From assembly GCA_022511225.1 (NCBI GenBank), contig JAFLRZ010000009.1, forward strand, positions 1-64,000: a stretch of DNA of 64,000 bases. Direction: 5' to 3'. Shown here piece by piece: positions 1 to 64,000 of the stretch. The translations under genes were made by a program, and so were the position numbers. Below the pieces are notes generated by a model. That model was not told the origin of the DNA. It saw only the letters and a list, made by a program, of their open reading frames with translations, and searched no databases. The DNA comes from Eubacterium sp. (lineage in GTDB: Bacteria > Bacillota > Clostridia > Oscillospirales > Acutalibacteraceae). Position 1 is the first letter of the stretch. Each line of letters begins with the position of its first letter.

Positions 1-1
1 A

Positions 2-52
2 AAGATTTATTCTTCTTGGTCAAAAGCTAAAGTGGTAACAACTAAAAAGTAA
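2..52 (+). CDS. C-terminal end of a fibronectin-type-III-like surface protein (truncated by window edge)
   Basis: Frame 2 reads KIYSSWSKAKVVTTKK*, similar to the Fn3 end YSEWSNKKPVTTK seen in the 43342-44589 protein of this window. Confidence 0.5.
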   Translation, partial: KIYSSWSKAKVVTTKK

Positions 53-58
53 AAATTA

Positions 59-92
59 CGAAAAGCCCCGACAATATATCGGGGCTTTTGTT
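59..92 (+). terminator. Rho-independent terminator
   Basis: AAAAGCCCCGA-caatata-TCGGGGCTTTT followed by T-rich tract. Confidence 0.8.
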
Positions 93-200
93 GTGTGCAA
101 CACATAAGTTAAAATCGGTTTTAAATTGTATTATTATTTTCTTATATGAATCACAAATGTATCTAATGTATGGCAGAATAAATATTGTATAAGAAATATA

Positions 201-332
201 TTAGAAATAATGTCTCAACTTTAAAAAGAGGAATATTAATACTACGATAACGGAACCCCAGAAATAGAACAGTCCAATACCGTAGGCATGTTTTTTTCTG
301 AAATTACCTAATCTCTCAGAAAATCTTTTCAT
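201..332 (-). CDS. 43-aa small membrane protein MKRFSERLGNFRKKHAYGIGLFYFWGSVIVVLIFLFLKLRHYF
   Basis: SD TAAAGGAG 9-10 nt before ATG; basic N-terminus then one hydrophobic helix; directly downstream of the signal peptidase gene; below the ORF-track length cutoff. Confidence 0.65.
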   Translation of the reverse strand: MKRFSERLGNFRKKHAYGIGLFYFWGSVIVVLIFLFLKLRHYF

Positions 333-379
333 TATTTAGAGCTCCTTTATTGTATTCTAAATTTTACTACATCATTTTA

Positions 380-1069
380 TTATTGTATCTTATTTAGATT
401 AGGAAAAAATCTAAAAATTACTTTTCCAATGATATTATCTTCGTTAGTGATGTACTTGTTTTTCCAATATCTTGCATCGAGAGAATTGTTTACATTGTCG
501 CCCAACATAAAATAACAATCATTCTTGACTATATATTGTCCATTTATTTTTTCACAGTAAGTATTTATGAAATCTGCCTTACCAACATAAACATCATTAA
601 TATAACAATTAACCCCATTATAATCAACAGTATCACCAGCTTTTGGAACATAATAAGGTCCAAAAACGCCTTTATAATCTTCTGCAAGGAATGGTTCGTC
701 CAGTACAGAACCATTTATATAAACCTGTCCGCTTTTAATTTCTAAGGTATCACCAGGAAGCCCAATACACCTTTTTACAAGAATTTTATTAGTCGAATCA
801 GGACTTTTGAAAGCGATAATATCCTTCCTTTGAGGAGAGCTTTTCGAGTATGATAGTCTGTTAACATATACCCTATCGCCTGTATTAATGGTAGGTTCCA
901 TTGAGCTACTCGGAATAACACCAAAGAAGCATACGGTGTTTAATAATATTAATAGTGCAAGAGCAAACCAAAATACAATCCTATAAGCACAAGTATTTTC
1001 GATTACATATTGCTTAAAACTATTGTCATTGGTATTATTCTTTGAATCGAATTCTTCATTTTCATTCAT
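380..1069 (-). CDS. lepB: Signal peptidase I
   Basis: IPSSSMEPTI (catalytic Ser), KRCIGLPGDTLEI, YFMLGDNVNNSLDARYW motifs of S26 family. Confidence 0.93.
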   Translation of the reverse strand: MNENEEFDSKNNTNDNSFKQYVIENTCAYRIVFWFALALLILLNTVCFFGVIPSSSMEPTINTGDRVYVNRLSYSKSSPQRKDIIAFKSPDSTNKILVKRCIGLPGDTLEIKSGQVYINGSVLDEPFLAEDYKGVFGPYYVPKAGDTVDYNGVNCYINDVYVGKADFINTYCEKINGQYIVKNDCYFMLGDNVNNSLDARYWKNKYITNEDNIIGKVIFRFFPNLNKIQ

Positions 1070-1782
1070 CGTTATAAATCTCCTTATTTATTTATATCAT
1101 TTTCTTAACTAGAAGTAAAGGCAAAATGAGGTGGACATAACGAATGTGACGACAAAGCAAAAAGCAGGCAGTTAGAGCCTGCTTTTACTTTATTCTAAAT
1201 CTCTCAATAAATTCTTCATTAATATTTGATAAATCATTATTGTGTTCTTTGATATATTTTGCTAAAGCACTTATATCCATATCCCAACTACATTGGAATG
1301 ATATATATCATACTTTTCAATATATTCATCATATTCATTTTGATGTTTACATTTTAAACTTTTGTCGCTCAAAATTATGCTCCTTTATATTTGTTTTAAC
1401 CAATCGAATTTGATAGGTTTGAATTCGAATTAGAAACCAAGAAGTTAGCGAATCACTTACGAGTTAGTTATCAATAATCAATGATAACCAAAATAACAGT
1501 TTTACTCAATAATAAAATCCCTCAATTCTCTTAAAGTAATATCAATTGGTTCTATGCCCTTATCTTTACAATATTTGAAATTGAATGCCCCGAACCGTAG
1601 CTTAATGGCACTCAGCTTTTTACACACTAATACTAAATGACTCGACTTTAAGATTGCATTACAACAACTATTATAACATATAACAACAGTTAAACAACAG
1701 CCAACATTCACGTTAAACAATATACTATATCATCTAAACATTTGGTATTTTGTCAATAAGATATTAGTATGACGGATAGATT

Positions 1783-2292
1783 TTAATAATCTATATCAAA
1801 TTCAACCGTATTATTTGTGACATCTAACTGCAATTGGTAATCATTAATTAGATTTTCAATTTTCTCACATTCATTTTTCACAAACGAACTGTCAAAGTTG
1901 ATGATGTCATATTCTATAAAGTTGCTAGCCCTATTAATTCTGCTGATATGCCTTTCTTTAGGCATTTTTAATGATAAGTTGCTCAACATACGCTTACGCT
2001 CTTGCAATATTGGCAGCATCAAAAGAATCTCATCTATTGTTAATTTTGTAGAACCTACCACAGTCGTTGCATTGAAAAGCTTAATAGCGTGTTTAGTAGT
2101 TCTGATTTTTTCAATAACCTCAGTCAACTCTCTGTAGTTTTCCTCGAAGTTAAAGGCTGGTCTTACAGCCTCCACATCTTCAGATTTTTCAACAGTAAAG
2201 ACGCTGTACTGCTCTTCAAGACTTTGCAATTTGCTCAATTTTTCATTGAGTTTTCGCAGCTCTTTATTAGCTGCTGAACTTGTGAATTTCAT
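1783..2292 (-). CDS. Conserved hypothetical coiled-coil protein, possibly DIP1984-like
   Basis: 169-aa ORF with SD (GAAAGGAG) before ATG; helical composition; weak resemblance only to the DIP1984 family. Confidence 0.55.
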   Translation of the reverse strand: MKFTSSAANKELRKLNEKLSKLQSLEEQYSVFTVEKSEDVEAVRPAFNFEENYRELTEVIEKIRTTKHAIKLFNATTVVGSTKLTIDEILLMLPILQERKRMLSNLSLKMPKERHISRINRASNFIEYDIINFDSSFVKNECEKIENLINDYQLQLDVTNNTVEFDIDY

Positions 2293-2781
2293 TTTACTCT
2301 CCTTTCAATTTTATAATATTTTCATTAAATAACAAAAGCCCAGAGCAATATATAACTGTTCTGAGCTTTATTGATTAACTTATAATTTAATTGTCTCACG
2401 CTTTTACACTTTGTCAAGTAAATTATCAAATATTTTGAAATTTTAATAACATCAAAATAAACTGTATTTTACTTTTTCAACAGTAACATATAAAAAAATT
2501 TAACAACTAAAATAATCAATAAACATATCATAGAAGACTTTATGTTGAGTTGCTTTATAATTTATGATATTATGTTAAAGTAATATTTGACATACAAAAT
2601 AATTATCAATTTAAATTTCGATAAAAACATTGAAAATGATAATTCACTTTATGAAGGATAACAATTGATGAAACAGGAGCAAAATTCATCAAAAAATTGC
2701 ACGTCTTGAAAAAATTGCAAAAGTTGAAAACAAAAAAAATTGAGTCGATTCAGATGATTAAGAAATTTAAGGAAAATAAAA

Positions 2782-3753
2782 ATGGAAAATAAAAAATTAG
2801 ATAGTCAATATATAGAATCACTAGAATATATAAGGTGTAATTCACATTTGATTCAATCGACGCTTAAAGACTACTCGCATCAAATAACATCTTTGCAGTC
2901 TTCATTAAAACCGATTGTTGAAGCAACATCAATAATAAAAGATATTGCAAGAACAATTAAATTATACTCATCTAATATAGACGTACTGAAAGGCATAAGT
3001 TCTATTTATTTAGAAATTTCTAAAACAATTCCGCCAGTAGTTGAATGGTTTAGATCTTTCAATTTTTCTCAATTACTTGCCCCGTTACTAGATATTGATT
3101 CACGGCATATAGATGAATTACACACAATTTATCTTATGGCCATGTATGAATGTAAATGGTTTCCATATGCTGGCTTAATAGCCGATTACACACTTTTTGA
3201 AACGGTTGATGAAATTATTGCCACAAGCCGTGGAATAAGTAAACGTAGAGAGAAAAGAATTGACAATGCAATACTTGCTTATTATACCGATAAAAAAGTT
3301 AAGATCCTTAGGAGTAACTGGCAAAAATTAGATTTAGATTACTGCTTGAAAAAGTCTTTACGTCAGTCAATTGATGCTTATTTTCGTGGCGAATATGTGT
3401 TGACAATTTCTTGCCTTACAACCATGTGGGAAGGACTTATTTATATAAAAGCACATAACGCACTACCAGAGGAACGTCAAAGACAAAAAATGAGCATCAC
3501 GAAACAGGAATTATCCGAACTTACTATGGCAAATGATTACGATTTAATAATTAGTGATTACTTTAATAATTTTATAGTATCACAGTGCAATAATGTTACA
3601 GAGGTGGTAGAAGGTGTTCCAAATCGACATGGCACATCTCACAGTTGGTATAAAAAATATCCTAACAAAAAAGCTGCACTAAATGCAATTTTGTTAACTG
3701 ATTTTATAATAAATCTAAAACCTATTACGGTTTCGAAAAACGAAAGTAATTGA
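2782..3753 (+). CDS. Hypothetical protein with C-terminal HEPN-like R-X4-H motif
   Basis: 323 aa; C-terminal ...GVPNRHGTSHSWYKKYPNKKAALNAILLTDFII.. resembles HEPN/Abi-type domains. Confidence 0.6.
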   Translation: MENKKLDSQYIESLEYIRCNSHLIQSTLKDYSHQITSLQSSLKPIVEATSIIKDIARTIKLYSSNIDVLKGISSIYLEISKTIPPVVEWFRSFNFSQLLAPLLDIDSRHIDELHTIYLMAMYECKWFPYAGLIADYTLFETVDEIIATSRGISKRREKRIDNAILAYYTDKKVKILRSNWQKLDLDYCLKKSLRQSIDAYFRGEYVLTISCLTTMWEGLIYIKAHNALPEERQRQKMSITKQELSELTMANDYDLIISDYFNNFIVSQCNNVTEVVEGVPNRHGTSHSWYKKYPNKKAALNAILLTDFIINLKPITVSKNESN

Positions 3754-3929
3754 TAAGTGGAAAATAGAATATTAAATTAGAAATATTAAAAGCGATAATT
3801 GACTTGTTTAAGCAGCTGAACTATGCAAAGGAAATATAAATCGTGAATATTAAAAGATGTACTGATGCTTATTGATAAAAAGCAGAGTATCTGCTATAAT
3901 AAACTTAATATTGTTAGGGAGGTGAGACG

Positions 3930-4961
3930 ATGAACGGTCATCTGATGCATAAAAATGATATTGTATCAAAAATTGAAAACGGTATTGTTGTTGATAACAG
4001 TAATATGTTACCGCTTCAACTAAGGAAAGGTGCGAGCATTGAAGGCTGGATGGAATCTCGTGCGATTGACAGGCATAGGACTAATTCCAGACTGCTTAAA
4101 AAGGTTATGCGCATAACTGATACAAGTGATATTGCAACTGTTCTTCGTGCTCACGCAGCCACTGTTACGGATAACTATTGGTTCAAGGCAGACGGTGAAG
4201 AAATCGAGTATAAAGATATTCTTTTTAATGATGACAGCTATGCTGATGTTGCACTTTTCGGTACTTTTGAAAATGTGTCAAGTGCTGAAAAACTTGATTC
4301 AAAAAACTCTAAATCGCCAGAGCTTACGAATATAGGAAGCTTTGAAAAGTGTTGGAAGCTCCATGACGGGAAGTGGTTTATGTATAAAAGGGAAACTGAG
4401 TTTGAGCAGTTTTCTGAGATATTCATTTGCAGACTCGGACAGCACTTTGGCTTTGATATGGCGGTATACGAAAAGCACGACGACTGCGTTATCACTGAGG
4501 ATTTTACAGAAAACAAAAAGTATGACTTAGAGCCAGCAGTTGCTTTTGTCGGAGATAACGAGGATTACTCATTAAGCTACAGCAAATTGTTTGAATTTGC
4601 GCCTGAAATTGCAAGTGACTATGTTAAGTTAATCTTTATGGATACGCTTTGCTTCAATATGGATAGGCACACAAATAACTATGGTGTTTTGCGTGATGCT
4701 AACACAGGCGAAGTCGTAAAACTTGCTCCAAATTTTGATAACAACATTGCACTTATTTCAAGAGGCTACACTTCAACAGATGTTAGCGATAAGGACTTGT
4801 TGATTGCGCTTTGGAATGAATTTATCAACAAGAGTGACGTAAAATTTGAAAAACCGATCCTCGAAAGAGAAACGGTTCAGAATATTGCAAACAGCATAGA
4901 TATTGATGTTGATAAAAAATATGTAGTAGACTTCGTAATGAATAGGTATCAAAAAATATAA
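3930..4961 (+). CDS. HipA-like kinase domain protein
   Basis: FNMDRHTNNYGVLRDANTGEVVKLAPNFDNN matches HipA-C catalytic/metal-binding loops; SD GGGAGGTGAGACG upstream. Confidence 0.7.
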   Translation: MNGHLMHKNDIVSKIENGIVVDNSNMLPLQLRKGASIEGWMESRAIDRHRTNSRLLKKVMRITDTSDIATVLRAHAATVTDNYWFKADGEEIEYKDILFNDDSYADVALFGTFENVSSAEKLDSKNSKSPELTNIGSFEKCWKLHDGKWFMYKRETEFEQFSEIFICRLGQHFGFDMAVYEKHDDCVITEDFTENKKYDLEPAVAFVGDNEDYSLSYSKLFEFAPEIASDYVKLIFMDTLCFNMDRHTNNYGVLRDANTGEVVKLAPNFDNNIALISRGYTSTDVSDKDLLIALWNEFINKSDVKFEKPILERETVQNIANSIDIDVDKKYVVDFVMNRYQKI

Positions 4962-5108
4962 TGCTCTTTCAAAGAGAGGCGTTTAACTAAAAATGATTAC
5001 CAAAAAAGGCAAATTGGTAACTAAATTGTCGACTAATCCCACAGATTGTATTTATTATTCACGGTAATATAGGCGTATATCGCAAAATCAAGTCTGGACT
5101 CTCGCACC

Positions 5109-5147
5109 AAAAATAGCGAATACCCATTTGGGTATTCGCTATTTTTT
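5109..5147. terminator. Strong bidirectional terminator hairpin
   Basis: AAAAATAGCGAATACCCA-TTT-GGGTATTCGCTATTTTTT. Confidence 0.88.
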
Positions 5148-5194
5148 ATGTGAACGAAAGGTTAGCTTAAATAAAAGTTCTATCTCTCGCAAAT

Positions 5195-5238
5195 AAACAG
5201 GCTCAATGTCAAATTCAATTTTGACGTTGAGCCTGTTT
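5195..5238 (-). terminator. Terminator of the ATP-grasp/CDP-glycerol operon
   Basis: Inverted repeat AAACAGGCTCAA(t)GTCAAA...TTTGAC(g)TTGAGCCTGTTT just past the stop of the 5252-6490 gene. Confidence 0.75.
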
Positions 5239-5251
5239 TAATTATATTAAT

Positions 5252-6490
5252 TTATTTGAACAAAATATCAAGCAGTCTTTGTGATGCCTTTCCGTCATTC
5301 ATCTGATTATATTCAGCATTGAAACGTGAAAGCGACGCTTTGTTTCGTTCTTCGTCATAATCAATTTTTTCAATTGCATCAACAAGCTCTGCCTCTGTTT
5401 TGAGTACTTCACCGGGCAGACTGTTTATATCAATGTAAAAGCCTCGCACCTCATCACGATACTCCTCCATATCATACATATAAAACAGCATTGGTCTGCC
5501 GAGAATTGCATAATCAAAGAACACACTTGAATAATCGGTAATCAGCAAATCGGAGATAACGTAAAGCTCGTTTATATCGTCATAATCAGATGCATTATAA
5601 ACAAAACCGCTGTATGCATCAAAATCAAATTCATTTGCAACAAGATAATGCGCTCTGAACAGAATTATATAATCCTTCTCAAGCTTCTCCCTGAAATAGT
5701 CAAAATCAACAGGATTATTATATACATATCCGTTATGAGCATCGTGCTGATTATCTCTCCACGTTGGGGCATAGAGAATAATTTTTCTCTTGTCATTTTC
5801 AAGACCGAGCTTTTTTTTGATTTTCTCAATATCGCCGCTGTCATAATTGACAAGGTAATCATTTCTTGGATAGCCTATCTGCAAAACCGCATCCTTCTTG
5901 CCGAATTTCTCAAGCCTCCATGCCGTTATAAATTTTTCGGTTACAAAATCACACGGTGACAGAAGATAATCAAGTCGCTTTGCATCATTTCTGTATTTGC
6001 TTCTGATTTCTGTAAGTGAATTCATTGCGTTATTGGAGTTTTCAATATCATATCCAAGCTTTTTCAAAGGTGTTCCGTGCCAACACTGAACGTAAACCTG
6101 CTCACTGCTCGGAGTCCAGAAATCAAGGGCTCTGGAATTAAAAATCCAGTATTTAGCCATATGCAGATATTTTTCACATTCCTTGCTCTTGTTTCTTATA
6201 ACCGTCGTGTTTCTGTTTGCCTCAAGAAAGCTGTATTTCTCAGGCTCATCAAACAGCCAGACAAACCTATAATCAGCATACTTATCATCGCAGAGCATTT
6301 GCTCATAAACCGCCTTTGGACTGCAAGCATAGCTTTTTCCGTTATATGAAGCGAAAATAACAAGCTTTTCGTCAACCTTAGACGCTGCTCCGGCAGTTTT
6401 ATAGCTCACTCTGCGAATCAGATTGCGAGTGTTTCGCATAAAGATACGCAGGAATGTTGATTTTTCAGCAATTTTGATATGTGTTTTCAC
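5252..6490 (-). CDS. CDP-glycerol:poly(glycerophosphate) glycerophosphotransferase family protein
   Basis: QCWHGTPLKKLGYD, LYAPTWRDN, DLLITDYSSVFFDYAILGRPMLFYMYD motifs of the TagB/TagF family. Confidence 0.9.
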   Translation of the reverse strand: MKTHIKIAEKSTFLRIFMRNTRNLIRRVSYKTAGAASKVDEKLVIFASYNGKSYACSPKAVYEQMLCDDKYADYRFVWLFDEPEKYSFLEANRNTTVIRNKSKECEKYLHMAKYWIFNSRALDFWTPSSEQVYVQCWHGTPLKKLGYDIENSNNAMNSLTEIRSKYRNDAKRLDYLLSPCDFVTEKFITAWRLEKFGKKDAVLQIGYPRNDYLVNYDSGDIEKIKKKLGLENDKRKIILYAPTWRDNQHDAHNGYVYNNPVDFDYFREKLEKDYIILFRAHYLVANEFDFDAYSGFVYNASDYDDINELYVISDLLITDYSSVFFDYAILGRPMLFYMYDMEEYRDEVRGFYIDINSLPGEVLKTEAELVDAIEKIDYDEERNKASLSRFNAEYNQMNDGKASQRLLDILFK

Positions 6491-6518
6491 AAAATTCTCC
6501 TGTTCCGATGTGCAGACC

Positions 6519-9116
6519 TCAGTCTAATTTGTTTTCCTGTTCTGCTTCTTTTCTTTGTTTTATCTGAATCGCCTTTCTCATAATAACGGCAATAGGATAA
6601 AACATTTTGAAATGTCTGAATGCCTTTTTATCGTTGTCATCCTTAATGAAATGAATATCGGCAGTTTCCATATATTCCTTGTATTTTTCTCTTGAAAGTC
6701 TGCCGCCGACGTATTCCTCGATGAGAACCTTTTCACTTACAAAGGTTTTTCCTGTTTCCTCAACCTTAACGTCGAGGTCAAGAGGAATACCCTTAATCAT
6801 ATAATCCGCGAACATTCCCGGCAGATTTACTCCGCACTCAGTGAAGGCATAGCCGGATGCACCAAAGCGCAAATTGAGTTCAACAAAATACATTTTGCCG
6901 TCTGCGGTTTCAATAAGATCAACGTCATAAAGACCGTCGAAATTGAGGGTTTCTATAAACTTCAGAATATCATCTATAAGCTCCTGATGCATTGAGCAAG
7001 GAAGAGTTCTGCCAACAACGGCAACACCTCTGTGCTCCTTTTGCCCTCCTTGTTCTGCAACGAAGAAGCCCGGACCGATAACACCATTCTTTGTGCTGAC
7101 CCCCAAGAGGGAATATTCTTTATTAATTTCAACGAAGTCCTCAACAAGCATTTCAATAGGCTTCCTTTTGGAGAACTTAGTCAAATAGCCTCTCAGCTCC
7201 TCCTCGTTCTCGCATTTTCTCATTCTGCCCTTTGAGCTGTTCTTGCTGATATTAGGCTTCATAAAGCAGGGATACGTTACGGTTTCAGGTATCTCGAACT
7301 CTCCCTTATATGCCTGAATAACACATGAATTGAGAACGGGAAGATTAGCTTCAATTGCAAGATTCTTCTGAGCCTCCTTGCTCATAAGATTGCATATTCC
7401 GTCCTGCTCATTATTGATGTTCGGAATGAGATAATATTTGCTGAGCTTGTCATAGTAATGGTCTGCAACGTACGCAACAAGGTCGTCAGCAGGGATGAGC
7501 AGCATTTTTCTGTTAGGATCGGCAAGCTTTATAAGGCGCTTGACAATCCTTCTGTTCTTTCTCCTTGAAACGCATACATAATAACCCTTGATATACTCGC
7601 TATATGTATCCGGCTGCATTTTCTTGAGCAGATTTGACTGCTTGGGTCGAACCTGAAATATTCTCAGAACCTCAACCTCATATCCTGCCTTTCCAAGTGA
7701 CCTCGCCATAGTGAGATTCGAGCAGTAGTTTCTGCCCGAAACAAGCACTCTCGGAAGAGGAGAATTTGGATCTCTTCTGTTCTTTTTCTTTGTCTGAGGA
7801 TAGCTTAAAAGGTGATATTTCACGGGTCGGAGCACCTTCTTTAAGCGATACGTCAGCACCTTGTAAATAGATTTTATTGTTCTTTTTACAGTTTTCTTTA
7901 TCTTATTTTTAAAACGTCTTCTCTTTGCTCTTTTGATTTCCTTTGAGAAATATTCATAGGGAAGAGGGTCTTGCTCATCACGAAGAAGGGTTATATCGGA
8001 ATTATCAATGCATTCCTTAAGCTCCTTCTTGCTCATAAAGCCCTTGATGTGGTCCTCCCATGCAATTTTCTCATAAATAAAGGTTTTGTTATATTCATCA
8101 ACCTTTTCCTCTTCAGGAGTGTGGGGCTCGCCATAAGCCTCCTTAACGAACAGCTCAGGAAGATTGACTCCGCTCTTGAAATATGAGTAGTTCGGACCAC
8201 CGCTTCTGAGGTTAACCTCGTTGAAATAGACCTTGTCGCCCGATATTGCAAGCTCAAAATCAAACATTCCGAAATAATGGAAGCTCTGCATCATCTTTAT
8301 TATCTTGTCCTGCAAATCTCCCATTTCCTCAAACGGAACAAGCTTTCCCGACAAGGTTACGCCCTTTTCATACTGAGCAACGTTTGTCTTTTTTATAATA
8401 GCGGGAATTATTATTTTATCATCAAAGCATATTCCGGAAAAGTCTATCTCGTTGTCTATCTCAAGAAATTCCTGAACGAGAACGCTGCGGTTTGCAAACT
8501 TCCTGCGAAGTCTGTTAAGATGCCTATACAGCTCCTCCTCACTGTTACAGCGAGCCATTTCTTTTTTATATCCCGTTATGCTCTCAACCGGCTTAACAAA
8601 GCAAGGGTAAACCATATCGCTCGGAATTTCGATTTCAGGGTTGTCCAAAGGTATAGTCCATTCAAGCGGAGTTGGTATTCCGGCACGTTTTGCAAGCTCG
8701 CTTTGAACGATTTTGCTCATATGCACAGTCATAGAACCTTCTCCGCCGCCAATAATTTCAGGCATTATGAATATTTCAGACAGTGCATTTCTGTTTAAAT
8801 CCATAACTGATGCAGTGTAGTCATCAGTAGGGAAGAGAACGGGCTTGTAGCCAAGCTCCATATCTCCGTATTTAAGCAGCTCATCAAGAAATTCGACGTC
8901 GTTGCCGTCCTTAACCTTCCTCGAAACAATCTCAACCGAGTTTCGAACGTATTTACTGCATCTTGCAATTTCGGATTTGCCCTTTCTGAAAGCACTTGCA
9001 ACCAAATCAACAGTGTATCCTGCCGAGCCGAGCGACCTTATAACACTGAGTCCCGTTGCATAATTTCTTGAAAGAACTACTACTAAATTTTTATTTGATT
9101 CCATTTTGATCTCCAA
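6519..9116 (-). CDS. Double-domain ATP-grasp protein (fused A and B modules)
   Basis: Two N-terminal Rossmann-like motifs (VLSRNYATGLSVIRSLGSAGYTVDL; VSGRNYCSNLTMARSLGKAGYEVEV), each followed by ATP-grasp motifs (CFVKP..; FNEVNLRSGGPNY and FVELNLRFGASGY). Confidence 0.9.
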   Translation of the reverse strand: MEIKMESNKNLVVVLSRNYATGLSVIRSLGSAGYTVDLVASAFRKGKSEIARCSKYVRNSVEIVSRKVKDGNDVEFLDELLKYGDMELGYKPVLFPTDDYTASVMDLNRNALSEIFIMPEIIGGGEGSMTVHMSKIVQSELAKRAGIPTPLEWTIPLDNPEIEIPSDMVYPCFVKPVESITGYKKEMARCNSEEELYRHLNRLRRKFANRSVLVQEFLEIDNEIDFSGICFDDKIIIPAIIKKTNVAQYEKGVTLSGKLVPFEEMGDLQDKIIKMMQSFHYFGMFDFELAISGDKVYFNEVNLRSGGPNYSYFKSGVNLPELFVKEAYGEPHTPEEEKVDEYNKTFIYEKIAWEDHIKGFMSKKELKECIDNSDITLLRDEQDPLPYEYFSKEIKRAKRRRFKNKIKKTVKRTIKSIYKVLTYRLKKVLRPVKYHLLSYPQTKKKNRRDPNSPLPRVLVSGRNYCSNLTMARSLGKAGYEVEVLRIFQVRPKQSNLLKKMQPDTYSEYIKGYYVCVSRRKNRRIVKRLIKLADPNRKMLLIPADDLVAYVADHYYDKLSKYYLIPNINNEQDGICNLMSKEAQKNLAIEANLPVLNSCVIQAYKGEFEIPETVTYPCFMKPNISKNSSKGRMRKCENEEELRGYLTKFSKRKPIEMLVEDFVEINKEYSLLGVSTKNGVIGPGFFVAEQGGQKEHRGVAVVGRTLPCSMHQELIDDILKFIETLNFDGLYDVDLIETADGKMYFVELNLRFGASGYAFTECGVNLPGMFADYMIKGIPLDLDVKVEETGKTFVSEKVLIEEYVGGRLSREKYKEYMETADIHFIKDDNDKKAFRHFKMFYPIAVIMRKAIQIKQRKEAEQENKLD

Positions 9117-9137
9117 ATCAAATTTTTTATCTTTCTT

Positions 9138-10739
9138 TTATTTTGAGCTGTTAAAATCATAATACTGCTCAAGCACGCATTTCATTCCTTTTTTCTCAGT
9201 TGCATAAGGAGTGGAAAGCAAAACTATACCGGGCATTGCGTTGACTTCAATAAGCTCAGGACCGTCTACAGATACTGCGATATCCCATCCTAAATATCCC
9301 TCGATATGCTTCTGCGTGCATGCAGTAGTTACCATATCAATAATCTCTTTAAAATACGGAATTTTGAAGCCTTTAATCGTAGTCTTGGTCAGAGGATGCT
9401 CTTCAAAGGCATTTCCGTACTGGTCTGCACCGTTGGTTACAACGATACCCGTTTCCTTGTCAACAACCGCGCACATTCCGCCGCTGTGGAAATTATCTAC
9501 TATTGATTTTCCTCCGCCGATTCTGAATGAGGTATAGGCAATGTCAAACATTTTTCCGTCGGAGGTAACAGGTTCATGATTTGATGAAACAGTTACGACT
9601 CTGATAGTGTTAACAGAGCTGTCAGCCATTTTGTTGATATCCTCATGCTGCTTAACAAACTGCTCAACAACACCCTCGGGATAATTCTTCAGCTTGTTAT
9701 ACACCTGCGAATGATTGCCTTCACTGAGGTCAAATGCCTCAACACCAAAGCCCTTGTGTCCTTGAAGCGGCTTATAAATAATTCTGTCGCTCTGAGCGAA
9801 TTTTTCAACAAATTCTGCCTCACTTATCTTTGTGTTAACACACCAAGGTCTGATAATACATTCAGCAAAAAAGTCGTTTGTTAATTCCTTGTTGCAAAGA
9901 ACAGAAACAAAGCTTCTGTCAATATCATATTTTTTGCCGACCTGCTTTGAATTATATGTTAATGCAACGCTGTCCTGCTCTTCATCTGTCAGCTCATAGA
10001 AGTGATAAATAAAATATTCCTTGGTGGTGCAGTGAGTTCTTTCTTTTGCAATTTTAACCTTTTCCTTCGTTTCTTCTCTGCTCCAGCCTGTAGCGTTCAT
10101 TATTTTGCCGCGATATTCCTCAACCTCTGCTCTTCTTGCCTTCTTATTTTCTTCTAAATATTCCTTGTAGATTCTGTTGTGTTCCTCTTTGGGATATTTA
10201 TAAAGTTGAAGTCTAATATAGTTTTTATTGCTGATTCCAAGCTTGTTTTTTGCCCTTTTTAACTGTTTTTCAGCCTGCTTGTGAGTGCATGAGGTTGCGA
10301 GCATAATGGTTTCTACTCTGCGCTCGAATACTTCTTCGTTTGCCTTAATCTCAGAAATCATCTTCTCAAGCTCAGTATTCAGACCTGATTCGCTGTTGAA
10401 AATACTTTTGCTGAAAGGCGTGTCAATACGGTGCATCAGGGTAGCCATTGCTTTGAAGGCGTGCTTTTCGTCCCAATCCATTTTTTCGGCTATCAGTTTA
10501 GCTGTTTTTTGCAATATCCCATATTCCATTGCAATATCTTCCTCTTCGTAAATATAAAAGTTAAAAGCATTGTAGTGTTTAAAAGTTATACCGTATTTCT
10601 TTTTTACGGATTTCATCTTGGCTTTAGCCTCGTCAAAGCTCCATCCGGTTTTATTAACAATACTGTTTATATCGTCAATCTGCTGCTTAGACAGCTTTCT
10701 AATGTTATTTTTAGGTTCTGCCTTTGATAATTCAAACAT
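9138..10739 (-). CDS. Sugar-transfer-associated ATP-grasp-like protein with three N-terminal ~50-aa repeats
   Basis: C-terminal IIYKPLQGHKGFGVEAF...VNTIRVVTV...HSGGMCAVVDKETG...GYLGWDIAVSVDGPELIEVNAMPG. ATG at 10739 has SD AAGGTG; the ORF track extends to a GTG at 10748. Confidence 0.85.
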   Translation of the reverse strand: MFELSKAEPKNNIRKLSKQQIDDINSIVNKTGWSFDEAKAKMKSVKKKYGITFKHYNAFNFYIYEEEDIAMEYGILQKTAKLIAEKMDWDEKHAFKAMATLMHRIDTPFSKSIFNSESGLNTELEKMISEIKANEEVFERRVETIMLATSCTHKQAEKQLKRAKNKLGISNKNYIRLQLYKYPKEEHNRIYKEYLEENKKARRAEVEEYRGKIMNATGWSREETKEKVKIAKERTHCTTKEYFIYHFYELTDEEQDSVALTYNSKQVGKKYDIDRSFVSVLCNKELTNDFFAECIIRPWCVNTKISEAEFVEKFAQSDRIIYKPLQGHKGFGVEAFDLSEGNHSQVYNKLKNYPEGVVEQFVKQHEDINKMADSSVNTIRVVTVSSNHEPVTSDGKMFDIAYTSFRIGGGKSIVDNFHSGGMCAVVDKETGIVVTNGADQYGNAFEEHPLTKTTIKGFKIPYFKEIIDMVTTACTQKHIEGYLGWDIAVSVDGPELIEVNAMPGIVLLSTPYATEKKGMKCVLEQYYDFNSSK

Positions 10740-10749
10740 AAAAATCACC

Positions 10750-11949
10750 TTATCCTTTGACTTTATATAATATTCTTACTAACGCAGATAAAAAATAAAA
10801 TTTTCTGAAGTATTCATATGGCTTCATATCATCTTTGCTTTTTACAAAAAAGATGTCTGCACTGTTCATATATCTTCTCACCTGAGAAGCACTTATATCT
10901 CCTCTTGCAAACTCCTCCATCAGCACTTTTTCACTGATAAACAGCTTGGATTCCTTAACCCTTGCATTCTCGTCAGCAGGTTTGCCTTTCATAATATAAT
11001 CGGCATACATACCGTAGAGGTTTACTCCAAGCTCATTTAGTGCATAGGTTGAGGCACCCGCCCTGAAATTGATTTCAACAAAATACATTTTGCCGTCTGT
11101 ATTCTCAATTAAATCTATATCAAACATTCCGATATAGCCTATGCCTTCAACAAAGCGGCTGCATTTTTCTATTATCTCATCAAAACCATCGGGATTCACG
11201 GTTTCACCCATAAGAGCAACGCCCTTTCTGTCATGATGACCGCCTTCAACAACCCTGAACACTCCTGACGTGATTGCTCTGTTTCCTGTTGAAAATCCGA
11301 GGAGGGAATATTCATTCTTTATTTGAGCATACTCCTCGGCAAGCATTTCAAAATCGCCATTGCCTGCATATGCAGCAAGAACCTTAAAAAGCTCATTTTG
11401 ATTTTCGCATTTTCTCATTGCGTCCTTTGTGCTTTTCATACTCACATTAGGCTTAATAAAGCAAGGATAATGCACGTCATCGGGAATACTGAATTTTCCG
11501 TTTTTCGATTTAATAAGACAGCTCTGAAGCAAAGGCAGCTTGTATTTTTCAGCCTGCCTCTTCTGCTCGTTCTTATCCATCAGTCTTATTATTTCTCCTC
11601 CTGTGCCGTTCACACATGGCGCAAAAAAATATTTGCTAAGTTCATCAAGGCTTCTGTCTACAGCACAGCAAACGTAGTCATCAACCGGAACAAGAAGCTT
11701 TTTCGTCCCTTCGGCAAATTCAAGCAGACAGTCTGCTATTGCGTTCTCGTCCGAACCGACAACAAGCTCCCTGTATGAAGAAACGTACTTGCTTTTTGCG
11801 TCGGGCTTCATCGTTCTGAGGAATTTCATTGCGTTTGGCTTTTCCTTAAAAACCTTAATTACCTCGACCTCATATCCTGCCGAGCCAAGTGCTCTCGCCG
11901 TTGTGAGAATATTGCAGTAATTTCGACCTATAACAACAGCTTTTTCCAT
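10750..11949 (-). CDS. ATP-grasp protein (standalone B module)
   Basis: VIGRNYCNILTTARALGSAGYEVEVIKVF; CFIKPNVSMKSTK; FVEINFRAGASTYALNELGVN. Close paralogue of the second half of the 6519-9116 protein. Confidence 0.9.
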   Translation of the reverse strand: MEKAVVIGRNYCNILTTARALGSAGYEVEVIKVFKEKPNAMKFLRTMKPDAKSKYVSSYRELVVGSDENAIADCLLEFAEGTKKLLVPVDDYVCCAVDRSLDELSKYFFAPCVNGTGGEIIRLMDKNEQKRQAEKYKLPLLQSCLIKSKNGKFSIPDDVHYPCFIKPNVSMKSTKDAMRKCENQNELFKVLAAYAGNGDFEMLAEEYAQIKNEYSLLGFSTGNRAITSGVFRVVEGGHHDRKGVALMGETVNPDGFDEIIEKCSRFVEGIGYIGMFDIDLIENTDGKMYFVEINFRAGASTYALNELGVNLYGMYADYIMKGKPADENARVKESKLFISEKVLMEEFARGDISASQVRRYMNSADIFFVKSKDDMKPYEYFRKFYFLSALVRILYKVKG

Positions 11950-13160
11950 TATTCTCTTCCCAAAGCCATCAGAGCTCTGTGCTTGACGGCGCTTAATCTT
12001 ATTCTTTTATAGAAGCTCCTGCCCGGAGCAGGGTCGTTTTTATCAGTAAGGAGAGTGAAATCAGAATCCTTAATGCATTTATTCAGCTCATACCTGCTCA
12101 TATGGGAGTGAATATAATCCTCCCACGCAACCTTCTCATAAACAAAGCTCTTGCCAAAGGACTTAATCCTTTCCTCAGCCTCGCTGTGTCCTTCTCCGGT
12201 AAGCTCTTTTATTAATATATCGGGAATATTGACTCCGCACATATAATAAGCATAGTTCGGGCCACCGCTTCTAAGGTTGATTTCATTGAAATAAAGCATA
12301 TCACCGCACGCGAACAGCTCCATATCAATCATCCCGAAATAGTGAAGCGACCTGAGCATGTTTTCAAGCTTTTCCTTGCTATCTCCCAAAACCTCAGCAT
12401 CAAGCATAACACCCGACATTGTTACACCCTGCTCGTGTTTTGAGATTCTCGTTTTCTCAATCACACCGGGGATAATAATTTTTTCGTCAAGGCATAAGCC
12501 TGATAAATCATATTCAATATCAATATTAAGATATTCTTGAACAATAATTTCTCTGTCGCTGAAAAAAAGCTTCATAGCATTAAGGTGTTTCGAAAGCTCA
12601 CTTTTGTCATAGCAAACTCTCATCTCGGACTTGCTTCCGTTAATGCTTTGAGCAGGCTTCACAAAACAGGGATAAATAATATCCTTTGGAATAATAATAT
12701 CCCTTCTTAAATCAATAACCCATTCTGAGATTGTTGAAATTCCGCACTCCCTTGCAAGCTCGCTTTGCCAGCTCTTATCCATAGCCTTATGAAGCGGAAT
12801 CGGGTTTTCGCCCACTGTCACAGGCATAAGAAAATGCTTGCTGAGAGCATCATAATTATCTGCAACGATTGAAGCGGTGTAGTCATCGGCAGGGAAAAGA
12901 ACTATCCTTTCACCTGAGCCTGCATATTTCATCAGCTCACTTATAATGCCCTCTCCGCTGTCTCCTTGAATCTTCCTTGACAGAACCTCAACCGATTTGC
13001 GAACGTATTTACTGCAAGCTGCTATAACCGAGCTGCCGCTTTTCTTAACGCTTGCAATCAAATCAACAGTGTAGCCTGCAGAGCCGAGTGAACGTATAAC
13101 TCCAAGCCCCGTTGAATAATTCCTTGAAAGCACTATAACGAGAGGTTTTGAACTGCTCAT
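11949..13160 (-). CDS. ATP-grasp protein (standalone A module)
   Basis: VLSRNYSTGLGVIRSLGSAGYTVDLIAS; FNEINLRSGGPNYAYYMCGVN. Start reset to MSSSKPL at 13160 (SD AGGAG); overlaps the next gene as TAATG. Confidence 0.9.
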   Translation of the reverse strand: MSSSKPLVIVLSRNYSTGLGVIRSLGSAGYTVDLIASVKKSGSSVIAACSKYVRKSVEVLSRKIQGDSGEGIISELMKYAGSGERIVLFPADDYTASIVADNYDALSKHFLMPVTVGENPIPLHKAMDKSWQSELARECGISTISEWVIDLRRDIIIPKDIIYPCFVKPAQSINGSKSEMRVCYDKSELSKHLNAMKLFFSDREIIVQEYLNIDIEYDLSGLCLDEKIIIPGVIEKTRISKHEQGVTMSGVMLDAEVLGDSKEKLENMLRSLHYFGMIDMELFACGDMLYFNEINLRSGGPNYAYYMCGVNIPDILIKELTGEGHSEAEERIKSFGKSFVYEKVAWEDYIHSHMSRYELNKCIKDSDFTLLTDKNDPAPGRSFYKRIRLSAVKHRALMALGRE

Positions 13161-13268
13161 AAGAACTCCTAATACTATATACTCCCTAATATATATACTA
13201 TAACAAATAATTATTATAATATATAACGTAGATAATGTCAATTTATAAAACGTTGATTTAATAAAGAA

Positions 13269-13302
13269 AAGCTCTCATCACACAAAAAACGTGTGATAAG
13301 AG
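13269..13302. terminator. Terminator-like hairpin downstream of iorB
   Basis: GCTCT-cATCACAC-aaaaaac-GTGTGAT-aAGAGC inverted repeat. Confidence 0.6.
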
Positions 13303-13351
13303 CAAATCTAATCAGTGATTCTCAAATATTATGTTATATATAGAGATGTTT

Positions 13352-13927
13352 TTACGCACTTTGTCCAAGTGCAAAGGCCTTTTTATTGAGTTCAAGGAAT
13401 TTTTGCGGTACTATTGCCTCTAATGCAGACAACCACTTATCCTCGGATATATCGGGAAAATACTTCGAAAGTCTGCCCATAAGCGCAATATTAACTGCTT
13501 TTGATGAGCCTGCCTCTTCAGCGAGCTTTAAGAAATCCTTTGCATCTACCTTTGCCCCTGCCTTCTGCATTTTTTCAATAAGATTTTCGGGATAAACTGC
13601 ATTACCCACGATAACGGGCATAGGCTCCATTTCCTGAACGTTGGTAATGATTTGCCCGTCAGGCTTTAGAAACTCAATCCATCTTGCTGATTCAAGCTTT
13701 TCAAATGACACTATAATATCAGCTTCACCTTTATCAATGACGGGTGAATAAACCTTATCACCGTATCTTACGTACGTGACAACTGAGCCTCCGCGCTGGC
13801 TCATTCCGTGTACCTCGGACACTTTAACGTCGTAACCCTGATCAAGCAGAACTTTACCCAAAAGCTTGCTTGCAAGGAGCGTTCCTTGTCCGCCGACACC
13901 TACAATCATAATATTCTTTGTTTCCAT
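13352..13927 (-). CDS. iorB: Indolepyruvate ferredoxin oxidoreductase beta subunit
   Basis: IMIVGVGGQGTLLASKLLGKVLLDQGYDVKVSEVHGMSQRGGSVVTYVRYG. Confidence 0.93.
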   Translation of the reverse strand: METKNIMIVGVGGQGTLLASKLLGKVLLDQGYDVKVSEVHGMSQRGGSVVTYVRYGDKVYSPVIDKGEADIIVSFEKLESARWIEFLKPDGQIITNVQEMEPMPVIVGNAVYPENLIEKMQKAGAKVDAKDFLKLAEEAGSSKAVNIALMGRLSKYFPDISEDKWLSALEAIVPQKFLELNKKAFALGQSA

Positions 13928-14004
13928 ATTAATTCATATAGCCTTTCTTAAAAATCACATATTCTTGTTTCAGCCTAACAAGAGGTGACGAATTGTTCAT
14001 ACTG

Positions 14005-15738
14005 TTATTTTTCCTGATCGTCCAATGCACCGAATTTACACATCTGTGTGCAAACCTTACAGCCAATACAAAGCGTACCGTCTATTTGTACCTTTTTGTC
14101 CTTTACGGATATTGCAGGGCAACCAATCCTCATACAAGCCTTGCAGCCCACGCATTTATCAGCATTTGCTTTAAGCGGTGGATTGTGGACAGTGCCTTTA
14201 ATCATAACGCAAGGTCTGCGACTGATGATAATTGACGGCTCGTCGGCAGAAAGCTCTTCTTTGAGAACTGTTTCAACCTCGCTGAGATTATATGGGTCAA
14301 CAACTCTGACTCTGTTAAATCCAACTGCCTTGCAAAGTGCCTCTAAGTCAACCTTGCTTGCAGGCTCACCGCGAAGATTTTTGCCCGTTGTCGGGTTCTG
14401 CTGGTGACCTGTCATACCGGTTATGGAATTATCAAGAATAATAACGGTTGAATTACTGCCGTTATATGCAATATCTGTTATACCGGTAATACCTGAATGA
14501 ATAAAGGTTGAATCACCGATAACGCCAACGCTATTCTTTTCTCCTTCCTTTCCCATAGCCTTGTTAAAGCCGTGAAGACCGGAACAGGAGGCACCCATAC
14601 AAACATTTAAATCCATTGCATTAAGGGGAGCAACTGCGCCGAGAGTATAGCAACCAATATCGCCGTATACCATACATTTATTCTTGCTGAGTATGTAGAA
14701 CACACCTCTGTGAGGGCAGCCTGCACACATAACAGGTGGTCTGTTTGGTATTTCATCATCAATTGTTATAGTTGATGGCTCAGTCATGCCCATACATCTT
14801 CTGACAAGATTTTGTGAAAACTCACCGCATATCGGGAAGGTATCCTTACCGCTGACGCTGATGCCTAATTGCTTACAATGATTTTCTATAATAGGGTCAA
14901 GCTCCTCAAGAACAATAACCTTGTCAACCTTGCTTGCAAAGTCAATAATAAGCTTTTCCGGAAGGGGATAAATCATACCCAGCTTTAAGATGCTGACACT
15001 ATCGCCAAACACCTCTTTTGCATACTGATATGAGGTTGATGAAGTGATAATACCGATTTTAGTATCATTCATTTCAACCTTATTAAGCTCACAAGATTCA
15101 GCCCACTTGATTAAATCCTTCGTTCTTTGCTCTACACGCACGTGTGCGTTTCGTGAATTTGCCGTCATCATTACCTTTGTGGGGTCTTTAACGTATTTAA
15201 CCTGCTCGGGAACAAATCTGTCCTCAGGCTCAACAACACTTTGTGAGTGAGAAACTCTTGTGCACATTCTCAAAAGCACGGGAGTGTTATATTTTTCGGA
15301 AATCTCGTATGCTTTTTTTGCAAATAATCTTGCTTCCTCTGAATCTGACGGCTCAAGCATGGGAATTTTTGCCGCAATAGCGTAATGACGGGAGTCCTGC
15401 TCATTTTGTGAGGAGTGCATACCGGGGTCATCGGCAACACAAATTACAAGACCTGCATTTAACCCTTGATATGAAATTGTAAAGAGGGGATCAGCTGCAA
15501 CGTTAAGTCCAACGTGTTTCATTGCGCAGGCAGCACGTCTACCGCCAAGAGTAGCACCATGTGCCACCTCGAGAGCCACCTTTTCATTTGGCGCCCACTC
15601 ACAAAAAATTTCATCATACTTGGCTGCTTCCTCGGTAATCTCAGTACTTGGAGTGCCCGGATAGCTTGAAATAACAGTGCATCCTGCCTCATAAAGACCT
15701 CTTGCAACAGCCTTGTTGCCAATCATTAATTCTTTCAT
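14005..15738 (-). CDS. iorA: Indolepyruvate ferredoxin oxidoreductase alpha subunit
   Basis: SYPGTPSTEITEEAAKY; GDIGCYTLGAVAPLNAMD; C-terminal CXXCXXC 4Fe-4S motifs CVGCKACMRIGCP and CIGCKVCTQMC. Confidence 0.95.
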   Translation of the reverse strand: MKELMIGNKAVARGLYEAGCTVISSYPGTPSTEITEEAAKYDEIFCEWAPNEKVALEVAHGATLGGRRAACAMKHVGLNVAADPLFTISYQGLNAGLVICVADDPGMHSSQNEQDSRHYAIAAKIPMLEPSDSEEARLFAKKAYEISEKYNTPVLLRMCTRVSHSQSVVEPEDRFVPEQVKYVKDPTKVMMTANSRNAHVRVEQRTKDLIKWAESCELNKVEMNDTKIGIITSSTSYQYAKEVFGDSVSILKLGMIYPLPEKLIIDFASKVDKVIVLEELDPIIENHCKQLGISVSGKDTFPICGEFSQNLVRRCMGMTEPSTITIDDEIPNRPPVMCAGCPHRGVFYILSKNKCMVYGDIGCYTLGAVAPLNAMDLNVCMGASCSGLHGFNKAMGKEGEKNSVGVIGDSTFIHSGITGITDIAYNGSNSTVIILDNSITGMTGHQQNPTTGKNLRGEPASKVDLEALCKAVGFNRVRVVDPYNLSEVETVLKEELSADEPSIIISRRPCVMIKGTVHNPPLKANADKCVGCKACMRIGCPAISVKDKKVQIDGTLCIGCKVCTQMCKFGALDDQEK

Positions 15739-15757
15739 TTTGTTTCTTACCTTCTTC

Positions 15758-17392
15758 TTATGAATTATTTTGGCTTGCTACCAGATGGTCGGCACCATAT
15801 CTCTTACGCAGAGTCGGTTTTTCAATTTTACCTGTAGCATTTCTTGGGATTTCATCAAATATTACTTTTTTAGGACGCTTATATCTTGCAAGACCAAGGC
15901 AAAATTCGTTGATTTCTTCCTCGGTACATTCTGTTCCGTCCTTGATTTCAACAATTGCAGCAGTAATTTCGCCAAGTCGCTTGTCTGCAACACCGATAAC
16001 TGCAACATCCTTGATTTTGTCAAACTTTCTTAAGAAGTCCTCTATCTGAACGGGATATATATTTTCGCCGCCGCTGACAATAACATCCTTTTTTCTATCA
16101 ACAAGGAAATAAAAGCCGTCCTCATCCTGCATTGCCATATCTCCTGTAAAAAGCCAGCCGTCTTTAATAGTTTCGTCAGTTGCTTCAGGATTGTTATAGT
16201 AACAAGTCATAACTCCCGGTCCTTTAACACAAAGCTCACCAACGTCGCCCTGCTTAACAGGAATACCGTTTTCGTCAACTATCTTACATTCCCATCTGTA
16301 ACCGGGAATACCGATTGCGCCAACCTTATGTACGTTACCAACACCAAGATGAACACAACCGGGACCGGTTGATTCAGAAAGACCGTAGTTTGTGTCATAA
16401 TCATGATGCGGGAAAATTTCGAGCCAACGCTTAATAAGTGACGGAGGAACGGGCTGAGCACCGATATGCATCAGCCTCCACTGGGACAGCTGATATTCAC
16501 TAAGATTAATATTACCGCTGTCAATAGCATCAAGAATATCCTGTGCCCATGGAACAAGGAGCCATGCAATCGTGCAGCCTTCGTTCGACATTGCCTCAAG
16601 AATTGTCTTTGGCTTTGCACCTTTCAAAAGCACTGCTTTACTGCCGGCACAAAGGCTTCCCATCCAGTGAAACTTTGCACCCGTGTGGTAGAGTGGGGGA
16701 ATACAAAGAAACGTATCGTTACGGGTAATTGAGTGGTGAATCATTTCCATTTCAGCCGCTTGTGAAAGGCTTTGGTGCTTGTGTAAAATAGCCTTTGGAA
16801 ATCCCGTAGTACCTGACGAAAAATAAATTGCACCGTAATCCTCGTCAGTAATAGGAATATTTGGGGTAATACTTGAGCAATCAGCCACAAGCTCACGATA
16901 GCTTTCTGCAAAATCAGGGCAGTTATCTCCAACGTATATAAGAAGTCTGCCCTTGCTGAGTCTGTCTGCATTAGCCTCAATTCTGCCGATAAATTCCTTG
17001 CCGAATACAATCATATCTGTATCTGCAAGCTCTGCGCAATATAGAATTTCATCAGCATCATATCTGAAGTTGAAGGGAACTGCAATAGCACCGGTCTTAA
17101 GTATTCCAAAATAGATAGGGAGCCACTCAAGGCAGTTATACATAATTATTGCAACCTTGTCACCCTTTCTAATGCCTCTGCTAATAAGCATATTAGCAAA
17201 TCGGTTAGCCTTTTCGTCAAAGACGTGCCACGTAATTTCTCTCCTGTACGGCTCGTATCTGCCGGGCTCTATAAGGTCATATTCCTTCCATGTAACTCTG
17301 CGATTGTCAACCTCCTCAGGATTAAGCTCAACAAGAGCCACCTCGTCAGGATATAATTTTGCATTTCTTTCAAGCAAATCAATAACAGGCAT
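15758..17392 (-). CDS. AMP-forming acyl/aryl-CoA synthetase
   Basis: AIYFSSGTTGFPKAILHKHQSL; NYGLSESTG; GWLFTGDMAMQDEDGFYFLVDRKKDVIVSGGENIYP; ATGKIEKPTLR. Confidence 0.93.
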   Translation of the reverse strand: MPVIDLLERNAKLYPDEVALVELNPEEVDNRRVTWKEYDLIEPGRYEPYRREITWHVFDEKANRFANMLISRGIRKGDKVAIIMYNCLEWLPIYFGILKTGAIAVPFNFRYDADEILYCAELADTDMIVFGKEFIGRIEANADRLSKGRLLIYVGDNCPDFAESYRELVADCSSITPNIPITDEDYGAIYFSSGTTGFPKAILHKHQSLSQAAEMEMIHHSITRNDTFLCIPPLYHTGAKFHWMGSLCAGSKAVLLKGAKPKTILEAMSNEGCTIAWLLVPWAQDILDAIDSGNINLSEYQLSQWRLMHIGAQPVPPSLIKRWLEIFPHHDYDTNYGLSESTGPGCVHLGVGNVHKVGAIGIPGYRWECKIVDENGIPVKQGDVGELCVKGPGVMTCYYNNPEATDETIKDGWLFTGDMAMQDEDGFYFLVDRKKDVIVSGGENIYPVQIEDFLRKFDKIKDVAVIGVADKRLGEITAAIVEIKDGTECTEEEINEFCLGLARYKRPKKVIFDEIPRNATGKIEKPTLRKRYGADHLVASQNNS

Positions 17393-17501
17393 AATTTACC
17401 CCTTTCAATTTGACGCGTAAAAGCGTTAAAGTATATTATTTATAATTTATCATATATTATTTGCAATGTCAATAATCGACAAAAACAAAAGAATGGAAAA
17501 A

Positions 17502-17623
17502 GGGACGCCCTGCATAACGAAGTACAGCCTCACAATTTTGCTTTTTTGGAAACTGCTGCGTTAAAAATACTCGAAATGCGACAGCATTTCTGCATTTTTA
17601 TGCCTCGTTATGTAGGTCGTCCC
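17502..17623. repeat. MITE-like element with imperfect ~19-bp terminal inverted repeats
   Basis: GGGACGCCCTGCATAACGA (17502-17520) versus TCGTTATGTAGGTCGTCCC (17605-17623), with internal hairpin-forming sequence. Confidence 0.55.
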
Positions 17624-17647
17624 AAACCATCCTTTTGCAATCAATAT

Positions 17648-19240
17648 TTAATACTTTGTTTTTTCGATTTCCTCTGTCTTTTTCTTGTAGCAGGAGAAAC
17701 AGTCATCAACAAGCTTTTTATCTGGCTTAGGTGTGATAAGTGATACTATCGGCACAATAACAAGGCCTCCAACCATAGCTATAACACCCGAGTTAATTGA
17801 TGACTTAAAGATATAAGCAAGCACCGGTCCCCATGATGAAATGTCAATACCGCCGAGAGTGATTACAAGCTGCAACACGGCAATACCGCAGCCCCATACA
17901 AAGCAAACTGCTGTTGCAAGCTTAGTAATTTTCTTTGAGTAAAGAGAATACATATAAGGCGCAAGGAACGCACCTGCAAGAGCACCCCATGATACACCCA
18001 TCATCTGTGCAATAAAGGTTACTGTTGGGTGAGAATCCTTAAAGATAGCAATTGCAGCAGAAACTACAATAAAGAATATAATGAATATTCTCATTATTGA
18101 AACTTGCTTTTTATCGCTCATTTCCTTCTTTGACATAGCCTTTACAATATCAAGAGTAAAGGTTGAGCTTGATGTAAGAACGAGCGAAGAAAGTGTTGAC
18201 ATTGATGCAGAAAGCACCAGCACAATTACAACTGCTATAATTACACCTGAAAGGGTTGAGAGCATTGACGGAACAATCGTGTCAAAAAGAGGAGCTCCGG
18301 TCTGAGGATTATACGTGATTTTGTCAGCATAAAGTCTGCCGAATCCGCCAAGGAAGTAGCATCCGCCGGCAACGATAATTGCAAATATCGTTGAGATAAC
18401 AGTTCCCTTGTGAATGTCATCCTCGCTCTTAATAGCATAGAATTTGCCGACCATCTGAGGAAGACCCCACGTACCAAGTGATGTGAGAATAACAACGAAG
18501 AGAAGTGCTAACGGATCAGGACCGAAGAATGACGTGAACGCACCGCCTGTCCAGCCTTCGGTTGAGGCATCAGAAATTGCTGACAAGGATTTTGCGGCTT
18601 CAACAAGTCCGCCGTTATCGTGTAATACGGCAAAGATTACTGCTACTATACCGAAAAGCATAATGATTCCCTGAATGAAATCATTAACTGCAGTTGCCAT
18701 ATATCCGCCTACGATTACGTATATACCCGTAAGAATAGCCATAACAGCAATTACAACCCAGTACGGAATATTAAATACCATACCAAACAGGCTCGAAAGT
18801 CCGTTATAAAGTGATGCAGTGTAGGGGATTAAGAAAATAAATACGATAATTGAGGCAGCGATTTTTAAGCCCTTGCTGCTGAATCTTTTGCCAAAATAAT
18901 CAGGCATCGTTTTAGCATCCAGGTGCTGAGTCATAACCCTCGTTCTTCTTCCGAGGATATTCCACGCTAAAAGAGAGCCGATAAAGGCATTACCCAAGCC
19001 TGCCCAAGTTGATGCAAGACCGAAATTCCAGCCGAACTGACCTGCATAGCCTACAAAAATTACTGCTGAAAAATAAGACGTACCAAATGCAAATGCCGTG
19101 AGCCAAGGACCGACACCGCGATCTCCAAGTACAAAGCCGTTAACGTCTGTTGCCTTTTTTCTTGTGCGGTAGCCTACTATTATCATAAGGGCAAAAAACG
19201 CAACAAGCAAAATAACACTGAGAATTTGTGTTGAGTTCAT
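17648..19240 (-). CDS. Sodium:solute symporter family transporter
   Basis: Multi-TM protein with SSS signatures (GYRTRKKATDVNGFVLGDRGVGPWLTAFAFGTSYFSAVIFVGYAG). Confidence 0.9.
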   Translation of the reverse strand: MNSTQILSVILLVAFFALMIIVGYRTRKKATDVNGFVLGDRGVGPWLTAFAFGTSYFSAVIFVGYAGQFGWNFGLASTWAGLGNAFIGSLLAWNILGRRTRVMTQHLDAKTMPDYFGKRFSSKGLKIAASIIVFIFLIPYTASLYNGLSSLFGMVFNIPYWVVIAVMAILTGIYVIVGGYMATAVNDFIQGIIMLFGIVAVIFAVLHDNGGLVEAAKSLSAISDASTEGWTGGAFTSFFGPDPLALLFVVILTSLGTWGLPQMVGKFYAIKSEDDIHKGTVISTIFAIIVAGGCYFLGGFGRLYADKITYNPQTGAPLFDTIVPSMLSTLSGVIIAVVIVLVLSASMSTLSSLVLTSSSTFTLDIVKAMSKKEMSDKKQVSIMRIFIIFFIVVSAAIAIFKDSHPTVTFIAQMMGVSWGALAGAFLAPYMYSLYSKKITKLATAVCFVWGCGIAVLQLVITLGGIDISSWGPVLAYIFKSSINSGVIAMVGGLVIVPIVSLITPKPDKKLVDDCFSCYKKKTEEIEKTKY

Positions 19241-19391
19241 ACTAACTCCTCCTTCAATTTACGCTTTAGTAATTTAAAGCTTTTAAGTAGCAAAGTGATT
19301 ATAACAAATCGAACAGCAAAAGTCAATATATTTCATAATATAAACCCCAAAATTTTGATTGCAAAACTAAATATTTGATGTTACAATCTGT

Positions 19392-20333
19392 TTGGTGTTT
19401 ATTATGGTCTGTATTTTATTGGTACTCTTTGCTTTGTTAATATTGGATTTGTACATTGTCGACTCTGCCGCAAGATATTTGTGCGACAGAACCTATACTA
19501 AAAATCCAAAATTATTTTTTGGGCAAAGAGAGAAAAAAGTAAATACAAAGAGCAAGAGCCGTCAAAGAGCAAAAAATCTTGAAAAAACTGTTACTCAAAG
19601 GTACGAAATAACCGCAGATGACGGTGCTAAGCTTGTGGGTCATTACTACCCCTGCGATAATGCAAAAAGGGTAGTAATCGCAGTCCACGGCTGGAAATCA
19701 AGCTGGAGCTATGATTTTAATGCACAAGCGGAATTTTTGCATAACAATGCCTGCAGCGTATTATTTATTGAACTTCGCGCCCATGGAGAAAGCGAAGGCA
19801 GATATATGTACTACGGAAAACGGGAAAGATTCGATTTGCAAAAGTGGGCAGAGCTTGCAGAAAAAGAGATTGCAGACGGTCTGCCGATATATTTTTACGG
19901 AATGTCAATGGGCTCAACCTTATCGGTAATGGCAAGCGATTTGTTTGGCAGCAGCGTAAAGGGAATAATAGCTGACGGCGTGACACCTACTCCGCGAATT
20001 GTTATGAAATCCATTGTGAAATCCATTAATCTGTCTCCGGCTCTATTCTACTGGCAAATCAGAATTGATTTGAGGCTAAGGCTTAAATGTGACGACAATG
20101 ACTACACGGCACTAATGGCTTTGGAAAACTGTAAAACACCGATTCTTATGCCTTACGGAACGGCTGACGTACTGACAACACCCGCAATGTCAATGCAGGT
20201 GTTTGACAAAATAAAAGCACCAAAAAAGGCTATTCGGTTTGACGGTGCAGGACATATGAAAAGCTATTACACCGACCCCGAAAAATATCAGAATGCTTTG
20301 CTGCAATTCTTTTGTGATTGCGAAAACGAATAA
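19392..20333 (+). CDS. Alpha/beta hydrolase
   Basis: IAVHGWKSSWSYD; YFYGMSMGSTLSVMAS; GAGHMKSYYTDPEKY. Confidence 0.88.
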   Translation: MVFIMVCILLVLFALLILDLYIVDSAARYLCDRTYTKNPKLFFGQREKKVNTKSKSRQRAKNLEKTVTQRYEITADDGAKLVGHYYPCDNAKRVVIAVHGWKSSWSYDFNAQAEFLHNNACSVLFIELRAHGESEGRYMYYGKRERFDLQKWAELAEKEIADGLPIYFYGMSMGSTLSVMASDLFGSSVKGIIADGVTPTPRIVMKSIVKSINLSPALFYWQIRIDLRLRLKCDDNDYTALMALENCKTPILMPYGTADVLTTPAMSMQVFDKIKAPKKAIRFDGAGHMKSYYTDPEKYQNALLQFFCDCENE

Positions 20334-20339
20334 ATCAAG

Positions 20340-20374
20340 AAAAAGAGAAGGAACGTTGAGTTCCTTCTCTTTTT
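20340..20374. terminator. Terminator
   Basis: AAAAAGAGAAGGAAC-gttga-GTTCCTTCTCTTTTT. Confidence 0.85.
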
Positions 20375-20560
20375 GACGCTTAAGGTATAGTGGAAAATAA
20401 ACAAGAACAGATAACCGATTAACCTAGTATATCCGGCTGTAATATATCCTAATTTAGAAATAAACAGAGCGTTAAGCGTTACATTTATTACTGCACCGAT
20501 TAATATGGTATGGTAATAACTGTTATGCCTTTTTGAAAAATGTTGCAAACAGTATACCAT
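20375..20560 (-). pseudogene. Remnant of a polysaccharide flippase (Wzx-like) gene
   Basis: YYHTILIGAVINVTLNALFISKLGYITAGYTRLIGYLFLFIFHYTL resembles the C-terminal TM region of Wzx-type flippases; the rest is missing. Confidence 0.5.
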
Positions 20561-20633
20561 ATTACTGATTTCTTTTCGGCAGACAAATTTTTATAATTGA
20601 TTATACCGCCCGAAATAATGTTCGTGATTTTCA

Positions 20634-21060
20634 TTATTTGTTTAATGCTTCCAAAATCATATTATAATTTCTTTCGCAAGCCTTGAAATCATCGTACTTG
20701 AACCAAAAACTAAACTTAGTTTTATATAGTTCATCTTCTTTAAGCGGGTGTGTAAGGTTATATTGCAACGATTTTTTCATCTCATCCCAATTATACACAA
20801 CATCGCCGCAGCACATATTTTGATCGGTTCGTAAACAAAGCCTCTTTCTCTATCATATTGCTCAAAATCTGCAAACAGATATATAACCGGTCTGTGTGCC
20901 AATAAAAAGTCAACCGATATAGATGAGTAATCGGATACTAAAATGTCGGCTTTGTTGAGTAAATCATAGATATATTGTTAACAGCGTCAAGCTTATCGGT
21001 GCAGCCTATAGTGTCGTTTCGTGAAAAACCGTTAAATACCAGGTTTTCATAAAATGATTT
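20634..21060 (-). pseudogene. Degenerate CDP-glycerol glycerophosphotransferase gene (C-terminal part)
   Basis: Reading across frames gives FYENLVFNGFSRNDTIGCTDKLD...NKADILVSDYSSISVDFLLAHRPVIYLFADFEQYDRERGFVYEPIK//CCGDVVYNWDEM..., with frameshift(s). Confidence 0.75.
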
Positions 21061-21188
21061 TTTTGATTTTAATAATTGCCCTGATTTTTAAACAGTCTTG
21101 CAAATGCTAATCATCAGTGATAAAATATATGTAATAACCTAATACCCCAATTTCAGCACGTTAATTTACATAATATCGGAGACCCATA

Positions 21189-22787
21189 ATGAAAAAAGCA
21201 CTATCAACACTATCAATTTTATTTTCAATAATTATTCTGATTTTTTGTATTTGCCTTACGGCTACCGTATATGCCGATGAAGAAGTTGAAGCAAGCGATA
21301 GCCTTACTGTTGACTTGTCCGTTAAATCAATCAAGCTTGCTAAAAATGAGTTCAAGCTCGGACTAAAAGAAACGTATCAGCTCATCCCTAAAAATCAAGA
21401 CGGTATTGCCATAACTTCAGGACTTACTTATAAATCAAGCAACACCAATATTGTGTCAGTATCCTCAAAGGGTGTTGTTAAGGCTAAAAAAATAGGCGAA
21501 TCAACTGTCACTGTAAAATACAAAAACGGCAAGAAAATAACTTGCAAAATCACTGTAAAAAATGCACCCTCATCAGTCACTTTGGACGTGACGTCTGCAA
21601 CTATCGGCGTTAATGAAAAATCCCTTGATCTTACTTCAACTACACATAACGGTTTCTCAAAGCAACGAATATACACAAGCTCAGATACAAAGGTCGCAAA
21701 GGTAAACAGCTACGGAGTTGTAACAGGAGTATCAAAAGGCACGGCTGTAATTACATGCGAGACATTTAACGGTAAAACCGCAAGCTGTAAAATAACAGTA
21801 AAAAAAGAACCTGAAAGCATCACCATAACCAATGATAATAAAAAGGTCCAAAAAGGAACAAATCAATATAAAATAAAAACTAAGCTGACGAGTGGCTCTG
21901 CAAGCTATAAAATCAGTTATAAGTCATCAGACTCCAAGGTTGCAACAGTATCTTCAAAAGGTGTAGTTAAAGGTATAAAGAAGGGTAAAGCGACTATTAC
22001 GGTTACTGCCTTCAACGGTATAAATGCAAAAATAAATATTTCGGTCGTAAACGAGAATAACTGTTTGTCGCTCAACAAAGTTGCAACACAGATTAGTTAT
22101 GATTACGATAACGTTAAAAAATACGTTTTCGGCAAAAGCTCGCAGGGCAGAAATCTTGAAGCGTATATCATAACTCCTGAAGACAAGAAATATGAAGAAA
22201 CGTATGTGATGACGTTTGCCATTCACGGCTTTGAGGATTCTTACAAGCGTGACGGTAAAGTGCTTGTAGAGGAAGCAAATAAGCTGATTGAATATTATGC
22301 CAAAAATCCTGAAAAGCTAAAGAGCTTTCGACTCGTTATCGTGCCTTGCTTAAATCCCGACGGTACGATTGCAGGAGAAAATAATCTGAGAGCTTGTTCA
22401 GATGCTTTCGGCAGATGTACGGCTAAGCATATTGATATGAACAGGGATTTTAAATCAGGCAGATTCAAAGCTACTGAATCACGCTCAATGCGTAAACTTT
22501 TAGAAAAATACAAGCCTGATGTTTTTACAGATTTTCACGGCTGGCTTGATGAGGTTTACGGCACGAGTGCTATGTGCAGCATTTTTCAAAATAATATGAA
22601 TTTGTCAGGTAAAGGTGTGAATTATTACGGCAAAGATTACGGCTATATTGTAGCGTATGTCCATAATAAGTATTCCTGCCCCGCAGCACTTGTAGAATAC
22701 ACCTCACCCAAAAAGGTAAACCACAAAAACACTTATACTTCGATTAATAAGATTATAAAAAAGTACAGCAGTAAAAAAAGCTCATAA
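21189..22787 (+). CDS. Secreted protein with BIG2-like Ig repeats and an M14-type carboxypeptidase domain
   Basis: Signal peptide; repeated YKSSNTNIVSVSSKGVVKAKKIGESTVTV-type repeats; AIHGFED, NPDGTIAGEN, DFHGW motifs. Confidence 0.82.
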   Translation: MKKALSTLSILFSIIILIFCICLTATVYADEEVEASDSLTVDLSVKSIKLAKNEFKLGLKETYQLIPKNQDGIAITSGLTYKSSNTNIVSVSSKGVVKAKKIGESTVTVKYKNGKKITCKITVKNAPSSVTLDVTSATIGVNEKSLDLTSTTHNGFSKQRIYTSSDTKVAKVNSYGVVTGVSKGTAVITCETFNGKTASCKITVKKEPESITITNDNKKVQKGTNQYKIKTKLTSGSASYKISYKSSDSKVATVSSKGVVKGIKKGKATITVTAFNGINAKINISVVNENNCLSLNKVATQISYDYDNVKKYVFGKSSQGRNLEAYIITPEDKKYEETYVMTFAIHGFEDSYKRDGKVLVEEANKLIEYYAKNPEKLKSFRLVIVPCLNPDGTIAGENNLRACSDAFGRCTAKHIDMNRDFKSGRFKATESRSMRKLLEKYKPDVFTDFHGWLDEVYGTSAMCSIFQNNMNLSGKGVNYYGKDYGYIVAYVHNKYSCPAALVEYTSPKKVNHKNTYTSINKIIKKYSSKKSS

Positions 22788-22817
22788 CCACATAAAATAA
22801 ATATTTTTGTAAAAAAA

Positions 22818-22876
22818 GAAAGAACTTGGGGCGACCTTCATAACGAAGTGGTGTGTCCCAAGTTTCTTCTTTTTAC
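22818..22876. terminator. Convergent terminator-like hairpin
   Basis: AAAGAAAGAACTTGGG...CCCAAGTTTCTTCTTTTT between convergent genes; the loop carries GGCGACCTTCATAACGAAG. Confidence 0.65.
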
Positions 22877-22890
22877 ATCTTGTTATCTTG

Positions 22891-24084
22891 TCATATTGAA
22901 TTAATCATATTAAGCATTTCAACATAAAAATCCCTGACGTCGTTCTTTTTCATCATTCCGCCTTGAAGTGACATATGATCGCCATCATAAACCGGCATAA
23001 CGTTCCAGATGCCTGTCGTAATATCATTTTTGTCAAAATCCTTTGACGGTGCGTTAAACGGAGCCGTTGCCGAAATTGTGTTTACAAGTCCGTCGTTTTG
23101 CTGCCAGGCTTCATCAACAGCATATCCGTTTTCGGTAACTCCCGTGTATTTGCCCATCAGCTTCGCACTCTTTACGTACAGTGTCTCGGTTTTATCTTCG
23201 TCAGGGAAGTAAGTGCCGTCCTCAGCCTGAATAGTTGAGCTGCAGGGGATTGAGAAGTAATATACGTTTTCAAGTGTTGAAATGCTTTCATTCAGCTCAA
23301 GTGCATTATCTATGTACATATCGTACGACGCACTGTCTTCGGGAATTCTGCCGTCATCATTTTCCTTGCTCGCAATAGAAATAAGGCTTGATAAGAATGT
23401 CTGAATTCTGTCCTTGAAGCCTTCAGGCTCTTCGGCATCTGCATCTATGTTGTAAGCTGATGTGCCGTTGTGCGGTGCAGCAAGAGTGGTAACGCTGTAT
23501 AACCAATCAGCCTTGCCGCCTGTAAAGAAATCTGAGATATCATCCGTACCCGTTGCTTCCTGCTCTTCCTTGCTTCCGTTAGCCAAAAGCTCTGAAAAAA
23601 TACGAACTGTTGCTCCGCCGAAGGAATGACCGAGAATATTGATTTTGTTTTCACTATCCCACTTATCAATCAATGGATTTTCACTGAAATCTTCGCCAAA
23701 ACGCTCGTGATTGCAGCGTTCACTGTGAGCTTTGCCGTAATCAACAACGCTTCCCGTAAGCTGAGCGTAAAGCTCGCACGCTCTGTCCCACGCACTGTCT
23801 GTAGGTGCAACAGATGCAGCGTAGCAGTCGAAGCCCTGCTTGTTCAGCTCTTTTATTAAATCTCCGCCGAACATTCCCCAGTATGGCATAAGCTTATACT
23901 GAGCATCGTAGCTTCCCCAGCCTGAAAGACCGTGAACAAATACGTATTTGTAATTTGTGTTCCACTTGCTGCTGTCTGTTGCCGTGCCTGAAGCACTCTT
24001 GCTTGAACAAGCAGAAAGCAGCATAACGACCGATAAAATTAATGCAGAAATTTTCAGTCTTTTCATACAGGTACACCCTTTCAA
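22891..24084 (-). CDS. Lipase-like alpha/beta hydrolase lipoprotein
   Basis: Lipobox LLSACSS; YVFVHGLSGWGSYD; ILGHSFGGATVRIF; resembles staphylococcal-type lipases. Confidence 0.82.
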   Translation of the reverse strand: MKGCTCMKRLKISALILSVVMLLSACSSKSASGTATDSSKWNTNYKYVFVHGLSGWGSYDAQYKLMPYWGMFGGDLIKELNKQGFDCYAASVAPTDSAWDRACELYAQLTGSVVDYGKAHSERCNHERFGEDFSENPLIDKWDSENKINILGHSFGGATVRIFSELLANGSKEEQEATGTDDISDFFTGGKADWLYSVTTLAAPHNGTSAYNIDADAEEPEGFKDRIQTFLSSLISIASKENDDGRIPEDSASYDMYIDNALELNESISTLENVYYFSIPCSSTIQAEDGTYFPDEDKTETLYVKSAKLMGKYTGVTENGYAVDEAWQQNDGLVNTISATAPFNAPSKDFDKNDITTGIWNVMPVYDGDHMSLQGGMMKKNDVRDFYVEMLNMINSI

Positions 24085-24092
24085 AAACAGCG

Positions 24093-24665
24093 TTAAAACA
24101 GTGAATTCATAAGATTTTCATAAATTGCCACAGGGTTTTGCAAAAATTTTTCCTTAATCGTTTCAGCCTGCGCCATTGTAGGCACAAATAGGGTAAGTGC
24201 CATAAAATCGCTGTCAACGTCACTTACACGAAGAGTTACCTTAAAGTCATTATCTGACTTCTCAATGGTAACGTTATTTTCCTTTTGATTTATTTCAATT
24301 TTAGCGATTTTTCTTACAAGCTCAATGCTTTTTTGCCTGATAGTTATCGGCAGGTCGTTTTCAACGATATCAACAATAAATCTGCTTTTTTCGGTAATTG
24401 CGAGATGTCCGTCACTGTCCTGAGTGATTTTTCCGCTTTTTGTCAATCTCGATATAGCGTCGCTGACTTCAAAATAATTTGCGATTTTCCCCTCAACAAG
24501 TGCATCTACGATATTTTTGGAAGTAATTTTATCAGAAATGTTAGCAATAATGTAGCATACTACTAATGCGATGGTAGAGCTTGATCGAAGTCCGCCGTCC
24601 TCAATCCCTGCCGTGAACGCATCAAACTCAAGCACAGGGTTAAATTCCTTGTTATCATTATCCAT
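24093..24665 (-). CDS. DUF4364 family protein
   Basis: 190-aa winged-helix-like protein; DAFTAGIEDGGLRSSSTIALVVCYIIANI pattern. Confidence 0.7.
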   Translation of the reverse strand: MDNDNKEFNPVLEFDAFTAGIEDGGLRSSSTIALVVCYIIANISDKITSKNIVDALVEGKIANYFEVSDAISRLTKSGKITQDSDGHLAITEKSRFIVDIVENDLPITIRQKSIELVRKIAKIEINQKENNVTIEKSDNDFKVTLRVSDVDSDFMALTLFVPTMAQAETIKEKFLQNPVAIYENLMNSLF

Positions 24666-24783
24666 AACTACACCACCTTTTAGATTTGTATTTTAACACA
24701 GATTTATCATTCTTGCAATAATATATTATTTGTGATATAAATAATATAGCAAAAGAGAATACGTAAAAAAGGAGATTATTAAA

Positions 24784-24984
24784 ATGACAGAAATTACAAA
24801 AGACACTATTATAGGCGATATTCTTGACGTTTGCCCTGATGCAGCACCGCTCTTCCTTGAAATCGGTATGCACTGCCTCGGTTGTCCTGCTTCACGCGGT
24901 GAAACTATTGAGCAGGCTTGTATGGTCCACGGAACTGATGCTGATGAGCTTATCGAAAAACTCAATGCTCATCTTGCAGAGTAA
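24784..24984 (+). CDS. DUF1858 domain (disulfide/redox) small protein
   Basis: ITKDTIIGDILDVCPDAAPLFLEIGMHCLGCPASRGETIEQAC. Confidence 0.88.
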   Translation: MTEITKDTIIGDILDVCPDAAPLFLEIGMHCLGCPASRGETIEQACMVHGTDADELIEKLNAHLAE

Positions 24985-25616
24985 TGAAGGCATTATCAAA
25001 TCGTCTTAAAGCAGTTGCCGATATGGTAAGGCAGGAATCTGTCATTGCCGACATCGGCACTGACCACGGCTATATCCCTGTCTATCTCTATAAGGCAGGG
25101 ATTATTAAAGGCGCTGTTGCTGCGGACATAAATGATGGTCCGCTTAATTCCTGTAGGGAATTAGTTGAGCAGCAGGGCCTTAGTGGCGTTATAAGTATCC
25201 GCTTGTCTGACGGACTTTCAAACCTTAAACCCTGTGAATATGACACAATCATAATTGCCGGAATGGGCGGAGAGCTTATTGCAGACATACTTTCTAAGGA
25301 TACTTCGATTAAGGATAAGCATATCATTCTTAATCCTATGACTCATCCTGAAATTGCAAGAAGATTCTTGTATGATAACGGCTTTGAAATAGACAGGGAT
25401 ATTATCGTTCCTGACGGCAGGCATCATTACTCAGTCTTTGATGCTCATTATACAGGCAAAAAAATTAACAGAAGCGATAAAGACTATTTCCTTGGCAATA
25501 TTAAGGATTTCAGCGATAAGGAATATTTCAGCCACTTACTTAACTATCTTAAAAACAAATCAAAATCAGGTGAAGATTTTACCGAAATAATCAACGAAAT
25601 TGAGGCGGTACTATGA
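24984..25616 (+). CDS. trmK: tRNA (adenine-N1)-methyltransferase TrmK-like
   Basis: LKAVADMVRQESVIADIGTDHGYIPVYL; IIIAGMGGELIADIL; LNPMTHPE. Confidence 0.9.
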   Translation: MKALSNRLKAVADMVRQESVIADIGTDHGYIPVYLYKAGIIKGAVAADINDGPLNSCRELVEQQGLSGVISIRLSDGLSNLKPCEYDTIIIAGMGGELIADILSKDTSIKDKHIILNPMTHPEIARRFLYDNGFEIDRDIIVPDGRHHYSVFDAHYTGKKINRSDKDYFLGNIKDFSDKEYFSHLLNYLKNKSKSGEDFTEIINEIEAVL

Positions 25617-26359
25617 CTACTGTAAAAAATATATATGACTACATAAATACTATTTCTCCGTTTGACACTCAAAAGGAGTGGGATAATTCAGGCTTTCTTA
25701 TCGGTGATTTTCGAAAGGAAGTCAAAAATGCCGTTATCGCTCTTGATTGCTCGAACGAGGTAGTCGAGTACGCAGAGAGCGTTTCTGCCGATTTGATTAT
25801 AACTCATCATCCTGTAATTTTCAGAGGTGTTAAGCAGATTAAATCGGACTCAACGATTTATCGTCTTATAAATAATGATATCGCCCAGATCAGCGTTCAC
25901 ACTCCGTTTGATATAGCCGAAGGCGGTATAAACGATAACCTTGCAAAGCTTTTATCACTACACAATATAAGAAAAATTGCAGACGGCGACCTCGTAGCAG
26001 GTGAGCTCGAAGAGGGAATGAGCATTGATGATTTTGCCGAGCTCGTTGCCGATACCCTCGGCACAAACGGCATAAGGTATACCGACACCGAAAAGCTTAT
26101 AAAAACAGTCGCAGTCGGCGGCGGGGCGTGCGGTGAATATGTTGAAGACGCTATGGCAAACGCCGATTGCTTCGTAACAGGAGAAGCAAAGTATCACGAA
26201 ATGCTTGATGCTCAGCAGATGGGATATGCTGTCATTTCAGCAGGTCATTTTGAAACAGAGAATAAACCTTTTCTTATGATAAAAGAAACACTTGAAAAGC
26301 TTTTTGTCGACGTGAATTTTCATATCGCACCAATACAAAATCCTATTAAAACAATTTAA
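25613..26359 (+). CDS. Nif3-like dinuclear metal center protein
   Basis: WDNSGFLIGD; LIITHHPVIFRGVK; VHTPFDIAEGGINDNLA. Confidence 0.92.
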   Translation: MTTVKNIYDYINTISPFDTQKEWDNSGFLIGDFRKEVKNAVIALDCSNEVVEYAESVSADLIITHHPVIFRGVKQIKSDSTIYRLINNDIAQISVHTPFDIAEGGINDNLAKLLSLHNIRKIADGDLVAGELEEGMSIDDFAELVADTLGTNGIRYTDTEKLIKTVAVGGGACGEYVEDAMANADCFVTGEAKYHEMLDAQQMGYAVISAGHFETENKPFLMIKETLEKLFVDVNFHIAPIQNPIKTI

Positions 26360-26368
26360 GGAAATCAT

Positions 26369-28060
26369 ATGGCACTTGACGGAATTTTTTTATACCACCT
26401 TAAAAATGAAATAGCCGATTTTGCGATTGACTGCAGAGTAGATAAAATATATCAGCCTTCAAAAGATGAAATCATTATAAATCTTCGTTCGAGAGAGGGG
26501 AGCAGAAAGCTTCTTATTTCCTGTAACGCTGATTCTGCAAGAATTCACTTTACTGATTTTCCGCCCGAAAATCCTGCAAAACCGCCTATGCTCTGCCTGC
26601 TTCTCAGAAAAAAGCTTACGGGTTCTTGGGTAACCTCGATTGAGCAGGACGGTTTGGAGCGTATTCTCAGAATAAATTTCAGCGGTACGGACGAGCTCGG
26701 AGATAAAACGAGCTATTCCCTTATTGTTGAGATAATGGGCAGATATTCAAACATCATTTTTGTAGACAGTGATAACAAAGTCATAGATGCATTCAAAAGA
26801 ATTGATGAAAGCAAGTCAAGACTTCGTGAAATCCTGCCCGGTGTTACGTACGAAGCACCGCCAAAGCAGAATAAGCTAAATATTTTCACTGATGATATTG
26901 ATGAAATAAAATCGTGCATTTATAGTAGTACAAAGGGCATATACAAAGCTTCTATGGAAACACTTATGGGCGTTTCTCCTATCGTCTGCCGTGAGCTTGA
27001 AAACGGTCTTTCGTTAGATGATTTCAAGTCACAGGCACTCTCACCGCTTCCGACAGCCGTTATTGTTGATACACCAAAGGACTTTTCTTTTATCGACGTA
27101 AAGCAGTACGATTCGCTTGCAGAGATAAAGCATTATGACACGTTTTCACAGCTGCTTGATTACTTCTTTTACGAACGTGTCAGGCTGATGAGAATTAAGG
27201 CGAGAAGTTCCGATTTGTTCAAAAAGGTAAATACTCTTCTTGAACGATCAGTCCGTAAGGTGCAAACAAGAACGGCAGAGCTTGAAGATTGTAAGGATAA
27301 GGAAAAATACAAGATTTTCGGTGATATAATCAGCGCCTTTCAGTATCAGCTCGAAAAGGGAATGCCATATTATGATTTGCCGAATTTTTATGATAATAAC
27401 GAGAATATAAGAATTCCTGCTGACGTCGCATTAACCCCTTGCGAAAACGCTCAGAAGTATTATAAGGAGTACAGAAAAAAGCACGTTGCCGAGACCAAGC
27501 TTGATGCCTTTATCAAGGATGCAAATGCAGAAAGGGATTATTTTATGACGGTGCTTGATGCCCTTTCAAGAGCAGAGAACGACAGCGAAATAACCGCAAT
27601 TAAGCAGGAGCTTTCTGCTGAGGGCTACATTAAGCTTGCAAGGGATAAAAAAGAAAACGGCAAAAGAAAAGCCGAAAAAGCTCTTAAGCCGATGAGATTT
27701 ATGACGAGGGACGGCTTCGCCGTTTTAGTCGGCAGAAACAACGTGATGAATGATAATCTTACTCTGAAAAAAGCAAAGAATTATGACACGTGGTTTCACG
27801 TTCAGTCCTCTGCAGGAAGTCACTTGATATGCGAAACCTCAGGCAAAGAGATAACCGATACGGCTATACACGACTGTGCCGTAATTGCGGCATATTACAG
27901 TGATGCAAGATCATCGTCAAACGTACCTGTTGACTATACGCTTGTAAAAAATATTAAGAAGCCCAACGACGCAAAGCCCGGCTTCGTAATATATGAAACA
28001 TATAAAACAGAATTTGTAACTCCTACAATAGAGGAGGTCGAAGGACTTAAAAATGAGTAA
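26369..28060 (+). CDS. rqcH: NFACT/Rqc2-type ribosome quality control protein
   Basis: N-terminal MALDGIFLYHLKNEIADF...; C-terminal VLVGRNNVMNDNLTLKKAKNYDTWFHVQSSAGSHLI (NFACT-R). Confidence 0.93.
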   Translation: MALDGIFLYHLKNEIADFAIDCRVDKIYQPSKDEIIINLRSREGSRKLLISCNADSARIHFTDFPPENPAKPPMLCLLLRKKLTGSWVTSIEQDGLERILRINFSGTDELGDKTSYSLIVEIMGRYSNIIFVDSDNKVIDAFKRIDESKSRLREILPGVTYEAPPKQNKLNIFTDDIDEIKSCIYSSTKGIYKASMETLMGVSPIVCRELENGLSLDDFKSQALSPLPTAVIVDTPKDFSFIDVKQYDSLAEIKHYDTFSQLLDYFFYERVRLMRIKARSSDLFKKVNTLLERSVRKVQTRTAELEDCKDKEKYKIFGDIISAFQYQLEKGMPYYDLPNFYDNNENIRIPADVALTPCENAQKYYKEYRKKHVAETKLDAFIKDANAERDYFMTVLDALSRAENDSEITAIKQELSAEGYIKLARDKKENGKRKAEKALKPMRFMTRDGFAVLVGRNNVMNDNLTLKKAKNYDTWFHVQSSAGSHLICETSGKEITDTAIHDCAVIAAYYSDARSSSNVPVDYTLVKNIKKPNDAKPGFVIYETYKTEFVTPTIEEVEGLKNE

Positions 28061-28730
28061 CGTTGCAATAATACTTGGCGCCGGTGCAGGTACGCGAATG
28101 AAAGCGCAAAAAAGCAAGCTTCTGCTTGAAATCAACGGCACAACGGTTATCGAACGAACAGTACGCACCTTCAGCAGAATATCGGATATTGATGAAATTA
28201 TAGTAGTCTGCAGAGAGGCTGATTTAGATGCATATGAAGAGGTGCTTTCTTCATATGATATTTCGTACTGCTTCGGCGGTGAAACAAGACAGCAAAGCGT
28301 TTTTAACGCAGTTTCAACTATTGATGAAGCAAATCTCCTTATTATTCACGACGGTGCGAGACCGCTGATTACGGAAAAAGAAATACTTGATACTATAAAA
28401 ATTGCTGATGACAAGGGTTCAGCAGCAGTCGGAGTGCCCGTAAAGGATACTATAAAGGTTGTAGACAAGTACAATAAAATTATCGACACACCTGACAGGG
28501 ATTCTCTTATCTCAATAAGAACGCCTCAGATTTTCAGATTCGGTATCTATAAAAACGCATTTAAGCTTGCCACTGAGCAGGGTAAGGATTTTACGGATGA
28601 CTGCGGACTTGTTGAAAATCTCGGAATGCCTGTTTATACGGTAATCGGTGATTACGGTAATATCAAAATTACAACTCCTGAGGATATTTCTGTTGCAGAA
28701 AGCATACTTAAAATGCGAGGTGAAGAATAG
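28053..28730 (+). CDS. ispD: 2-C-methyl-D-erythritol 4-phosphate cytidylyltransferase
   Basis: [45 protein letters not shown]. Confidence 0.95.
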
Positions 28731-29203
28731 TGAGAATCGGACACGGTTATGACGTTCACAGACTTGTAGAGGGCAGGAAATGCATTATCGGCGGAGTAGA
28801 TATTCCGTGTGAGCTCGGTCTTTTGGGACATAGTGATGCCGACGTATTGCTTCATGCAATTTCGGATGCTCTTTTAGGTGCGGCGGCAATGGGCGATATC
28901 GGTCATCTTTTCCCCGATACTGATGATAAATTCAAAGGAGCAGACAGCCTGAAGCTTCTTGAAGAGGTTGTCCGTCAGCTTAATGTTAACGGCTATAAAA
29001 TCGTAAATATCGACTCAACCATAATAGCACAGGTGCCTAAAATGGCTCCTTATATTCCTGATATGAGAAAGAATATTGCCGCCTCCTGCAACGTTGATTT
29101 CGGCGACGTTTCAGTTAAAGCAACAACGGAGGAAAAGCTTGGCTTTACTGGAGCGAAAGAGGGTATCTCCGCCCACGCAGTCTGCCTGATAGAAAAAATA
29201 TGA
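28730..29203 (+). CDS. ispF: 2-C-methyl-D-erythritol 2,4-cyclodiphosphate synthase
   Basis: [50 protein letters not shown]. Confidence 0.97.
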
Positions 29204-29238
29204 AATCTGTACAATTTGTAAAAATAATGCCTCTCTAA

Positions 29239-29275
29239 AATAATGCCTCTCTATTGTCAGGGAGGTGTTATTTTT
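29239..29275 (+). terminator. Terminator downstream of ispF
   Basis: AATGCCTCTCT-attgtc-AGGGAGGTGTTATTTTTTT. Confidence 0.75.
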
Positions 29276-29365
29276 TTACTAATTAACACTAAATTTAATT
29301 TTTTTGTAATTATTTTAAAATAATTGTTTATTTTATTTAAAATATTTGCTATAATTATTTGAAAT

Positions 29366-30682
29366 ATGTTCAAACGAGGTGAGAGATTGAAAAAGTTTAG
29401 AATACCGATTATCATTCTATGTCTCTGCATTTTGCTCTCAGGATGCAGCTTTCGCCTCGCTTCCGTAGAGGATTTGATTTCACCCATATCTCCGAGCGGA
29501 GAGAATGCCGAGGTGCTTAAGGCGGTTGACAATTATTGCCGCAACGGCTACTCGCTTAAAGTCCCTTCAAGCGGAAAATATACAACCTCCTTCATTTACT
29601 ACGACCTTGACGGTGATAAGGAAAACGAAGCAATTTCCTTTTACGAGCCGTCAGATAAAAAGGGTACCGTTAATATGGCGGTCATAGAAAAGTCGAATGA
29701 CGGCTGGAAGGTAATCGAAAATATAGAGGGTGACGGCTCCGATATTATATCTATCGACTTCTGCGATCTTAATAATGACGCAAAAGAAGATATAATCGTC
29801 TGCTGGAGTATTATTTCAAAGTCAACTAACTACGGGCTTCGTGTGTACAGACAGTATCAAGACGATAAAGGCTGCCATCTTAAGGCGATGTCCTCGTCAA
29901 TAATCGCAGGCGATTTTATTTGTGCAGACGTCAATGACGATAAATTCAATGAGCTTTTAGTATTCAGACCGGGCAGCTCGTCATATTCTGCAAGAGCTGA
30001 GCTCTATTCGTTTAAGAAAAATTCAGCAATACTTATCTGTGAAACAAAGCTTGATTCCTCAATTATTTCTTTTGCCTCTCTCTCAGTCGGAAAAACCGAT
30101 CAGGGAACAAGCGTTTTTGCAGATGCCCTTAAGTCAGACGGAGAGTCTATGGTTACAGAGCTTATCTATTGGTCTGATTATTACGATTCAATCGTATCGC
30201 CGTTTTATGATTACGATACAGGCAAAACTGCTGACACTGCAAGAAGTAATCTGATTAAGTCACGTGATATAGATAACGATAAGGAAATTGAAATTCCGAC
30301 CTCATTAAAGGTTAAAAACCTACCCGACAGTCTTACTGCAGAAAATTGGAAAAGCTACAAAAACACGGTGCTTAACCACAAATGCTATTCCTATTCCTGC
30401 AAAAGAGATAAGTATATTATCGTTATTGATGACAAAGTCTTTTCAAAGCTGACTGTAAATTATGATGAGGACAACAGAGAGCTTATTGCAGTCAACACGA
30501 AAAATAAAAAGGAATGTTTCAGAATAAAAACAGTCCTCAGCGCAGATTTTGACAGCACTTTATATCCTGATTATACACGCATTTTTGCCGATTCAGGTCT
30601 TGTATATCTTGCCTCGGTAAATGAAAAATCAGGCATAACGGTTACAATTGATAAATTAAAATCCATGATAAAATCATATTAG
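29366..30682 (+). CDS. Lipoprotein with FG-GAP/VCBS-like repeats
   Basis: Lipobox ILLSGCSF; acidic D-rich repeats YDLDGDKENEAISF, CDLNNDAKEDIIV, DVNDDKFNELLVF. A TTG at 29387 is a plausible alternative start. Confidence 0.75.
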   Translation: MFKRGERLKKFRIPIIILCLCILLSGCSFRLASVEDLISPISPSGENAEVLKAVDNYCRNGYSLKVPSSGKYTTSFIYYDLDGDKENEAISFYEPSDKKGTVNMAVIEKSNDGWKVIENIEGDGSDIISIDFCDLNNDAKEDIIVCWSIISKSTNYGLRVYRQYQDDKGCHLKAMSSSIIAGDFICADVNDDKFNELLVFRPGSSSYSARAELYSFKKNSAILICETKLDSSIISFASLSVGKTDQGTSVFADALKSDGESMVTELIYWSDYYDSIVSPFYDYDTGKTADTARSNLIKSRDIDNDKEIEIPTSLKVKNLPDSLTAENWKSYKNTVLNHKCYSYSCKRDKYIIVIDDKVFSKLTVNYDEDNRELIAVNTKNKKECFRIKTVLSADFDSTLYPDYTRIFADSGLVYLASVNEKSGITVTIDKLKSMIKSY

Positions 30683-30707
30683 CAAATCACTTTTAGGAGG
30701 AAATAGT

Positions 30708-31421
30708 ATGAAAAAGGTCTTAGTTGCAGAGGATGAAGAGTCAATCCGCGAGTTTATAGTCATAAACCTTACAAGAAGCGGCTACGAAGTTGAACAGGCT
30801 GAAAACGGTGTAGTTGCTCTTGAAAAATTCCGTAAGGATGAAAACGGATTTGACATTGCAATTCTCGACATAATGATGCCTGAGCTTGACGGACTTGCTG
30901 TTTGCAAGGAGCTTCGTAAGCATTCTGCAGATCTCGGAATTATTATGCTCAGTGCCAAAACTCAGGAAATGGACAAGGTTACGGGACTTCTCTTCGGTGC
31001 AGACGATTACGTTACAAAGCCGTTTTCACCAAGTGAGCTTATGGCAAGAGTTGATGCCGTGTACCGCCGAGTAGAAATGACCAGAGGCTTCAGGAAGAAT
31101 GACACTACAGGCGACAGTATCGTTCTTGATGAGTTTGAACTTAATCTTCGCAACAGAACTCTTTCAAAAAATAACGAGCTTATTGAGCTTACTCAGGTAG
31201 AGTTTCAGATTATCGAATACTTCTTCAGAAATCCGAATGCTGCACTTTCAAGAAGTGATATTCTTAAAACCGTATGGGGTGCAAATTATTTCGGTGATGA
31301 AAAGATTGTCGACGTAAACGTTCGCAGACTTCGTATGAAGATAGAAGAAAACCCGTCAAATCCTACAAGGCTTATCACTATCTGGGGTCTTGGATATAAG
31401 TGGGCAACAAATAATCAGTAA
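30708..31421 (+). CDS. OmpR/PhoB-family response regulator
   Basis: KKVLVAEDEESIREFI..DIAILDIMMPELDGL..GADDYVTKPFSPSEL; C-terminal winged helix. Confidence 0.96.
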   Translation: MKKVLVAEDEESIREFIVINLTRSGYEVEQAENGVVALEKFRKDENGFDIAILDIMMPELDGLAVCKELRKHSADLGIIMLSAKTQEMDKVTGLLFGADDYVTKPFSPSELMARVDAVYRRVEMTRGFRKNDTTGDSIVLDEFELNLRNRTLSKNNELIELTQVEFQIIEYFFRNPNAALSRSDILKTVWGANYFGDEKIVDVNVRRLRMKIEENPSNPTRLITIWGLGYKWATNNQ

Positions 31422-31451
31422 GAATAATGTATTAATCAGTAAGGAAAATCT

Positions 31452-32981
31452 ATGAAAAAGCTGTTTAAGGAAAAATTGCATATTCCGCGAATAGAGGGTA
31501 TTACACTTCGCTGGCTCATAAACATTATAGGTGTAATTACAATATTCTTTATCATAGTTTTCATCATTGCCTGTTCATCAATCAAAAATCACTATTATTC
31601 AAGCGTTGAAAGTATGCTTTCATCGGGTATATCAAGCACTGCAGTGAGCTACTTTTCCTCAAATTTAGAGGAGGGTGTTTCGTTAGAGCAGTCAGCCGCC
31701 GATTTTCTTGACAGCTTTAGCTATAAAGAAAAAACGACCACTTGGATTATCGACAGTAACGGTGAAGTAATCCTGTCCTCAAGCGGCTTTGGGGTAAAAA
31801 AGCAGGAAATACCCGATTATCAGATGGCGCTTGTTGATGAAAATAATTTTGCAAGGTATGTCGGCAAGCTTGAAAGCGGTGAAAAGGTGATGTCTGTATG
31901 CCGCATCATCAAGGATAAGCAAAACGATATCGCAGGTGCCGTCAGAGTTATGACCTCTCTTGAACAGCTTGACAGCCAGATCGTTAAAGTCGTCGTCATA
32001 ATTTTCTTTGGAATGCTTATTGTGTTTTTGATAATTCTGTTCTCAAATCTGTTCTTTATCCGTTCAATTATTTTCCCGATTCAGGAAATAAATGACACTA
32101 CGAAGAAGATTGCTCAAGGCGACTATTCAGCAAGAATTGAGAAAAAATATAACGATGAAATCGGTAATCTTTGCGACTCTATAAATAAAATGGCAGAGGA
32201 AATATCGACTACCGATAAAATGAAAAACGATTTCGTATCAACTATTTCACACGAGCTTCGCACTCCGCTTACGTCAATCAAGGGCTGGGGTGAAACACTG
32301 TTTTACAGCGCGGACGGAGTTGACGAGGTTACAAGAAAAGGTCTTGAAATTATAGTAAAGGAAGCCGGCAGACTTGAAGGCTTTGTTGAGGAGCTTCTCG
32401 ACTTCTCAAGGCTTCAAAGCGGCAGAATGAAACTTAATCTTGCTAAAGCGGATATTTTTGCAGAGCTTGATGAAACCGTGTTCACCTTCCGCGAAAGAGC
32501 TATGCGAGAGGGAATAGAGGTTAAATACAGTATTCCCGAAGTGCCTGCAATTGCAGATGCTGACGCTAACAGGCTTAAGCAGGTATTTATGAATATTCTT
32601 GATAATGCGCTCAAATATTCAAGAGCAGCAGGCAAAATATTCGTCAAGGCTTCATTTACCAAGCTTGAAAACAGAGATTATATCTCTATCGCAATTGCCG
32701 ATCAGGGATGCGGTATCAGTAAAGAGGATTTGCCTCACGTTAAGGATAAATTTTATAAAGCAAACGTTTCTGTTCGCGGTTCAGGTATTGGACTTGCAGT
32801 TACTAACGAGATTATCAATCTTCACAACGGCAAGCTTGAAATCGACAGCGAGGAGGGTAAGGGTACTTTGGTTACGATATACCTTCCCGTTGATAATTCT
32901 CCGAGCGAAAATGAGCTTCAGGAAATTTCAGATAACCAAGAAATTAAAGAAGAAATGGGTTTAGGTACAAATAATGAGTGA
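31452..32981 (+). CDS. Sensor histidine kinase (HAMP, HisKA, HATPase)
   Basis: FVSTISHELRTPLTSIKGWGETL; ADANRLKQVFMNILDNALKYS; GSGIGLAVTNEI. Confidence 0.96.
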   Translation: MKKLFKEKLHIPRIEGITLRWLINIIGVITIFFIIVFIIACSSIKNHYYSSVESMLSSGISSTAVSYFSSNLEEGVSLEQSAADFLDSFSYKEKTTTWIIDSNGEVILSSSGFGVKKQEIPDYQMALVDENNFARYVGKLESGEKVMSVCRIIKDKQNDIAGAVRVMTSLEQLDSQIVKVVVIIFFGMLIVFLIILFSNLFFIRSIIFPIQEINDTTKKIAQGDYSARIEKKYNDEIGNLCDSINKMAEEISTTDKMKNDFVSTISHELRTPLTSIKGWGETLFYSADGVDEVTRKGLEIIVKEAGRLEGFVEELLDFSRLQSGRMKLNLAKADIFAELDETVFTFRERAMREGIEVKYSIPEVPAIADADANRLKQVFMNILDNALKYSRAAGKIFVKASFTKLENRDYISIAIADQGCGISKEDLPHVKDKFYKANVSVRGSGIGLAVTNEIINLHNGKLEIDSEEGKGTLVTIYLPVDNSPSENELQEISDNQEIKEEMGLGTNNE

Positions 32982-33945
32982 TAAGAAAATACATAAAACT
33001 TCTATAGGCGGTCAGGCACTTATCGAGGGAGTAATGATGCAGGGACCAAAGGGTGTAGCAACTGCAGTCAGAAAGACTGACGGCGAAATATTAGTTGAGC
33101 ATCACGAAATTTCACACCTCAGGGATAAGAGCAAATTTTTCAAAATACCGCTTATCCGCGGAATAGTCGGCTTTATAGATTCAATGCTTTTAGGCTACAA
33201 GATGCTGATGTATTCTGCCGAAAAGTCAGGTATGGAGGATCTCGAGGACGTCGAGATGAATAAGTTTGAAAAATGGCTTACCGATAAGCTTGGCGATAAG
33301 TTTATGGACATCATAATGTTTATCGGCACAATTCTCGGCTTTGCACTTGCCTTTGTAATCTTTTTCTATCTCCCTGTTCTTGCGTTTAATCTGCTTAATA
33401 AGTGGGCAGACGGTGCGCTTACACCATGGCAGGGCACAATCGAGGGTGTTATTAAAATAGCCATTTTTGTTATCTACATGCTCCTTGTCAGCAATATGAA
33501 GGATATCAAAAGAACGTTCAAGTATCACGGTGCAGAGCATAAGTCAATTGCTTGCTATGAGGCAGGTATGGAGCTTACTGTCGAAAACGTAAAAAAATGC
33601 TCACGCTTTCACCCAAGATGCGGAACTTCATTCATATTCGTAATGCTCATTTTAAGTATTGTTCTGAGCACTGTCCTTTCAAAAATATTTCCTGCTATTG
33701 CGCAGGTAAGAGTGCTCTGGATGCTCCTCAAATTAGCATTTATTCCTCTCGTAATGGGACTCGGCTATGAGTTTATAAAATACGCAGGCAGGCACGATAA
33801 TATACTTGTAAAGATACTGTCTGCGCCGGGGCTCTGGATGCAGAGAATTACTACAAAGGAGCCTGAAGACGATATTATCGAGGTCGGTATAGAGTCATTA
33901 AAAGCAGTAATGACAGATAATCCCGAGGATGATGAGATAGTATGA
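32974..33945 (+). CDS. yqhQ: DUF1385 family membrane protein (YqhQ-like)
   Basis: GGQALIEGVMMQGPKGVATAVRK; YHGAEHKSIACYEAG; RFHPRCGTSFIF. Confidence 0.93.
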   Translation: MSDKKIHKTSIGGQALIEGVMMQGPKGVATAVRKTDGEILVEHHEISHLRDKSKFFKIPLIRGIVGFIDSMLLGYKMLMYSAEKSGMEDLEDVEMNKFEKWLTDKLGDKFMDIIMFIGTILGFALAFVIFFYLPVLAFNLLNKWADGALTPWQGTIEGVIKIAIFVIYMLLVSNMKDIKRTFKYHGAEHKSIACYEAGMELTVENVKKCSRFHPRCGTSFIFVMLILSIVLSTVLSKIFPAIAQVRVLWMLLKLAFIPLVMGLGYEFIKYAGRHDNILVKILSAPGLWMQRITTKEPEDDIIEVGIESLKAVMTDNPEDDEIV

Positions 33946-34769
33946 TCCTCGCTGACGCTTATACCTATGCACTCGATTATCTTAATAGAAATAATATCGA
34001 CGAAGCAGATTTCAAATCACTTTGCCTCTGCTCTCACCTCGCCGGTATGAAAAACAGCCAATTTCGATTTCATAAGAATGACGAAGTATCGAAAGCAGAA
34101 CTTGACAATATGCTTTCAAGACTAAAAAAAGGCGAGCCGCTTCAGTACGTTCTCGGCAAATGGGATTTTTATGAAAGTGAATTTTACGTAGGCAATGGCG
34201 TACTTATTCCACGTCCTGAAACTGAGGAGCTTGTGGAGCTTGCAGTAAGCTATATCAAAACGCTTAAAAAGTGCACTGTTTATGACCTTTGCGCAGGAAG
34301 CGGGTGTATCGGCTTAAGCATTGCCAAGGCTTGCCCGAATGCAAAGATAATTCTTATCGAAAAGAGCATTGACGCATTTTTCTACCTTAAAGAAAATGCA
34401 GAGGGCATACCAAATGCTCATATTGTATTAGACGATATAAATAATTCAGACGGCTTTGAACAGGCAGACGTCATAATTTCAAATCCGCCTTATATAAAAT
34501 CTGATGATATTGCCGAGCTTCAAAACGAAGTTCATTTCGAGCCTGAGCTTGCGCTTGACGGCGGAGCTGACGGTCTTGATTTTTACAGAATTATAAATGA
34601 TAAGTGGTCACCGCTTCTGAAGAGCGGCGGAAGACTTTTCCTTGAAATCGGAAACGAGCAGGGAAAAGATATTATTAATGTTTTAAATAATTATAAAGAT
34701 ATTGAAGTAATCAAAGATATGTACGGCAATGATAGGATGGTTATTGCAGAAGGAGTTAATTATGGGTAG
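33942..34769 (+). CDS. prmC: Peptide chain release factor N5-glutamine methyltransferase
   Basis: GVLIPRPETEELVE; YDLCAGSGCIGLSIAKACP; DVIISNPPYIKSDDI. Confidence 0.94.
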   Translation: MILADAYTYALDYLNRNNIDEADFKSLCLCSHLAGMKNSQFRFHKNDEVSKAELDNMLSRLKKGEPLQYVLGKWDFYESEFYVGNGVLIPRPETEELVELAVSYIKTLKKCTVYDLCAGSGCIGLSIAKACPNAKIILIEKSIDAFFYLKENAEGIPNAHIVLDDINNSDGFEQADVIISNPPYIKSDDIAELQNEVHFEPELALDGGADGLDFYRIINDKWSPLLKSGGRLFLEIGNEQGKDIINVLNNYKDIEVIKDMYGNDRMVIAEGVNYG

Positions 34770-35442
34770 TTTGATAAGCTTAATCAGAAGCGGAGATTAT
34801 CAGTCCGCAATTCTATACGTTGCATCATCGGCATTCGTAGTATTCTGCTGTCTGCCGATTCACGAGCTTGCGCACGCGTATGTTGCCAACAAATTAGGTG
34901 ATGATACTGCAAGACTTAAGGGCAGATTAACCATTAATCCTTTTGCACATCTCGATATATTCGGCACGATTATGATATTCTTATTCGGTATAGGCTATGC
35001 AAAGCCTGTTCCCGTTAATCCGGCAAGATTAAAGCACCCGAGAAGAGATATGGCTCTCATTTCGCTTGCAGGACCTGTTTCGAATCTGCTTATGGCGTTT
35101 ATTTCAGTTTCTATCAGCTACGCAATAGTTTTTTTCAGCAATAATGTGACCAATGTTGCATGGGTTCTTCATACGTTTTTCTACATCGCAGCATCGGTCA
35201 ACGCTACACTTGCAATATTTAATTTTCTGCCAATTCCGCCCCTTGACGGCTCAAAGATTTTCTCGGCAATTCTGCCTGATAAAATATATTTCAAAATAAT
35301 GGCATATGACAGATATATTATGATAGGCTTAATGGTGCTTCTCTTTACCGGAGTGCTTGACGGCGTAATCTCATTCTTATCACAAATAATGCTTGGTCTT
35401 GTTTCTATTATTCCTAGTCTGATTTTCGGAGGGTTAGGTTAA
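34762..35442 (+). CDS. M50 site-2 protease family membrane protein
   Basis: LPIHELAHAYVANKLGDDTARLKGRLTINPFAHLD; FLPIPPLDGSKIF. Start placed at the ATG at 34762 (SD AAGGAG). Confidence 0.93.
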   Translation: MGSLISLIRSGDYQSAILYVASSAFVVFCCLPIHELAHAYVANKLGDDTARLKGRLTINPFAHLDIFGTIMIFLFGIGYAKPVPVNPARLKHPRRDMALISLAGPVSNLLMAFISVSISYAIVFFSNNVTNVAWVLHTFFYIAASVNATLAIFNFLPIPPLDGSKIFSAILPDKIYFKIMAYDRYIMIGLMVLLFTGVLDGVISFLSQIMLGLVSIIPSLIFGGLG

Positions 35443-36164
35443 TGGAAAAAATTAATTATAAGATAGATGTATTTGAAGGTCCTATGGATCTGCTTTTGCA
35501 TCTTATTTCAAAGCATAAAATTAATATTAACGATATCCCGATTGTTGAGCTCGTAAACCAGTACGTCGAATACGTAAGGCAGATGCAGGAGCAGGATTTC
35601 GACGTCGCAGGTGAATTTCTTGATATGGCTGCAAGGCTTATTTACATCAAGACCGTTTCACTTCTTCCAAAGCACGAGGAAGCCGAGATACTCAAAAAAG
35701 AGCTTATAGGCGAGCTTATCGAATATCGTGACTGCAAGATTATGGCAAAGAAGCTTTCCGAGCAGACTGACGGCTTCAACCGTTTCGTACGTCCTGCACA
35801 GGAGGGTATAATCAATTACGATTACGAGCGTTTTCACGAGGGCGAGGAGCTTCTTAATGCATACATAAGCGCAGCAGGCAGGGGCAGAAGAAAGTTGCCG
35901 CCGCCTCTTGACAGCTTCAAGGTTATCGTTGCAAAAAAATTCGTAGCCGTTGCTACCAAGGTCAATACAGTTTTGCGAAAGCTGTGGGGTGGCAAAAAGG
36001 TTAAATTCCTGTCACTCTTCACTGATGCGCAGACAAAGAGCGATATGGTCGCAACATTCCTTGCAGTGCTTGAGCTTGCAAAAAACAAGAGAATTACTAT
36101 TGACGGAGAAATGAGTAATCCGTCAGTGCAGATTTCAAAAGAGGTAAATGATGTTGAACAGTAA
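35442..36164 (+). CDS. scpA: Segregation and condensation protein A
   Basis: YKIDVFEGPMDLLLHLISKHKININDIPIVELVNQYVEY. Confidence 0.95.
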   Translation: MEKINYKIDVFEGPMDLLLHLISKHKININDIPIVELVNQYVEYVRQMQEQDFDVAGEFLDMAARLIYIKTVSLLPKHEEAEILKKELIGELIEYRDCKIMAKKLSEQTDGFNRFVRPAQEGIINYDYERFHEGEELLNAYISAAGRGRRKLPPPLDSFKVIVAKKFVAVATKVNTVLRKLWGGKKVKFLSLFTDAQTKSDMVATFLAVLELAKNKRITIDGEMSNPSVQISKEVNDVEQ

Positions 36165-36744
36165 TAAGCTTTTATCGGCAATCGAGGCAATGCTTTTTGC
36201 AGCAGGTGACGCTGTTGACCCTGCAAGGCTTGCCGAGGCGCTTGATATTGACGTTGAAGATGTTATAAAAATGCTTGCCTATCTTCAGGATACGTACGAA
36301 GAACGAAACGGCGGACTTCGTATAATCCGTATTGACGGCAAATATCAAATTTGCACGAGAGAGGAATTTGGTGACGAGGTAAGAGCACTTCTTGAAATCA
36401 AGAAGAATACTCCGCTCAGTCAGGCAGCATTTGAGGTGCTTGCAATAGTTGCCTACAATAAAACTGTTACGCGTTCCTTTATTGAGCAGATAAGGGGAGT
36501 TGATTGCAGCGGACCTGTAGCAAGCCTTGTTCAAAAGGGTCTTATTGAGGAAAAAGGCAGACTTGATTTGCCAGGCAGACCTCTTGTATACGGCACTACA
36601 GACAGATTCCTCAGATGCTTTTCACTGAATAGCCTTGAGGATTTGCCTGAGCTTCCGGAGGAGGAGCAGAAAAACGACAGCCAGACTTCTCTTTTTGAGG
36701 ATGAAAAAAAGGATAGTGATGAGGCTAAGGAGGTAGAGGAATAA
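36148..36744 (+). CDS. scpB: Segregation and condensation protein B
   Basis: AIEAMLFAAGDAVDPARLAEALD; LEVLAIVAYNKTVTRSFIEQIRGVDC-type motif. Confidence 0.95.
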   Translation: MMLNSNKLLSAIEAMLFAAGDAVDPARLAEALDIDVEDVIKMLAYLQDTYEERNGGLRIIRIDGKYQICTREEFGDEVRALLEIKKNTPLSQAAFEVLAIVAYNKTVTRSFIEQIRGVDCSGPVASLVQKGLIEEKGRLDLPGRPLVYGTTDRFLRCFSLNSLEDLPELPEEEQKNDSQTSLFEDEKKDSDEAKEVEE

Positions 36745-37553
36745 TGACAGTGTTCTTAATCATTCTTGCCATTATCGTTGTTCTTACTACTCTGCTTCTT
36801 AATCTTTCAGCCACCTTTACCGTCATATATGAAAACGGCTGGAAAACAAATCTGAGCGTTCTCTTTTATAATAAAGATATCGAACTCTCAAAGCTCCTGT
36901 CATTCGTTATGTTTCCTGAGAAAAAATCAGAAGAAGTTATAGAAAACAACGAAAACAAGAAAAAGGAAAAACAAACAAAAAAGAAAACAGAAAAGATAAC
37001 AGAAAAGAAAACGGAAGAGCCTGATATTCCTATCACCGAGAAAGTATCAAAGTCTGATGCCCAACCGAATGACGAAGCAGACGAAACGGATAAAAAAGAA
37101 ACCGAGAGCAATATAGAAGATGAATCAAAAAAGCCTGCTAAGCCTAATCCAATCTTAAAAATCTGGAATGAAGAGGGCGTTGTCGGAATCCTTTCGCTTT
37201 TCTCAAATGCTCTCGAATCTGTAAATTCTGCAATATTAACTTTTTTTAGGGGTTTACATATTCACTCACTTTATGTTATGATAATAGTCGGTGGCGGAGA
37301 TGCCGCAACGATTGCCCATAAGTACGGCAAGCTTTGCAGCTATTATTATCCCGTCAAAGGTGTTATATTAAACGGTATGAAGGTTGATAAATACGATGAT
37401 TATATTCAACCTGACTTTATCGCTGATAAAACTGAATTTGAAATGCAGCTTATCGCAAGCCTGAGTGTCGGACTGCTTCTTAGAATGGTACTTAAGGCAG
37501 GCATAGTATTTCTTACAAATATAATTAAAAATAAAAAATCAAAATCAAAATAA
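36744..37553 (+). CDS. DUF2953-type membrane-associated protein
   Basis: N-terminal TM, low-complexity K/E-rich middle, GGGDAATIAHKYGKLCSYYYP typical of spore-former DUF2953 proteins downstream of scpB. Confidence 0.75.
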   Translation: MTVFLIILAIIVVLTTLLLNLSATFTVIYENGWKTNLSVLFYNKDIELSKLLSFVMFPEKKSEEVIENNENKKKEKQTKKKTEKITEKKTEEPDIPITEKVSKSDAQPNDEADETDKKETESNIEDESKKPAKPNPILKIWNEEGVVGILSLFSNALESVNSAILTFFRGLHIHSLYVMIIVGGGDAATIAHKYGKLCSYYYPVKGVILNGMKVDKYDDYIQPDFIADKTEFEMQLIASLSVGLLLRMVLKAGIVFLTNIIKNKKSKSK

Positions 37554-37570
37554 ATTAGGGGGATTATAAA

Positions 37571-37966
37571 ATGAAGGAAACTCCGGTAAACAGAATAATG
37601 GAAAGCACACTCGAAAGAATGCGTGAAATGGTTGACACTTCAACTATTATAGGCGAGCCTATCACAACAGGCGGCACGACTCTTATTCCTGTGTCAAAGA
37701 TTTCATACGGCTTCACCTCAGGCGGTACAGACCTTCCGTCAAAGAGCAACGCTGAGCTTTTCGGCGGCGGTGGCGGCGGTGGTATCACCATTACTCCCGT
37801 TGCATTTATCGTTATCGAAAACGGCAAGAGCAGAATGATGCAGATTAATAATTACACCTCATCTGCTGATCGTGCTATCGCAATGATTCCTGAGCTTGTT
37901 GATAAGGTAACAGAGCTTCTTAAGGCAGATAAAAAGACTGAGGACGAAGCTCAGCCAACAGAATAA
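37571..37966 (+). CDS. GerW/YtfJ family sporulation protein
   Basis: TIIGEPITTGGTTLIPVSKISYGFTSGG...GGGGGGGITITPVAFIVIENG. Confidence 0.93.
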   Translation: MKETPVNRIMESTLERMREMVDTSTIIGEPITTGGTTLIPVSKISYGFTSGGTDLPSKSNAELFGGGGGGGITITPVAFIVIENGKSRMMQINNYTSSADRAIAMIPELVDKVTELLKADKKTEDEAQPTE

Positions 37967-38014
37967 GTATTATAATTTTTAATCACCTGCATATTATTAT
38001 GTGGGTGATTTATT

Positions 38015-39058
38015 TTGTTAAAACGAGTTTTTTTGGTATTGCTTTCAGTAATGCTTGCGCTTTTTGTTCCGATTAATACTTATGCTGCTCAGTGCAGTGC
38101 CGTATCGGCAATAGTTGTTGACGCCGACACAATGACAATTCTATACGAAAAGAATGCTTTTGCTCAAAGACCGATGGCGTCAACAACTAAAATAATGACG
38201 GCACTTCTGGCTCTTGAAAACGGCAAAATGGACGAAACAGTAACCATTACTTCAAAAATGGTACAGACTGAGGGCTCTGCTCTCGGACTAAAAGCAGGGG
38301 ATAAGCTTACTTTTTATGATTTAATCGTTGGTATGATGCTGACCTCCGGCAATGATGCGGCAAATTCCGTTGCCGTTCTTATCTCGGGAAGTATCGAAGC
38401 TTTCGCAGAGCTTATGAATAAAAGAGCAAGTGAAATAGGTATGAAAAACACCCTGTTCGTCACTCCCTCGGGACTTGATGAGGGTGCTCATCACTCCACA
38501 GCCTACGATATGGCATTGCTTACCTCATATGCATTGAAATTTGAAACGTTTTGTGATATAGTATCAAAAAGTTCTGCAGAAATAAAAATAAGCGGAAAGC
38601 CTTTGACGGTCTATAACCATAACAAGCTTTTGGGATACGATAAAAGCTATTTCGGTGTCAAAACAGGGTATACAAGCAAAGCAGGAAGATGCCTCGTTTC
38701 AGCAAAGAAATATAAGGGCAATAAGCTTATTTGCGTAACTCTTTCAGCTCCTGATGACTGGAATGACCACGTAAATCTTTATAAAGAGGCAATGTCAAAA
38801 TATAAAAAGGCAAGTATAAGCAGTACGCTTGAATTCAACGCTGTCGGCGGAGAAAAAAACACCTTCACAGGCTCTTATGACAAGGAATATTATTTTTGCA
38901 CAGATGCAAAATTCAGAGTGTATTACAGACCGTTTTATTATGCTCCCATAAATAAGGGAGATAAAATAGGCGAGGTCTGGGTGTATAATAACAACAAATT
39001 AGTGGAAAGACTGCCGATTGAGGCAGACGAGGACGTAAATTATGGCAGGAAAGAATGA
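38015..39058 (+). CDS. D-alanyl-D-alanine carboxypeptidase
   Basis: RPMASTTKIMTALLALE (SxxK), SGNDAAN (SxN), GVKTGYTSKAGRCLV (KTG); TTG start. Confidence 0.94.
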   Translation: MLKRVFLVLLSVMLALFVPINTYAAQCSAVSAIVVDADTMTILYEKNAFAQRPMASTTKIMTALLALENGKMDETVTITSKMVQTEGSALGLKAGDKLTFYDLIVGMMLTSGNDAANSVAVLISGSIEAFAELMNKRASEIGMKNTLFVTPSGLDEGAHHSTAYDMALLTSYALKFETFCDIVSKSSAEIKISGKPLTVYNHNKLLGYDKSYFGVKTGYTSKAGRCLVSAKKYKGNKLICVTLSAPDDWNDHVNLYKEAMSKYKKASISSTLEFNAVGGEKNTFTGSYDKEYYFCTDAKFRVYYRPFYYAPINKGDKIGEVWVYNNNKLVERLPIEADEDVNYGRKE

Positions 39059-39788
39059 CGTAAGATTACAGAAATTTATGGCAGAGTGCGGTGTGGCTTC
39101 CCGCAGAAAAAGCGAGGAGCTTATCGAAATGGGCAAGGTCAAGGTAAACGGACATATCGCTCATATCGGTGACAAGGTAAATCCTAAAAGGGATATAGTC
39201 ACGGTGCGGGGAAAAAGAATAAATAAGATAGATAAAATGTATTATATTCTGCTCAACAAACCGCGCGGATACGTTACGACCGTATCGGATGAGCTTGGCC
39301 GTAAAACAGTTATGGATTTAGTAGACGTTGATGCAAGAGTTTATCCTGTCGGCAGACTGGATAAGGATAGCGAGGGACTTTTGATTTTGACTAATGACGG
39401 CTCATTTGCAAATGCTCTTACACACCCCAAGCATAATTACGCAAAGGTGTACCGCGTTACAGTCAGACCGTCAGTAAATGATGAGATTCTGGACAAGCTT
39501 CGAAACGGTATCGAAATTGACGGCAGAAAAACTGCTCCGTGCGACGTTAATATTATCACAGAGGAAAACGAAAGAGTTGTCCTTGAATTTATACTTCGCG
39601 AGGGCAGAAACAGACAAATCAGAAAAATGTGCGAAGCAGTAGGTCTTGAGGTTGCAAGACTAAAGAGAATTTCAATCGGACCTATAAAGCTTGGTATGCT
39701 CCAGACAGGTAAAACACGAAATCTCACCGATAATGAAGTCAAAAAGCTTCTTCGCTCCTCAAATCCGTCTGAAAACACCGAGGGTTAA
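39042..39788 (+). CDS. Pseudouridine synthase, RsuA/RluB family
   Basis: S4 domain RLQKFMAECGVASRRKSEELI; YPVGRLDKDSEGLLILTNDG. Confidence 0.94.
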   Translation: MAGKNDVRLQKFMAECGVASRRKSEELIEMGKVKVNGHIAHIGDKVNPKRDIVTVRGKRINKIDKMYYILLNKPRGYVTTVSDELGRKTVMDLVDVDARVYPVGRLDKDSEGLLILTNDGSFANALTHPKHNYAKVYRVTVRPSVNDEILDKLRNGIEIDGRKTAPCDVNIITEENERVVLEFILREGRNRQIRKMCEAVGLEVARLKRISIGPIKLGMLQTGKTRNLTDNEVKKLLRSSNPSENTEG

Positions 39789-39920
39789 AATAAAATATAA
39801 CAATTTTTGTCAAATATAGTATTGATATTACTTAAATAAAGTGGTAATATTTATAATAGGGAAGTTTTGAATATTTCGAATTTTCTGTTTTTTGCATAGA
39901 CAATAAGGAGGAACAATATA

Positions 39921-41237
39921 GTGAGTGATTTAGAAAAATCTAACGCACTTGCAAGGCTTGAAGCTCTGTTTGATGATGGTGAGTTTACACAGATAGATGC
40001 TTTTGCAAAATCTGCCGATAAGGATGTTGAGGTCGTTGCAGGCTTCGGCTCGGTAAACGGCAGTGCAGCATACGCTTTTTCTCAGGATATTACTGTTTCT
40101 GACGGTGCAGTAAGCGTTGCCCAGTGCGCTAAAATTAAAAAGATTTATGACCTTGCAGCCAAAACGGGTTGCCCTGTAATAGGTATTTATGATTCAAACG
40201 GTGTTAAGCTTACTGAAGGCTTTGAGGTGCTCAATGCCTATGGTGAGCTTGTTAAGGCTTCTGCATCAATCAGCGGTGTCTGCCCTCAGCTTTCACTCGT
40301 GCTTGGCTCCTGCCTCGGCACGTCTGCACTGATAGCAAGTCTTGCTGACGTTATTATAGCTGTTAAAGATGCTGATTTTTACGTTTCAGCACCGAGCGAT
40401 ATTAAGGCAGAAGCCTCATACAAAGAGGGAACAGTTGATATTCTTTGCGATGATGATAAATCTGCAATAGAAAGTGCAAGAGATTTGATCGCTCTTATGC
40501 CGTCAAATAATCTTTCACCTTCACCTGTATTTGACTTTGCTCAGCCACAGAGCGTTGCATCGGCAGGTGCAGACGCAATGTCAATCATCAACGCTGTTGC
40601 AGATGACGCATCAGTAGTCGAGCTTAAGGGCGGATATGCTTCTTCAAACTGCAAGACCGCTCTTGCAACGGTTATGGGCTCAACAGTAGGCTTCATTGCC
40701 TTTGACGGCAGTGCCGTATGTCCCGCCTGCGCATATAAGGCAGAAGCAATGGTTAAGCTTTGCGATGCCTATTCTATCCCTGTAATCACACTCGTTAATG
40801 CTGACGGCATTATCAAGGAAAAGGAAAATCAAACACTCGTTGCTCTTACAAAGCTCACTTCTGCTTTTGCAACTGCAACGTGTCCAAAAATTTCAGTTAT
40901 AACAGGAAATGCCGTAGGTGTTTCGTATATCGTTCTTGCAGGCAAGGGTGCAAACGCTGATTTGACTATCGCATGGGAGTCTGCCGTTGCATCTCCGATT
41001 GATACCGATGCTGCAGTAGCATTCCTATTTAATGACAGACTTGCAAACGGCGAAAATAGGGAAGCTCTCAAAAAAGAGTATGTTGATACTATTGCTTCAC
41101 CGTTCACAGCAGCAGCTTGCGGTGCAGTTGATGATATATGTGCTCCTGAGGATACAAGAGCAAGGGTCATTTCTGCTCTTGATATGCTTGCAGGCAAGAG
41201 AGAAAATACTCTCCCAAGAAAACATAGCGTTAAGTAA
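39921..41237 (+). CDS. Carboxyl transferase (acetyl-/propionyl-CoA carboxylase beta-like, short and divergent)
   Basis: Crotonase-fold carboxyltransferase pattern (VVAGFGSVNGSAAYAFSQDITVSDGAVSVAQCAKIKKIYDLA...). GTG start. Confidence 0.75.
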   Translation: MSDLEKSNALARLEALFDDGEFTQIDAFAKSADKDVEVVAGFGSVNGSAAYAFSQDITVSDGAVSVAQCAKIKKIYDLAAKTGCPVIGIYDSNGVKLTEGFEVLNAYGELVKASASISGVCPQLSLVLGSCLGTSALIASLADVIIAVKDADFYVSAPSDIKAEASYKEGTVDILCDDDKSAIESARDLIALMPSNNLSPSPVFDFAQPQSVASAGADAMSIINAVADDASVVELKGGYASSNCKTALATVMGSTVGFIAFDGSAVCPACAYKAEAMVKLCDAYSIPVITLVNADGIIKEKENQTLVALTKLTSAFATATCPKISVITGNAVGVSYIVLAGKGANADLTIAWESAVASPIDTDAAVAFLFNDRLANGENREALKKEYVDTIASPFTAAACGAVDDICAPEDTRARVISALDMLAGKRENTLPRKHSVK

Positions 41238-41278
41238 TTCTGTAAATAAAATTGTTATATAATGGAGGATTAACCCAT

Positions 41279-41647
41279 ATGAAAAACTATACAATCACAG
41301 TTAACGGCACACCATACGTTGTTACAGTAGAAGAGAACGGTTCTTCTGCTCCTGTAGCTAACGCACCTGTTTCAGCTCCCGTAGCTGCTCCTGCTCCTGC
41401 AGCACCTTCATCTGCTACGGCAGAAAGTATTGGCTCAGTAAAGATTGAAGCACCTATGCCCGGAAACATCCTTGACGTTAAGGTTTCTGTAGGCGATACT
41501 GTTTCAAACGGTCAGGTTCTCTGCATCTTAGAGGCTATGAAAATGGAGAATGATATTTCTGCCACTCAGGACGGCACTGTTGCATCAATCAATGTCAGCA
41601 AGGGCGACAGCGTTGAGGCAGGTCAGGTTATTTTAACGTTAAACTAA
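41279..41647 (+). CDS. Biotin carboxyl carrier protein
   Basis: Ala/Pro linker; IEAPMPGNILDVKVSVGDTVSNGQVLCILEAMKMENDI (biotinylation AMKM). Confidence 0.95.
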   Translation: MKNYTITVNGTPYVVTVEENGSSAPVANAPVSAPVAAPAPAAPSSATAESIGSVKIEAPMPGNILDVKVSVGDTVSNGQVLCILEAMKMENDISATQDGTVASINVSKGDSVEAGQVILTLN

Positions 41648-41650
41648 GAG

Positions 41651-43057
41651 GTGTCGCAAATGGCTAAAATAGGTATTACAGAAACAGTTTTACGAGATGC
41701 CCATCAGTCATTGATTGCAACCCGTATGACTACCGATGAATTTTCCGATATTCTTGAGAAAATGGATAAAATCGGCTACCACTCACTTGAATGCTGGGGT
41801 GGTGCTACGTTTGATTCCTGCTTAAGATTTCTTAATGAGGACCCGTGGGACAGACTTCGTCTTATCAGAGAAAAATGTCCAAACACAAAGCTTCAGATGC
41901 TTTTCAGAGGTCAGAATATGCTCGGCTACCGTCATTATTCTGACGAGGTCGTTGATTACTTCGTTAAAAAGAGTATTGATAACGGTATTGATATTTTGAG
42001 AATATTTGATGCCCTTAATGACGTACGAAATCTTCAGACTGCAATTAACGCCGCAAAGAAGTACGGCGGTCACGTTCAGGCTGCTATTTCTTATACTACA
42101 GGTCCTGTATTCGATATCCAATATTATTGCAATTATGCCCGTCAGCTTGAAGATGCAGGTGCAGATTCAATCTGTATCAAGGATATGGCAGGTCTTTTAA
42201 CTCCTTACGGAACTTATGATCTTGTAAAGGCTCTTAAGGAAACAGTCAATGTTCCTATCCAACTTCACTCTCACTATACTTCAGGTCTTGCTTCAATGGT
42301 ACAGCTCAAGGGCGTTGAAGCAGGTGTAGACGTTATAGATACTGCAATCAGTCCTCTTGCTATGGGTACATCTCACCCTGCTACCGAGTCAATGGTTGCC
42401 GCTTTTCAGGGCACTGAATACGATACAGGTCTTGACATCAAGGCTCTTACAGAAATCAGAGATTACTTTACTCCTCTTCGTGAAAAGTATCTTGAATCAG
42501 GACTTCTTGATCCCAAAATGCTTGGTGTCGATGCAAATACACTTCTTTATCAGGTACCGGGCGGTATGCTTTCAAATCTCGTATCTCAGCTTAAGCAGGC
42601 GGGCAAGGCAGATAAGCTTGAAGAGGTGCTTAACGAAGTACCGCGAGTTCGTAAGGATTCAGGTTATCCGCCTCTCGTTACTCCTACTTCTCAGATTGTC
42701 GGCACTCAGTCCGTATTCAACGTAATCCTCGGTGAGAGATATAAGATGGTTACAAAAGAGTTCAAGGATATGGTCGCAGGCAAATACGGTAAAACTCCTT
42801 GCGACATTGACCCTGAATTTAGAAAGAAGATTGTAGGCGATGACGATATTATTGACTGTCGTCCTGCCGACCTTATTACTGATACAATCGACTCCTTCAA
42901 AAACGAAATTAATGAGTTTTATGAGCAGGAGGAAGACGTGCTTTCATACGCTCAGTTCGGTCAGGTTGCCGTTAAATTCTTCGAAAACCGCCGAGATAAA
43001 AAGTTCGGACTCGACGGCAAGCACGACAACATAGAAACAAAAGTTCATCCTGTATAG
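41651..43057 (+). CDS. Oxaloacetate decarboxylase alpha / pyruvate carboxylase B-type carboxyltransferase
   Basis: ITETVLRDAHQSLIATRMTTDE; LHSHYTSGLASM; LAMGTSHPATESMV. Confidence 0.94.
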   Translation: MSQMAKIGITETVLRDAHQSLIATRMTTDEFSDILEKMDKIGYHSLECWGGATFDSCLRFLNEDPWDRLRLIREKCPNTKLQMLFRGQNMLGYRHYSDEVVDYFVKKSIDNGIDILRIFDALNDVRNLQTAINAAKKYGGHVQAAISYTTGPVFDIQYYCNYARQLEDAGADSICIKDMAGLLTPYGTYDLVKALKETVNVPIQLHSHYTSGLASMVQLKGVEAGVDVIDTAISPLAMGTSHPATESMVAAFQGTEYDTGLDIKALTEIRDYFTPLREKYLESGLLDPKMLGVDANTLLYQVPGGMLSNLVSQLKQAGKADKLEEVLNEVPRVRKDSGYPPLVTPTSQIVGTQSVFNVILGERYKMVTKEFKDMVAGKYGKTPCDIDPEFRKKIVGDDDIIDCRPADLITDTIDSFKNEINEFYEQEEDVLSYAQFGQVAVKFFENRRDKKFGLDGKHDNIETKVHPV

Positions 43058-43169
43058 GGTTGAGGAATTCAAACCGAAGCCGCCTCACAGCGGTTATTTC
43101 AGTTGCTTTTTGCCCTTTTCGCTTTGATGGGCACCAATACTGTCTGATTGCCAAAGACGGAAAGCGCCA

Positions 43170-43204
43170 AAAAAAGAAGGAACTCGATGTTCCTTCTTTT
43201 TTCT
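43170..43204. terminator. Terminator
   Basis: AAAAAAGAAGGAAC-tcgat-GTTCCTTCTTTTTT. Confidence 0.85.
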
Positions 43205-43341
43205 TTTGATGATTTAGACGGACGAGCAATGCTTGCCCCAACTACAATAAAAGCTGTCTTTGTAAAATTTTGGCGCGGTTATGCGCTTTTTCGACAGTCT
43301 GAGAAGATATAGGAGAAAAAACTTTCCTATATCTTCTTTCC

Positions 43342-44589
43342 TCATTTATGCACTTTAATATACGATATTCCCAATTGTCCCCATTTTGATGAAAGATAAC
43401 TATCCCACGTATACGTCCTTACGTCCACTCTGTTCGTTCCGTCAACGTTTGCATCAGCAACGGTAAAGCCTTTAGAAGTAATACCTACTATCACCATAGA
43501 ATGATTATTTCCGTTTCTGTTTGTACCTGTTCTGATGTGAGCCCCGACTCCTGCAGAAGTTATGAGCTTTTTCAGCCTGCTGCTGCTTGGCTTGATATTT
43601 GTTGAACCCGAAAGAGTGCAAAAACGATTTTTTTCAGTGTGAGCACAGTGACCGTAAAGCTTATACTGAATATAACAAGCATATCCGTAGCAGTACTTCG
43701 CACCAACGTATACGTATTTGCCGTTTACCTTGGCACTATATGAGCTTGAGTACTTATTTCCTATCTTATATTCACTCATCTTAACCCCAAGCACTGTGAG
43801 AACATTCTTGCTTACGGAGTACGTTTTTGTCGTAACGGGCTTTTTGTTGCTCCATTCGGAATAAAGCTTTGTGCTTTTTCCGTCGATTTTTACTGTCTTG
43901 TACGTTCGAACACGAACGTAATACTTTTTATCAGGTTCAAGCTTGGAAATCGTTTTGCTCGTAGTTTTCTTTTTTGATACGGTTACTGTTTTCTTGTTTT
44001 TGGTAAATTTACCGTCGGTTGCGTACTGAATCTGATAACCTGTTGTCTGCGTGGTTTTCTTTTTCCACTTTACAGTAAAGCCGTTTGATATAGGTGTTAC
44101 TTTGCTTATACTCGTTGCCTTCGGATTGATTTTATACGTTTTCTTTACCGTACCACTGTAGTTGTTTTTGAAGATTATTTTAACAGTCGCCTGACCTACT
44201 GCTTTCCTTGAGCTGTATTTTACTTCATAGTTACCTGAAGCAATTTTATTACCCTTGTTGTCCTTTACAGTTACAGTCGGCTTCTTTGCTTTGCCGTTAT
44301 AAACATAGCTCGTTTTAGAAAGCCTTATGCTCGACGCTTTGTATATTGTGGCAGTTGACTTAACATAACCGCACTCGGTGCATTTTGTCACCTTGCTGCC
44401 GTTCTTCTTGTCTGTAGCCTTTTCTAAGACCGTTTCGTACGTATGCGTATGCTCTTCGGCATATTCATAGCCATCACTTTCCTGCGAAAATGCCGATATA
44501 TCAGTTAGTGCAGTTACACAAAAAAGCATTAACACTGATAATAGTAAAGATAGTATATTTTTCATAAAAATCTCCTCATATGTATGCAA
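43342..44589 (-). CDS. Secreted Fn3-containing protein with C-terminal Cys/His papain-like (NlpC/CHAP-like) domain
   Basis: Signal peptide; Fn3 region TGYQIQYATDGKFTKNKKTVTVSKK...SEWSNKKPVTTK; C-terminal KYCYGYACYIQYKLYG...NHSMVIVGITSKGFTVADANVD. Confidence 0.65.
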   Translation of the reverse strand: MHTYEEIFMKNILSLLLSVLMLFCVTALTDISAFSQESDGYEYAEEHTHTYETVLEKATDKKNGSKVTKCTECGYVKSTATIYKASSIRLSKTSYVYNGKAKKPTVTVKDNKGNKIASGNYEVKYSSRKAVGQATVKIIFKNNYSGTVKKTYKINPKATSISKVTPISNGFTVKWKKKTTQTTGYQIQYATDGKFTKNKKTVTVSKKKTTSKTISKLEPDKKYYVRVRTYKTVKIDGKSTKLYSEWSNKKPVTTKTYSVSKNVLTVLGVKMSEYKIGNKYSSSYSAKVNGKYVYVGAKYCYGYACYIQYKLYGHCAHTEKNRFCTLSGSTNIKPSSSRLKKLITSAGVGAHIRTGTNRNGNNHSMVIVGITSKGFTVADANVDGTNRVDVRTYTWDSYLSSKWGQLGISYIKVHK

Positions 44590-44659
44590 TTATAGCATTA
44601 TAAAGAGATATTTACAAGAAAATTTTACCAATATACCGTTTTACAGACGATAGCTTAAT

Positions 44660-44696
44660 AAAAAAGAGCACTACGATATATAATCGTAATGCTCTG
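44660..44696 (-). terminator. Terminator of the 6S-like RNA
   Basis: Minus strand AGAGCATTACGATTATATATCGTAGTGCTCTTTTTTA; near-perfect long stem plus U-tract. Confidence 0.9.
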
Positions 44697-44697
44697 A

Positions 44698-44886
44698 AAA
44701 AATCCGCCCAGCCGCCACCGCTGATGATAACCTGCGTCCTTAGCAGGTGGGTTAAGCTTCAATCACTTCGTGCTCCCAGCATCCTGAATATCAGGGAGGT
44801 CTGCATTCCCGTTTCTTGAAAGACAAATCCCTTAAAAAACTTGTTCGGGTTACTATAGCTGATGGTTGTCGAGAAAGGCAGATTGT
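44698..44886 (-). ncRNA. ssrS: 6S RNA candidate
   Basis: Minus strand: 5' AATCTGCCT pairs over 9 bp with 3' GGGCGGATT; 3' region GCAGGTTATCATCAGCGGTGGCGGCTGGGCGG resembles the 6S 3' strand (E. coli GGGTTACAGCCTGCGGCGGCATCTCGG); central segments CCTCCCTGATATTCAGGATGCTGGGAG; followed by terminator. Confidence 0.78.
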
Positions 44887-44902
44887 AAATTATAAAATTC
44901 AG

Positions 44903-45232
44903 TTAATTCTCATTCGGGTCAAAATATTCAACCTCGTATTTTTCCTCAACCTTTGTCATAAGAATATCAGAAATCTGCTCGTATTCGAGTTCGTCCTCAA
45001 TTTCAACAAGGTATTCCTCATCACCGTCATTTTCAACCTTAAGGATGATTACCTCAAAATCTCCGTCAACGATTTCCTCGTCAGTTTCATAATATCTTGT
45101 TATCGCAACGTAAACGTCCTCGTCTGTCTCGTATCTCTCGAGAAGCTCAAAGAGTATCTCGTTGCCGTCCTCATCGTTAACACTGATAATGTCAGGTTCA
45201 TAGTTTTCGCTGTCAATAGCCATATTATTCAT
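44903..45232 (-). CDS. DUF1292 family protein
   Basis: Acidic small protein; DIISVNDEDGNEILFELLERYETDEDVYVAITRY. Confidence 0.88.
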   Translation of the reverse strand: MNNMAIDSENYEPDIISVNDEDGNEILFELLERYETDEDVYVAITRYYETDEEIVDGDFEVIILKVENDGDEEYLVEIEDELEYEQISDILMTKVEEKYEVEYFDPNEN

Positions 45233-45359
45233 ACTCCTTCCCTTTATTATCTGTTATTTATTATTATATATCCATTTGACTTTTTGTCAATAGTAATTAA
45301 TTGTCAAAATACAGTTGTAGAAAATTAATAAAAAAAATTAAAAATGTGGAAAATAACTA

Positions 45360-45388
45360 TTGACAATTACTAAATTGTGTGCTATTAT
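45360..45388 (+). promoter_or_regulatory. Sigma-A promoter of the ~565-nt ORF-poor transcript
   Basis: TTGACA (45360-45365), 17-nt spacer, TATTAT (45383-45388). Confidence 0.85.
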
Positions 45389-45394
45389 TTAGTT

Positions 45395-45961
45395 GAACAA
45401 AGGAGATACCTTTGATAACATAGATCGAAGATAGGCTTTGTTTAGTTACGAAAGGAGGGCTTGTCCGATGGATAGTGAACCAAAGCAGACAAGCGCTCAG
45501 ATGTAAACCAATAATAATAACGGTATTGTGTATCGGCAGTGGTAAAACGGAATTACTAACGGATACAGGCTTTATAAAGCTGTTAGTAAGTTATTAGGCA
45601 GGGTTGGAAATTACACTGAGTGCTGTAACAGTAACAACTTAATATAATTTGATTGCTACCTGCCGGCAGTTTGTGACTAAGGTCATAAAGCTAAAAAGTA
45701 AAGGTGATAATACCAATGGACAATTTTAGAGGTAATAAAAGAATTATTCTATAATTGTGAGGTACGGTCCAATGCACAAATAAAAGTATAATCGAGTTAG
45801 ATAATAAATCAATTTCAAAATATGAGGTATAGACCAATGGACTAACAAGTTAAGTTCTATAAATCAAGATTTTGAGGTAAAGACCGATGTACTAAATCAA
45901 AGGGTTAAAACTAAATAAAAATTAGCTCCTGATAATGAGTTTATCAGGAGCTTAATTTTTT
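45395..45961 (+). ncRNA. Candidate large structured RNA with serial SD/start-stop mini-ORFs (class unknown)
   Basis: Bounded by consensus promoter and strong terminator; no ORF of at least 60 aa; hairpins GCTTGTC/GACAAGC, TTACTAAC/GTTAGTAA, GGCAGG/CCTGCC, AGTTTGTGAC-TAAG-GTCATAAAGCT; repeated GAGGTANNGACCNATGNAC motifs. Confidence 0.75.
45924..45961 (+). terminator. Terminator of the large RNA
   Basis: AGCTCCTGATAA-tgagt-TTATCAGGAGCT then TAATTTTTT. Confidence 0.9.
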
Positions 45962-45986
45962 AAATTGCAAATTCGCCATAATTGTA

Positions 45987-46029
45987 TTGAATGGTATTTC
46001 TGTAGGGAGCGGTGACCGCATCGCTTCGT
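45987..46029. repeat. Dispersed hairpin repeat, copy 1
   Basis: TTGAATGGTATTTCTGTAGGGAGCGGTGACCGCATCGCTTCG; similar to 57971-58013. Confidence 0.6.
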
Positions 46030-46060
46030 TAATTCCATATCACTATTTTTTTATTTCCTC

Positions 46061-46102
46061 TTGACAATTGCACGCTAACTGTATATACTGTGAATATACA
46101 GT
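46061..46102 (+). promoter_or_regulatory. Promoter plus GntR-type operator of the gntR-ABC operon
   Basis: TTGACA-17-TATACT, overlapped by perfect 9-bp inverted repeat ACTGTATAT-actgtga-ATATACAGT (46078-46102). Confidence 0.88.
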
Positions 46103-46124
46103 AATTGATTAGAGCGGTGATAAT

Positions 46125-46499
46125 TTGAACATTTTAATAGATAATAAAAGCGGTAAGCCTATTTATGAGCAGATATATGAGCAGATTAAGGCACAGATAA
46201 TAAATTCCACGTTGTCAGAGGATGAAGCTTTGCCGTCAATAAGAAATCTTGCAAAGGATTTAAGAATCAGCGTCATCACAACAAAGCGTGCTTATGAGGA
46301 GCTTGAGCGTGACGGCTTTATCTATACCGTTGCAGGCAAGGGCTGCTTTGTTGCACAAAAAAACGTTGAGCTATTGCGTGAGGAAAATCTCAGAAAGATT
46401 GAAAGCTACATTGATAAAATAATTCAGCTTGCTGCAAGCTGTAATCTTTCTAAGCAGGATATTATTGATATGATTGATATTATGGAGGAAGAACAATGA
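46125..46499 (+). CDS. GntR-family (YtrA-type) transcriptional regulator
   Basis: NKSGKPIYEQIYEQIKAQIINSTLSEDEALPSIRNLAKDLRISVITTKRAYEELERDGFIYTVAGKGCFV; TTG start. Confidence 0.94.
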   Translation: MNILIDNKSGKPIYEQIYEQIKAQIINSTLSEDEALPSIRNLAKDLRISVITTKRAYEELERDGFIYTVAGKGCFVAQKNVELLREENLRKIESYIDKIIQLAASCNLSKQDIIDMIDIMEEEQ

Positions 46500-47332
46500 A
46501 TGCCATTGAAATAAAAAATCTGTGCAAGTCATATAAAGATTTTAAAATAGATAATCTGAATTTAACTCTGCCCGGTGGATATATTTTAGGCTTAGTCGGT
46601 GAAAACGGCGCAGGAAAAAGCACGACTATTAAGCTTATACTTGATATGATTAATATGGACAGCGGAACGATAACACTTCTCGGTCAGGATTATAAAACTT
46701 GTTCAAAGGACGACATAGGTGTCGTTATGGAGGAAAACGGTCTGCCTGAATGTCTTAACGCAAAGGAAATGAACAGTATTTTTAAAAATGCTTACCTTAA
46801 CTGGAATGAAAACGAATACTATTCCTACCTGAAAAAATTTGATTTGCCGCTTAACAAGAAAATTAAAGATTTTTCAAAGGGTATGAAAATGAAGCTTTAT
46901 ATTGCCTGTGCGCTTTCGCACGGTGCAAAGCTGCTTATTCTTGATGAGGCTACAAGCGGACTTGACCCCGTTGTGCGTGATGAGATACTTGATATTTTTT
47001 ATGATTTTACAAGAAATGAGAATCATTCTATTTTAATTTCATCACATATAGTCAGTGACCTTGAAAAGCTCTGTGATTATATCGCTTTTATGCACAAGGG
47101 CAAGCTGATTTTGTTTGAAGAAAAGGATGAGCTTATTAATAACTGTTGTACAGTTTTGTGCGACGAAAATACGTTTGACAGTATTGAAAAATCAGATGTT
47201 CTCGGTATGCGCAGGACTGATTACGGCATCAGCGCAGTAGTTAAAAGGAGCGCTGTTAAAGAGGGTATGAATGTTACACCTATAAATCTTGAGGATTTAT
47301 TTGTATATATGATTAGAGGTTATGAAAAATGA
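46496..47332 (+). CDS. ABC transporter ATP-binding protein
   Basis: LVGENGAGKSTTIKLI; FSKGMKMKLYIACALSHGAKLLILDEATSGLDP. Confidence 0.96.
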   Translation: MNAIEIKNLCKSYKDFKIDNLNLTLPGGYILGLVGENGAGKSTTIKLILDMINMDSGTITLLGQDYKTCSKDDIGVVMEENGLPECLNAKEMNSIFKNAYLNWNENEYYSYLKKFDLPLNKKIKDFSKGMKMKLYIACALSHGAKLLILDEATSGLDPVVRDEILDIFYDFTRNENHSILISSHIVSDLEKLCDYIAFMHKGKLILFEEKDELINNCCTVLCDENTFDSIEKSDVLGMRRTDYGISAVVKRSAVKEGMNVTPINLEDLFVYMIRGYEK

Positions 47333-47970
47333 AAGGCTTATTAATTAAAGATTTAATGATAACAAAAAAGAATTGTCTGTCGTTGTTTGTTATTTCTTTC
47401 GGACTTTTTGTTATTTCTTTGATATCAAAAATGTCGGTGGTTTATTTATATTATTCAGTTGCAATTGTTTCCATAATTCCAATAAATACTATTGCTTACG
47501 ATGAAGCGTATAAATGGAACAAATACGAATTGCTTTTGCCAATCAGCAAAAAAACAGTTGTACGTGAAAAATATTTGTTATCACTTACACTTGTTTTACC
47601 GATACTACTAATTGAAAGAATCATTTACGTTTTGGTGCACAATCACTCTGTTACCAATATATTAAGCCTGATGCCAATAATGCTTTTCTGCGGAGTTATA
47701 GTGCCAATAGTTGTTTTGCCTATTGTGTTCAAATTCGGTTATATAAAAGGAAGACTTATTTATCTGATAAGTCTTGTAGTGATAGCATCATCAATAAGCG
47801 TTGCATCACCGATAAGTATTATTAGTATAAGTGAATCATCAGGCAGTATAGTGCTCGATGTGCTGTTCACACCCTACAAGAGTGCAATTTTATTCGCAGT
47901 TATCAGCGTAACTTTACTGCTTATTTCTTATGCAATATCGGTCAGGGTTTACGAAAAGCGTGAGATATAA
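47329..47970 (+). CDS. ABC-2-type permease, small membrane protein
   Basis: Six-TM-like hydrophobic protein coupled (ATGA overlap) to the ABC ATPase. Confidence 0.85.
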   Translation: MKGLLIKDLMITKKNCLSLFVISFGLFVISLISKMSVVYLYYSVAIVSIIPINTIAYDEAYKWNKYELLLPISKKTVVREKYLLSLTLVLPILLIERIIYVLVHNHSVTNILSLMPIMLFCGVIVPIVVLPIVFKFGYIKGRLIYLISLVVIASSISVASPISIISISESSGSIVLDVLFTPYKSAILFAVISVTLLLISYAISVRVYEKREI

Positions 47971-48007
47971 ATTATGCGGTCGGGAATTGCTTGTCCGTTT
48001 TTATTCC

Positions 48008-48036
48008 TTGACAATCAAAGATTATTTTGTTAATAT
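48008..48036 (+). promoter_or_regulatory. Sigma-A promoter of the T-box-valS transcript
   Basis: TTGACA (48008-48013), 17-nt spacer, TAATAT (48031-48036). Confidence 0.85.
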
Positions 48037-48042
48037 ATCTTC

Positions 48043-48278
48043 AATAAGTAATAACTGTGAAAAAGAGGAGTAGCTTGTACTAATCTTTCAGAGAGTGTCC
48101 GTCCGGTGAAAGGGCATAGAGAGGTCTTGCGAAGGTAGCTTTGGAGTTGAACGGATGAACTGAGTAGTCTGTTTCGTATGTCTGCGTTAAAGATTTGAGT
48201 GGCATTTATAAAATGCAATTTGAGTGGTACCACGGAATTTTCGCTTTCGTCTCATATGAGATGAAAGCTTTTTTTATT
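48043..48278 (+). promoter_or_regulatory. T-box riboswitch upstream of valS
   Basis: T-box sequence GAGTGGTACCACGG (48222-48235) followed by terminator GCTTTCGTCTCATATGAGATGAAAGCTTTTTTT directly upstream of valS. Confidence 0.92.
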
Positions 48279-48307
48279 TAAGTAGTTTTGTTTAAGGAGT
48301 TTTCATT

Positions 48308-50932
48308 ATGGCAAAAGAATTAGAAAAGCAGTATAATCCCTCTGACGTTGAGGACAGAACTTATAAATTCTGGGTGGATAATAAGTATTTCCACGCAGAC
48401 GTAAAGTCTGATAAAAAGCCTTATACTATCGTTATTCCGCCACCAAATATTACAGGCCAGCTTCATATGGGTCACGCACTTGATAATACCCTTCAGGATA
48501 TTCTTATCCGTTATCACAGAATGAACGGATACGATACCCTCTGGCTTCCGGGCACTGACCACGCTTCAATCGCTACAGAGGCAAAAATAGTCGAAGCAAT
48601 GCGTGCCGAGGGCGTTACAAAAGAGGATTTAGGCAGAGAAAAATTCTTAGAGCGTGCTTGGGAGTGGAAGAAGCAGTACGGCGGAAGAATTATCGAACAG
48701 CTCAAGAAAATGGGCTCTTCGTGTGATTGGGACAGAGAGCGTTTCACACTTGATGACGGCTGTAACAAGGCAGTAGTCGAGGTGTTCAATAATCTCTATG
48801 AAAAGGGACTGATTTACAGAGGTGAGAGAATTGTAAACTGGTGTCCTCACTGCCTTACGTCCATCTCAGATGCCGAGGTTGAATACGAGGATCAGGCAGG
48901 TCACTTCTGGCACCTCAAATATCCGTTAGTTGACGGAAGCGGTTATCTTGAACTTGCAACTACAAGACCCGAAACGCTTTTGGGTGATACTGCCGTTGCA
49001 GTTAATCCAAGTGACGAGCGTTACAAGGATATGGTAGGCAAGATGCTTGATTTGCCGATAGTTCACCGTCAGATTCCTGTTATTGCAGACGATTACGTAG
49101 ACGTTGAATTTGGTACAGGCGTTGTAAAAATTACCCCTGCTCACGACCCTAACGACTTTGAGGTAGGACTCCGTCATAATCTTGAAGTGATTGACGTAAT
49201 GACCGATGATGCTCACATAAAGGACGGCTGGGGTAAGTACAGCGGTATGGACAGATACGAGTGCCGAAAGGCTATCGTTGAGGATCTTAAAGCAGAGGGT
49301 GCGCTTCTTGAAATAGAAGATTATTCACATAATGTCGGCACCTGTTATCGCTGCGGCACTACTATTGAGCCAAAGGTTTCAAAGCAGTGGTTTGTCAAGA
49401 TGAAGCCGCTTGCAGGTCCTGCAATTGATGCCGTTAAGAATGATGAAACAAAATTTGTTCCAAAGAGATATGAAAAGACGTATTTCCACTGGCTTGAAAA
49501 TATCAGAGATTGGTGTATTTCCCGTCAGCTCTGGTGGGGTCACCGTATTCCTGCGTGGTATTGCGACGATTGCGGCGAAATCACTGTAAGCAGGGAAGAG
49601 CCTTGCAAGTGCTCAAAGTGCGGCAGTGAGCATATTCATCAGGATCCCGATACACTTGATACTTGGTTTTCTTCTGCATTATGGCCGTTCTCAACAATGG
49701 GCTGGCCCGAGGAAACGGAGGACTTCAAGAAATATTATCCAACGAATACCCTCGTTACAGGCTATGACATTATTCCGTTCTGGGTTATGAGAATGATGTT
49801 CTCAGGCATTGAGCAAACAGGCAAAGTTCCGTTTGACACCATTCTCATTCACGGACTTGTTCGTGACTCTCAGGGCAGAAAAATGAGTAAATCACTCGGC
49901 AACGGAATTGACCCGCTTCTTGTTATCGAGCAGTACGGCGCAGACGCACTTCGCTTTGCACTTGCTACAGGCAACTCACCCGGTAACGATATGCGCTTCT
50001 CGGATGATAAGGTAAACGCTTCACGTAACTTTGCAAATAAGCTCTGGAATGCAGCAAGATTTGTTCTTATGTATCTTGAAGACTTCGACTATCAGGGATT
50101 GCCGAATGACCTTGCAATTGAGGATAAATGGATAATTTCTAAGGTAAATACTCTTGCTAAGGACGTTACTGAAAACCTTGATAAGTTTGAGCTCGGTATT
50201 GCGATTCAGAAGCTCTATGACTTCATTTGGGACGTATTTTGTGACTGGTATATCGAGATTGCAAAGATAAGACTTCAGGGCGATGATGAAGGCGCAAAGA
50301 CTACTGCCAAGGCAGTACTCGTCTACGTTCTTACAGATATTCTTAAGCTCCTTCATCCGTTTATGCCGTTTATTACCGAGGAAATCTATCAGGCAATACC
50401 TCATAGCGATGAGTCAATTATGATTTCAGAGTGGGTTAAGTATGACGAAGCACTCAGCTTTGCAGATGATGAAGCAGAGATGGAAAAGATAATGAAGGCA
50501 ATTCGTGCTATTCGTAACCGCCGTGCAGAAATGAACATCCCTCCAAGCAAAAAGGCAACTGTTTATATCGAAACTGCCGATGTAGATACCTTCAGTATGG
50601 GCGCTAAGTTTATCATTCGTCTTGCTTCTGCTGCTGAGGTTAAGCTTAATGATGATATTTCGGCAATAGGCAATACTGTAACTATCATCACTGACGACGC
50701 TAAGATTTATATTCCTTTAGGTGATCTTGTTGACTTTGAGGCTGAAAGAAAGCGTCTTGAAAAAGAGCTTGCTCAGTGTCAGGATAAGCTTGACTTTATC
50801 AATAAGAAGCTTTCTAATCCCGGCTTTGTGAATAAAGCACCCGAAAAGGTCGTTGCACAGAATAAGGAAGATGCAGCAAAGCTTGAAGAGAGAATAGCAA
50901 ACATCAAAAATTCTATCGAAACACTTGGTTGA
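48308..50932 (+). CDS. valS: Valyl-tRNA synthetase
   Basis: [59 protein letters not shown]. Confidence 0.98.
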
Positions 50933-50936
50933 TTTT

Positions 50937-51968
50937 ATGAACTATAATGAAGCACTTGATTTCATAGAAAACAGAAAGAGCCTCGGCATCAAGCCGGGGC
51001 TTGCTCGCATTAAGGCTTTGCTTAGTGCTCTTGATAATCCTCAGGACAAGATAAAGATTATCCACATTGCAGGCACAAACGGAAAAGGCACGGTCGCATC
51101 AACTATCGCAAAAGCACTTGAAAATAACGGACTTAAGACAGGTCTTTTTACTTCTCCGTGGATTTTTGATTACCGTGAGCAAATTCAGATTAACGGTGAA
51201 TATATTTCAAAGAAAGACTTTGCCGATATAATCAGTAAATTTGCCGAACTTGATGCAACTCGGTATTGTACGGAGTTTGAAATAGTTACAGCTTTGTCTT
51301 ACTATTATTTCTCAACCCAAAAGGTTGACTACGCAGTAATTGAGTGCGGTATGGGCGGTAAGGGTGATGCTACAAACGTTGAAAGAGAAAACGTATGCTC
51401 AGTGCTGACATCAATTTCACTTGATCACACTGCCTTTCTCGGCAGTACGGTTGATGAGATAACTAAAGAAAAAGAGGGTATTATCCGAAACAGCCCTTGT
51501 TTCAGATATATTGATACAGGTGACTTTAATGCCGATAATCTGCACCTTGCTAAAAGGGTAGTAGAATTTTTAGGGTATGACGATAATATTCCTTTAATGA
51601 AACCGCCTGCAAGACAGCAGAAGATTAACGGTGTTCTTGTTGACGGAGGGCATAATGTCAATGCTGCACTTGTACTTGCACCGCTTCTCAATGATGAAGT
51701 TGCCGTTATAGGTATGATGGCTGATAAGGATGTAGACGGATACTTGTCGCATATAGCAGTAAAGTGCAAAAAAATTATTACGACCACTCCTCATAATCCA
51801 AGAGCAATCAGCGCAGCTAAGCTTATGAACATTGCCAAAAAATATTGTGCTGATGTTACCTCCATAGACAACCCTGCTGATGCCGTTAGCTATGCAGAAA
51901 ATAACGGACTTTCCCTCATTTGCGGCTCGTTCTATCTCTTAAGAGATATAGCCTCAAAAACCAATTAG
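50937..51968 (+). CDS. folC: Folylpolyglutamate/dihydrofolate synthase, compact form
   Basis: ARIKALLSALDNPQDKIKIIHIAGTNGKGTVASTIAKAL; FTSPWIFDYREQIQING; ECGMGGKGDATN; VDGGHNVNAA. Confidence 0.88.
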   Translation: MNYNEALDFIENRKSLGIKPGLARIKALLSALDNPQDKIKIIHIAGTNGKGTVASTIAKALENNGLKTGLFTSPWIFDYREQIQINGEYISKKDFADIISKFAELDATRYCTEFEIVTALSYYYFSTQKVDYAVIECGMGGKGDATNVERENVCSVLTSISLDHTAFLGSTVDEITKEKEGIIRNSPCFRYIDTGDFNADNLHLAKRVVEFLGYDDNIPLMKPPARQQKINGVLVDGGHNVNAALVLAPLLNDEVAVIGMMADKDVDGYLSHIAVKCKKIITTTPHNPRAISAAKLMNIAKKYCADVTSIDNPADAVSYAENNGLSLICGSFYLLRDIASKTN

Positions 51969-52054
51969 CCTCCCTTGTTAAAGGGATGTGGCACGACCTT
52001 ATTAATACTGTACATATATTTTTTTAAGCTCGTACAAAATTTGATAAATTATTT

Positions 52055-52096
52055 AATACCATTCTGTTACTATCTTAGCAGAATGGTATTTTTTTG
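52055..52096 (+). terminator. Terminator downstream of folC
   Basis: AATACCATTCTG...CAGAATGGTATTTTTTT. Confidence 0.88.
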
Positions 52097-52108
52097 GAGT
52101 GAATATAA

Positions 52109-52441
52109 ATGAACGTTTCAATCGAATCAAGCGGCAGTGTGGTTATTGCCTACTTAAACGGAGAAATTGACCACCATACTGCAACCGAGGTCAGAAATAA
52201 AACAGATGATGCAATATGCAAAAATAAACCTGCACACCTGATAATAGATTTTCGTAACGTAAGCTTTATGGATTCTTCAGGTATCGGTCTTGTTATGGGA
52301 AGGTATCGACTGCTTAAGAGTATAGATTCACAAGCAACTCTTGAAGTGAGAAACGTTACGCTCAGAACAAAAAAGATTATGGAGCTTGCAGGTCTTGGCG
52401 CAATTGCAATGATAAAGGAGTATGTAAATGAAACGAATTAA
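52109..52441 (+). CDS. spoIIAA: Anti-sigma F factor antagonist SpoIIAA
   Basis: VVIAYLNGEIDHHTATEVR; LIIDFRNVSFMDSSGIGLVMGRY, followed by spoIIAB and sigF. Confidence 0.94.
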   Translation: MNVSIESSGSVVIAYLNGEIDHHTATEVRNKTDDAICKNKPAHLIIDFRNVSFMDSSGIGLVMGRYRLLKSIDSQATLEVRNVTLRTKKIMELAGLGAIAMIKEYVNETN

Positions 52442-52865
52442 TGAATTTAAATTGACGATTGACAGTAAAAGCATAAACGAGGGATTTGCGAGAGTAGTTG
52501 CCTCTTCGTTCATAACACCGCTTGATCCTACGGTTGAGGAGATAGCAGACCTTAAAACAGCAGTCAGCGAGGCAGTGACTAATTGTATAGTTCACGCATA
52601 TAAGAACACCTGCGGCAAAATTTACATAAGTGGTGCAATTACCGATGACAACAAAATAAGGCTTGTTATTCGTGATAAGGGGTGTGGCATTGATGATGTA
52701 AATCAGGCAATGAAGCCACTATTTACAACAGGCGAGGGCGACCGGGCAGGACTCGGCTTTACTGTAATGGAAAGCTTTTGTGACTCCGTTCGCGTCCGCT
52801 CTGCTCTTAATAAGGGTACCACTGTAACTCTTGTAAAAAAGATTGAAGGCAAAGCTAAATGGTAA
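52428..52865 (+). CDS. spoIIAB: Anti-sigma F factor SpoIIAB
   Basis: EIADLKTAVSEAVTNCIVHAYKN; RLVIRDKGCGIDDV; RAGLGFTVMESFCD. Confidence 0.95.
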   Translation: MKRINEFKLTIDSKSINEGFARVVASSFITPLDPTVEEIADLKTAVSEAVTNCIVHAYKNTCGKIYISGAITDDNKIRLVIRDKGCGIDDVNQAMKPLFTTGEGDRAGLGFTVMESFCDSVRVRSALNKGTTVTLVKKIEGKAKW

Positions 52866-53515
52866 CAAAAAGCCGTGAGGAAATGATAACTGATAATATC
52901 GGACTGGTACATTCTATCGCAAACCGTTTTCGTGGCAGGGGAACCGACTACGACGATTTGTTTCAAAGCGGATGTATCGGTCTGATTAAGGCTGTAGATA
53001 ATTTTGACGAGAGCAAGGGATTTGCTTTTTCAACGTATGCGGTACCCGTCATTATGGGCGAAATCAGAAGAATTTTTCGCGACGGAGGAGCAATCAAGGT
53101 AAGCCGTTCGTTGAAGGAAAAGGCTATCAAGGCTCAGTCGTTCAGGGACAAGTTTATTAATCGTGAGCTTCGTGAGCCTACTGCGTCCGAGCTCTCCGAA
53201 ATGCTCGGGTGCTCTCTTGAAGAAACGGCAGAGGTGCTAAACGTTATCACCCCTATGCTTTCACTAAACGCCTTCGGTGAGGACGGAGAGGAAAGCTTTG
53301 ACGTTCCCGTTGATGAAAGCGAACAGCTTTTTGACAGAATTTCCGTTCATCAGCTTATGAAGTATCTTGACGACAGAGAAAAGGCACTCATAGATATGCG
53401 GTATTATAAAGGCTACACTCAGGCAAAAACCGCCAAAATTATGGGCATATCACAGGTACAGGTGTCAAGAAAGGAAAAATCAATCCTCCTCCGCCTCCGA
53501 GGTCTTATGGATTAA
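52859..53515 (+). CDS. sigF: RNA polymerase sporulation sigma factor SigF
   Basis: Sigma-70 regions: RGTDYDDLFQSGCIGLIKAVDNFDESKGFAFSTYAVPVIMGEIRRIFRD; genomic context. Confidence 0.95.
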   Translation: MVTKSREEMITDNIGLVHSIANRFRGRGTDYDDLFQSGCIGLIKAVDNFDESKGFAFSTYAVPVIMGEIRRIFRDGGAIKVSRSLKEKAIKAQSFRDKFINRELREPTASELSEMLGCSLEETAEVLNVITPMLSLNAFGEDGEESFDVPVDESEQLFDRISVHQLMKYLDDREKALIDMRYYKGYTQAKTAKIMGISQVQVSRKEKSILLRLRGLMD

Positions 53516-53590
53516 TCATACATTATTTATAACGAAAATGTAGTGCATACGTTTCACCTTTCTGTTATAATCATCTTGAGAGGTGAGGAA

Positions 53591-54883
53591 ATGGATATAC
53601 TTAGTGCACTAAATTCCGTTGTTCATACAATTGAAGATAATATATGTGAAGATATAGCAGTTGCAGATATTGCAAAGGCTGTGGCTATGAACGAATATGA
53701 ATTATTGAATTTATTTCATTCTTTAACCGGAATTACGATTAAAGAGTATATTCGTAAACGGCGTCTTTCTCTTGCAGCACAGGAACTTCAGCAGAGTAAT
53801 GCAAAAATAATTGATGTCGCTGTAAAGTACGGATATGATAATGCCGACAGCTTTCGCAGAGCATTTGTCCAGCAACACGACGTTCCTCCTTCAATGGTAA
53901 AAAATGAGCTTCAGGAGATAAATATTTTCCCTCCTATATCCTTTCATATTAAAGTTGACGGAGGAAATAAAATGAATATTAAAATAGTTGATGCTGATGA
54001 AATGACTGTCTACGGTATTTCAAAGCCTTGCTTCAGTAACGGTGCAAAGAGATATGAGCTTGCTCATTATATGTGGGCAGAGTCGTGTGAGCATATTCCC
54101 GAAAGAATCTGTAATGGGTATGATGGTATATGGTATGCCATATGGAGCAATAATTCATATACTATTGCAAGAGATAAGAGCAATTGTGAGTATGATAATC
54201 TCGAAAAAACAATTATACCAAAGGCTAAGTATGCCGTATTTACAACAGAAAGAGGCGGATATGCGGGTGACGAGCTTCCTAAGCTTCATAACGAGATATT
54301 CAACTCATGGCTTCCAAACAGTGAATATGAGCAGGCTTTTGATTTTGAACTTGAAGTTTACCACCTTGATACTGACAGAGAAAAACGCAGAAAAAACAGA
54401 TATTATGAAATATGGTTGCCTGTTGTTAAGAAAGGCAGTTGTGATAAGTGCAGTGACGTAATAATCAGAAATGCAAAACTCTCAGATGCAAACTCAATAG
54501 CTGAAATATGCGAAAATTCATTAGGCTACAAGTGCAGTGCAACGCTTGTTGAAGATAAAATCAGCAAACTGTCAGCAGATAGAGAACAGGTGTTTGTTGC
54601 TGATGTGAACGGTGTTGCAGCAGGATTTATTCATATCGAAAAATATGATGTGCTTTATTGTGAAAGCGGTACTAATATTCTCGGCTTGGCAGTAAGTACA
54701 GCTTATCAGCATAAAGGAATCGGCAGAAAGCTTCTCGAAAAAGCAGAGGAATGGGCAGCTTCGAATGGAGCAGAATTTGTCAGACTTAATTCGGGTGCCG
54801 ATAGGTGTGATGCTCATAGCTTTTACAGAGATATGGGATTTGACAATGAAAAAACACAACTCAGATTTATGAAAAACATATAG
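53591..54883 (+). CDS. Three-domain protein: AraC HTH, GyrI-like effector domain, GNAT acetyltransferase
   Basis: N-term AraC HTH (DVAVKYGYDNADSFRRAFVQQHDVPPS); middle AKYAVFTTERGGYAGDELPKLHNEIFNSWLPNSEYEQ; C-term GNAT (LGLAVSTAYQHKGIGRKLLEKAEEWAASNGAEFVRLNSG). Confidence 0.88.
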   Translation: MDILSALNSVVHTIEDNICEDIAVADIAKAVAMNEYELLNLFHSLTGITIKEYIRKRRLSLAAQELQQSNAKIIDVAVKYGYDNADSFRRAFVQQHDVPPSMVKNELQEINIFPPISFHIKVDGGNKMNIKIVDADEMTVYGISKPCFSNGAKRYELAHYMWAESCEHIPERICNGYDGIWYAIWSNNSYTIARDKSNCEYDNLEKTIIPKAKYAVFTTERGGYAGDELPKLHNEIFNSWLPNSEYEQAFDFELEVYHLDTDREKRRKNRYYEIWLPVVKKGSCDKCSDVIIRNAKLSDANSIAEICENSLGYKCSATLVEDKISKLSADREQVFVADVNGVAAGFIHIEKYDVLYCESGTNILGLAVSTAYQHKGIGRKLLEKAEEWAASNGAEFVRLNSGADRCDAHSFYRDMGFDNEKTQLRFMKNI

Positions 54884-54886
54884 CAC

Positions 54887-54917
54887 AATCGGGCGGCAAT
54901 CAGCCGTCCGATTTTTC
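54887..54917 (+). terminator. Terminator
   Basis: AATCGGGCGGC-aatca-GCCGTCCGATTTTT. Confidence 0.85.
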
Positions 54918-55022
54918 TGTTTCGAAATATACTGATAAAATATCTTGTTTTACTAATATCAACTGTTGATTTTTTTTACTTTTGTGGTATCATAAGTAAA
55001 GGCAAAATTAAGGAGTAAATTT

Positions 55023-56465
55023 ATGATAAATCACATAGAAAAGAAAACGAAAATTATATGCACGCTCGGTCCTGCAACTGATGATGAAAAGGTCCTTGAA
55101 AATATGATGCTTGCAGGAATGGACGTTGCAAGATTCAACTTCAGCCACGGTACTTATGATGACCATAAGAAGAGAATTAACGAGGTTACTGCAGTGCGTG
55201 AAAGGCTGGGACTTCCGATTGCAACTCTTTTAGACACAAAAGGCCCTGAAATCCGTCTCGGTGATTTTGAAAATCCCGACGGCGTAACGATTCATTCCGG
55301 TGATAAATTCACACTCACTACCGTTGAGTGCATAGGCACTTCTGAAAGATGCTATATAAACTATGAAGGACTTCCTGCAGACGTTTCTGTCGGCACAAGG
55401 ATTTTAATAAACGACGGACTTATTTCAATGATTGTCGATTCTATAACGGCTACCGATATTACCTGCACAGTTATTGACGGCGGAAAACTGACGAACCACA
55501 AGGGCGTGAACGTACCTAACATCGATTTGAAGATGCCATATCTTTCTGCTCGTGATATGGCAGATTTGCAGTTTGGCAAGGATATGGATTTTGATTTTAT
55601 CGCCGCCTCATTTGTGCGTAATTCAACAGATGTGACTATACTTCGAAATTACGTTGAAGCTATCGGCTGGAAGAATGTTAAAATTATTTCAAAGATAGAA
55701 AATGCACAGGGTGTCCAGAATATCGATGATATTATTGAAGCATCAGACGGCATTATGGTAGCACGAGGCGATATGGGTGTTGAAATAGATTTTCAGCACA
55801 TTCCGTCAATTCAGAAAATGATTATTCATAAGTGCTATAATGCCGGCAAAATAGTTGTTACCGCCACTCAGATGCTTGAGTCTATGATAAATAATCCAAG
55901 ACCCACAAGAGCAGAGATTACTGATGTTGCCAACGCAATTTACGACGGTACGAGTGCAATTATGCTTTCAGGTGAATCTGCTGTAGGCAATCACCCGGTA
56001 GAAGCCGTAGAAGCAATGACTTCTATCGCACAGACAACAGAACAGGATATCGACTATATCAAGCGCTTCAATAACTTTTATCAAAAGGGTGATAGAAGAG
56101 GAATTACAACTGCTATCAGCCACGCAACAGTTACCACATCACATGATTTGTCGGCTTCCGCGATTATTACAGTTACCAAAAGCGGTACAACTGCCCGTAT
56201 GATTTCAAAGTTCAGACCGTATACTAAAATTATCGGTGCTACCATTGATGAAAAAGTTTGGCGTCAGCTTAATTTAAGCTGGGGCGTAACGCCTGTAAAA
56301 TGTGAGCTTAAGACGAATACAGATGAGCTTTTTGACCACGCTGTTGAAACTTCTCTTAATCAGGGTGCTGTTAAGAGGGGAGATACAGTAGTTATCACTG
56401 CAGGAATCCCCCTCGGTATCTCGGGAACAACAAATATGCTGAAGGTGCATGAAATTGAAGAGTAA
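55023..56465 (+). CDS. pyk: Pyruvate kinase
   Basis: KIICTLGPATDDE; DTKGPEIRLG; MVARGDMGVEI; ATQMLESMINNPRPTRAEITDVANAIYDGT. Confidence 0.98.
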   Translation: MINHIEKKTKIICTLGPATDDEKVLENMMLAGMDVARFNFSHGTYDDHKKRINEVTAVRERLGLPIATLLDTKGPEIRLGDFENPDGVTIHSGDKFTLTTVECIGTSERCYINYEGLPADVSVGTRILINDGLISMIVDSITATDITCTVIDGGKLTNHKGVNVPNIDLKMPYLSARDMADLQFGKDMDFDFIAASFVRNSTDVTILRNYVEAIGWKNVKIISKIENAQGVQNIDDIIEASDGIMVARGDMGVEIDFQHIPSIQKMIIHKCYNAGKIVVTATQMLESMINNPRPTRAEITDVANAIYDGTSAIMLSGESAVGNHPVEAVEAMTSIAQTTEQDIDYIKRFNNFYQKGDRRGITTAISHATVTTSHDLSASAIITVTKSGTTARMISKFRPYTKIIGATIDEKVWRQLNLSWGVTPVKCELKTNTDELFDHAVETSLNQGAVKRGDTVVITAGIPLGISGTTNMLKVHEIEE

Positions 56466-56916
56466 TTCTATAAAATATCTCAGATATGATGACAATGATT
56501 TTGCGTATGTACGTGCCCTTCGTAAGGCTGTTTTTATAGACGAGCAGGGTGCAATTTCTAATGAAGAATTTGACGAGTACGACAGAAATGCACTGTTTAT
56601 TCTCATATTAAATGCAAATCGCCCTATAGCTACGGCAAGAATTGCCGATACTTCTAAGGGCGTAAAAATAGGCAGAATTGCCGTAGATAAAAATGAACGT
56701 GGCAGTGGCTACGGCTCGCTCATAGTCAATACTGCTGTCGAAAAAGCCATAGAGCTTGGAGCAGATGAGGTTTATGTTGATGCGCAAAATTACGCAATTC
56801 CGTTTTACGAAAAGCTTGGATTTAGAGTAATCGGAAGTGAAATTATCGACAGAGGACTTGTACATACCCCTATGAAGATACTAAAAGGAGAGTTCAATGA
56901 AAGAAAAAAGAAGTAA
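56449..56916 (+). CDS. GNAT family acetyltransferase
   Basis: VKIGRIAVDKNERGSGYGSLIVNTAVEKAIELGADEVYVDAQNYAIPFYEKLGF. Confidence 0.92.
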   Translation: MKLKSNSIKYLRYDDNDFAYVRALRKAVFIDEQGAISNEEFDEYDRNALFILILNANRPIATARIADTSKGVKIGRIAVDKNERGSGYGSLIVNTAVEKAIELGADEVYVDAQNYAIPFYEKLGFRVIGSEIIDRGLVHTPMKILKGEFNERKKK

Positions 56917-57952
56917 ATTGCCGATTGTACTGCTTTGTGTCATATTGTTGATTGCCGCAGCAGTCGTTTTGTATTTCGGCTATAACTTTGTGCAGAACGA
57001 TATAAACGGCAACAGAAACACAAATGAGCAATATAATCTTGTAATCGAGGCAGACGATTTTCAGTACGACGTAGGGCAGATGCTCGTGCAAAACGGCATT
57101 ATAAAAAATGATACGGTTTGGACAATGTGGATGGACAAGCATTATCCCGATTTCAGATACATCAATGGAGAATATCTTTTGGATTCAAAAATGACTTATG
57201 AGGATATTGCCGAAAAGCTTCAGAATCCCGATATATCACACACAACTGTATCCGTCTGCATACCCGAAGGCTATTCGGTGTTTCAAATAGCATACACACT
57301 TGAAGAAAACAACATCTGCTCAGCAAACGATTTTTTAAGTGAATGTAAAAGCTGTGCTCCGTATAAAGAAAATTACGATTTTCTGCAAAGCGTTCCCGAA
57401 AACAGCACCATTGCTTACGAGCTTGAGGGATTTCTTTTCCCTGCAACGTATGATTTGGGCGAAAACAGTGAGCCGTCAGAAGTAATTGACGAAATGCTTT
57501 ATGCCTTTTCAAACCAGATTTCATCCTCGTGGACCGATTACTGCGCCGACAATGATATGACCCTGTATGAGCTTATAACTCTTGCCTCAGTCGTTGAAAA
57601 GGAAACCCTCGGTGACGGCGTCGCAGAGAAGATTTCATCCGTGTTTATCAACAGACTGAATGTTTCGCAGCAGCTTCAGAGCGACGTCACAATCGACTAT
57701 GGAAATAAGCTTCGTGAAGCGGGCTTTGACGATAAAATTGTTACGTCCTATAACACTTATAAATGCAAGGCGCTTCCGAGCGGACCTATATGTAATCCCG
57801 GTGTAGCAAATATCGATGCGGTTGTAAACCATGCTGATACTGATTATTTTTATTTCTTCTCATATAATAACGGAGCAGATTTCTATTTTACCGATAATTA
57901 TGATGATTTTCAGGCTCAGTGGGCAGTCCTTGGCAAAACGAATACACAATAA
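56897..57952 (+). CDS. mltG: Endolytic transglycosylase MltG-like (YceG)
   Basis: LYELITLASVVEKETLGDGVAEKISSVFINRLNVSQQLQSDVTIDY; CKALPSGPICNPG. Confidence 0.92.
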   Translation: MKEKRSKLPIVLLCVILLIAAAVVLYFGYNFVQNDINGNRNTNEQYNLVIEADDFQYDVGQMLVQNGIIKNDTVWTMWMDKHYPDFRYINGEYLLDSKMTYEDIAEKLQNPDISHTTVSVCIPEGYSVFQIAYTLEENNICSANDFLSECKSCAPYKENYDFLQSVPENSTIAYELEGFLFPATYDLGENSEPSEVIDEMLYAFSNQISSSWTDYCADNDMTLYELITLASVVEKETLGDGVAEKISSVFINRLNVSQQLQSDVTIDYGNKLREAGFDDKIVTSYNTYKCKALPSGPICNPGVANIDAVVNHADTDYFYFFSYNNGADFYFTDNYDDFQAQWAVLGKTNTQ

Positions 57953-57970
57953 TTCAGGCACAAAATCATA

Positions 57971-58013
57971 TTGAATAGGACTTCTGTAGTGAACGATGAC
58001 CGCATCGTTCCGC
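57971..58013. repeat. Dispersed hairpin repeat, copy 2
   Basis: TTGAATAGGACTTCTGTAGTGAACGATGACCGCATCGTTCCG; same ~42-nt core as 45987-46029 with paired changes in the stem. Confidence 0.6.
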
Positions 58014-58043
58014 CCAAAACTAAATGTAGATAACAAAAAACTG

Positions 58044-58072
58044 TTGACATTGTTTCAAACTTGTGCTAATAT
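58044..58072 (+). promoter_or_regulatory. Sigma-A promoter of the infC-rpmI-rplT operon
   Basis: TTGACA (58044-58049), 17-nt spacer, TAATAT (58067-58072). Confidence 0.85.
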
Positions 58073-58078
58073 ATCTTC

Positions 58079-58200
58079 ACAACAAAGAAGAACGCTCCCG
58101 TTCTCTCCTTCAGCAAATGAGCAAAAAGGGCAATAATTACTTTTGTTTAGTAGTATTTATTGAAGTGCGGGCGTTTTGCGTTCGCACTTTATTTGTTATC
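58079..58200 (+). promoter_or_regulatory. L20-type autoregulatory leader/attenuator
   Basis: Leader ahead of infC with terminator-like hairpin AAGTGCGgGCGTTTTGCGTTCGCACTT and upstream AACGCTCCCG able to pair alternatively with CGGGCGTT. Confidence 0.65.
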
Positions 58201-58221
58201 ATTTTATAAGAGGTGTTTTAT

Positions 58222-58740
58222 ATCAGCAAGGAAGCTCAACAAATCAATGAACAAATCAAAGACAAAGAGTTACGTGTCGTTTCTGCCGACGGAGAACAGC
58301 TTGGCATTATGAGCGCTAAGGAAGCACTTAAGCTTGCCTATGATAAGGATCTTGACCTTGTTAAAATTGCTCCGCAGGCTAAACCGCCGGTCTGCAAGAT
58401 TATGGATTATTCCAAGTACCGCTACGAACAAGCAAAGCGCGAAAAAGAAAACCGCAAAAATCAAAAGCAGATTGAAACAAAGGAAATTCGTCTTTCTGTT
58501 ACTATTGATGTAGGTGATTTCAACACTAAGGTTAACCACGCCAAAAAGTTTCTTGCGGCAGGTCATAAGCTTAAGGTCTCTATCAGACTTAAGGGCAGAA
58601 TGATGACTCATTCTGAGCTCGGTATCGACAATATGCTTCGATTTGCAGCTCAGCTTGAGGAAGAGGCAAACGTTGATAAGGCACCGAAGCTTGAGGGCAG
58701 ACAGATACTTATGTTTATGTCACCGAAAGCAGGCAAGTAA
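58222..58740 (+). CDS. infC: Translation initiation factor IF-3 (likely ATC start)
   Basis: ISKEAQQINEQIKDKELRVVSADGEQLGIMS...; SD AAGAGGTG (58208-58215) is 8 nt before ATC and overlaps the annotated GTG (58213). Confidence 0.93.
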   Translation: MSKEAQQINEQIKDKELRVVSADGEQLGIMSAKEALKLAYDKDLDLVKIAPQAKPPVCKIMDYSKYRYEQAKREKENRKNQKQIETKEIRLSVTIDVGDFNTKVNHAKKFLAAGHKLKVSIRLKGRMMTHSELGIDNMLRFAAQLEEEANVDKAPKLEGRQILMFMSPKAGK

Positions 58741-58761
58741 AATAAAAATGGAGGGTTAATT

Positions 58762-58959
58762 ATGCCAAAAATTAAGACACACAGTGGCGCTAAAAAGCGT
58801 TTCAAGACAACAAAAAGCGGCAAGGTAAAGCGTGCTCATGCTTATACCTCACACATTCTTACAAAGAAGTCAACTAAGCGCAAGAGAAATCTTCGCAAGA
58901 CATCTGTTGCTGATGTTACAAATCAGAAGCAGTGTAAGAGACTTATTCCTTACAAATAA
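58762..58959 (+). CDS. rpmI: 50S ribosomal protein L35
   Basis: [33 protein letters not shown]. Confidence 0.98.
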
Positions 58960-59010
58960 GAAGAGCTTTGCCTGACGGCATAATAACATATAACACGGAG
59001 GTATATTATC

Positions 59011-59364
59011 ATGGCAAGAATCAAAGGCGCTATGGCTACTCGTAAGAGAAGAAAGAAAGTATTAAAAGCAGCTAAAGGTTATTACGGCGGAAAGCATCGT
59101 CTTTTCAAAACAGCTAAGCAGGCTGTAATGAAGAGCGGCCAGTATGCATATATCGGCAGAAAGCAGAAGAAGAGACAGTTCAGACAGATGTGGATTGCTC
59201 GTATCTCTGCAGCATGCAAGGCAAACGGCATCAACTATTCTACATTTATGAACGGTCTTAAGAAGGCTGAAATCGACCTTAACAGAAAGATGCTTTCAGA
59301 GATTGCAATTGCAGATCCTGCAGCTTTCACAAAGCTTGTAGAAACAGCAAAGGCAGCATTATAA
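59011..59364 (+). CDS. rplT: 50S ribosomal protein L20
   Basis: [58 protein letters not shown]. Confidence 0.98.
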
Positions 59365-59382
59365 TAACTTTAACACATCAAA

Positions 59383-59467
59383 AGGGGAGGCAGATTGCCT
59401 CCCCTATAAATTTACACGAACATAATTGTTTGTTCGCAGGGGAGGATATTATCCTCCCGTTTTTTAT
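59383..59467 (+). terminator. Tandem hairpins/terminator after rplT
   Basis: AGGGGAGGCA-gat-TGCCTCCCCT and GGGGAGGATattATCCTCCCgTTTTTT, with a third stem CGAACA...TGTTCG between. Confidence 0.8.
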
Positions 59468-59588
59468 TTTTTTTGTATTTTACTATTGAATTTTTGATGT
59501 ATATAATGTAATATAATATAAATTATAAATATAGTCAGTGATTTCTTTAAACGAATGTAAATTATTGGCACGCTTTATGGAGTTGTGT

Positions 59589-60368
59589 ATGGAAAAAATC
59601 ACAGGTAAAAATAATGATTTGATAAAGGGCATTAAAAAGCTTCTTTCGTCACCTAAAGAGCGTAGATCACAAAATTTGTTCGTGTTAGAGGGCGCAAGAC
59701 TTGTTTTTGATGTCCTTAATTCTTTTGATAGCTACAATATCGCTGTATTTTTAATTACTGAGCAGGCACTTGAAAAGTATCCCCAAAAAGCAGAAAGGCT
59801 CTTCTCACTCAGCAATAAGTCATTTGTAATAAGCGATGATATTTCTCAAAAACTGTCTGATACTCAAAGCTCACAGGGAGTTTTTGCCGTGTGTGAAATG
59901 AAGGCTAATACCTTTAATCTTGAACGCGGTAAAAAGTATATTGCACTCGATAATGTTCAGGATCCTTCAAACCTTGGTGCAATAGCCCGTACTGCTGAGG
60001 CTCTCGGCATTGACGGAATGTTCGTTTCAGGCGGTTGTGACATTTATAATCCTAAGGCGCTTCGTGCATCTATGGGCTCTATGTTAAGGATAAAGCTTTT
60101 GCAGACGGATAATCTTGTCAATACGATTAATGTAGCGAAAGACCTCGGTATTTCATGCTATGCCACCGTTCCTGACAAGAATGCACTTGATATGAGAACA
60201 GTTGATTTTTCAAATGGAAGCATCTGCGTTATAGGCAACGAGGCAAACGGTATTTGCGAGGAAGTGAAAAGCGTCTGCACCCCTATAACAATAGCAATGG
60301 CAGGCAGAGCAGAAAGCCTTAATGCTTCCGTAGCCGCTGCGATAACAACTTGGGAAATGATGAGATGA
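59589..60368 (+). CDS. TrmH/SpoU family RNA methyltransferase
   Basis: FVLEGARLVFDVL; IALDNVQDPSNLGAIARTAEALGIDGMF; GNEANGICEE; SLNASVAAAI. Start ATG at 59589. Confidence 0.93.
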   Translation: MEKITGKNNDLIKGIKKLLSSPKERRSQNLFVLEGARLVFDVLNSFDSYNIAVFLITEQALEKYPQKAERLFSLSNKSFVISDDISQKLSDTQSSQGVFAVCEMKANTFNLERGKKYIALDNVQDPSNLGAIARTAEALGIDGMFVSGGCDIYNPKALRASMGSMLRIKLLQTDNLVNTINVAKDLGISCYATVPDKNALDMRTVDFSNGSICVIGNEANGICEEVKSVCTPITIAMAGRAESLNASVAAAITTWEMMR

Positions 60369-61570
60369 GTAGTAATTTAAGATATTGGCTGTGGCTTCAG
60401 AAGGCTTTAGGCGCAGGTGCTTTTATCAAAGAAATAATTGATGATTTCGGCTCTGTGAAAAAGCTTTATGAAGCAAATGCAATAGAGCTTCGTATGAGCA
60501 GTGCCCTTACACCGAAGCAGATTTCAAGACTTGAAGAAACGAGCATTAACGATGTTGATGAAATAATTTATTCCTGCGAGCAGAATAGCTGGCACATAAT
60601 AGATTATGATGATAAAGCTTACCCCCAAAGGCTCAGGGATATTAATAATCCGCCTGCCGTAATTTACGTTGACGGCGAGCTCCCTGATATAGACAGTCTT
60701 GTAACTATCGGCATTGTCGGCACTCGCAAGGCAAGCGAATATGCAATAAAGGTTACTCATATAATGAGCAGAGGAATCACCGAAGCGGGTGTGCTCGTAA
60801 TAAGCGGAGGTGCTCTTGGAGTAGATACTGCGGCTCATAACGGAGCACTTCTTGCAAAAGGCAAAACGATAGCAGTGCTCGGCTGTGGACTCGGCACTTC
60901 ATATTTGAATGAAAATAAATCATTAAGAGATGTTATAACAAATAACGGTGCTCTTGTTACGGAATATCCTCCGTTTACTTCGGCAAGCAGATATACGTTT
61001 CCTATGCGAAACAGAATCATCAGCGGACTTTCACTCGGTATTCTCGTGGTAGAAGCAAGTGTGCGAAGCGGAAGTCTTATCACTGCAAACTACGCACTTG
61101 AGCAGGGCAGAGATGTTTTCGCAATTCCCGCATCTGTGCTTTCACCTGATTTTGCCGGTACGAACAAGCTCATTGATGACGGCGCAATGGTCGCAACTAA
61201 GCCTGAGCATATCGTCGCCGCTTACGCTTCTCGGTTTGACAGTGTTGACCTTTCGAAGGTAAGATCAATCGACGAGCTTGTGAACGAGAATTACGATAAA
61301 AGTGCAAATGTAGCAAAAGATGATGACAAGGCGTCATTTGACAATCTTGAACAGGGCAGACAGGAACGCCTTGAAAAAGAAAGCAAGGCTATGGCTCTAA
61401 AGGGCGATGCAAAAACTGTTTATAACGCTCTGAAAGATAACTTTGTTCATCTTGATGAAATAATAGAATTAACCGGACTTAACGGTGCAAAGGTGCTCTC
61501 AGCCTTAACTGTGCTTGAGGTTAAGGGACTTGCAGTCAGTGCCTCCGGAAGAAGATACAAATTATCCTGA
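60365..61570 (+). CDS. dprA: DNA processing protein DprA
   Basis: TIGIVGTRKASEYA; LVISGGALGVDTAAHNGAL; FPMRNRIISGLSLGILVVEASVRSGSLITANYALEQGRDVFAIP. Confidence 0.95.
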   Translation: MSSNLRYWLWLQKALGAGAFIKEIIDDFGSVKKLYEANAIELRMSSALTPKQISRLEETSINDVDEIIYSCEQNSWHIIDYDDKAYPQRLRDINNPPAVIYVDGELPDIDSLVTIGIVGTRKASEYAIKVTHIMSRGITEAGVLVISGGALGVDTAAHNGALLAKGKTIAVLGCGLGTSYLNENKSLRDVITNNGALVTEYPPFTSASRYTFPMRNRIISGLSLGILVVEASVRSGSLITANYALEQGRDVFAIPASVLSPDFAGTNKLIDDGAMVATKPEHIVAAYASRFDSVDLSKVRSIDELVNENYDKSANVAKDDDKASFDNLEQGRQERLEKESKAMALKGDAKTVYNALKDNFVHLDEIIELTGLNGAKVLSALTVLEVKGLAVSASGRRYKLS

Positions 61571-61583
61571 AAGGAAATGAAAT

Positions 61584-63683
61584 ATGTCAAAATTAGTAAT
61601 TGTAGAGTCACCTGCAAAGGCGAAGAATATTAAAGGCTATCTCGGAAAGGACTATGACGTAATTGCCTCAATGGGTCACGTAAGAGATTTGCCTGCGGCA
61701 AGACTCAGTGTTGATGTTTCAAATAACTTTGAGCCCAAATACGCCGTAATCAAAGGCAAGGAGAATTTTGTCAAGGAGCTCAAGAAAAAGGCAGATTCGG
61801 CAGATTACGTTTATCTTGCTACCGACCCTGACCGTGAGGGAGAAGCAATATCATGGCATCTTGCTACTCTTCTTGAGCTTGATATGAACGATAAAAACAG
61901 AGTAACCTTCAACGAGATTACAAAGAACGGTGTCAAAAGCGGTATGTCTCAGCCGAGAGCTATTGATATTGATTTTGTCAACGCTCAGCAGGCAAGAAGA
62001 ATACTTGACAGACTTATAGGCTACAAGCTTTCACCTTTTATTTCACAAAAAATCAGAAGAGGTCTTTCAGCCGGCAGAGTGCAGTCAGTTGCGCTTCGTC
62101 TTATCGTTGACAGAGAAGAGGAGATCAGAGCCTTCAATCCTGAGGAATATTGGTCAATCGATGCTAAGTTTACTAACCCTCCTGAACGAAAGGTGTTCTC
62201 TGCCTCATTATACAGTAAGGACGGCGAAAAGCTTAAGATAGGAAATCAGGAGCAGAGCGACAAAATTCTTGCTGACCTTGAAAATGCAGAGTATACAGTC
62301 ACAACAGTTAAGAAAGGTACAAGAAAGAAGAATCCTACTCCTCCGTTTATCACTTCAACTCTTCAGCAGGAGGCTTCGCACAGACTTTCATTTCAGGCAA
62401 GAAAGACAATGAAGGCAGCTCAGGAGCTTTACGAGGGTGTTGACGTCGGTGAGTTCGGCACAGTCGGTCTTATAACTTATATGAGAACTGACTCGCTTCG
62501 AATTTCAGAGGAAGCAAGAGCAGCAGGCAATAAGTATATCGCTGATACCTATGGTGAAAAGTACCTCCCTAAAAAGCCGAGATATTATAAATCAAAGAAC
62601 AATATTCAGGACGGTCACGAAGCAATCAGACCTACAATGCCGAATATGACTCCTGATTCAGTAAAGAAATATCTCACTGTTGACCAGTATAAGATTTATA
62701 AGCTTATCTGGGAGCGTTTTATTGCTTCTCTTATGGAGTCCTGCCTGCAGGAAACTATGAAGATAGAAATTACTGCAAACGATTACGTGTTCATTGCAAA
62801 CGGCTACACCGTTAAGTTTGACGGCTTCACTGCTCTTTACGAGGAGAAAAGTGACGATGATAAGACTGACTCAGCATCACCGCTTCCTCCTGTGGCACAG
62901 GGCGACGTGCTTAAGCTTAAGAGCATCATCGGTAATCAGCATTTCACTCAGCCGCCTGCAAGATATACGGAAGCATCTCTTACAAAGGCATTAGAAGAAA
63001 ACGGTGTCGGCAGACCGTCAACATACGTTACTATCACTTCAACAATTCTCAGCCGAGAGTACGTTAAGCGCGAAGGCAAGCAGTTTATGCCTACAGAGCT
63101 TGGCGAAGCTGTAACAAATCTGCTTAAGGAAAAGATTCCTAATATCGTCAATGTAAAATATACCTCAAAGATGGAAACAGATCTTGATAAAATAGACAGT
63201 GGCGAAAGAAACTATAAAGAGATGATTCGCCTCTACTACGATGATTTTGAGGAGCTTCTTGAAAAGGCAAAGTCAGATATGCAGGGCATAAAGATAAGAC
63301 TTAAGGAAGAGGAAACCGACGTAGTCTGCGAAAAGTGTGGCAGAAATATGGTAATAAAGGTCGGTCGTTTCGGCAAATTCCTTGCGTGCCCCGGTTACCC
63401 TGAGTGCAAAAATACAAAACCGCTTGTATATAAGACAAAGGCAAAATGTCCTGAATGTGGCGGTGACGTAATAGAAAAGAAAACAAAGAAGGGTACTTCC
63501 TTCTTCGGATGCTCAAATTATCCTGCCTGCAGCTTTATGACGTGGGATGCGCCTTCGGATGAGGTTTGCCCTAAGTGCGGCAAGTCGCTCTTTAAGCGCA
63601 GAGGTAATATCCTTTTCTGTCCTGATACAGAAAATTGCGGCTTCACTAAACCCGTACCAAGAAAAAAGAAAACAGACGATTAA
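61584..63683 (+). CDS. topA: DNA topoisomerase I
   Basis: [36 protein letters not shown]-terminal four-Cys zinc-finger repeats. Confidence 0.98.
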
Positions 63684-63688
63684 TAACT

Positions 63689-64000
63689 ATGAAATTTAAA
63701 GTAATCGGAGCAGGTCTTGCAGGTGTTGAAGCTGCTTGGCAGATTGCATCAGCAGGGTATGAAGTTGACCTTTATGAAATGAAGGGCATAAAAAGAACTC
63801 CTGCTCATAAAACTGATTTATTTGCAGAGCTTGTCTGCTCAAATTCTCTTAAGGCATCAAGGCTTGAAAGTGCAGCAGGACTTCTTAAGGAAGAAATGTT
63901 CATTTTAGGCTCGCTTACAGTCCCTGTTGCAAGAGAATGTGCAGTAGCAGCAGGCGGTGCTCTTGCAGTAGATCGAGAAATCTTTTCGCAGAAAATCACG
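63689..64000 (+). CDS. trmFO: Methylenetetrahydrofolate-tRNA-(uracil-5-)-methyltransferase TrmFO, N-terminal part (runs off window)
   Basis: [56 protein letters not shown]. Confidence 0.92.

Follow-up and report, generated by a model that had tools for sequence, protein, structure and literature searches.

Amide-forming enzymes of the ATP-grasp superfamily are already known from loci for surface polymers. The TupA-like ATP-grasp enzyme Cj1438C has been reported to form an amide on the glucuronic acid of the C. jejuni capsule (PMC11800379), and a looser parallel is provided by an archaeal pseudomurein cluster, in which an ATP-grasp enzyme occurs together with Mur ligases (PMC11915815). The combination of ATP-grasp ligases with a glycerophosphotransferase, or ATPgrasp_ST by name, was found in no paper of the open-licence collection searched, in agreement with the view of the first-pass annotation of this DNA that no named pathway has such a composition. 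The operon described here unites the two predicted activities within the window (the whole stretch of 64,000 nucleotides that was analysed), and its source genome (G000) is 98.65% complete.

By ORF reading, the operon (13160-5252, minus strand, like all genes and signals described for it below) consists of five consecutive open reading frames in the order A, B, R, AB and Glyphos. Gene A (11949..13160) encodes a stand-alone ATP-grasp ligase of 403 aa (ATP-grasp and CarB-like matches), an A1-position module by its place in the A1 clade (support 0.999). Its start was set at 13160, where an ATG has AGGAG in front; the longest ORF of A reaches 13241 and so runs into the promoter. Gene B (10750..11949) encodes a second stand-alone ATP-grasp ligase, a B1-position module of 399 aa (Pfam ATP-grasp match at the cut-off; B1 clade, 0.968), and R (9138..10748) a protein of 536 aa in which four three-helix repeats of ~66 aa precede a sugar-transfer-associated ATP-grasp domain (ATPgrasp_ST, PF14397; 1.6e-38). 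AB (6519..9116) encodes fused A3-B2 ATP-grasp ligases with a basic helical linker between them, for which the ATG at 9104, with GGAG in front, seems a likelier start than 9116. The last gene, Glyphos (5252..6490; 412 aa), belongs to the CDP-glycerol:poly(glycerophosphate) glycerophosphotransferase family (TagF/TarF-like; Glyphos_transf, PF04464, 1.7e-107). A and B overlap in a TAATG at 11949, B and R are separated by 1 nt, R and AB by ~21-33 nt, and AB and Glyphos by 28 nt. A near-palindromic operon terminator (5195..5238) has a 19-pair stem followed on the minus strand by TTTATTT. The first-pass description of five consecutive minus-strand genes with tight junctions and a shared terminator is thus borne out by the ORFs, the junctions and this stem. 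At the other end, a putative sigma-70-type promoter, TTGACA-17-TATAAT (13213..13241), was assigned by consensus match only, agreeing at 12/12 positions and ranking first among 35 regional sites, while the terminator of a preceding POR-family gene (13271..13303; 14-pair stem and T tract) separates that gene from the operon. No transmembrane-like segment was found in any of the five proteins. Elsewhere in the window, 14 kb from the operon, the remains of a broken Glyphos_transf gene (20288-21100, minus strand; Pfam match 20828-20977) lie with a flippase-like fragment.

Pfam ATP-grasp families were matched by A, B and both halves of AB, with A and B alone near or just below the cut-offs, and in NCBIfam the A and B modules fall near CarB, PurT and Ddl, with scores far below the equivalog cut-offs. 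A role as carbamoyl-phosphate synthase or in purine metabolism was rejected on these scores and on the envelope-gene context of the relatives. Glyphos matches the solved TagF at 3.5e-74 and, at 307.6 bits, falls short of the 550 that is the cut-off of the TarF model. The TupA-like ATP-grasp family was matched by none of the five proteins (Pfam, E 0.01), and a PDB sequence search returned no match for B alone or R alone. AlphaFold2 models of AB and R were built from alignments of the window proteins with those of related loci (mean pLDDT 88.8 and 87.4). With Foldseek, the AB model matched CarB along its length; matches spanning one module were obtained to PurK, to biotin carboxylase and to L-amino-acid ligases, including YwfE and the B. 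licheniformis enzyme; the R model matched RimK, Ddl and LysX/ArgX over ~250 columns. The fold comparison proposed in the first-pass annotation thus gave RimK and Ddl for R, and CarB, PurK and L-amino-acid ligases for AB. Taken together, Pfam and NCBIfam matches, models with pLDDT of 87-89 and Foldseek all point to the ATP-grasp fold, and the predicted folds of the A, B and R modules are of the amidoligase type.

When 73 modules were aligned, all four A/B modules of the window proved to retain the ExNR motif, the catalytic Lys and an acidic residue at 281, which is E in A modules and D in B modules. The active-site residues of A (K168, E281, E293, N295 and R297) are intact, as is the active site of B, and E501 and N503 of R are nearly invariant. 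The same Lys, acidic and ExNR residues are kept across the A1, A3, B1 and B2 positions; the modules of the A2 position, which is not present in the window, mostly show DxG, with Gly in place of the acidic residue at 281, which may leave them inactive. The N-terminal half of R, made of the repeats, has no Pfam match, and the R-type repeat of ~66 aa recurs in other loci, in fusion proteins of the ST, A2 and Mur-ligase kinds. In many loci it stands ahead of ligase modules or separates them, and it is possibly a docking element. The linker of AB has a net charge of +22 (+5 to +29 across 19 aligned fusions), and membrane association of AB is a guess drawn from this charge.

When GTDB genomes were searched with the A alignment, 20 loci with the same kinds of module emerged, mostly in Clostridia MAGs but also in Emergencia sp. 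1XD21-10, which has a full cluster, and Ruminococcus albus KH2T6; genes were annotated by phmmer against a reference set drawn from these loci, and by Pfam for selected proteins. The recurring plan is A1-B1-ST-(A2-repeat)-A3-B2, variously split or fused. In a FastTree phylogeny of the 73 modules, high support was obtained for the A1 (0.999), A2 (1.0) and B1 (0.968) clades and for all A modules together (0.991), and the A3 (0.148) and B2 (0.455) clades were recovered with weak support; the modules of L030 fit the position scheme poorly. The distinction between "A" and "B" modules drawn in the first-pass annotation is therefore real, A-type modules forming one clade (0.99) and B1 another (0.97). 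Since modules group in the tree by their position in the locus, at least three positions (A1, A2 and B1) descend as units, and the module order is, on this phylogenetic evidence, inherited.

The order A-B fusion, ST, A-rep-A-B, TagB, Glyphos, TagD is found in L016/L037 and L017/L038, and L022/L041 adds TagH-TagG. Other loci have CapA, Mur-ligase, LRR, WcbI and AMP-binding partners. CapA (PGA_cap) is fused to ATP-grasp_ST in L009/L019, L023, L025 and L028, and in L025 to a Mur ligase as well; the 19-residue hydropathy maxima of these fusions (1.38, 1.11, 1.71 and 0.97, respectively) suggest that the fused CapA domains may be cytoplasmic, the value of L025 being high enough to leave that case open. 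In L027 and L028, a WcbI-domain protein and an AMP-binding (DltA-like) protein are encoded directly upstream of the ATP-grasp fusion. In a Mogibacterium genome (L039), a TagGH-TagD-Glyphos locus also encodes two or more additional ATP-grasp_4 proteins, one of which has a weak L-amino-acid-ligase match at its C-terminus. A sibling locus in three congeners (L054, L055 and L056) encodes a protein of 942-964 aa with this repeat type and an ST-like region, further ST-like ATP-grasps, a TagB-like protein and an NlpC-like protein; L054 and L055 have CapA-like genes in addition.

The link to teichoic-type genes was counted over 13 informative loci, namely the window and 12 untruncated loci with A1/A3-type modules (L016, L017, L018, L021, L022, L023, L024, L025, L026, L027, L028 and L030); L018 is represented in the count by L040, another contig from that genome, on which B1 and a Glyphos gene are neighbours, and L015, L019 and L029, which end too soon, were left out. 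TagB-like, TagF-like, TagD or TagGH genes lie beside the modules in nine of the 13: Glyphos_transf is found in the window, L016, L017, L021, L022, L026 and L040, and TagGH only in L023 and L024. Such genes were not seen at L025, L027, L028 and L030. TagGH is clear in L020, L022/L041, L023, L024 and L039, the truncated L020 reading TagG-TagH-TagB-A. A Glyphos gene lies within ~22 kb in 5/12 non-window loci, for which the chance, calculated from how densely Glyphos genes occur in the carrier genomes, is ~3e-6, a value to be read in the light of loci that are not fully independent and of a test chosen post hoc. Furthermore, the window Glyphos falls together with its counterparts from the clusters at L016, L017/L038, L022, L026, L040 and L044 (nested nodes 0.89-0.91; immediate node 0.59). 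Genome neighbourhoods, whose analysis had been suggested from the outset, thus join the ATP-grasps of the relatives to TagB-like, TagF-like, TagD and TagGH genes in a conserved module order; neither an orthologous cluster already assigned to a polymer nor a lack of co-conservation, which the first-pass annotation had named as counting against it, was found.

Carriage is rare and patchy, the relatives being dispersed over gut Clostridia. The cluster is present in 2/81 searched genomes of the genus, in 3/301 of a family sample at 1e-30, and, at 1e-100, in 2/397 of an order sample and 1/392 of a class sample, the own genome being included each time. No relatives were found on viral contigs, and a plasmid search gave one match of 25% identity, in a 2.6-Mb Acetoanaerobium record, which is not useful.

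Of 15 carriers, 12, including G000, gave no match to TagA (PF03808), with a control match in B. subtilis; TagA is present in the other three, among them both that are Glyphos-negative (Fisher p 0.03, with very small numbers). Because TagA is missing from the own genome and from most carriers, the operon is, judging by gene content, not part of the textbook wall teichoic acid pathway. The own genome has a TagD homologue, 71% identical to the Emergencia one, so that both a glycerophosphotransferase (PF04464) and a CDP-glycerol supply are represented, as well as LCP genes. One weak TagG-like match (23%) was detected, with no TagH seen beside it, and a separate locus on contig C8 encodes a TagB-like protein and a double-Glyphos protein of 1129 aa.

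The explanation favoured here, at a probability of roughly 0.5, is that a cytoplasmic series of ligases makes an amide-linked oligomer, which is joined to glycerol phosphate to give a hybrid surface polymer. The reaction, substrates, step order, linkage, product, membrane association and surface display that we infer would be as follows. A1, B1, A3, B2 and the ST-type ATP-grasp, in the cytoplasm and possibly bound to the membrane surface, would each activate a carboxylate, by way of an acyl phosphate, and couple it to an amine (or a hydroxyl), yielding a short amide-linked oligomer or repeat. Glyphos would then add glycerol phosphate from CDP-glycerol to the oligomer, or attach the oligomer to a chain of glycerol phosphate, after which the hybrid would be exported and displayed on the surface. 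The hybrid polymer is favoured because the genes form one operon with intact active sites, and because of the teichoic-gene linkage, the Glyphos grouping, the inherited order, the amidoligase folds, the CapA and Mur partners, the TagD and LCP genes of the own genome, the precedent of Cj1438C, and the lack of transmembrane-like segments in the five window proteins together with the basic linker charge. It is weakened, however, by L025 and L027, in whose carrier genomes (MAGs) no Glyphos_transf gene was detected, by the weak A3 and B2 clades, by the misfit of L030 and by the weak TagG-like match of the own genome. A more specific form, rather unlikely as it stands, would be a collinear, carrier-free peptide assembly line in which fused ATP-grasp modules add one residue each, the defined amide oligomer replacing the disaccharide linkage unit made by TagA as the acceptor from which TagB/TagF-like enzymes would extend a polymer of glycerol phosphate. 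The assembly line of the first-pass annotation draws strength from the linkage to polyol-phosphate genes and from the conserved order, but its strict wording, that a polyol-phosphate polymer is aminoacylated, is weakened: with Glyphos undetected in two carriers and TagA in 12 of 15, the ATP-grasps may have another substrate, to which polyol phosphate is a partner or a decoration.

That finished polyol-phosphate polymer is directly aminoacylated or peptidylated by the modules, the first option of the earlier annotation, is accordingly given little credence, even though the modules are linked to TagB/TagF-like, TagD and TagGH genes. Besides the two carriers in which Glyphos went undetected, the chemistry is against it, since ATP-grasps usually form amides and glycerol phosphate offers hydroxyls. 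An alternative that is unlikely, if worth serious attention, is that the ATP-grasps act on a capsular polysaccharide, either amidating its uronic acids or attaching amino acids to its sugars, and that Glyphos adds a glycerol-phosphate side group. Cj1438C sets the precedent, R is annotated as sugar-transfer associated, and more distant A-like modules occur in Wzx/Wzy-type capsule loci (L013/L033, L031, L032 and L034). The window operon, however, lacks genes for glycosyltransferases and for uronic acids, the closest clusters showed no recognisable ones either (judged mainly by matches to the locus-derived reference set), and several different ordered modules are more than one amidation needs. 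Least probable of all would be a soluble peptide-like natural product or a storage polyamide, with the Glyphos gene incidental: YwfE and the B. licheniformis ligase among the fold matches, and the rare and patchy carriage, would suit such a product, whereas the repeated teichoic-gene linkage, the Glyphos grouping and the CapA and LRR partners speak against it.

If the hybrid polymer is real, some Clostridia would make a class of envelope polymer in which glycerol phosphate of the teichoic type is united with peptide-like amide chemistry, built by a modular enzyme series of inherited order. The full cluster of Emergencia sp. 1XD21-10 would offer an entry point to sequential ATP-grasp action without carrier proteins, and the cluster would bear on the surface chemistry that these bacteria show to host and phage.

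Compared with known systems, the cluster resembles the TupA-like amidoligases (Cj1438C; tupA of teichuronopeptide) in placing an ATP-grasp enzyme in a surface-polymer locus, but Cj1438 is a single ATP-grasp fused to a glycosyltransferase, whereas the window cluster has a series of four to five. With the CapA/CapB/CapC system of poly-gamma-glutamate, several related clusters share CapA and Mur-ligase domains, some of them fused to ST-ATP-grasps; the window's A/B modules are instead ATP-grasps and not Mur-type ligases, and the window operon does not show the make-up of that system, as it has neither CapA nor Mur domains (such as that of a CapB-type ligase) by Pfam, the one CapA match of the genome lying elsewhere. 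The A/B fold is that of CarB, also a tandem of two ATP-grasps, and of BacD/YwfE-type L-amino-acid ligases, but identity in the listed fold matches is ~11-18% and the operon has no CarA partner. Homologues of TagB, TagF/TarF, TagD and TagGH beside the modules of the relatives recall the wall teichoic acid pathway (TagO/A/B/F/D/G/H), of which, to our knowledge, ATP-grasp genes form no part. Amidoligases in surface-polymer clusters are already known; what is new here is a collinear series of several modules with a link to teichoic genes.

Follow-up and report, generated by a model that had tools for sequence, protein, structure and literature searches.

Does the coexistence of a gene pair and its fused counterpart in one operon reflect a recent local duplication, or do the two versions have separate roles? 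The question is raised by a 64,000-nucleotide stretch of the gut bacterium Eubacterium sp. (GCA_022511225.1, JAFLRZ010000009.1:1-64000; hereafter the window), in which two adjacent genes for ATP-grasp proteins, A and B, lie close to a gene whose product resembles A in its N-terminal half and B in its C-terminal half. We refer to A and B of the window as classes A1 and B1, and to the fused halves (FA and FB) as A2 and B2; a third A-type domain is called A3.

The operon and its ATP-grasp domains

Five minus-strand genes follow each other from 13160 to 5252 (Table 1). The start of B overlaps the stop of A (TAATG), and the remaining intergenic gaps measure about 10-33 bp. The promoter-like site in front of A stands after a terminator-like hairpin (13271-13303). 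Given the overlap, the short gaps, the perfect sigma-70-like promoter and the 19-bp hairpin at the end, the five genes look like a single transcription unit. The genes, strands and coordinates of the pair and the fusion had been read correctly in an earlier note; two start codons were revised. For the fused gene ATG 9104, preceded by TTTGGAG, is more likely than TTG 9116, so that the protein more likely has 861 residues than the 865 first given. For the gene between B and the fusion, the sequence makes ATG 10739 the more likely start.

Table 1. Features of the operon and its flanks in the window
Feature	Position	Strand	Remarks
Promoter-like site, TTGACA-17-TATAAT	13213..13241	-	12/12 consensus positions; 53 bp upstream of gene A; consensus match only
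A (class A1), ATP-grasp amidoligase-like protein, 403 aa	11949..13160	-	
B (class B1), ATP-grasp protein, 399 aa	10750..11949	-	
ATPgrasp_ST protein, 533 aa	9138..10739	-	PF14397, E 1.6e-38
Fused A2-B2 tandem ATP-grasp protein, 861 aa	6519..9104	-	
A2 half (FA), residues 1-388	7941..9104	-	51.9% identity to A
Basic linker of fused protein, residues 389-450	7755..7940	-	conserved
B2 half (FB), residues 451-861	6522..7754	-	43.6% identity to B; B2 clade 100/100
TarF-type CDP-glycerol:poly(glycerophosphate) glycerophosphotransferase	5252..6490	-	PF04464, E 1.7e-107
19-bp hairpin, short T tails, terminator-like, 3' of last gene	5195..5238		

Pairwise comparison bears out that A mirrors the N-terminal and B the C-terminal half of the fusion: global identity is 51.9% for A and FA (z ~196 against shuffled sequences) and 43.6% for B and FB (z 137). 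The values between classes are lower (A/B 30.2%, FA/FB 33.2%), and by their sequences A and B are distant paralogues of each other. Every motif quoted earlier for the two modules is present. All four domains keep the E-x-N motif, as had been claimed, and the other catalytic residues are intact as well; in the A2 half these are D282, E296, N298, R300, K131 and K171. Since E-x-N, the second metal-binding Asp, the two ATP-site lysines and the Arg after E-x-N are invariant in 43 homologous domains, no half looks degenerate. An ATP-grasp fold with a catalytic Lys/Lys and Asp...Glu-x-Asn site places the proteins in the ATP-grasp amidoligase superfamily. With PF02222 (cut-off 27) the fused protein scores 64 bits and B 27.1; A, at 22.5 under the cut-off by itself, is 52% identical to the A2 half. 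Among the Pfam and NCBIfam matches no curated family names this gene set.

The linker was correctly described as highly basic. Of its 62 residues 24 are K/R and 2 are D/E (P ~1e-5 relative to the composition of the whole protein), and it is predicted to form a long helix up to residue 432, followed by a YPQ-x-K motif.

The gene between B and the fusion adds a fifth ATP-grasp protein, ATPgrasp_ST, with about four helical 'TGW' repeats at its N-terminus. The repeat, about 60 residues long (TGWxxExAxxxxKxAxxxxGIxxKxYxxYxFWxxPxxEQ), occurs in the ATPgrasp_ST protein and in A3 (window 9930-10739; L007:1171-2943; L011:13809-15812). It has no convincing match in Pfam and is perhaps a docking module.

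Several other features of the window deserve mention. Beside the operon, positions 1-5000 are AT-rich (GC 0.29) and encode an orphan HipA_C-like protein (3930-4961, slightly under the Pfam cut-off) and unknown proteins at 2782-3753 and 1783-2292; this is possibly a separate island. Indolepyruvate ferredoxin oxidoreductase-like genes and an AMP-binding ligase occupy 13352-17392; iorA is patchy within the genus (7/31 genomes, own included). A hairpin-forming intergenic sequence at 20337-20381 recurs at 43162-43205 as a 45-bp imperfect inverted copy (89%), which may be a small repeat element or a shared terminator.

Probable amidoligases in a surface-polymer setting

A scan of 84,980 species genomes resulted in nine related loci, most of them from Anaerovoracaceae; they belong to Emergencia (Anaerovoracaceae), one Lachnospiraceae MAG and Clostridia/Bacillota MAGs. 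They share a set consisting of A1, B1, fused A2-B2, usually A3, ATPgrasp_ST and TarF-type glycerophosphotransferases. The conserved neighbours in relatives are TarF, a TarB-like protein, a TagD-like cytidylyltransferase and an ABC-2 exporter. In the window's operon the top NCBIfam match of the last gene is TarF, at 308 bits below the cut-off of 550; its product is 60-66% identical to TarF of L005, L007, L008 and L013. Elsewhere in the window's genome TarB/TarF-type genes occur on contig C8, and a TagD orthologue (71%) on C3. In two relatives' loci there are PGA_cap proteins, of which one is joined to ATPgrasp_ST. The window's operon contains neither an amino-acid racemase nor uronic-acid or amino-sugar genes.

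Two side observations concern this setting. The PGA_cap fusion at L009:4738-7539 combines ATPgrasp_ST, Big_2 and PGA_cap in one 933-aa protein without a clear hydrophobic segment, whereas PGA_cap is usually extracellular. On the minus strand of the window, 20828-20977 holds a glycerophosphotransferase fragment surrounded by stops (PF04464, 51.5 bits over 50 positions; 41% to TarF over 39 residues), apparently a decayed second surface-polymer gene.

On balance we favour the view that A1, B1 and A2-B2 (and A3) are successive, non-redundant amidoligases for a glycerophosphate surface polymer, on which they would assemble or attach amino acids or a short peptide. For teichuronopeptides and O-antigen, ATP-grasp ligases encoded together in operons have been described as catalysing successive ligations (PMC4431377), and there is biochemical proof that a TupA-like ATP-grasp domain amidates a capsule sugar (PMC11800379). 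Sequential ligation of amino acids is favoured by these two precedents together with the catalytic residues, the polymer-gene neighbours and the racemase/MurE-like setting of distant relatives (see below). Surface-polymer operons that contain several ATP-grasp ligases are an already known kind. The setting is also what the genes share with ATPgrasp_ST (PF14397)/TupA-like amidoligases such as the C-terminal domain of Cj1438. In contrast to these, A, B and the fusion carry a pre-ATP-grasp domain at the N-terminus and show a pairwise architecture, and none of the three matches PF14397 or TupA; only the neighbour at 9138-10739 matches PF14397.

Alternatively, A and B could act like the halves of carbamoyl-phosphate synthetase (CPS), taking one small substrate through two successive ATP-dependent steps to a soluble activated or amidated intermediate, with the second pair working on a different substrate and no peptide being built on a polymer. 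CarB is likewise a tandem of two homologous ATP-grasp halves (30-33% identity in A/B and FA/FB) that is encoded by fused or split genes, and the split CPS.A and CPS.B of Aquifex form a complex (PMC6022934). Carbamoyl-phosphate synthetases are the top PDB fold matches in both halves, ahead of biotin carboxylases, an L-amino-acid ligase and PurK, and CarB models rank high among the NCBIfam matches; a viral fold library gave generic ATP-grasp matches only. However, the CarB scores lie far below the cut-offs (TIGR01369, 69.9 versus 1027 bits; NF003671, 58.4 versus 599), identity is only ~12-13%, and A2-B2 has 861 residues instead of ~1070 and contains the basic helical linker. The halves fit CPS separately and not in the CPS arrangement (TM 0.30, rmsd 27), a comparison in which the half-to-half orientation of the model is not confident. 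Furthermore, the operon stands amid surface-polymer genes and not pyrimidine or arginine genes. We consider a CPS-like pair unlikely.

Still less probable is that the ligases add D-amino acids to peptidoglycan precursors, and not to a teichoic-type polymer, by the chemistry of AslA. This ATP-grasp D-aspartate ligase, with racD in the same operon (PMC4155827), resembles our proteins as a carboxylate-amine ligase of cell-wall precursors, a comparison made by description; the matches of our proteins included no curated AslA model. The distant single-domain relatives at L019-L021 adjoin a MurE-like ligase, and L019 and L020 also have an aspartate/cysteate-type racemase; their identity, however, is only 20-24%. 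Neither a racemase nor a Mur gene occurs in the window's operon or in the conserved neighbourhood of close relatives, where TarF, TagD and the ABC-2 exporter are found instead. In their own right, the single-domain ATP-grasp genes with the MurE-like ligase at L019-L021 are a possible D-amino-acid ligase operon in Clostridia; the racemase scores at L019 and L020 exceed the cut-off of the cysteate racemase CuyB.

The Bacillus L-amino-acid ligase (3vot) matches one half structurally (TMt 0.60 and 0.58) at 13-15% identity, but it is a single-domain enzyme of dipeptide synthesis with no tie to surface polymers.

Age of the duplication and distribution of the set

The phylogenetic relationship of the domains was analyzed with the A and B domains rooting each other; a root through the distant single-domain proteins L019-L021 was judged unreliable, with a branch of 4.65 changes per column. 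All A domains separate from all B domains (100/100), and the pairing by class in the earlier note, A1 with A2/A3 and B1 with B2, holds. A2 plus A3 (100/100), B2 (100/100) and A3 (100/99) are clades. For A1 and for B1, monophyly has p-AU ~0.4, a value that does not separate a clade from paraphyly.

The earlier note had also expected A and FA, and B and FB, to be each other's closest relatives. This failed: AU tests reject a window-only sister pair of A and FA (p 1.2e-5) and of B and FB (p 9e-4), and the matching classes elsewhere are closer. The nearest relatives of A are A1 genes in other genera, with 57-61% identity to A1 of L005, L006, L008, L011 and L012. B is 54% identical to B1 of L015, the ATPgrasp_ST protein 51% to its homologue in L011, and the fused protein 58-65%, over its length, to fused orthologues from seven genomes. 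Because window-specific sister pairs are rejected, the A-B unit was duplicated before the loci diverged. Judged from these sequences, the duplication is old, and its two products were passed on together, by inheritance or by transfer. The proposed duplication with fusion is therefore right in kind, an A-B unit having been duplicated and one copy fused, and wrong as a local event.

A1 and B1, split or fused, occur together with A2-B2 in all eight relatives' genomes searched; in G566 and G570 they are spread over different contigs. The co-occurrence means that the copies do not look redundant, and relatives keep the two versions side by side, which points to a need for both. A recent tandem duplication confined to the window and leaving redundant copies, as the single operon and the retained catalytic residues might suggest, is highly improbable in the face of the AU tests and this coexistence.

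The set itself is rare. It has no further copies in the window's own genome and is missing from 59/59 congeners and 119/119 further family members drawn. Among 399 genomes drawn from the phylum it was found in none except the window's own, and 391 genomes drawn from the class contain only distant single-domain relatives (28-31% identity). Of 249 genomes drawn from the family of G570, to which both Emergencia genomes belong, 7 have the set, compared with 1 of 250 from the family of the Lachnospiraceae MAG. Among the sampled congeners that have the upstream iorAB genes, the closest (iorA 83% identity) lacks the operon and has a glmS-like gene after iorB. Horizontal gain in the window's lineage is the best explanation of this distribution, and on this basis the operon was probably acquired horizontally. 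There is no compositional sign of transfer; the GC content of the operon (0.38-0.42) equals that of the rest of the window (0.40). As vehicles, viruses and plasmids were rejected: viral contigs contained no relative, and the only plasmid match (25%) was on a 2.6-Mb replicon.

Recurrent fusion, probable association of A with B and a proposed pathway

The domains are joined in several ways in the relatives. A single chain comprises A1 and B1 in L005, L006 and L008, and separate genes encode them in the window, L009, L010 and L013; on the trees the fused state of A1-B1 requires two changes. A2-B2 is fused in all eight relatives' loci bearing A2, with L006 followed up to the contig end. A3 was found in seven relatives' genomes and is absent from the window's genome and G570. 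It forms one chain with A2-B2 (1369-1412 aa) in L005, L008 and L013, and L006 looks alike, interrupted by the contig end; in L007, L009 and L010 it is a separate protein. After A3 come the helical repeats that are otherwise N-terminal in the ATPgrasp_ST protein. The conserved A2-B2 linker is basic, with YPQ-x-K at its end, while the A1-B1 linkers of the fused relatives are shorter and different; with such linkers the A1-B1 and A2-B2 fusions look independent.

The suggestion that A and B act as a heterodimer is upheld in part. Since three relatives have A1 and B1 in one protein, A and B very likely cooperate, and the repeated fusion of both pairs together with the overlapping genes makes it likely that A and B associate. 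Fusion implies functional association and matched amounts; it is not proof of a fixed dimer. AlphaFold2 predicted the halves of the window's A2-B2 well (pLDDT 88) with uncertain mutual placement (pTM 0.54), and the packing in the A1-B1 fusion of L008 is equally uncertain (pLDDT 88, pTM 0.56). No confident interface was thus obtained, from shallow alignments of 16 to 21 sequences, too few to exclude one. A rigid A:B heterodimer is conceivable, with the odds somewhat against it.

Taken together, the operon A1, B1, ATPgrasp_ST, A2-B2 and TarF would encode distinct, probably sequential carboxylate-amine ligases for a teichoic-acid-like polymer. Duplication of an ancestral A-B two-enzyme unit would have preceded the spread of the set among Clostridia. 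One copy would have stayed as adjacent genes (A1, B1) that fused later in some lineages; the other would have become the fused tandem enzyme A2-B2, whose conserved basic helix may keep the enzyme at the anionic polymer or at the membrane. A2 would have been copied again to give A3 in most relatives. Each domain is expected to use ATP to convert a carboxylate to an acyl phosphate, which is then joined to an amine; in this way A and then B, and likewise A2 and B2, would add successive amino acids, while TarF-type enzymes would make the polyol-phosphate chain. Here we infer the amino-acid substrates and the target polymer from context; the order of steps and a physical A:B complex are likewise proposed.

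An extended version of this pathway is more speculative, and we consider it rather improbable. A relay of four to six different ATP-grasp domains, free of a nucleic acid template, would build a defined short peptide on polyglycerophosphate, the order of residues following the order of the fused domains and the 'TGW' repeats docking the ligases. The product would be a teichoic acid of gut Clostridia with peptide decoration, of a type not yet described.

In the searchable literature we found no description of a twice-represented A-B pair with recurrent fusion and a conserved basic linker. The recurrent fusion (constant for A2-B2, in some genera for A1-B1, in several for A3-A2-B2) and the strict co-occurrence suggest one multi-step pathway, in which case the walls of this little-studied group of gut Clostridia may hold an undescribed peptide-decorated glycerophosphate polymer. 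With its naturally split and fused forms the system is well suited to asking whether paired ATP-grasp enzymes pass on an intermediate. If such decorations vary through horizontal transfer, they could affect recognition by phages and by the host.
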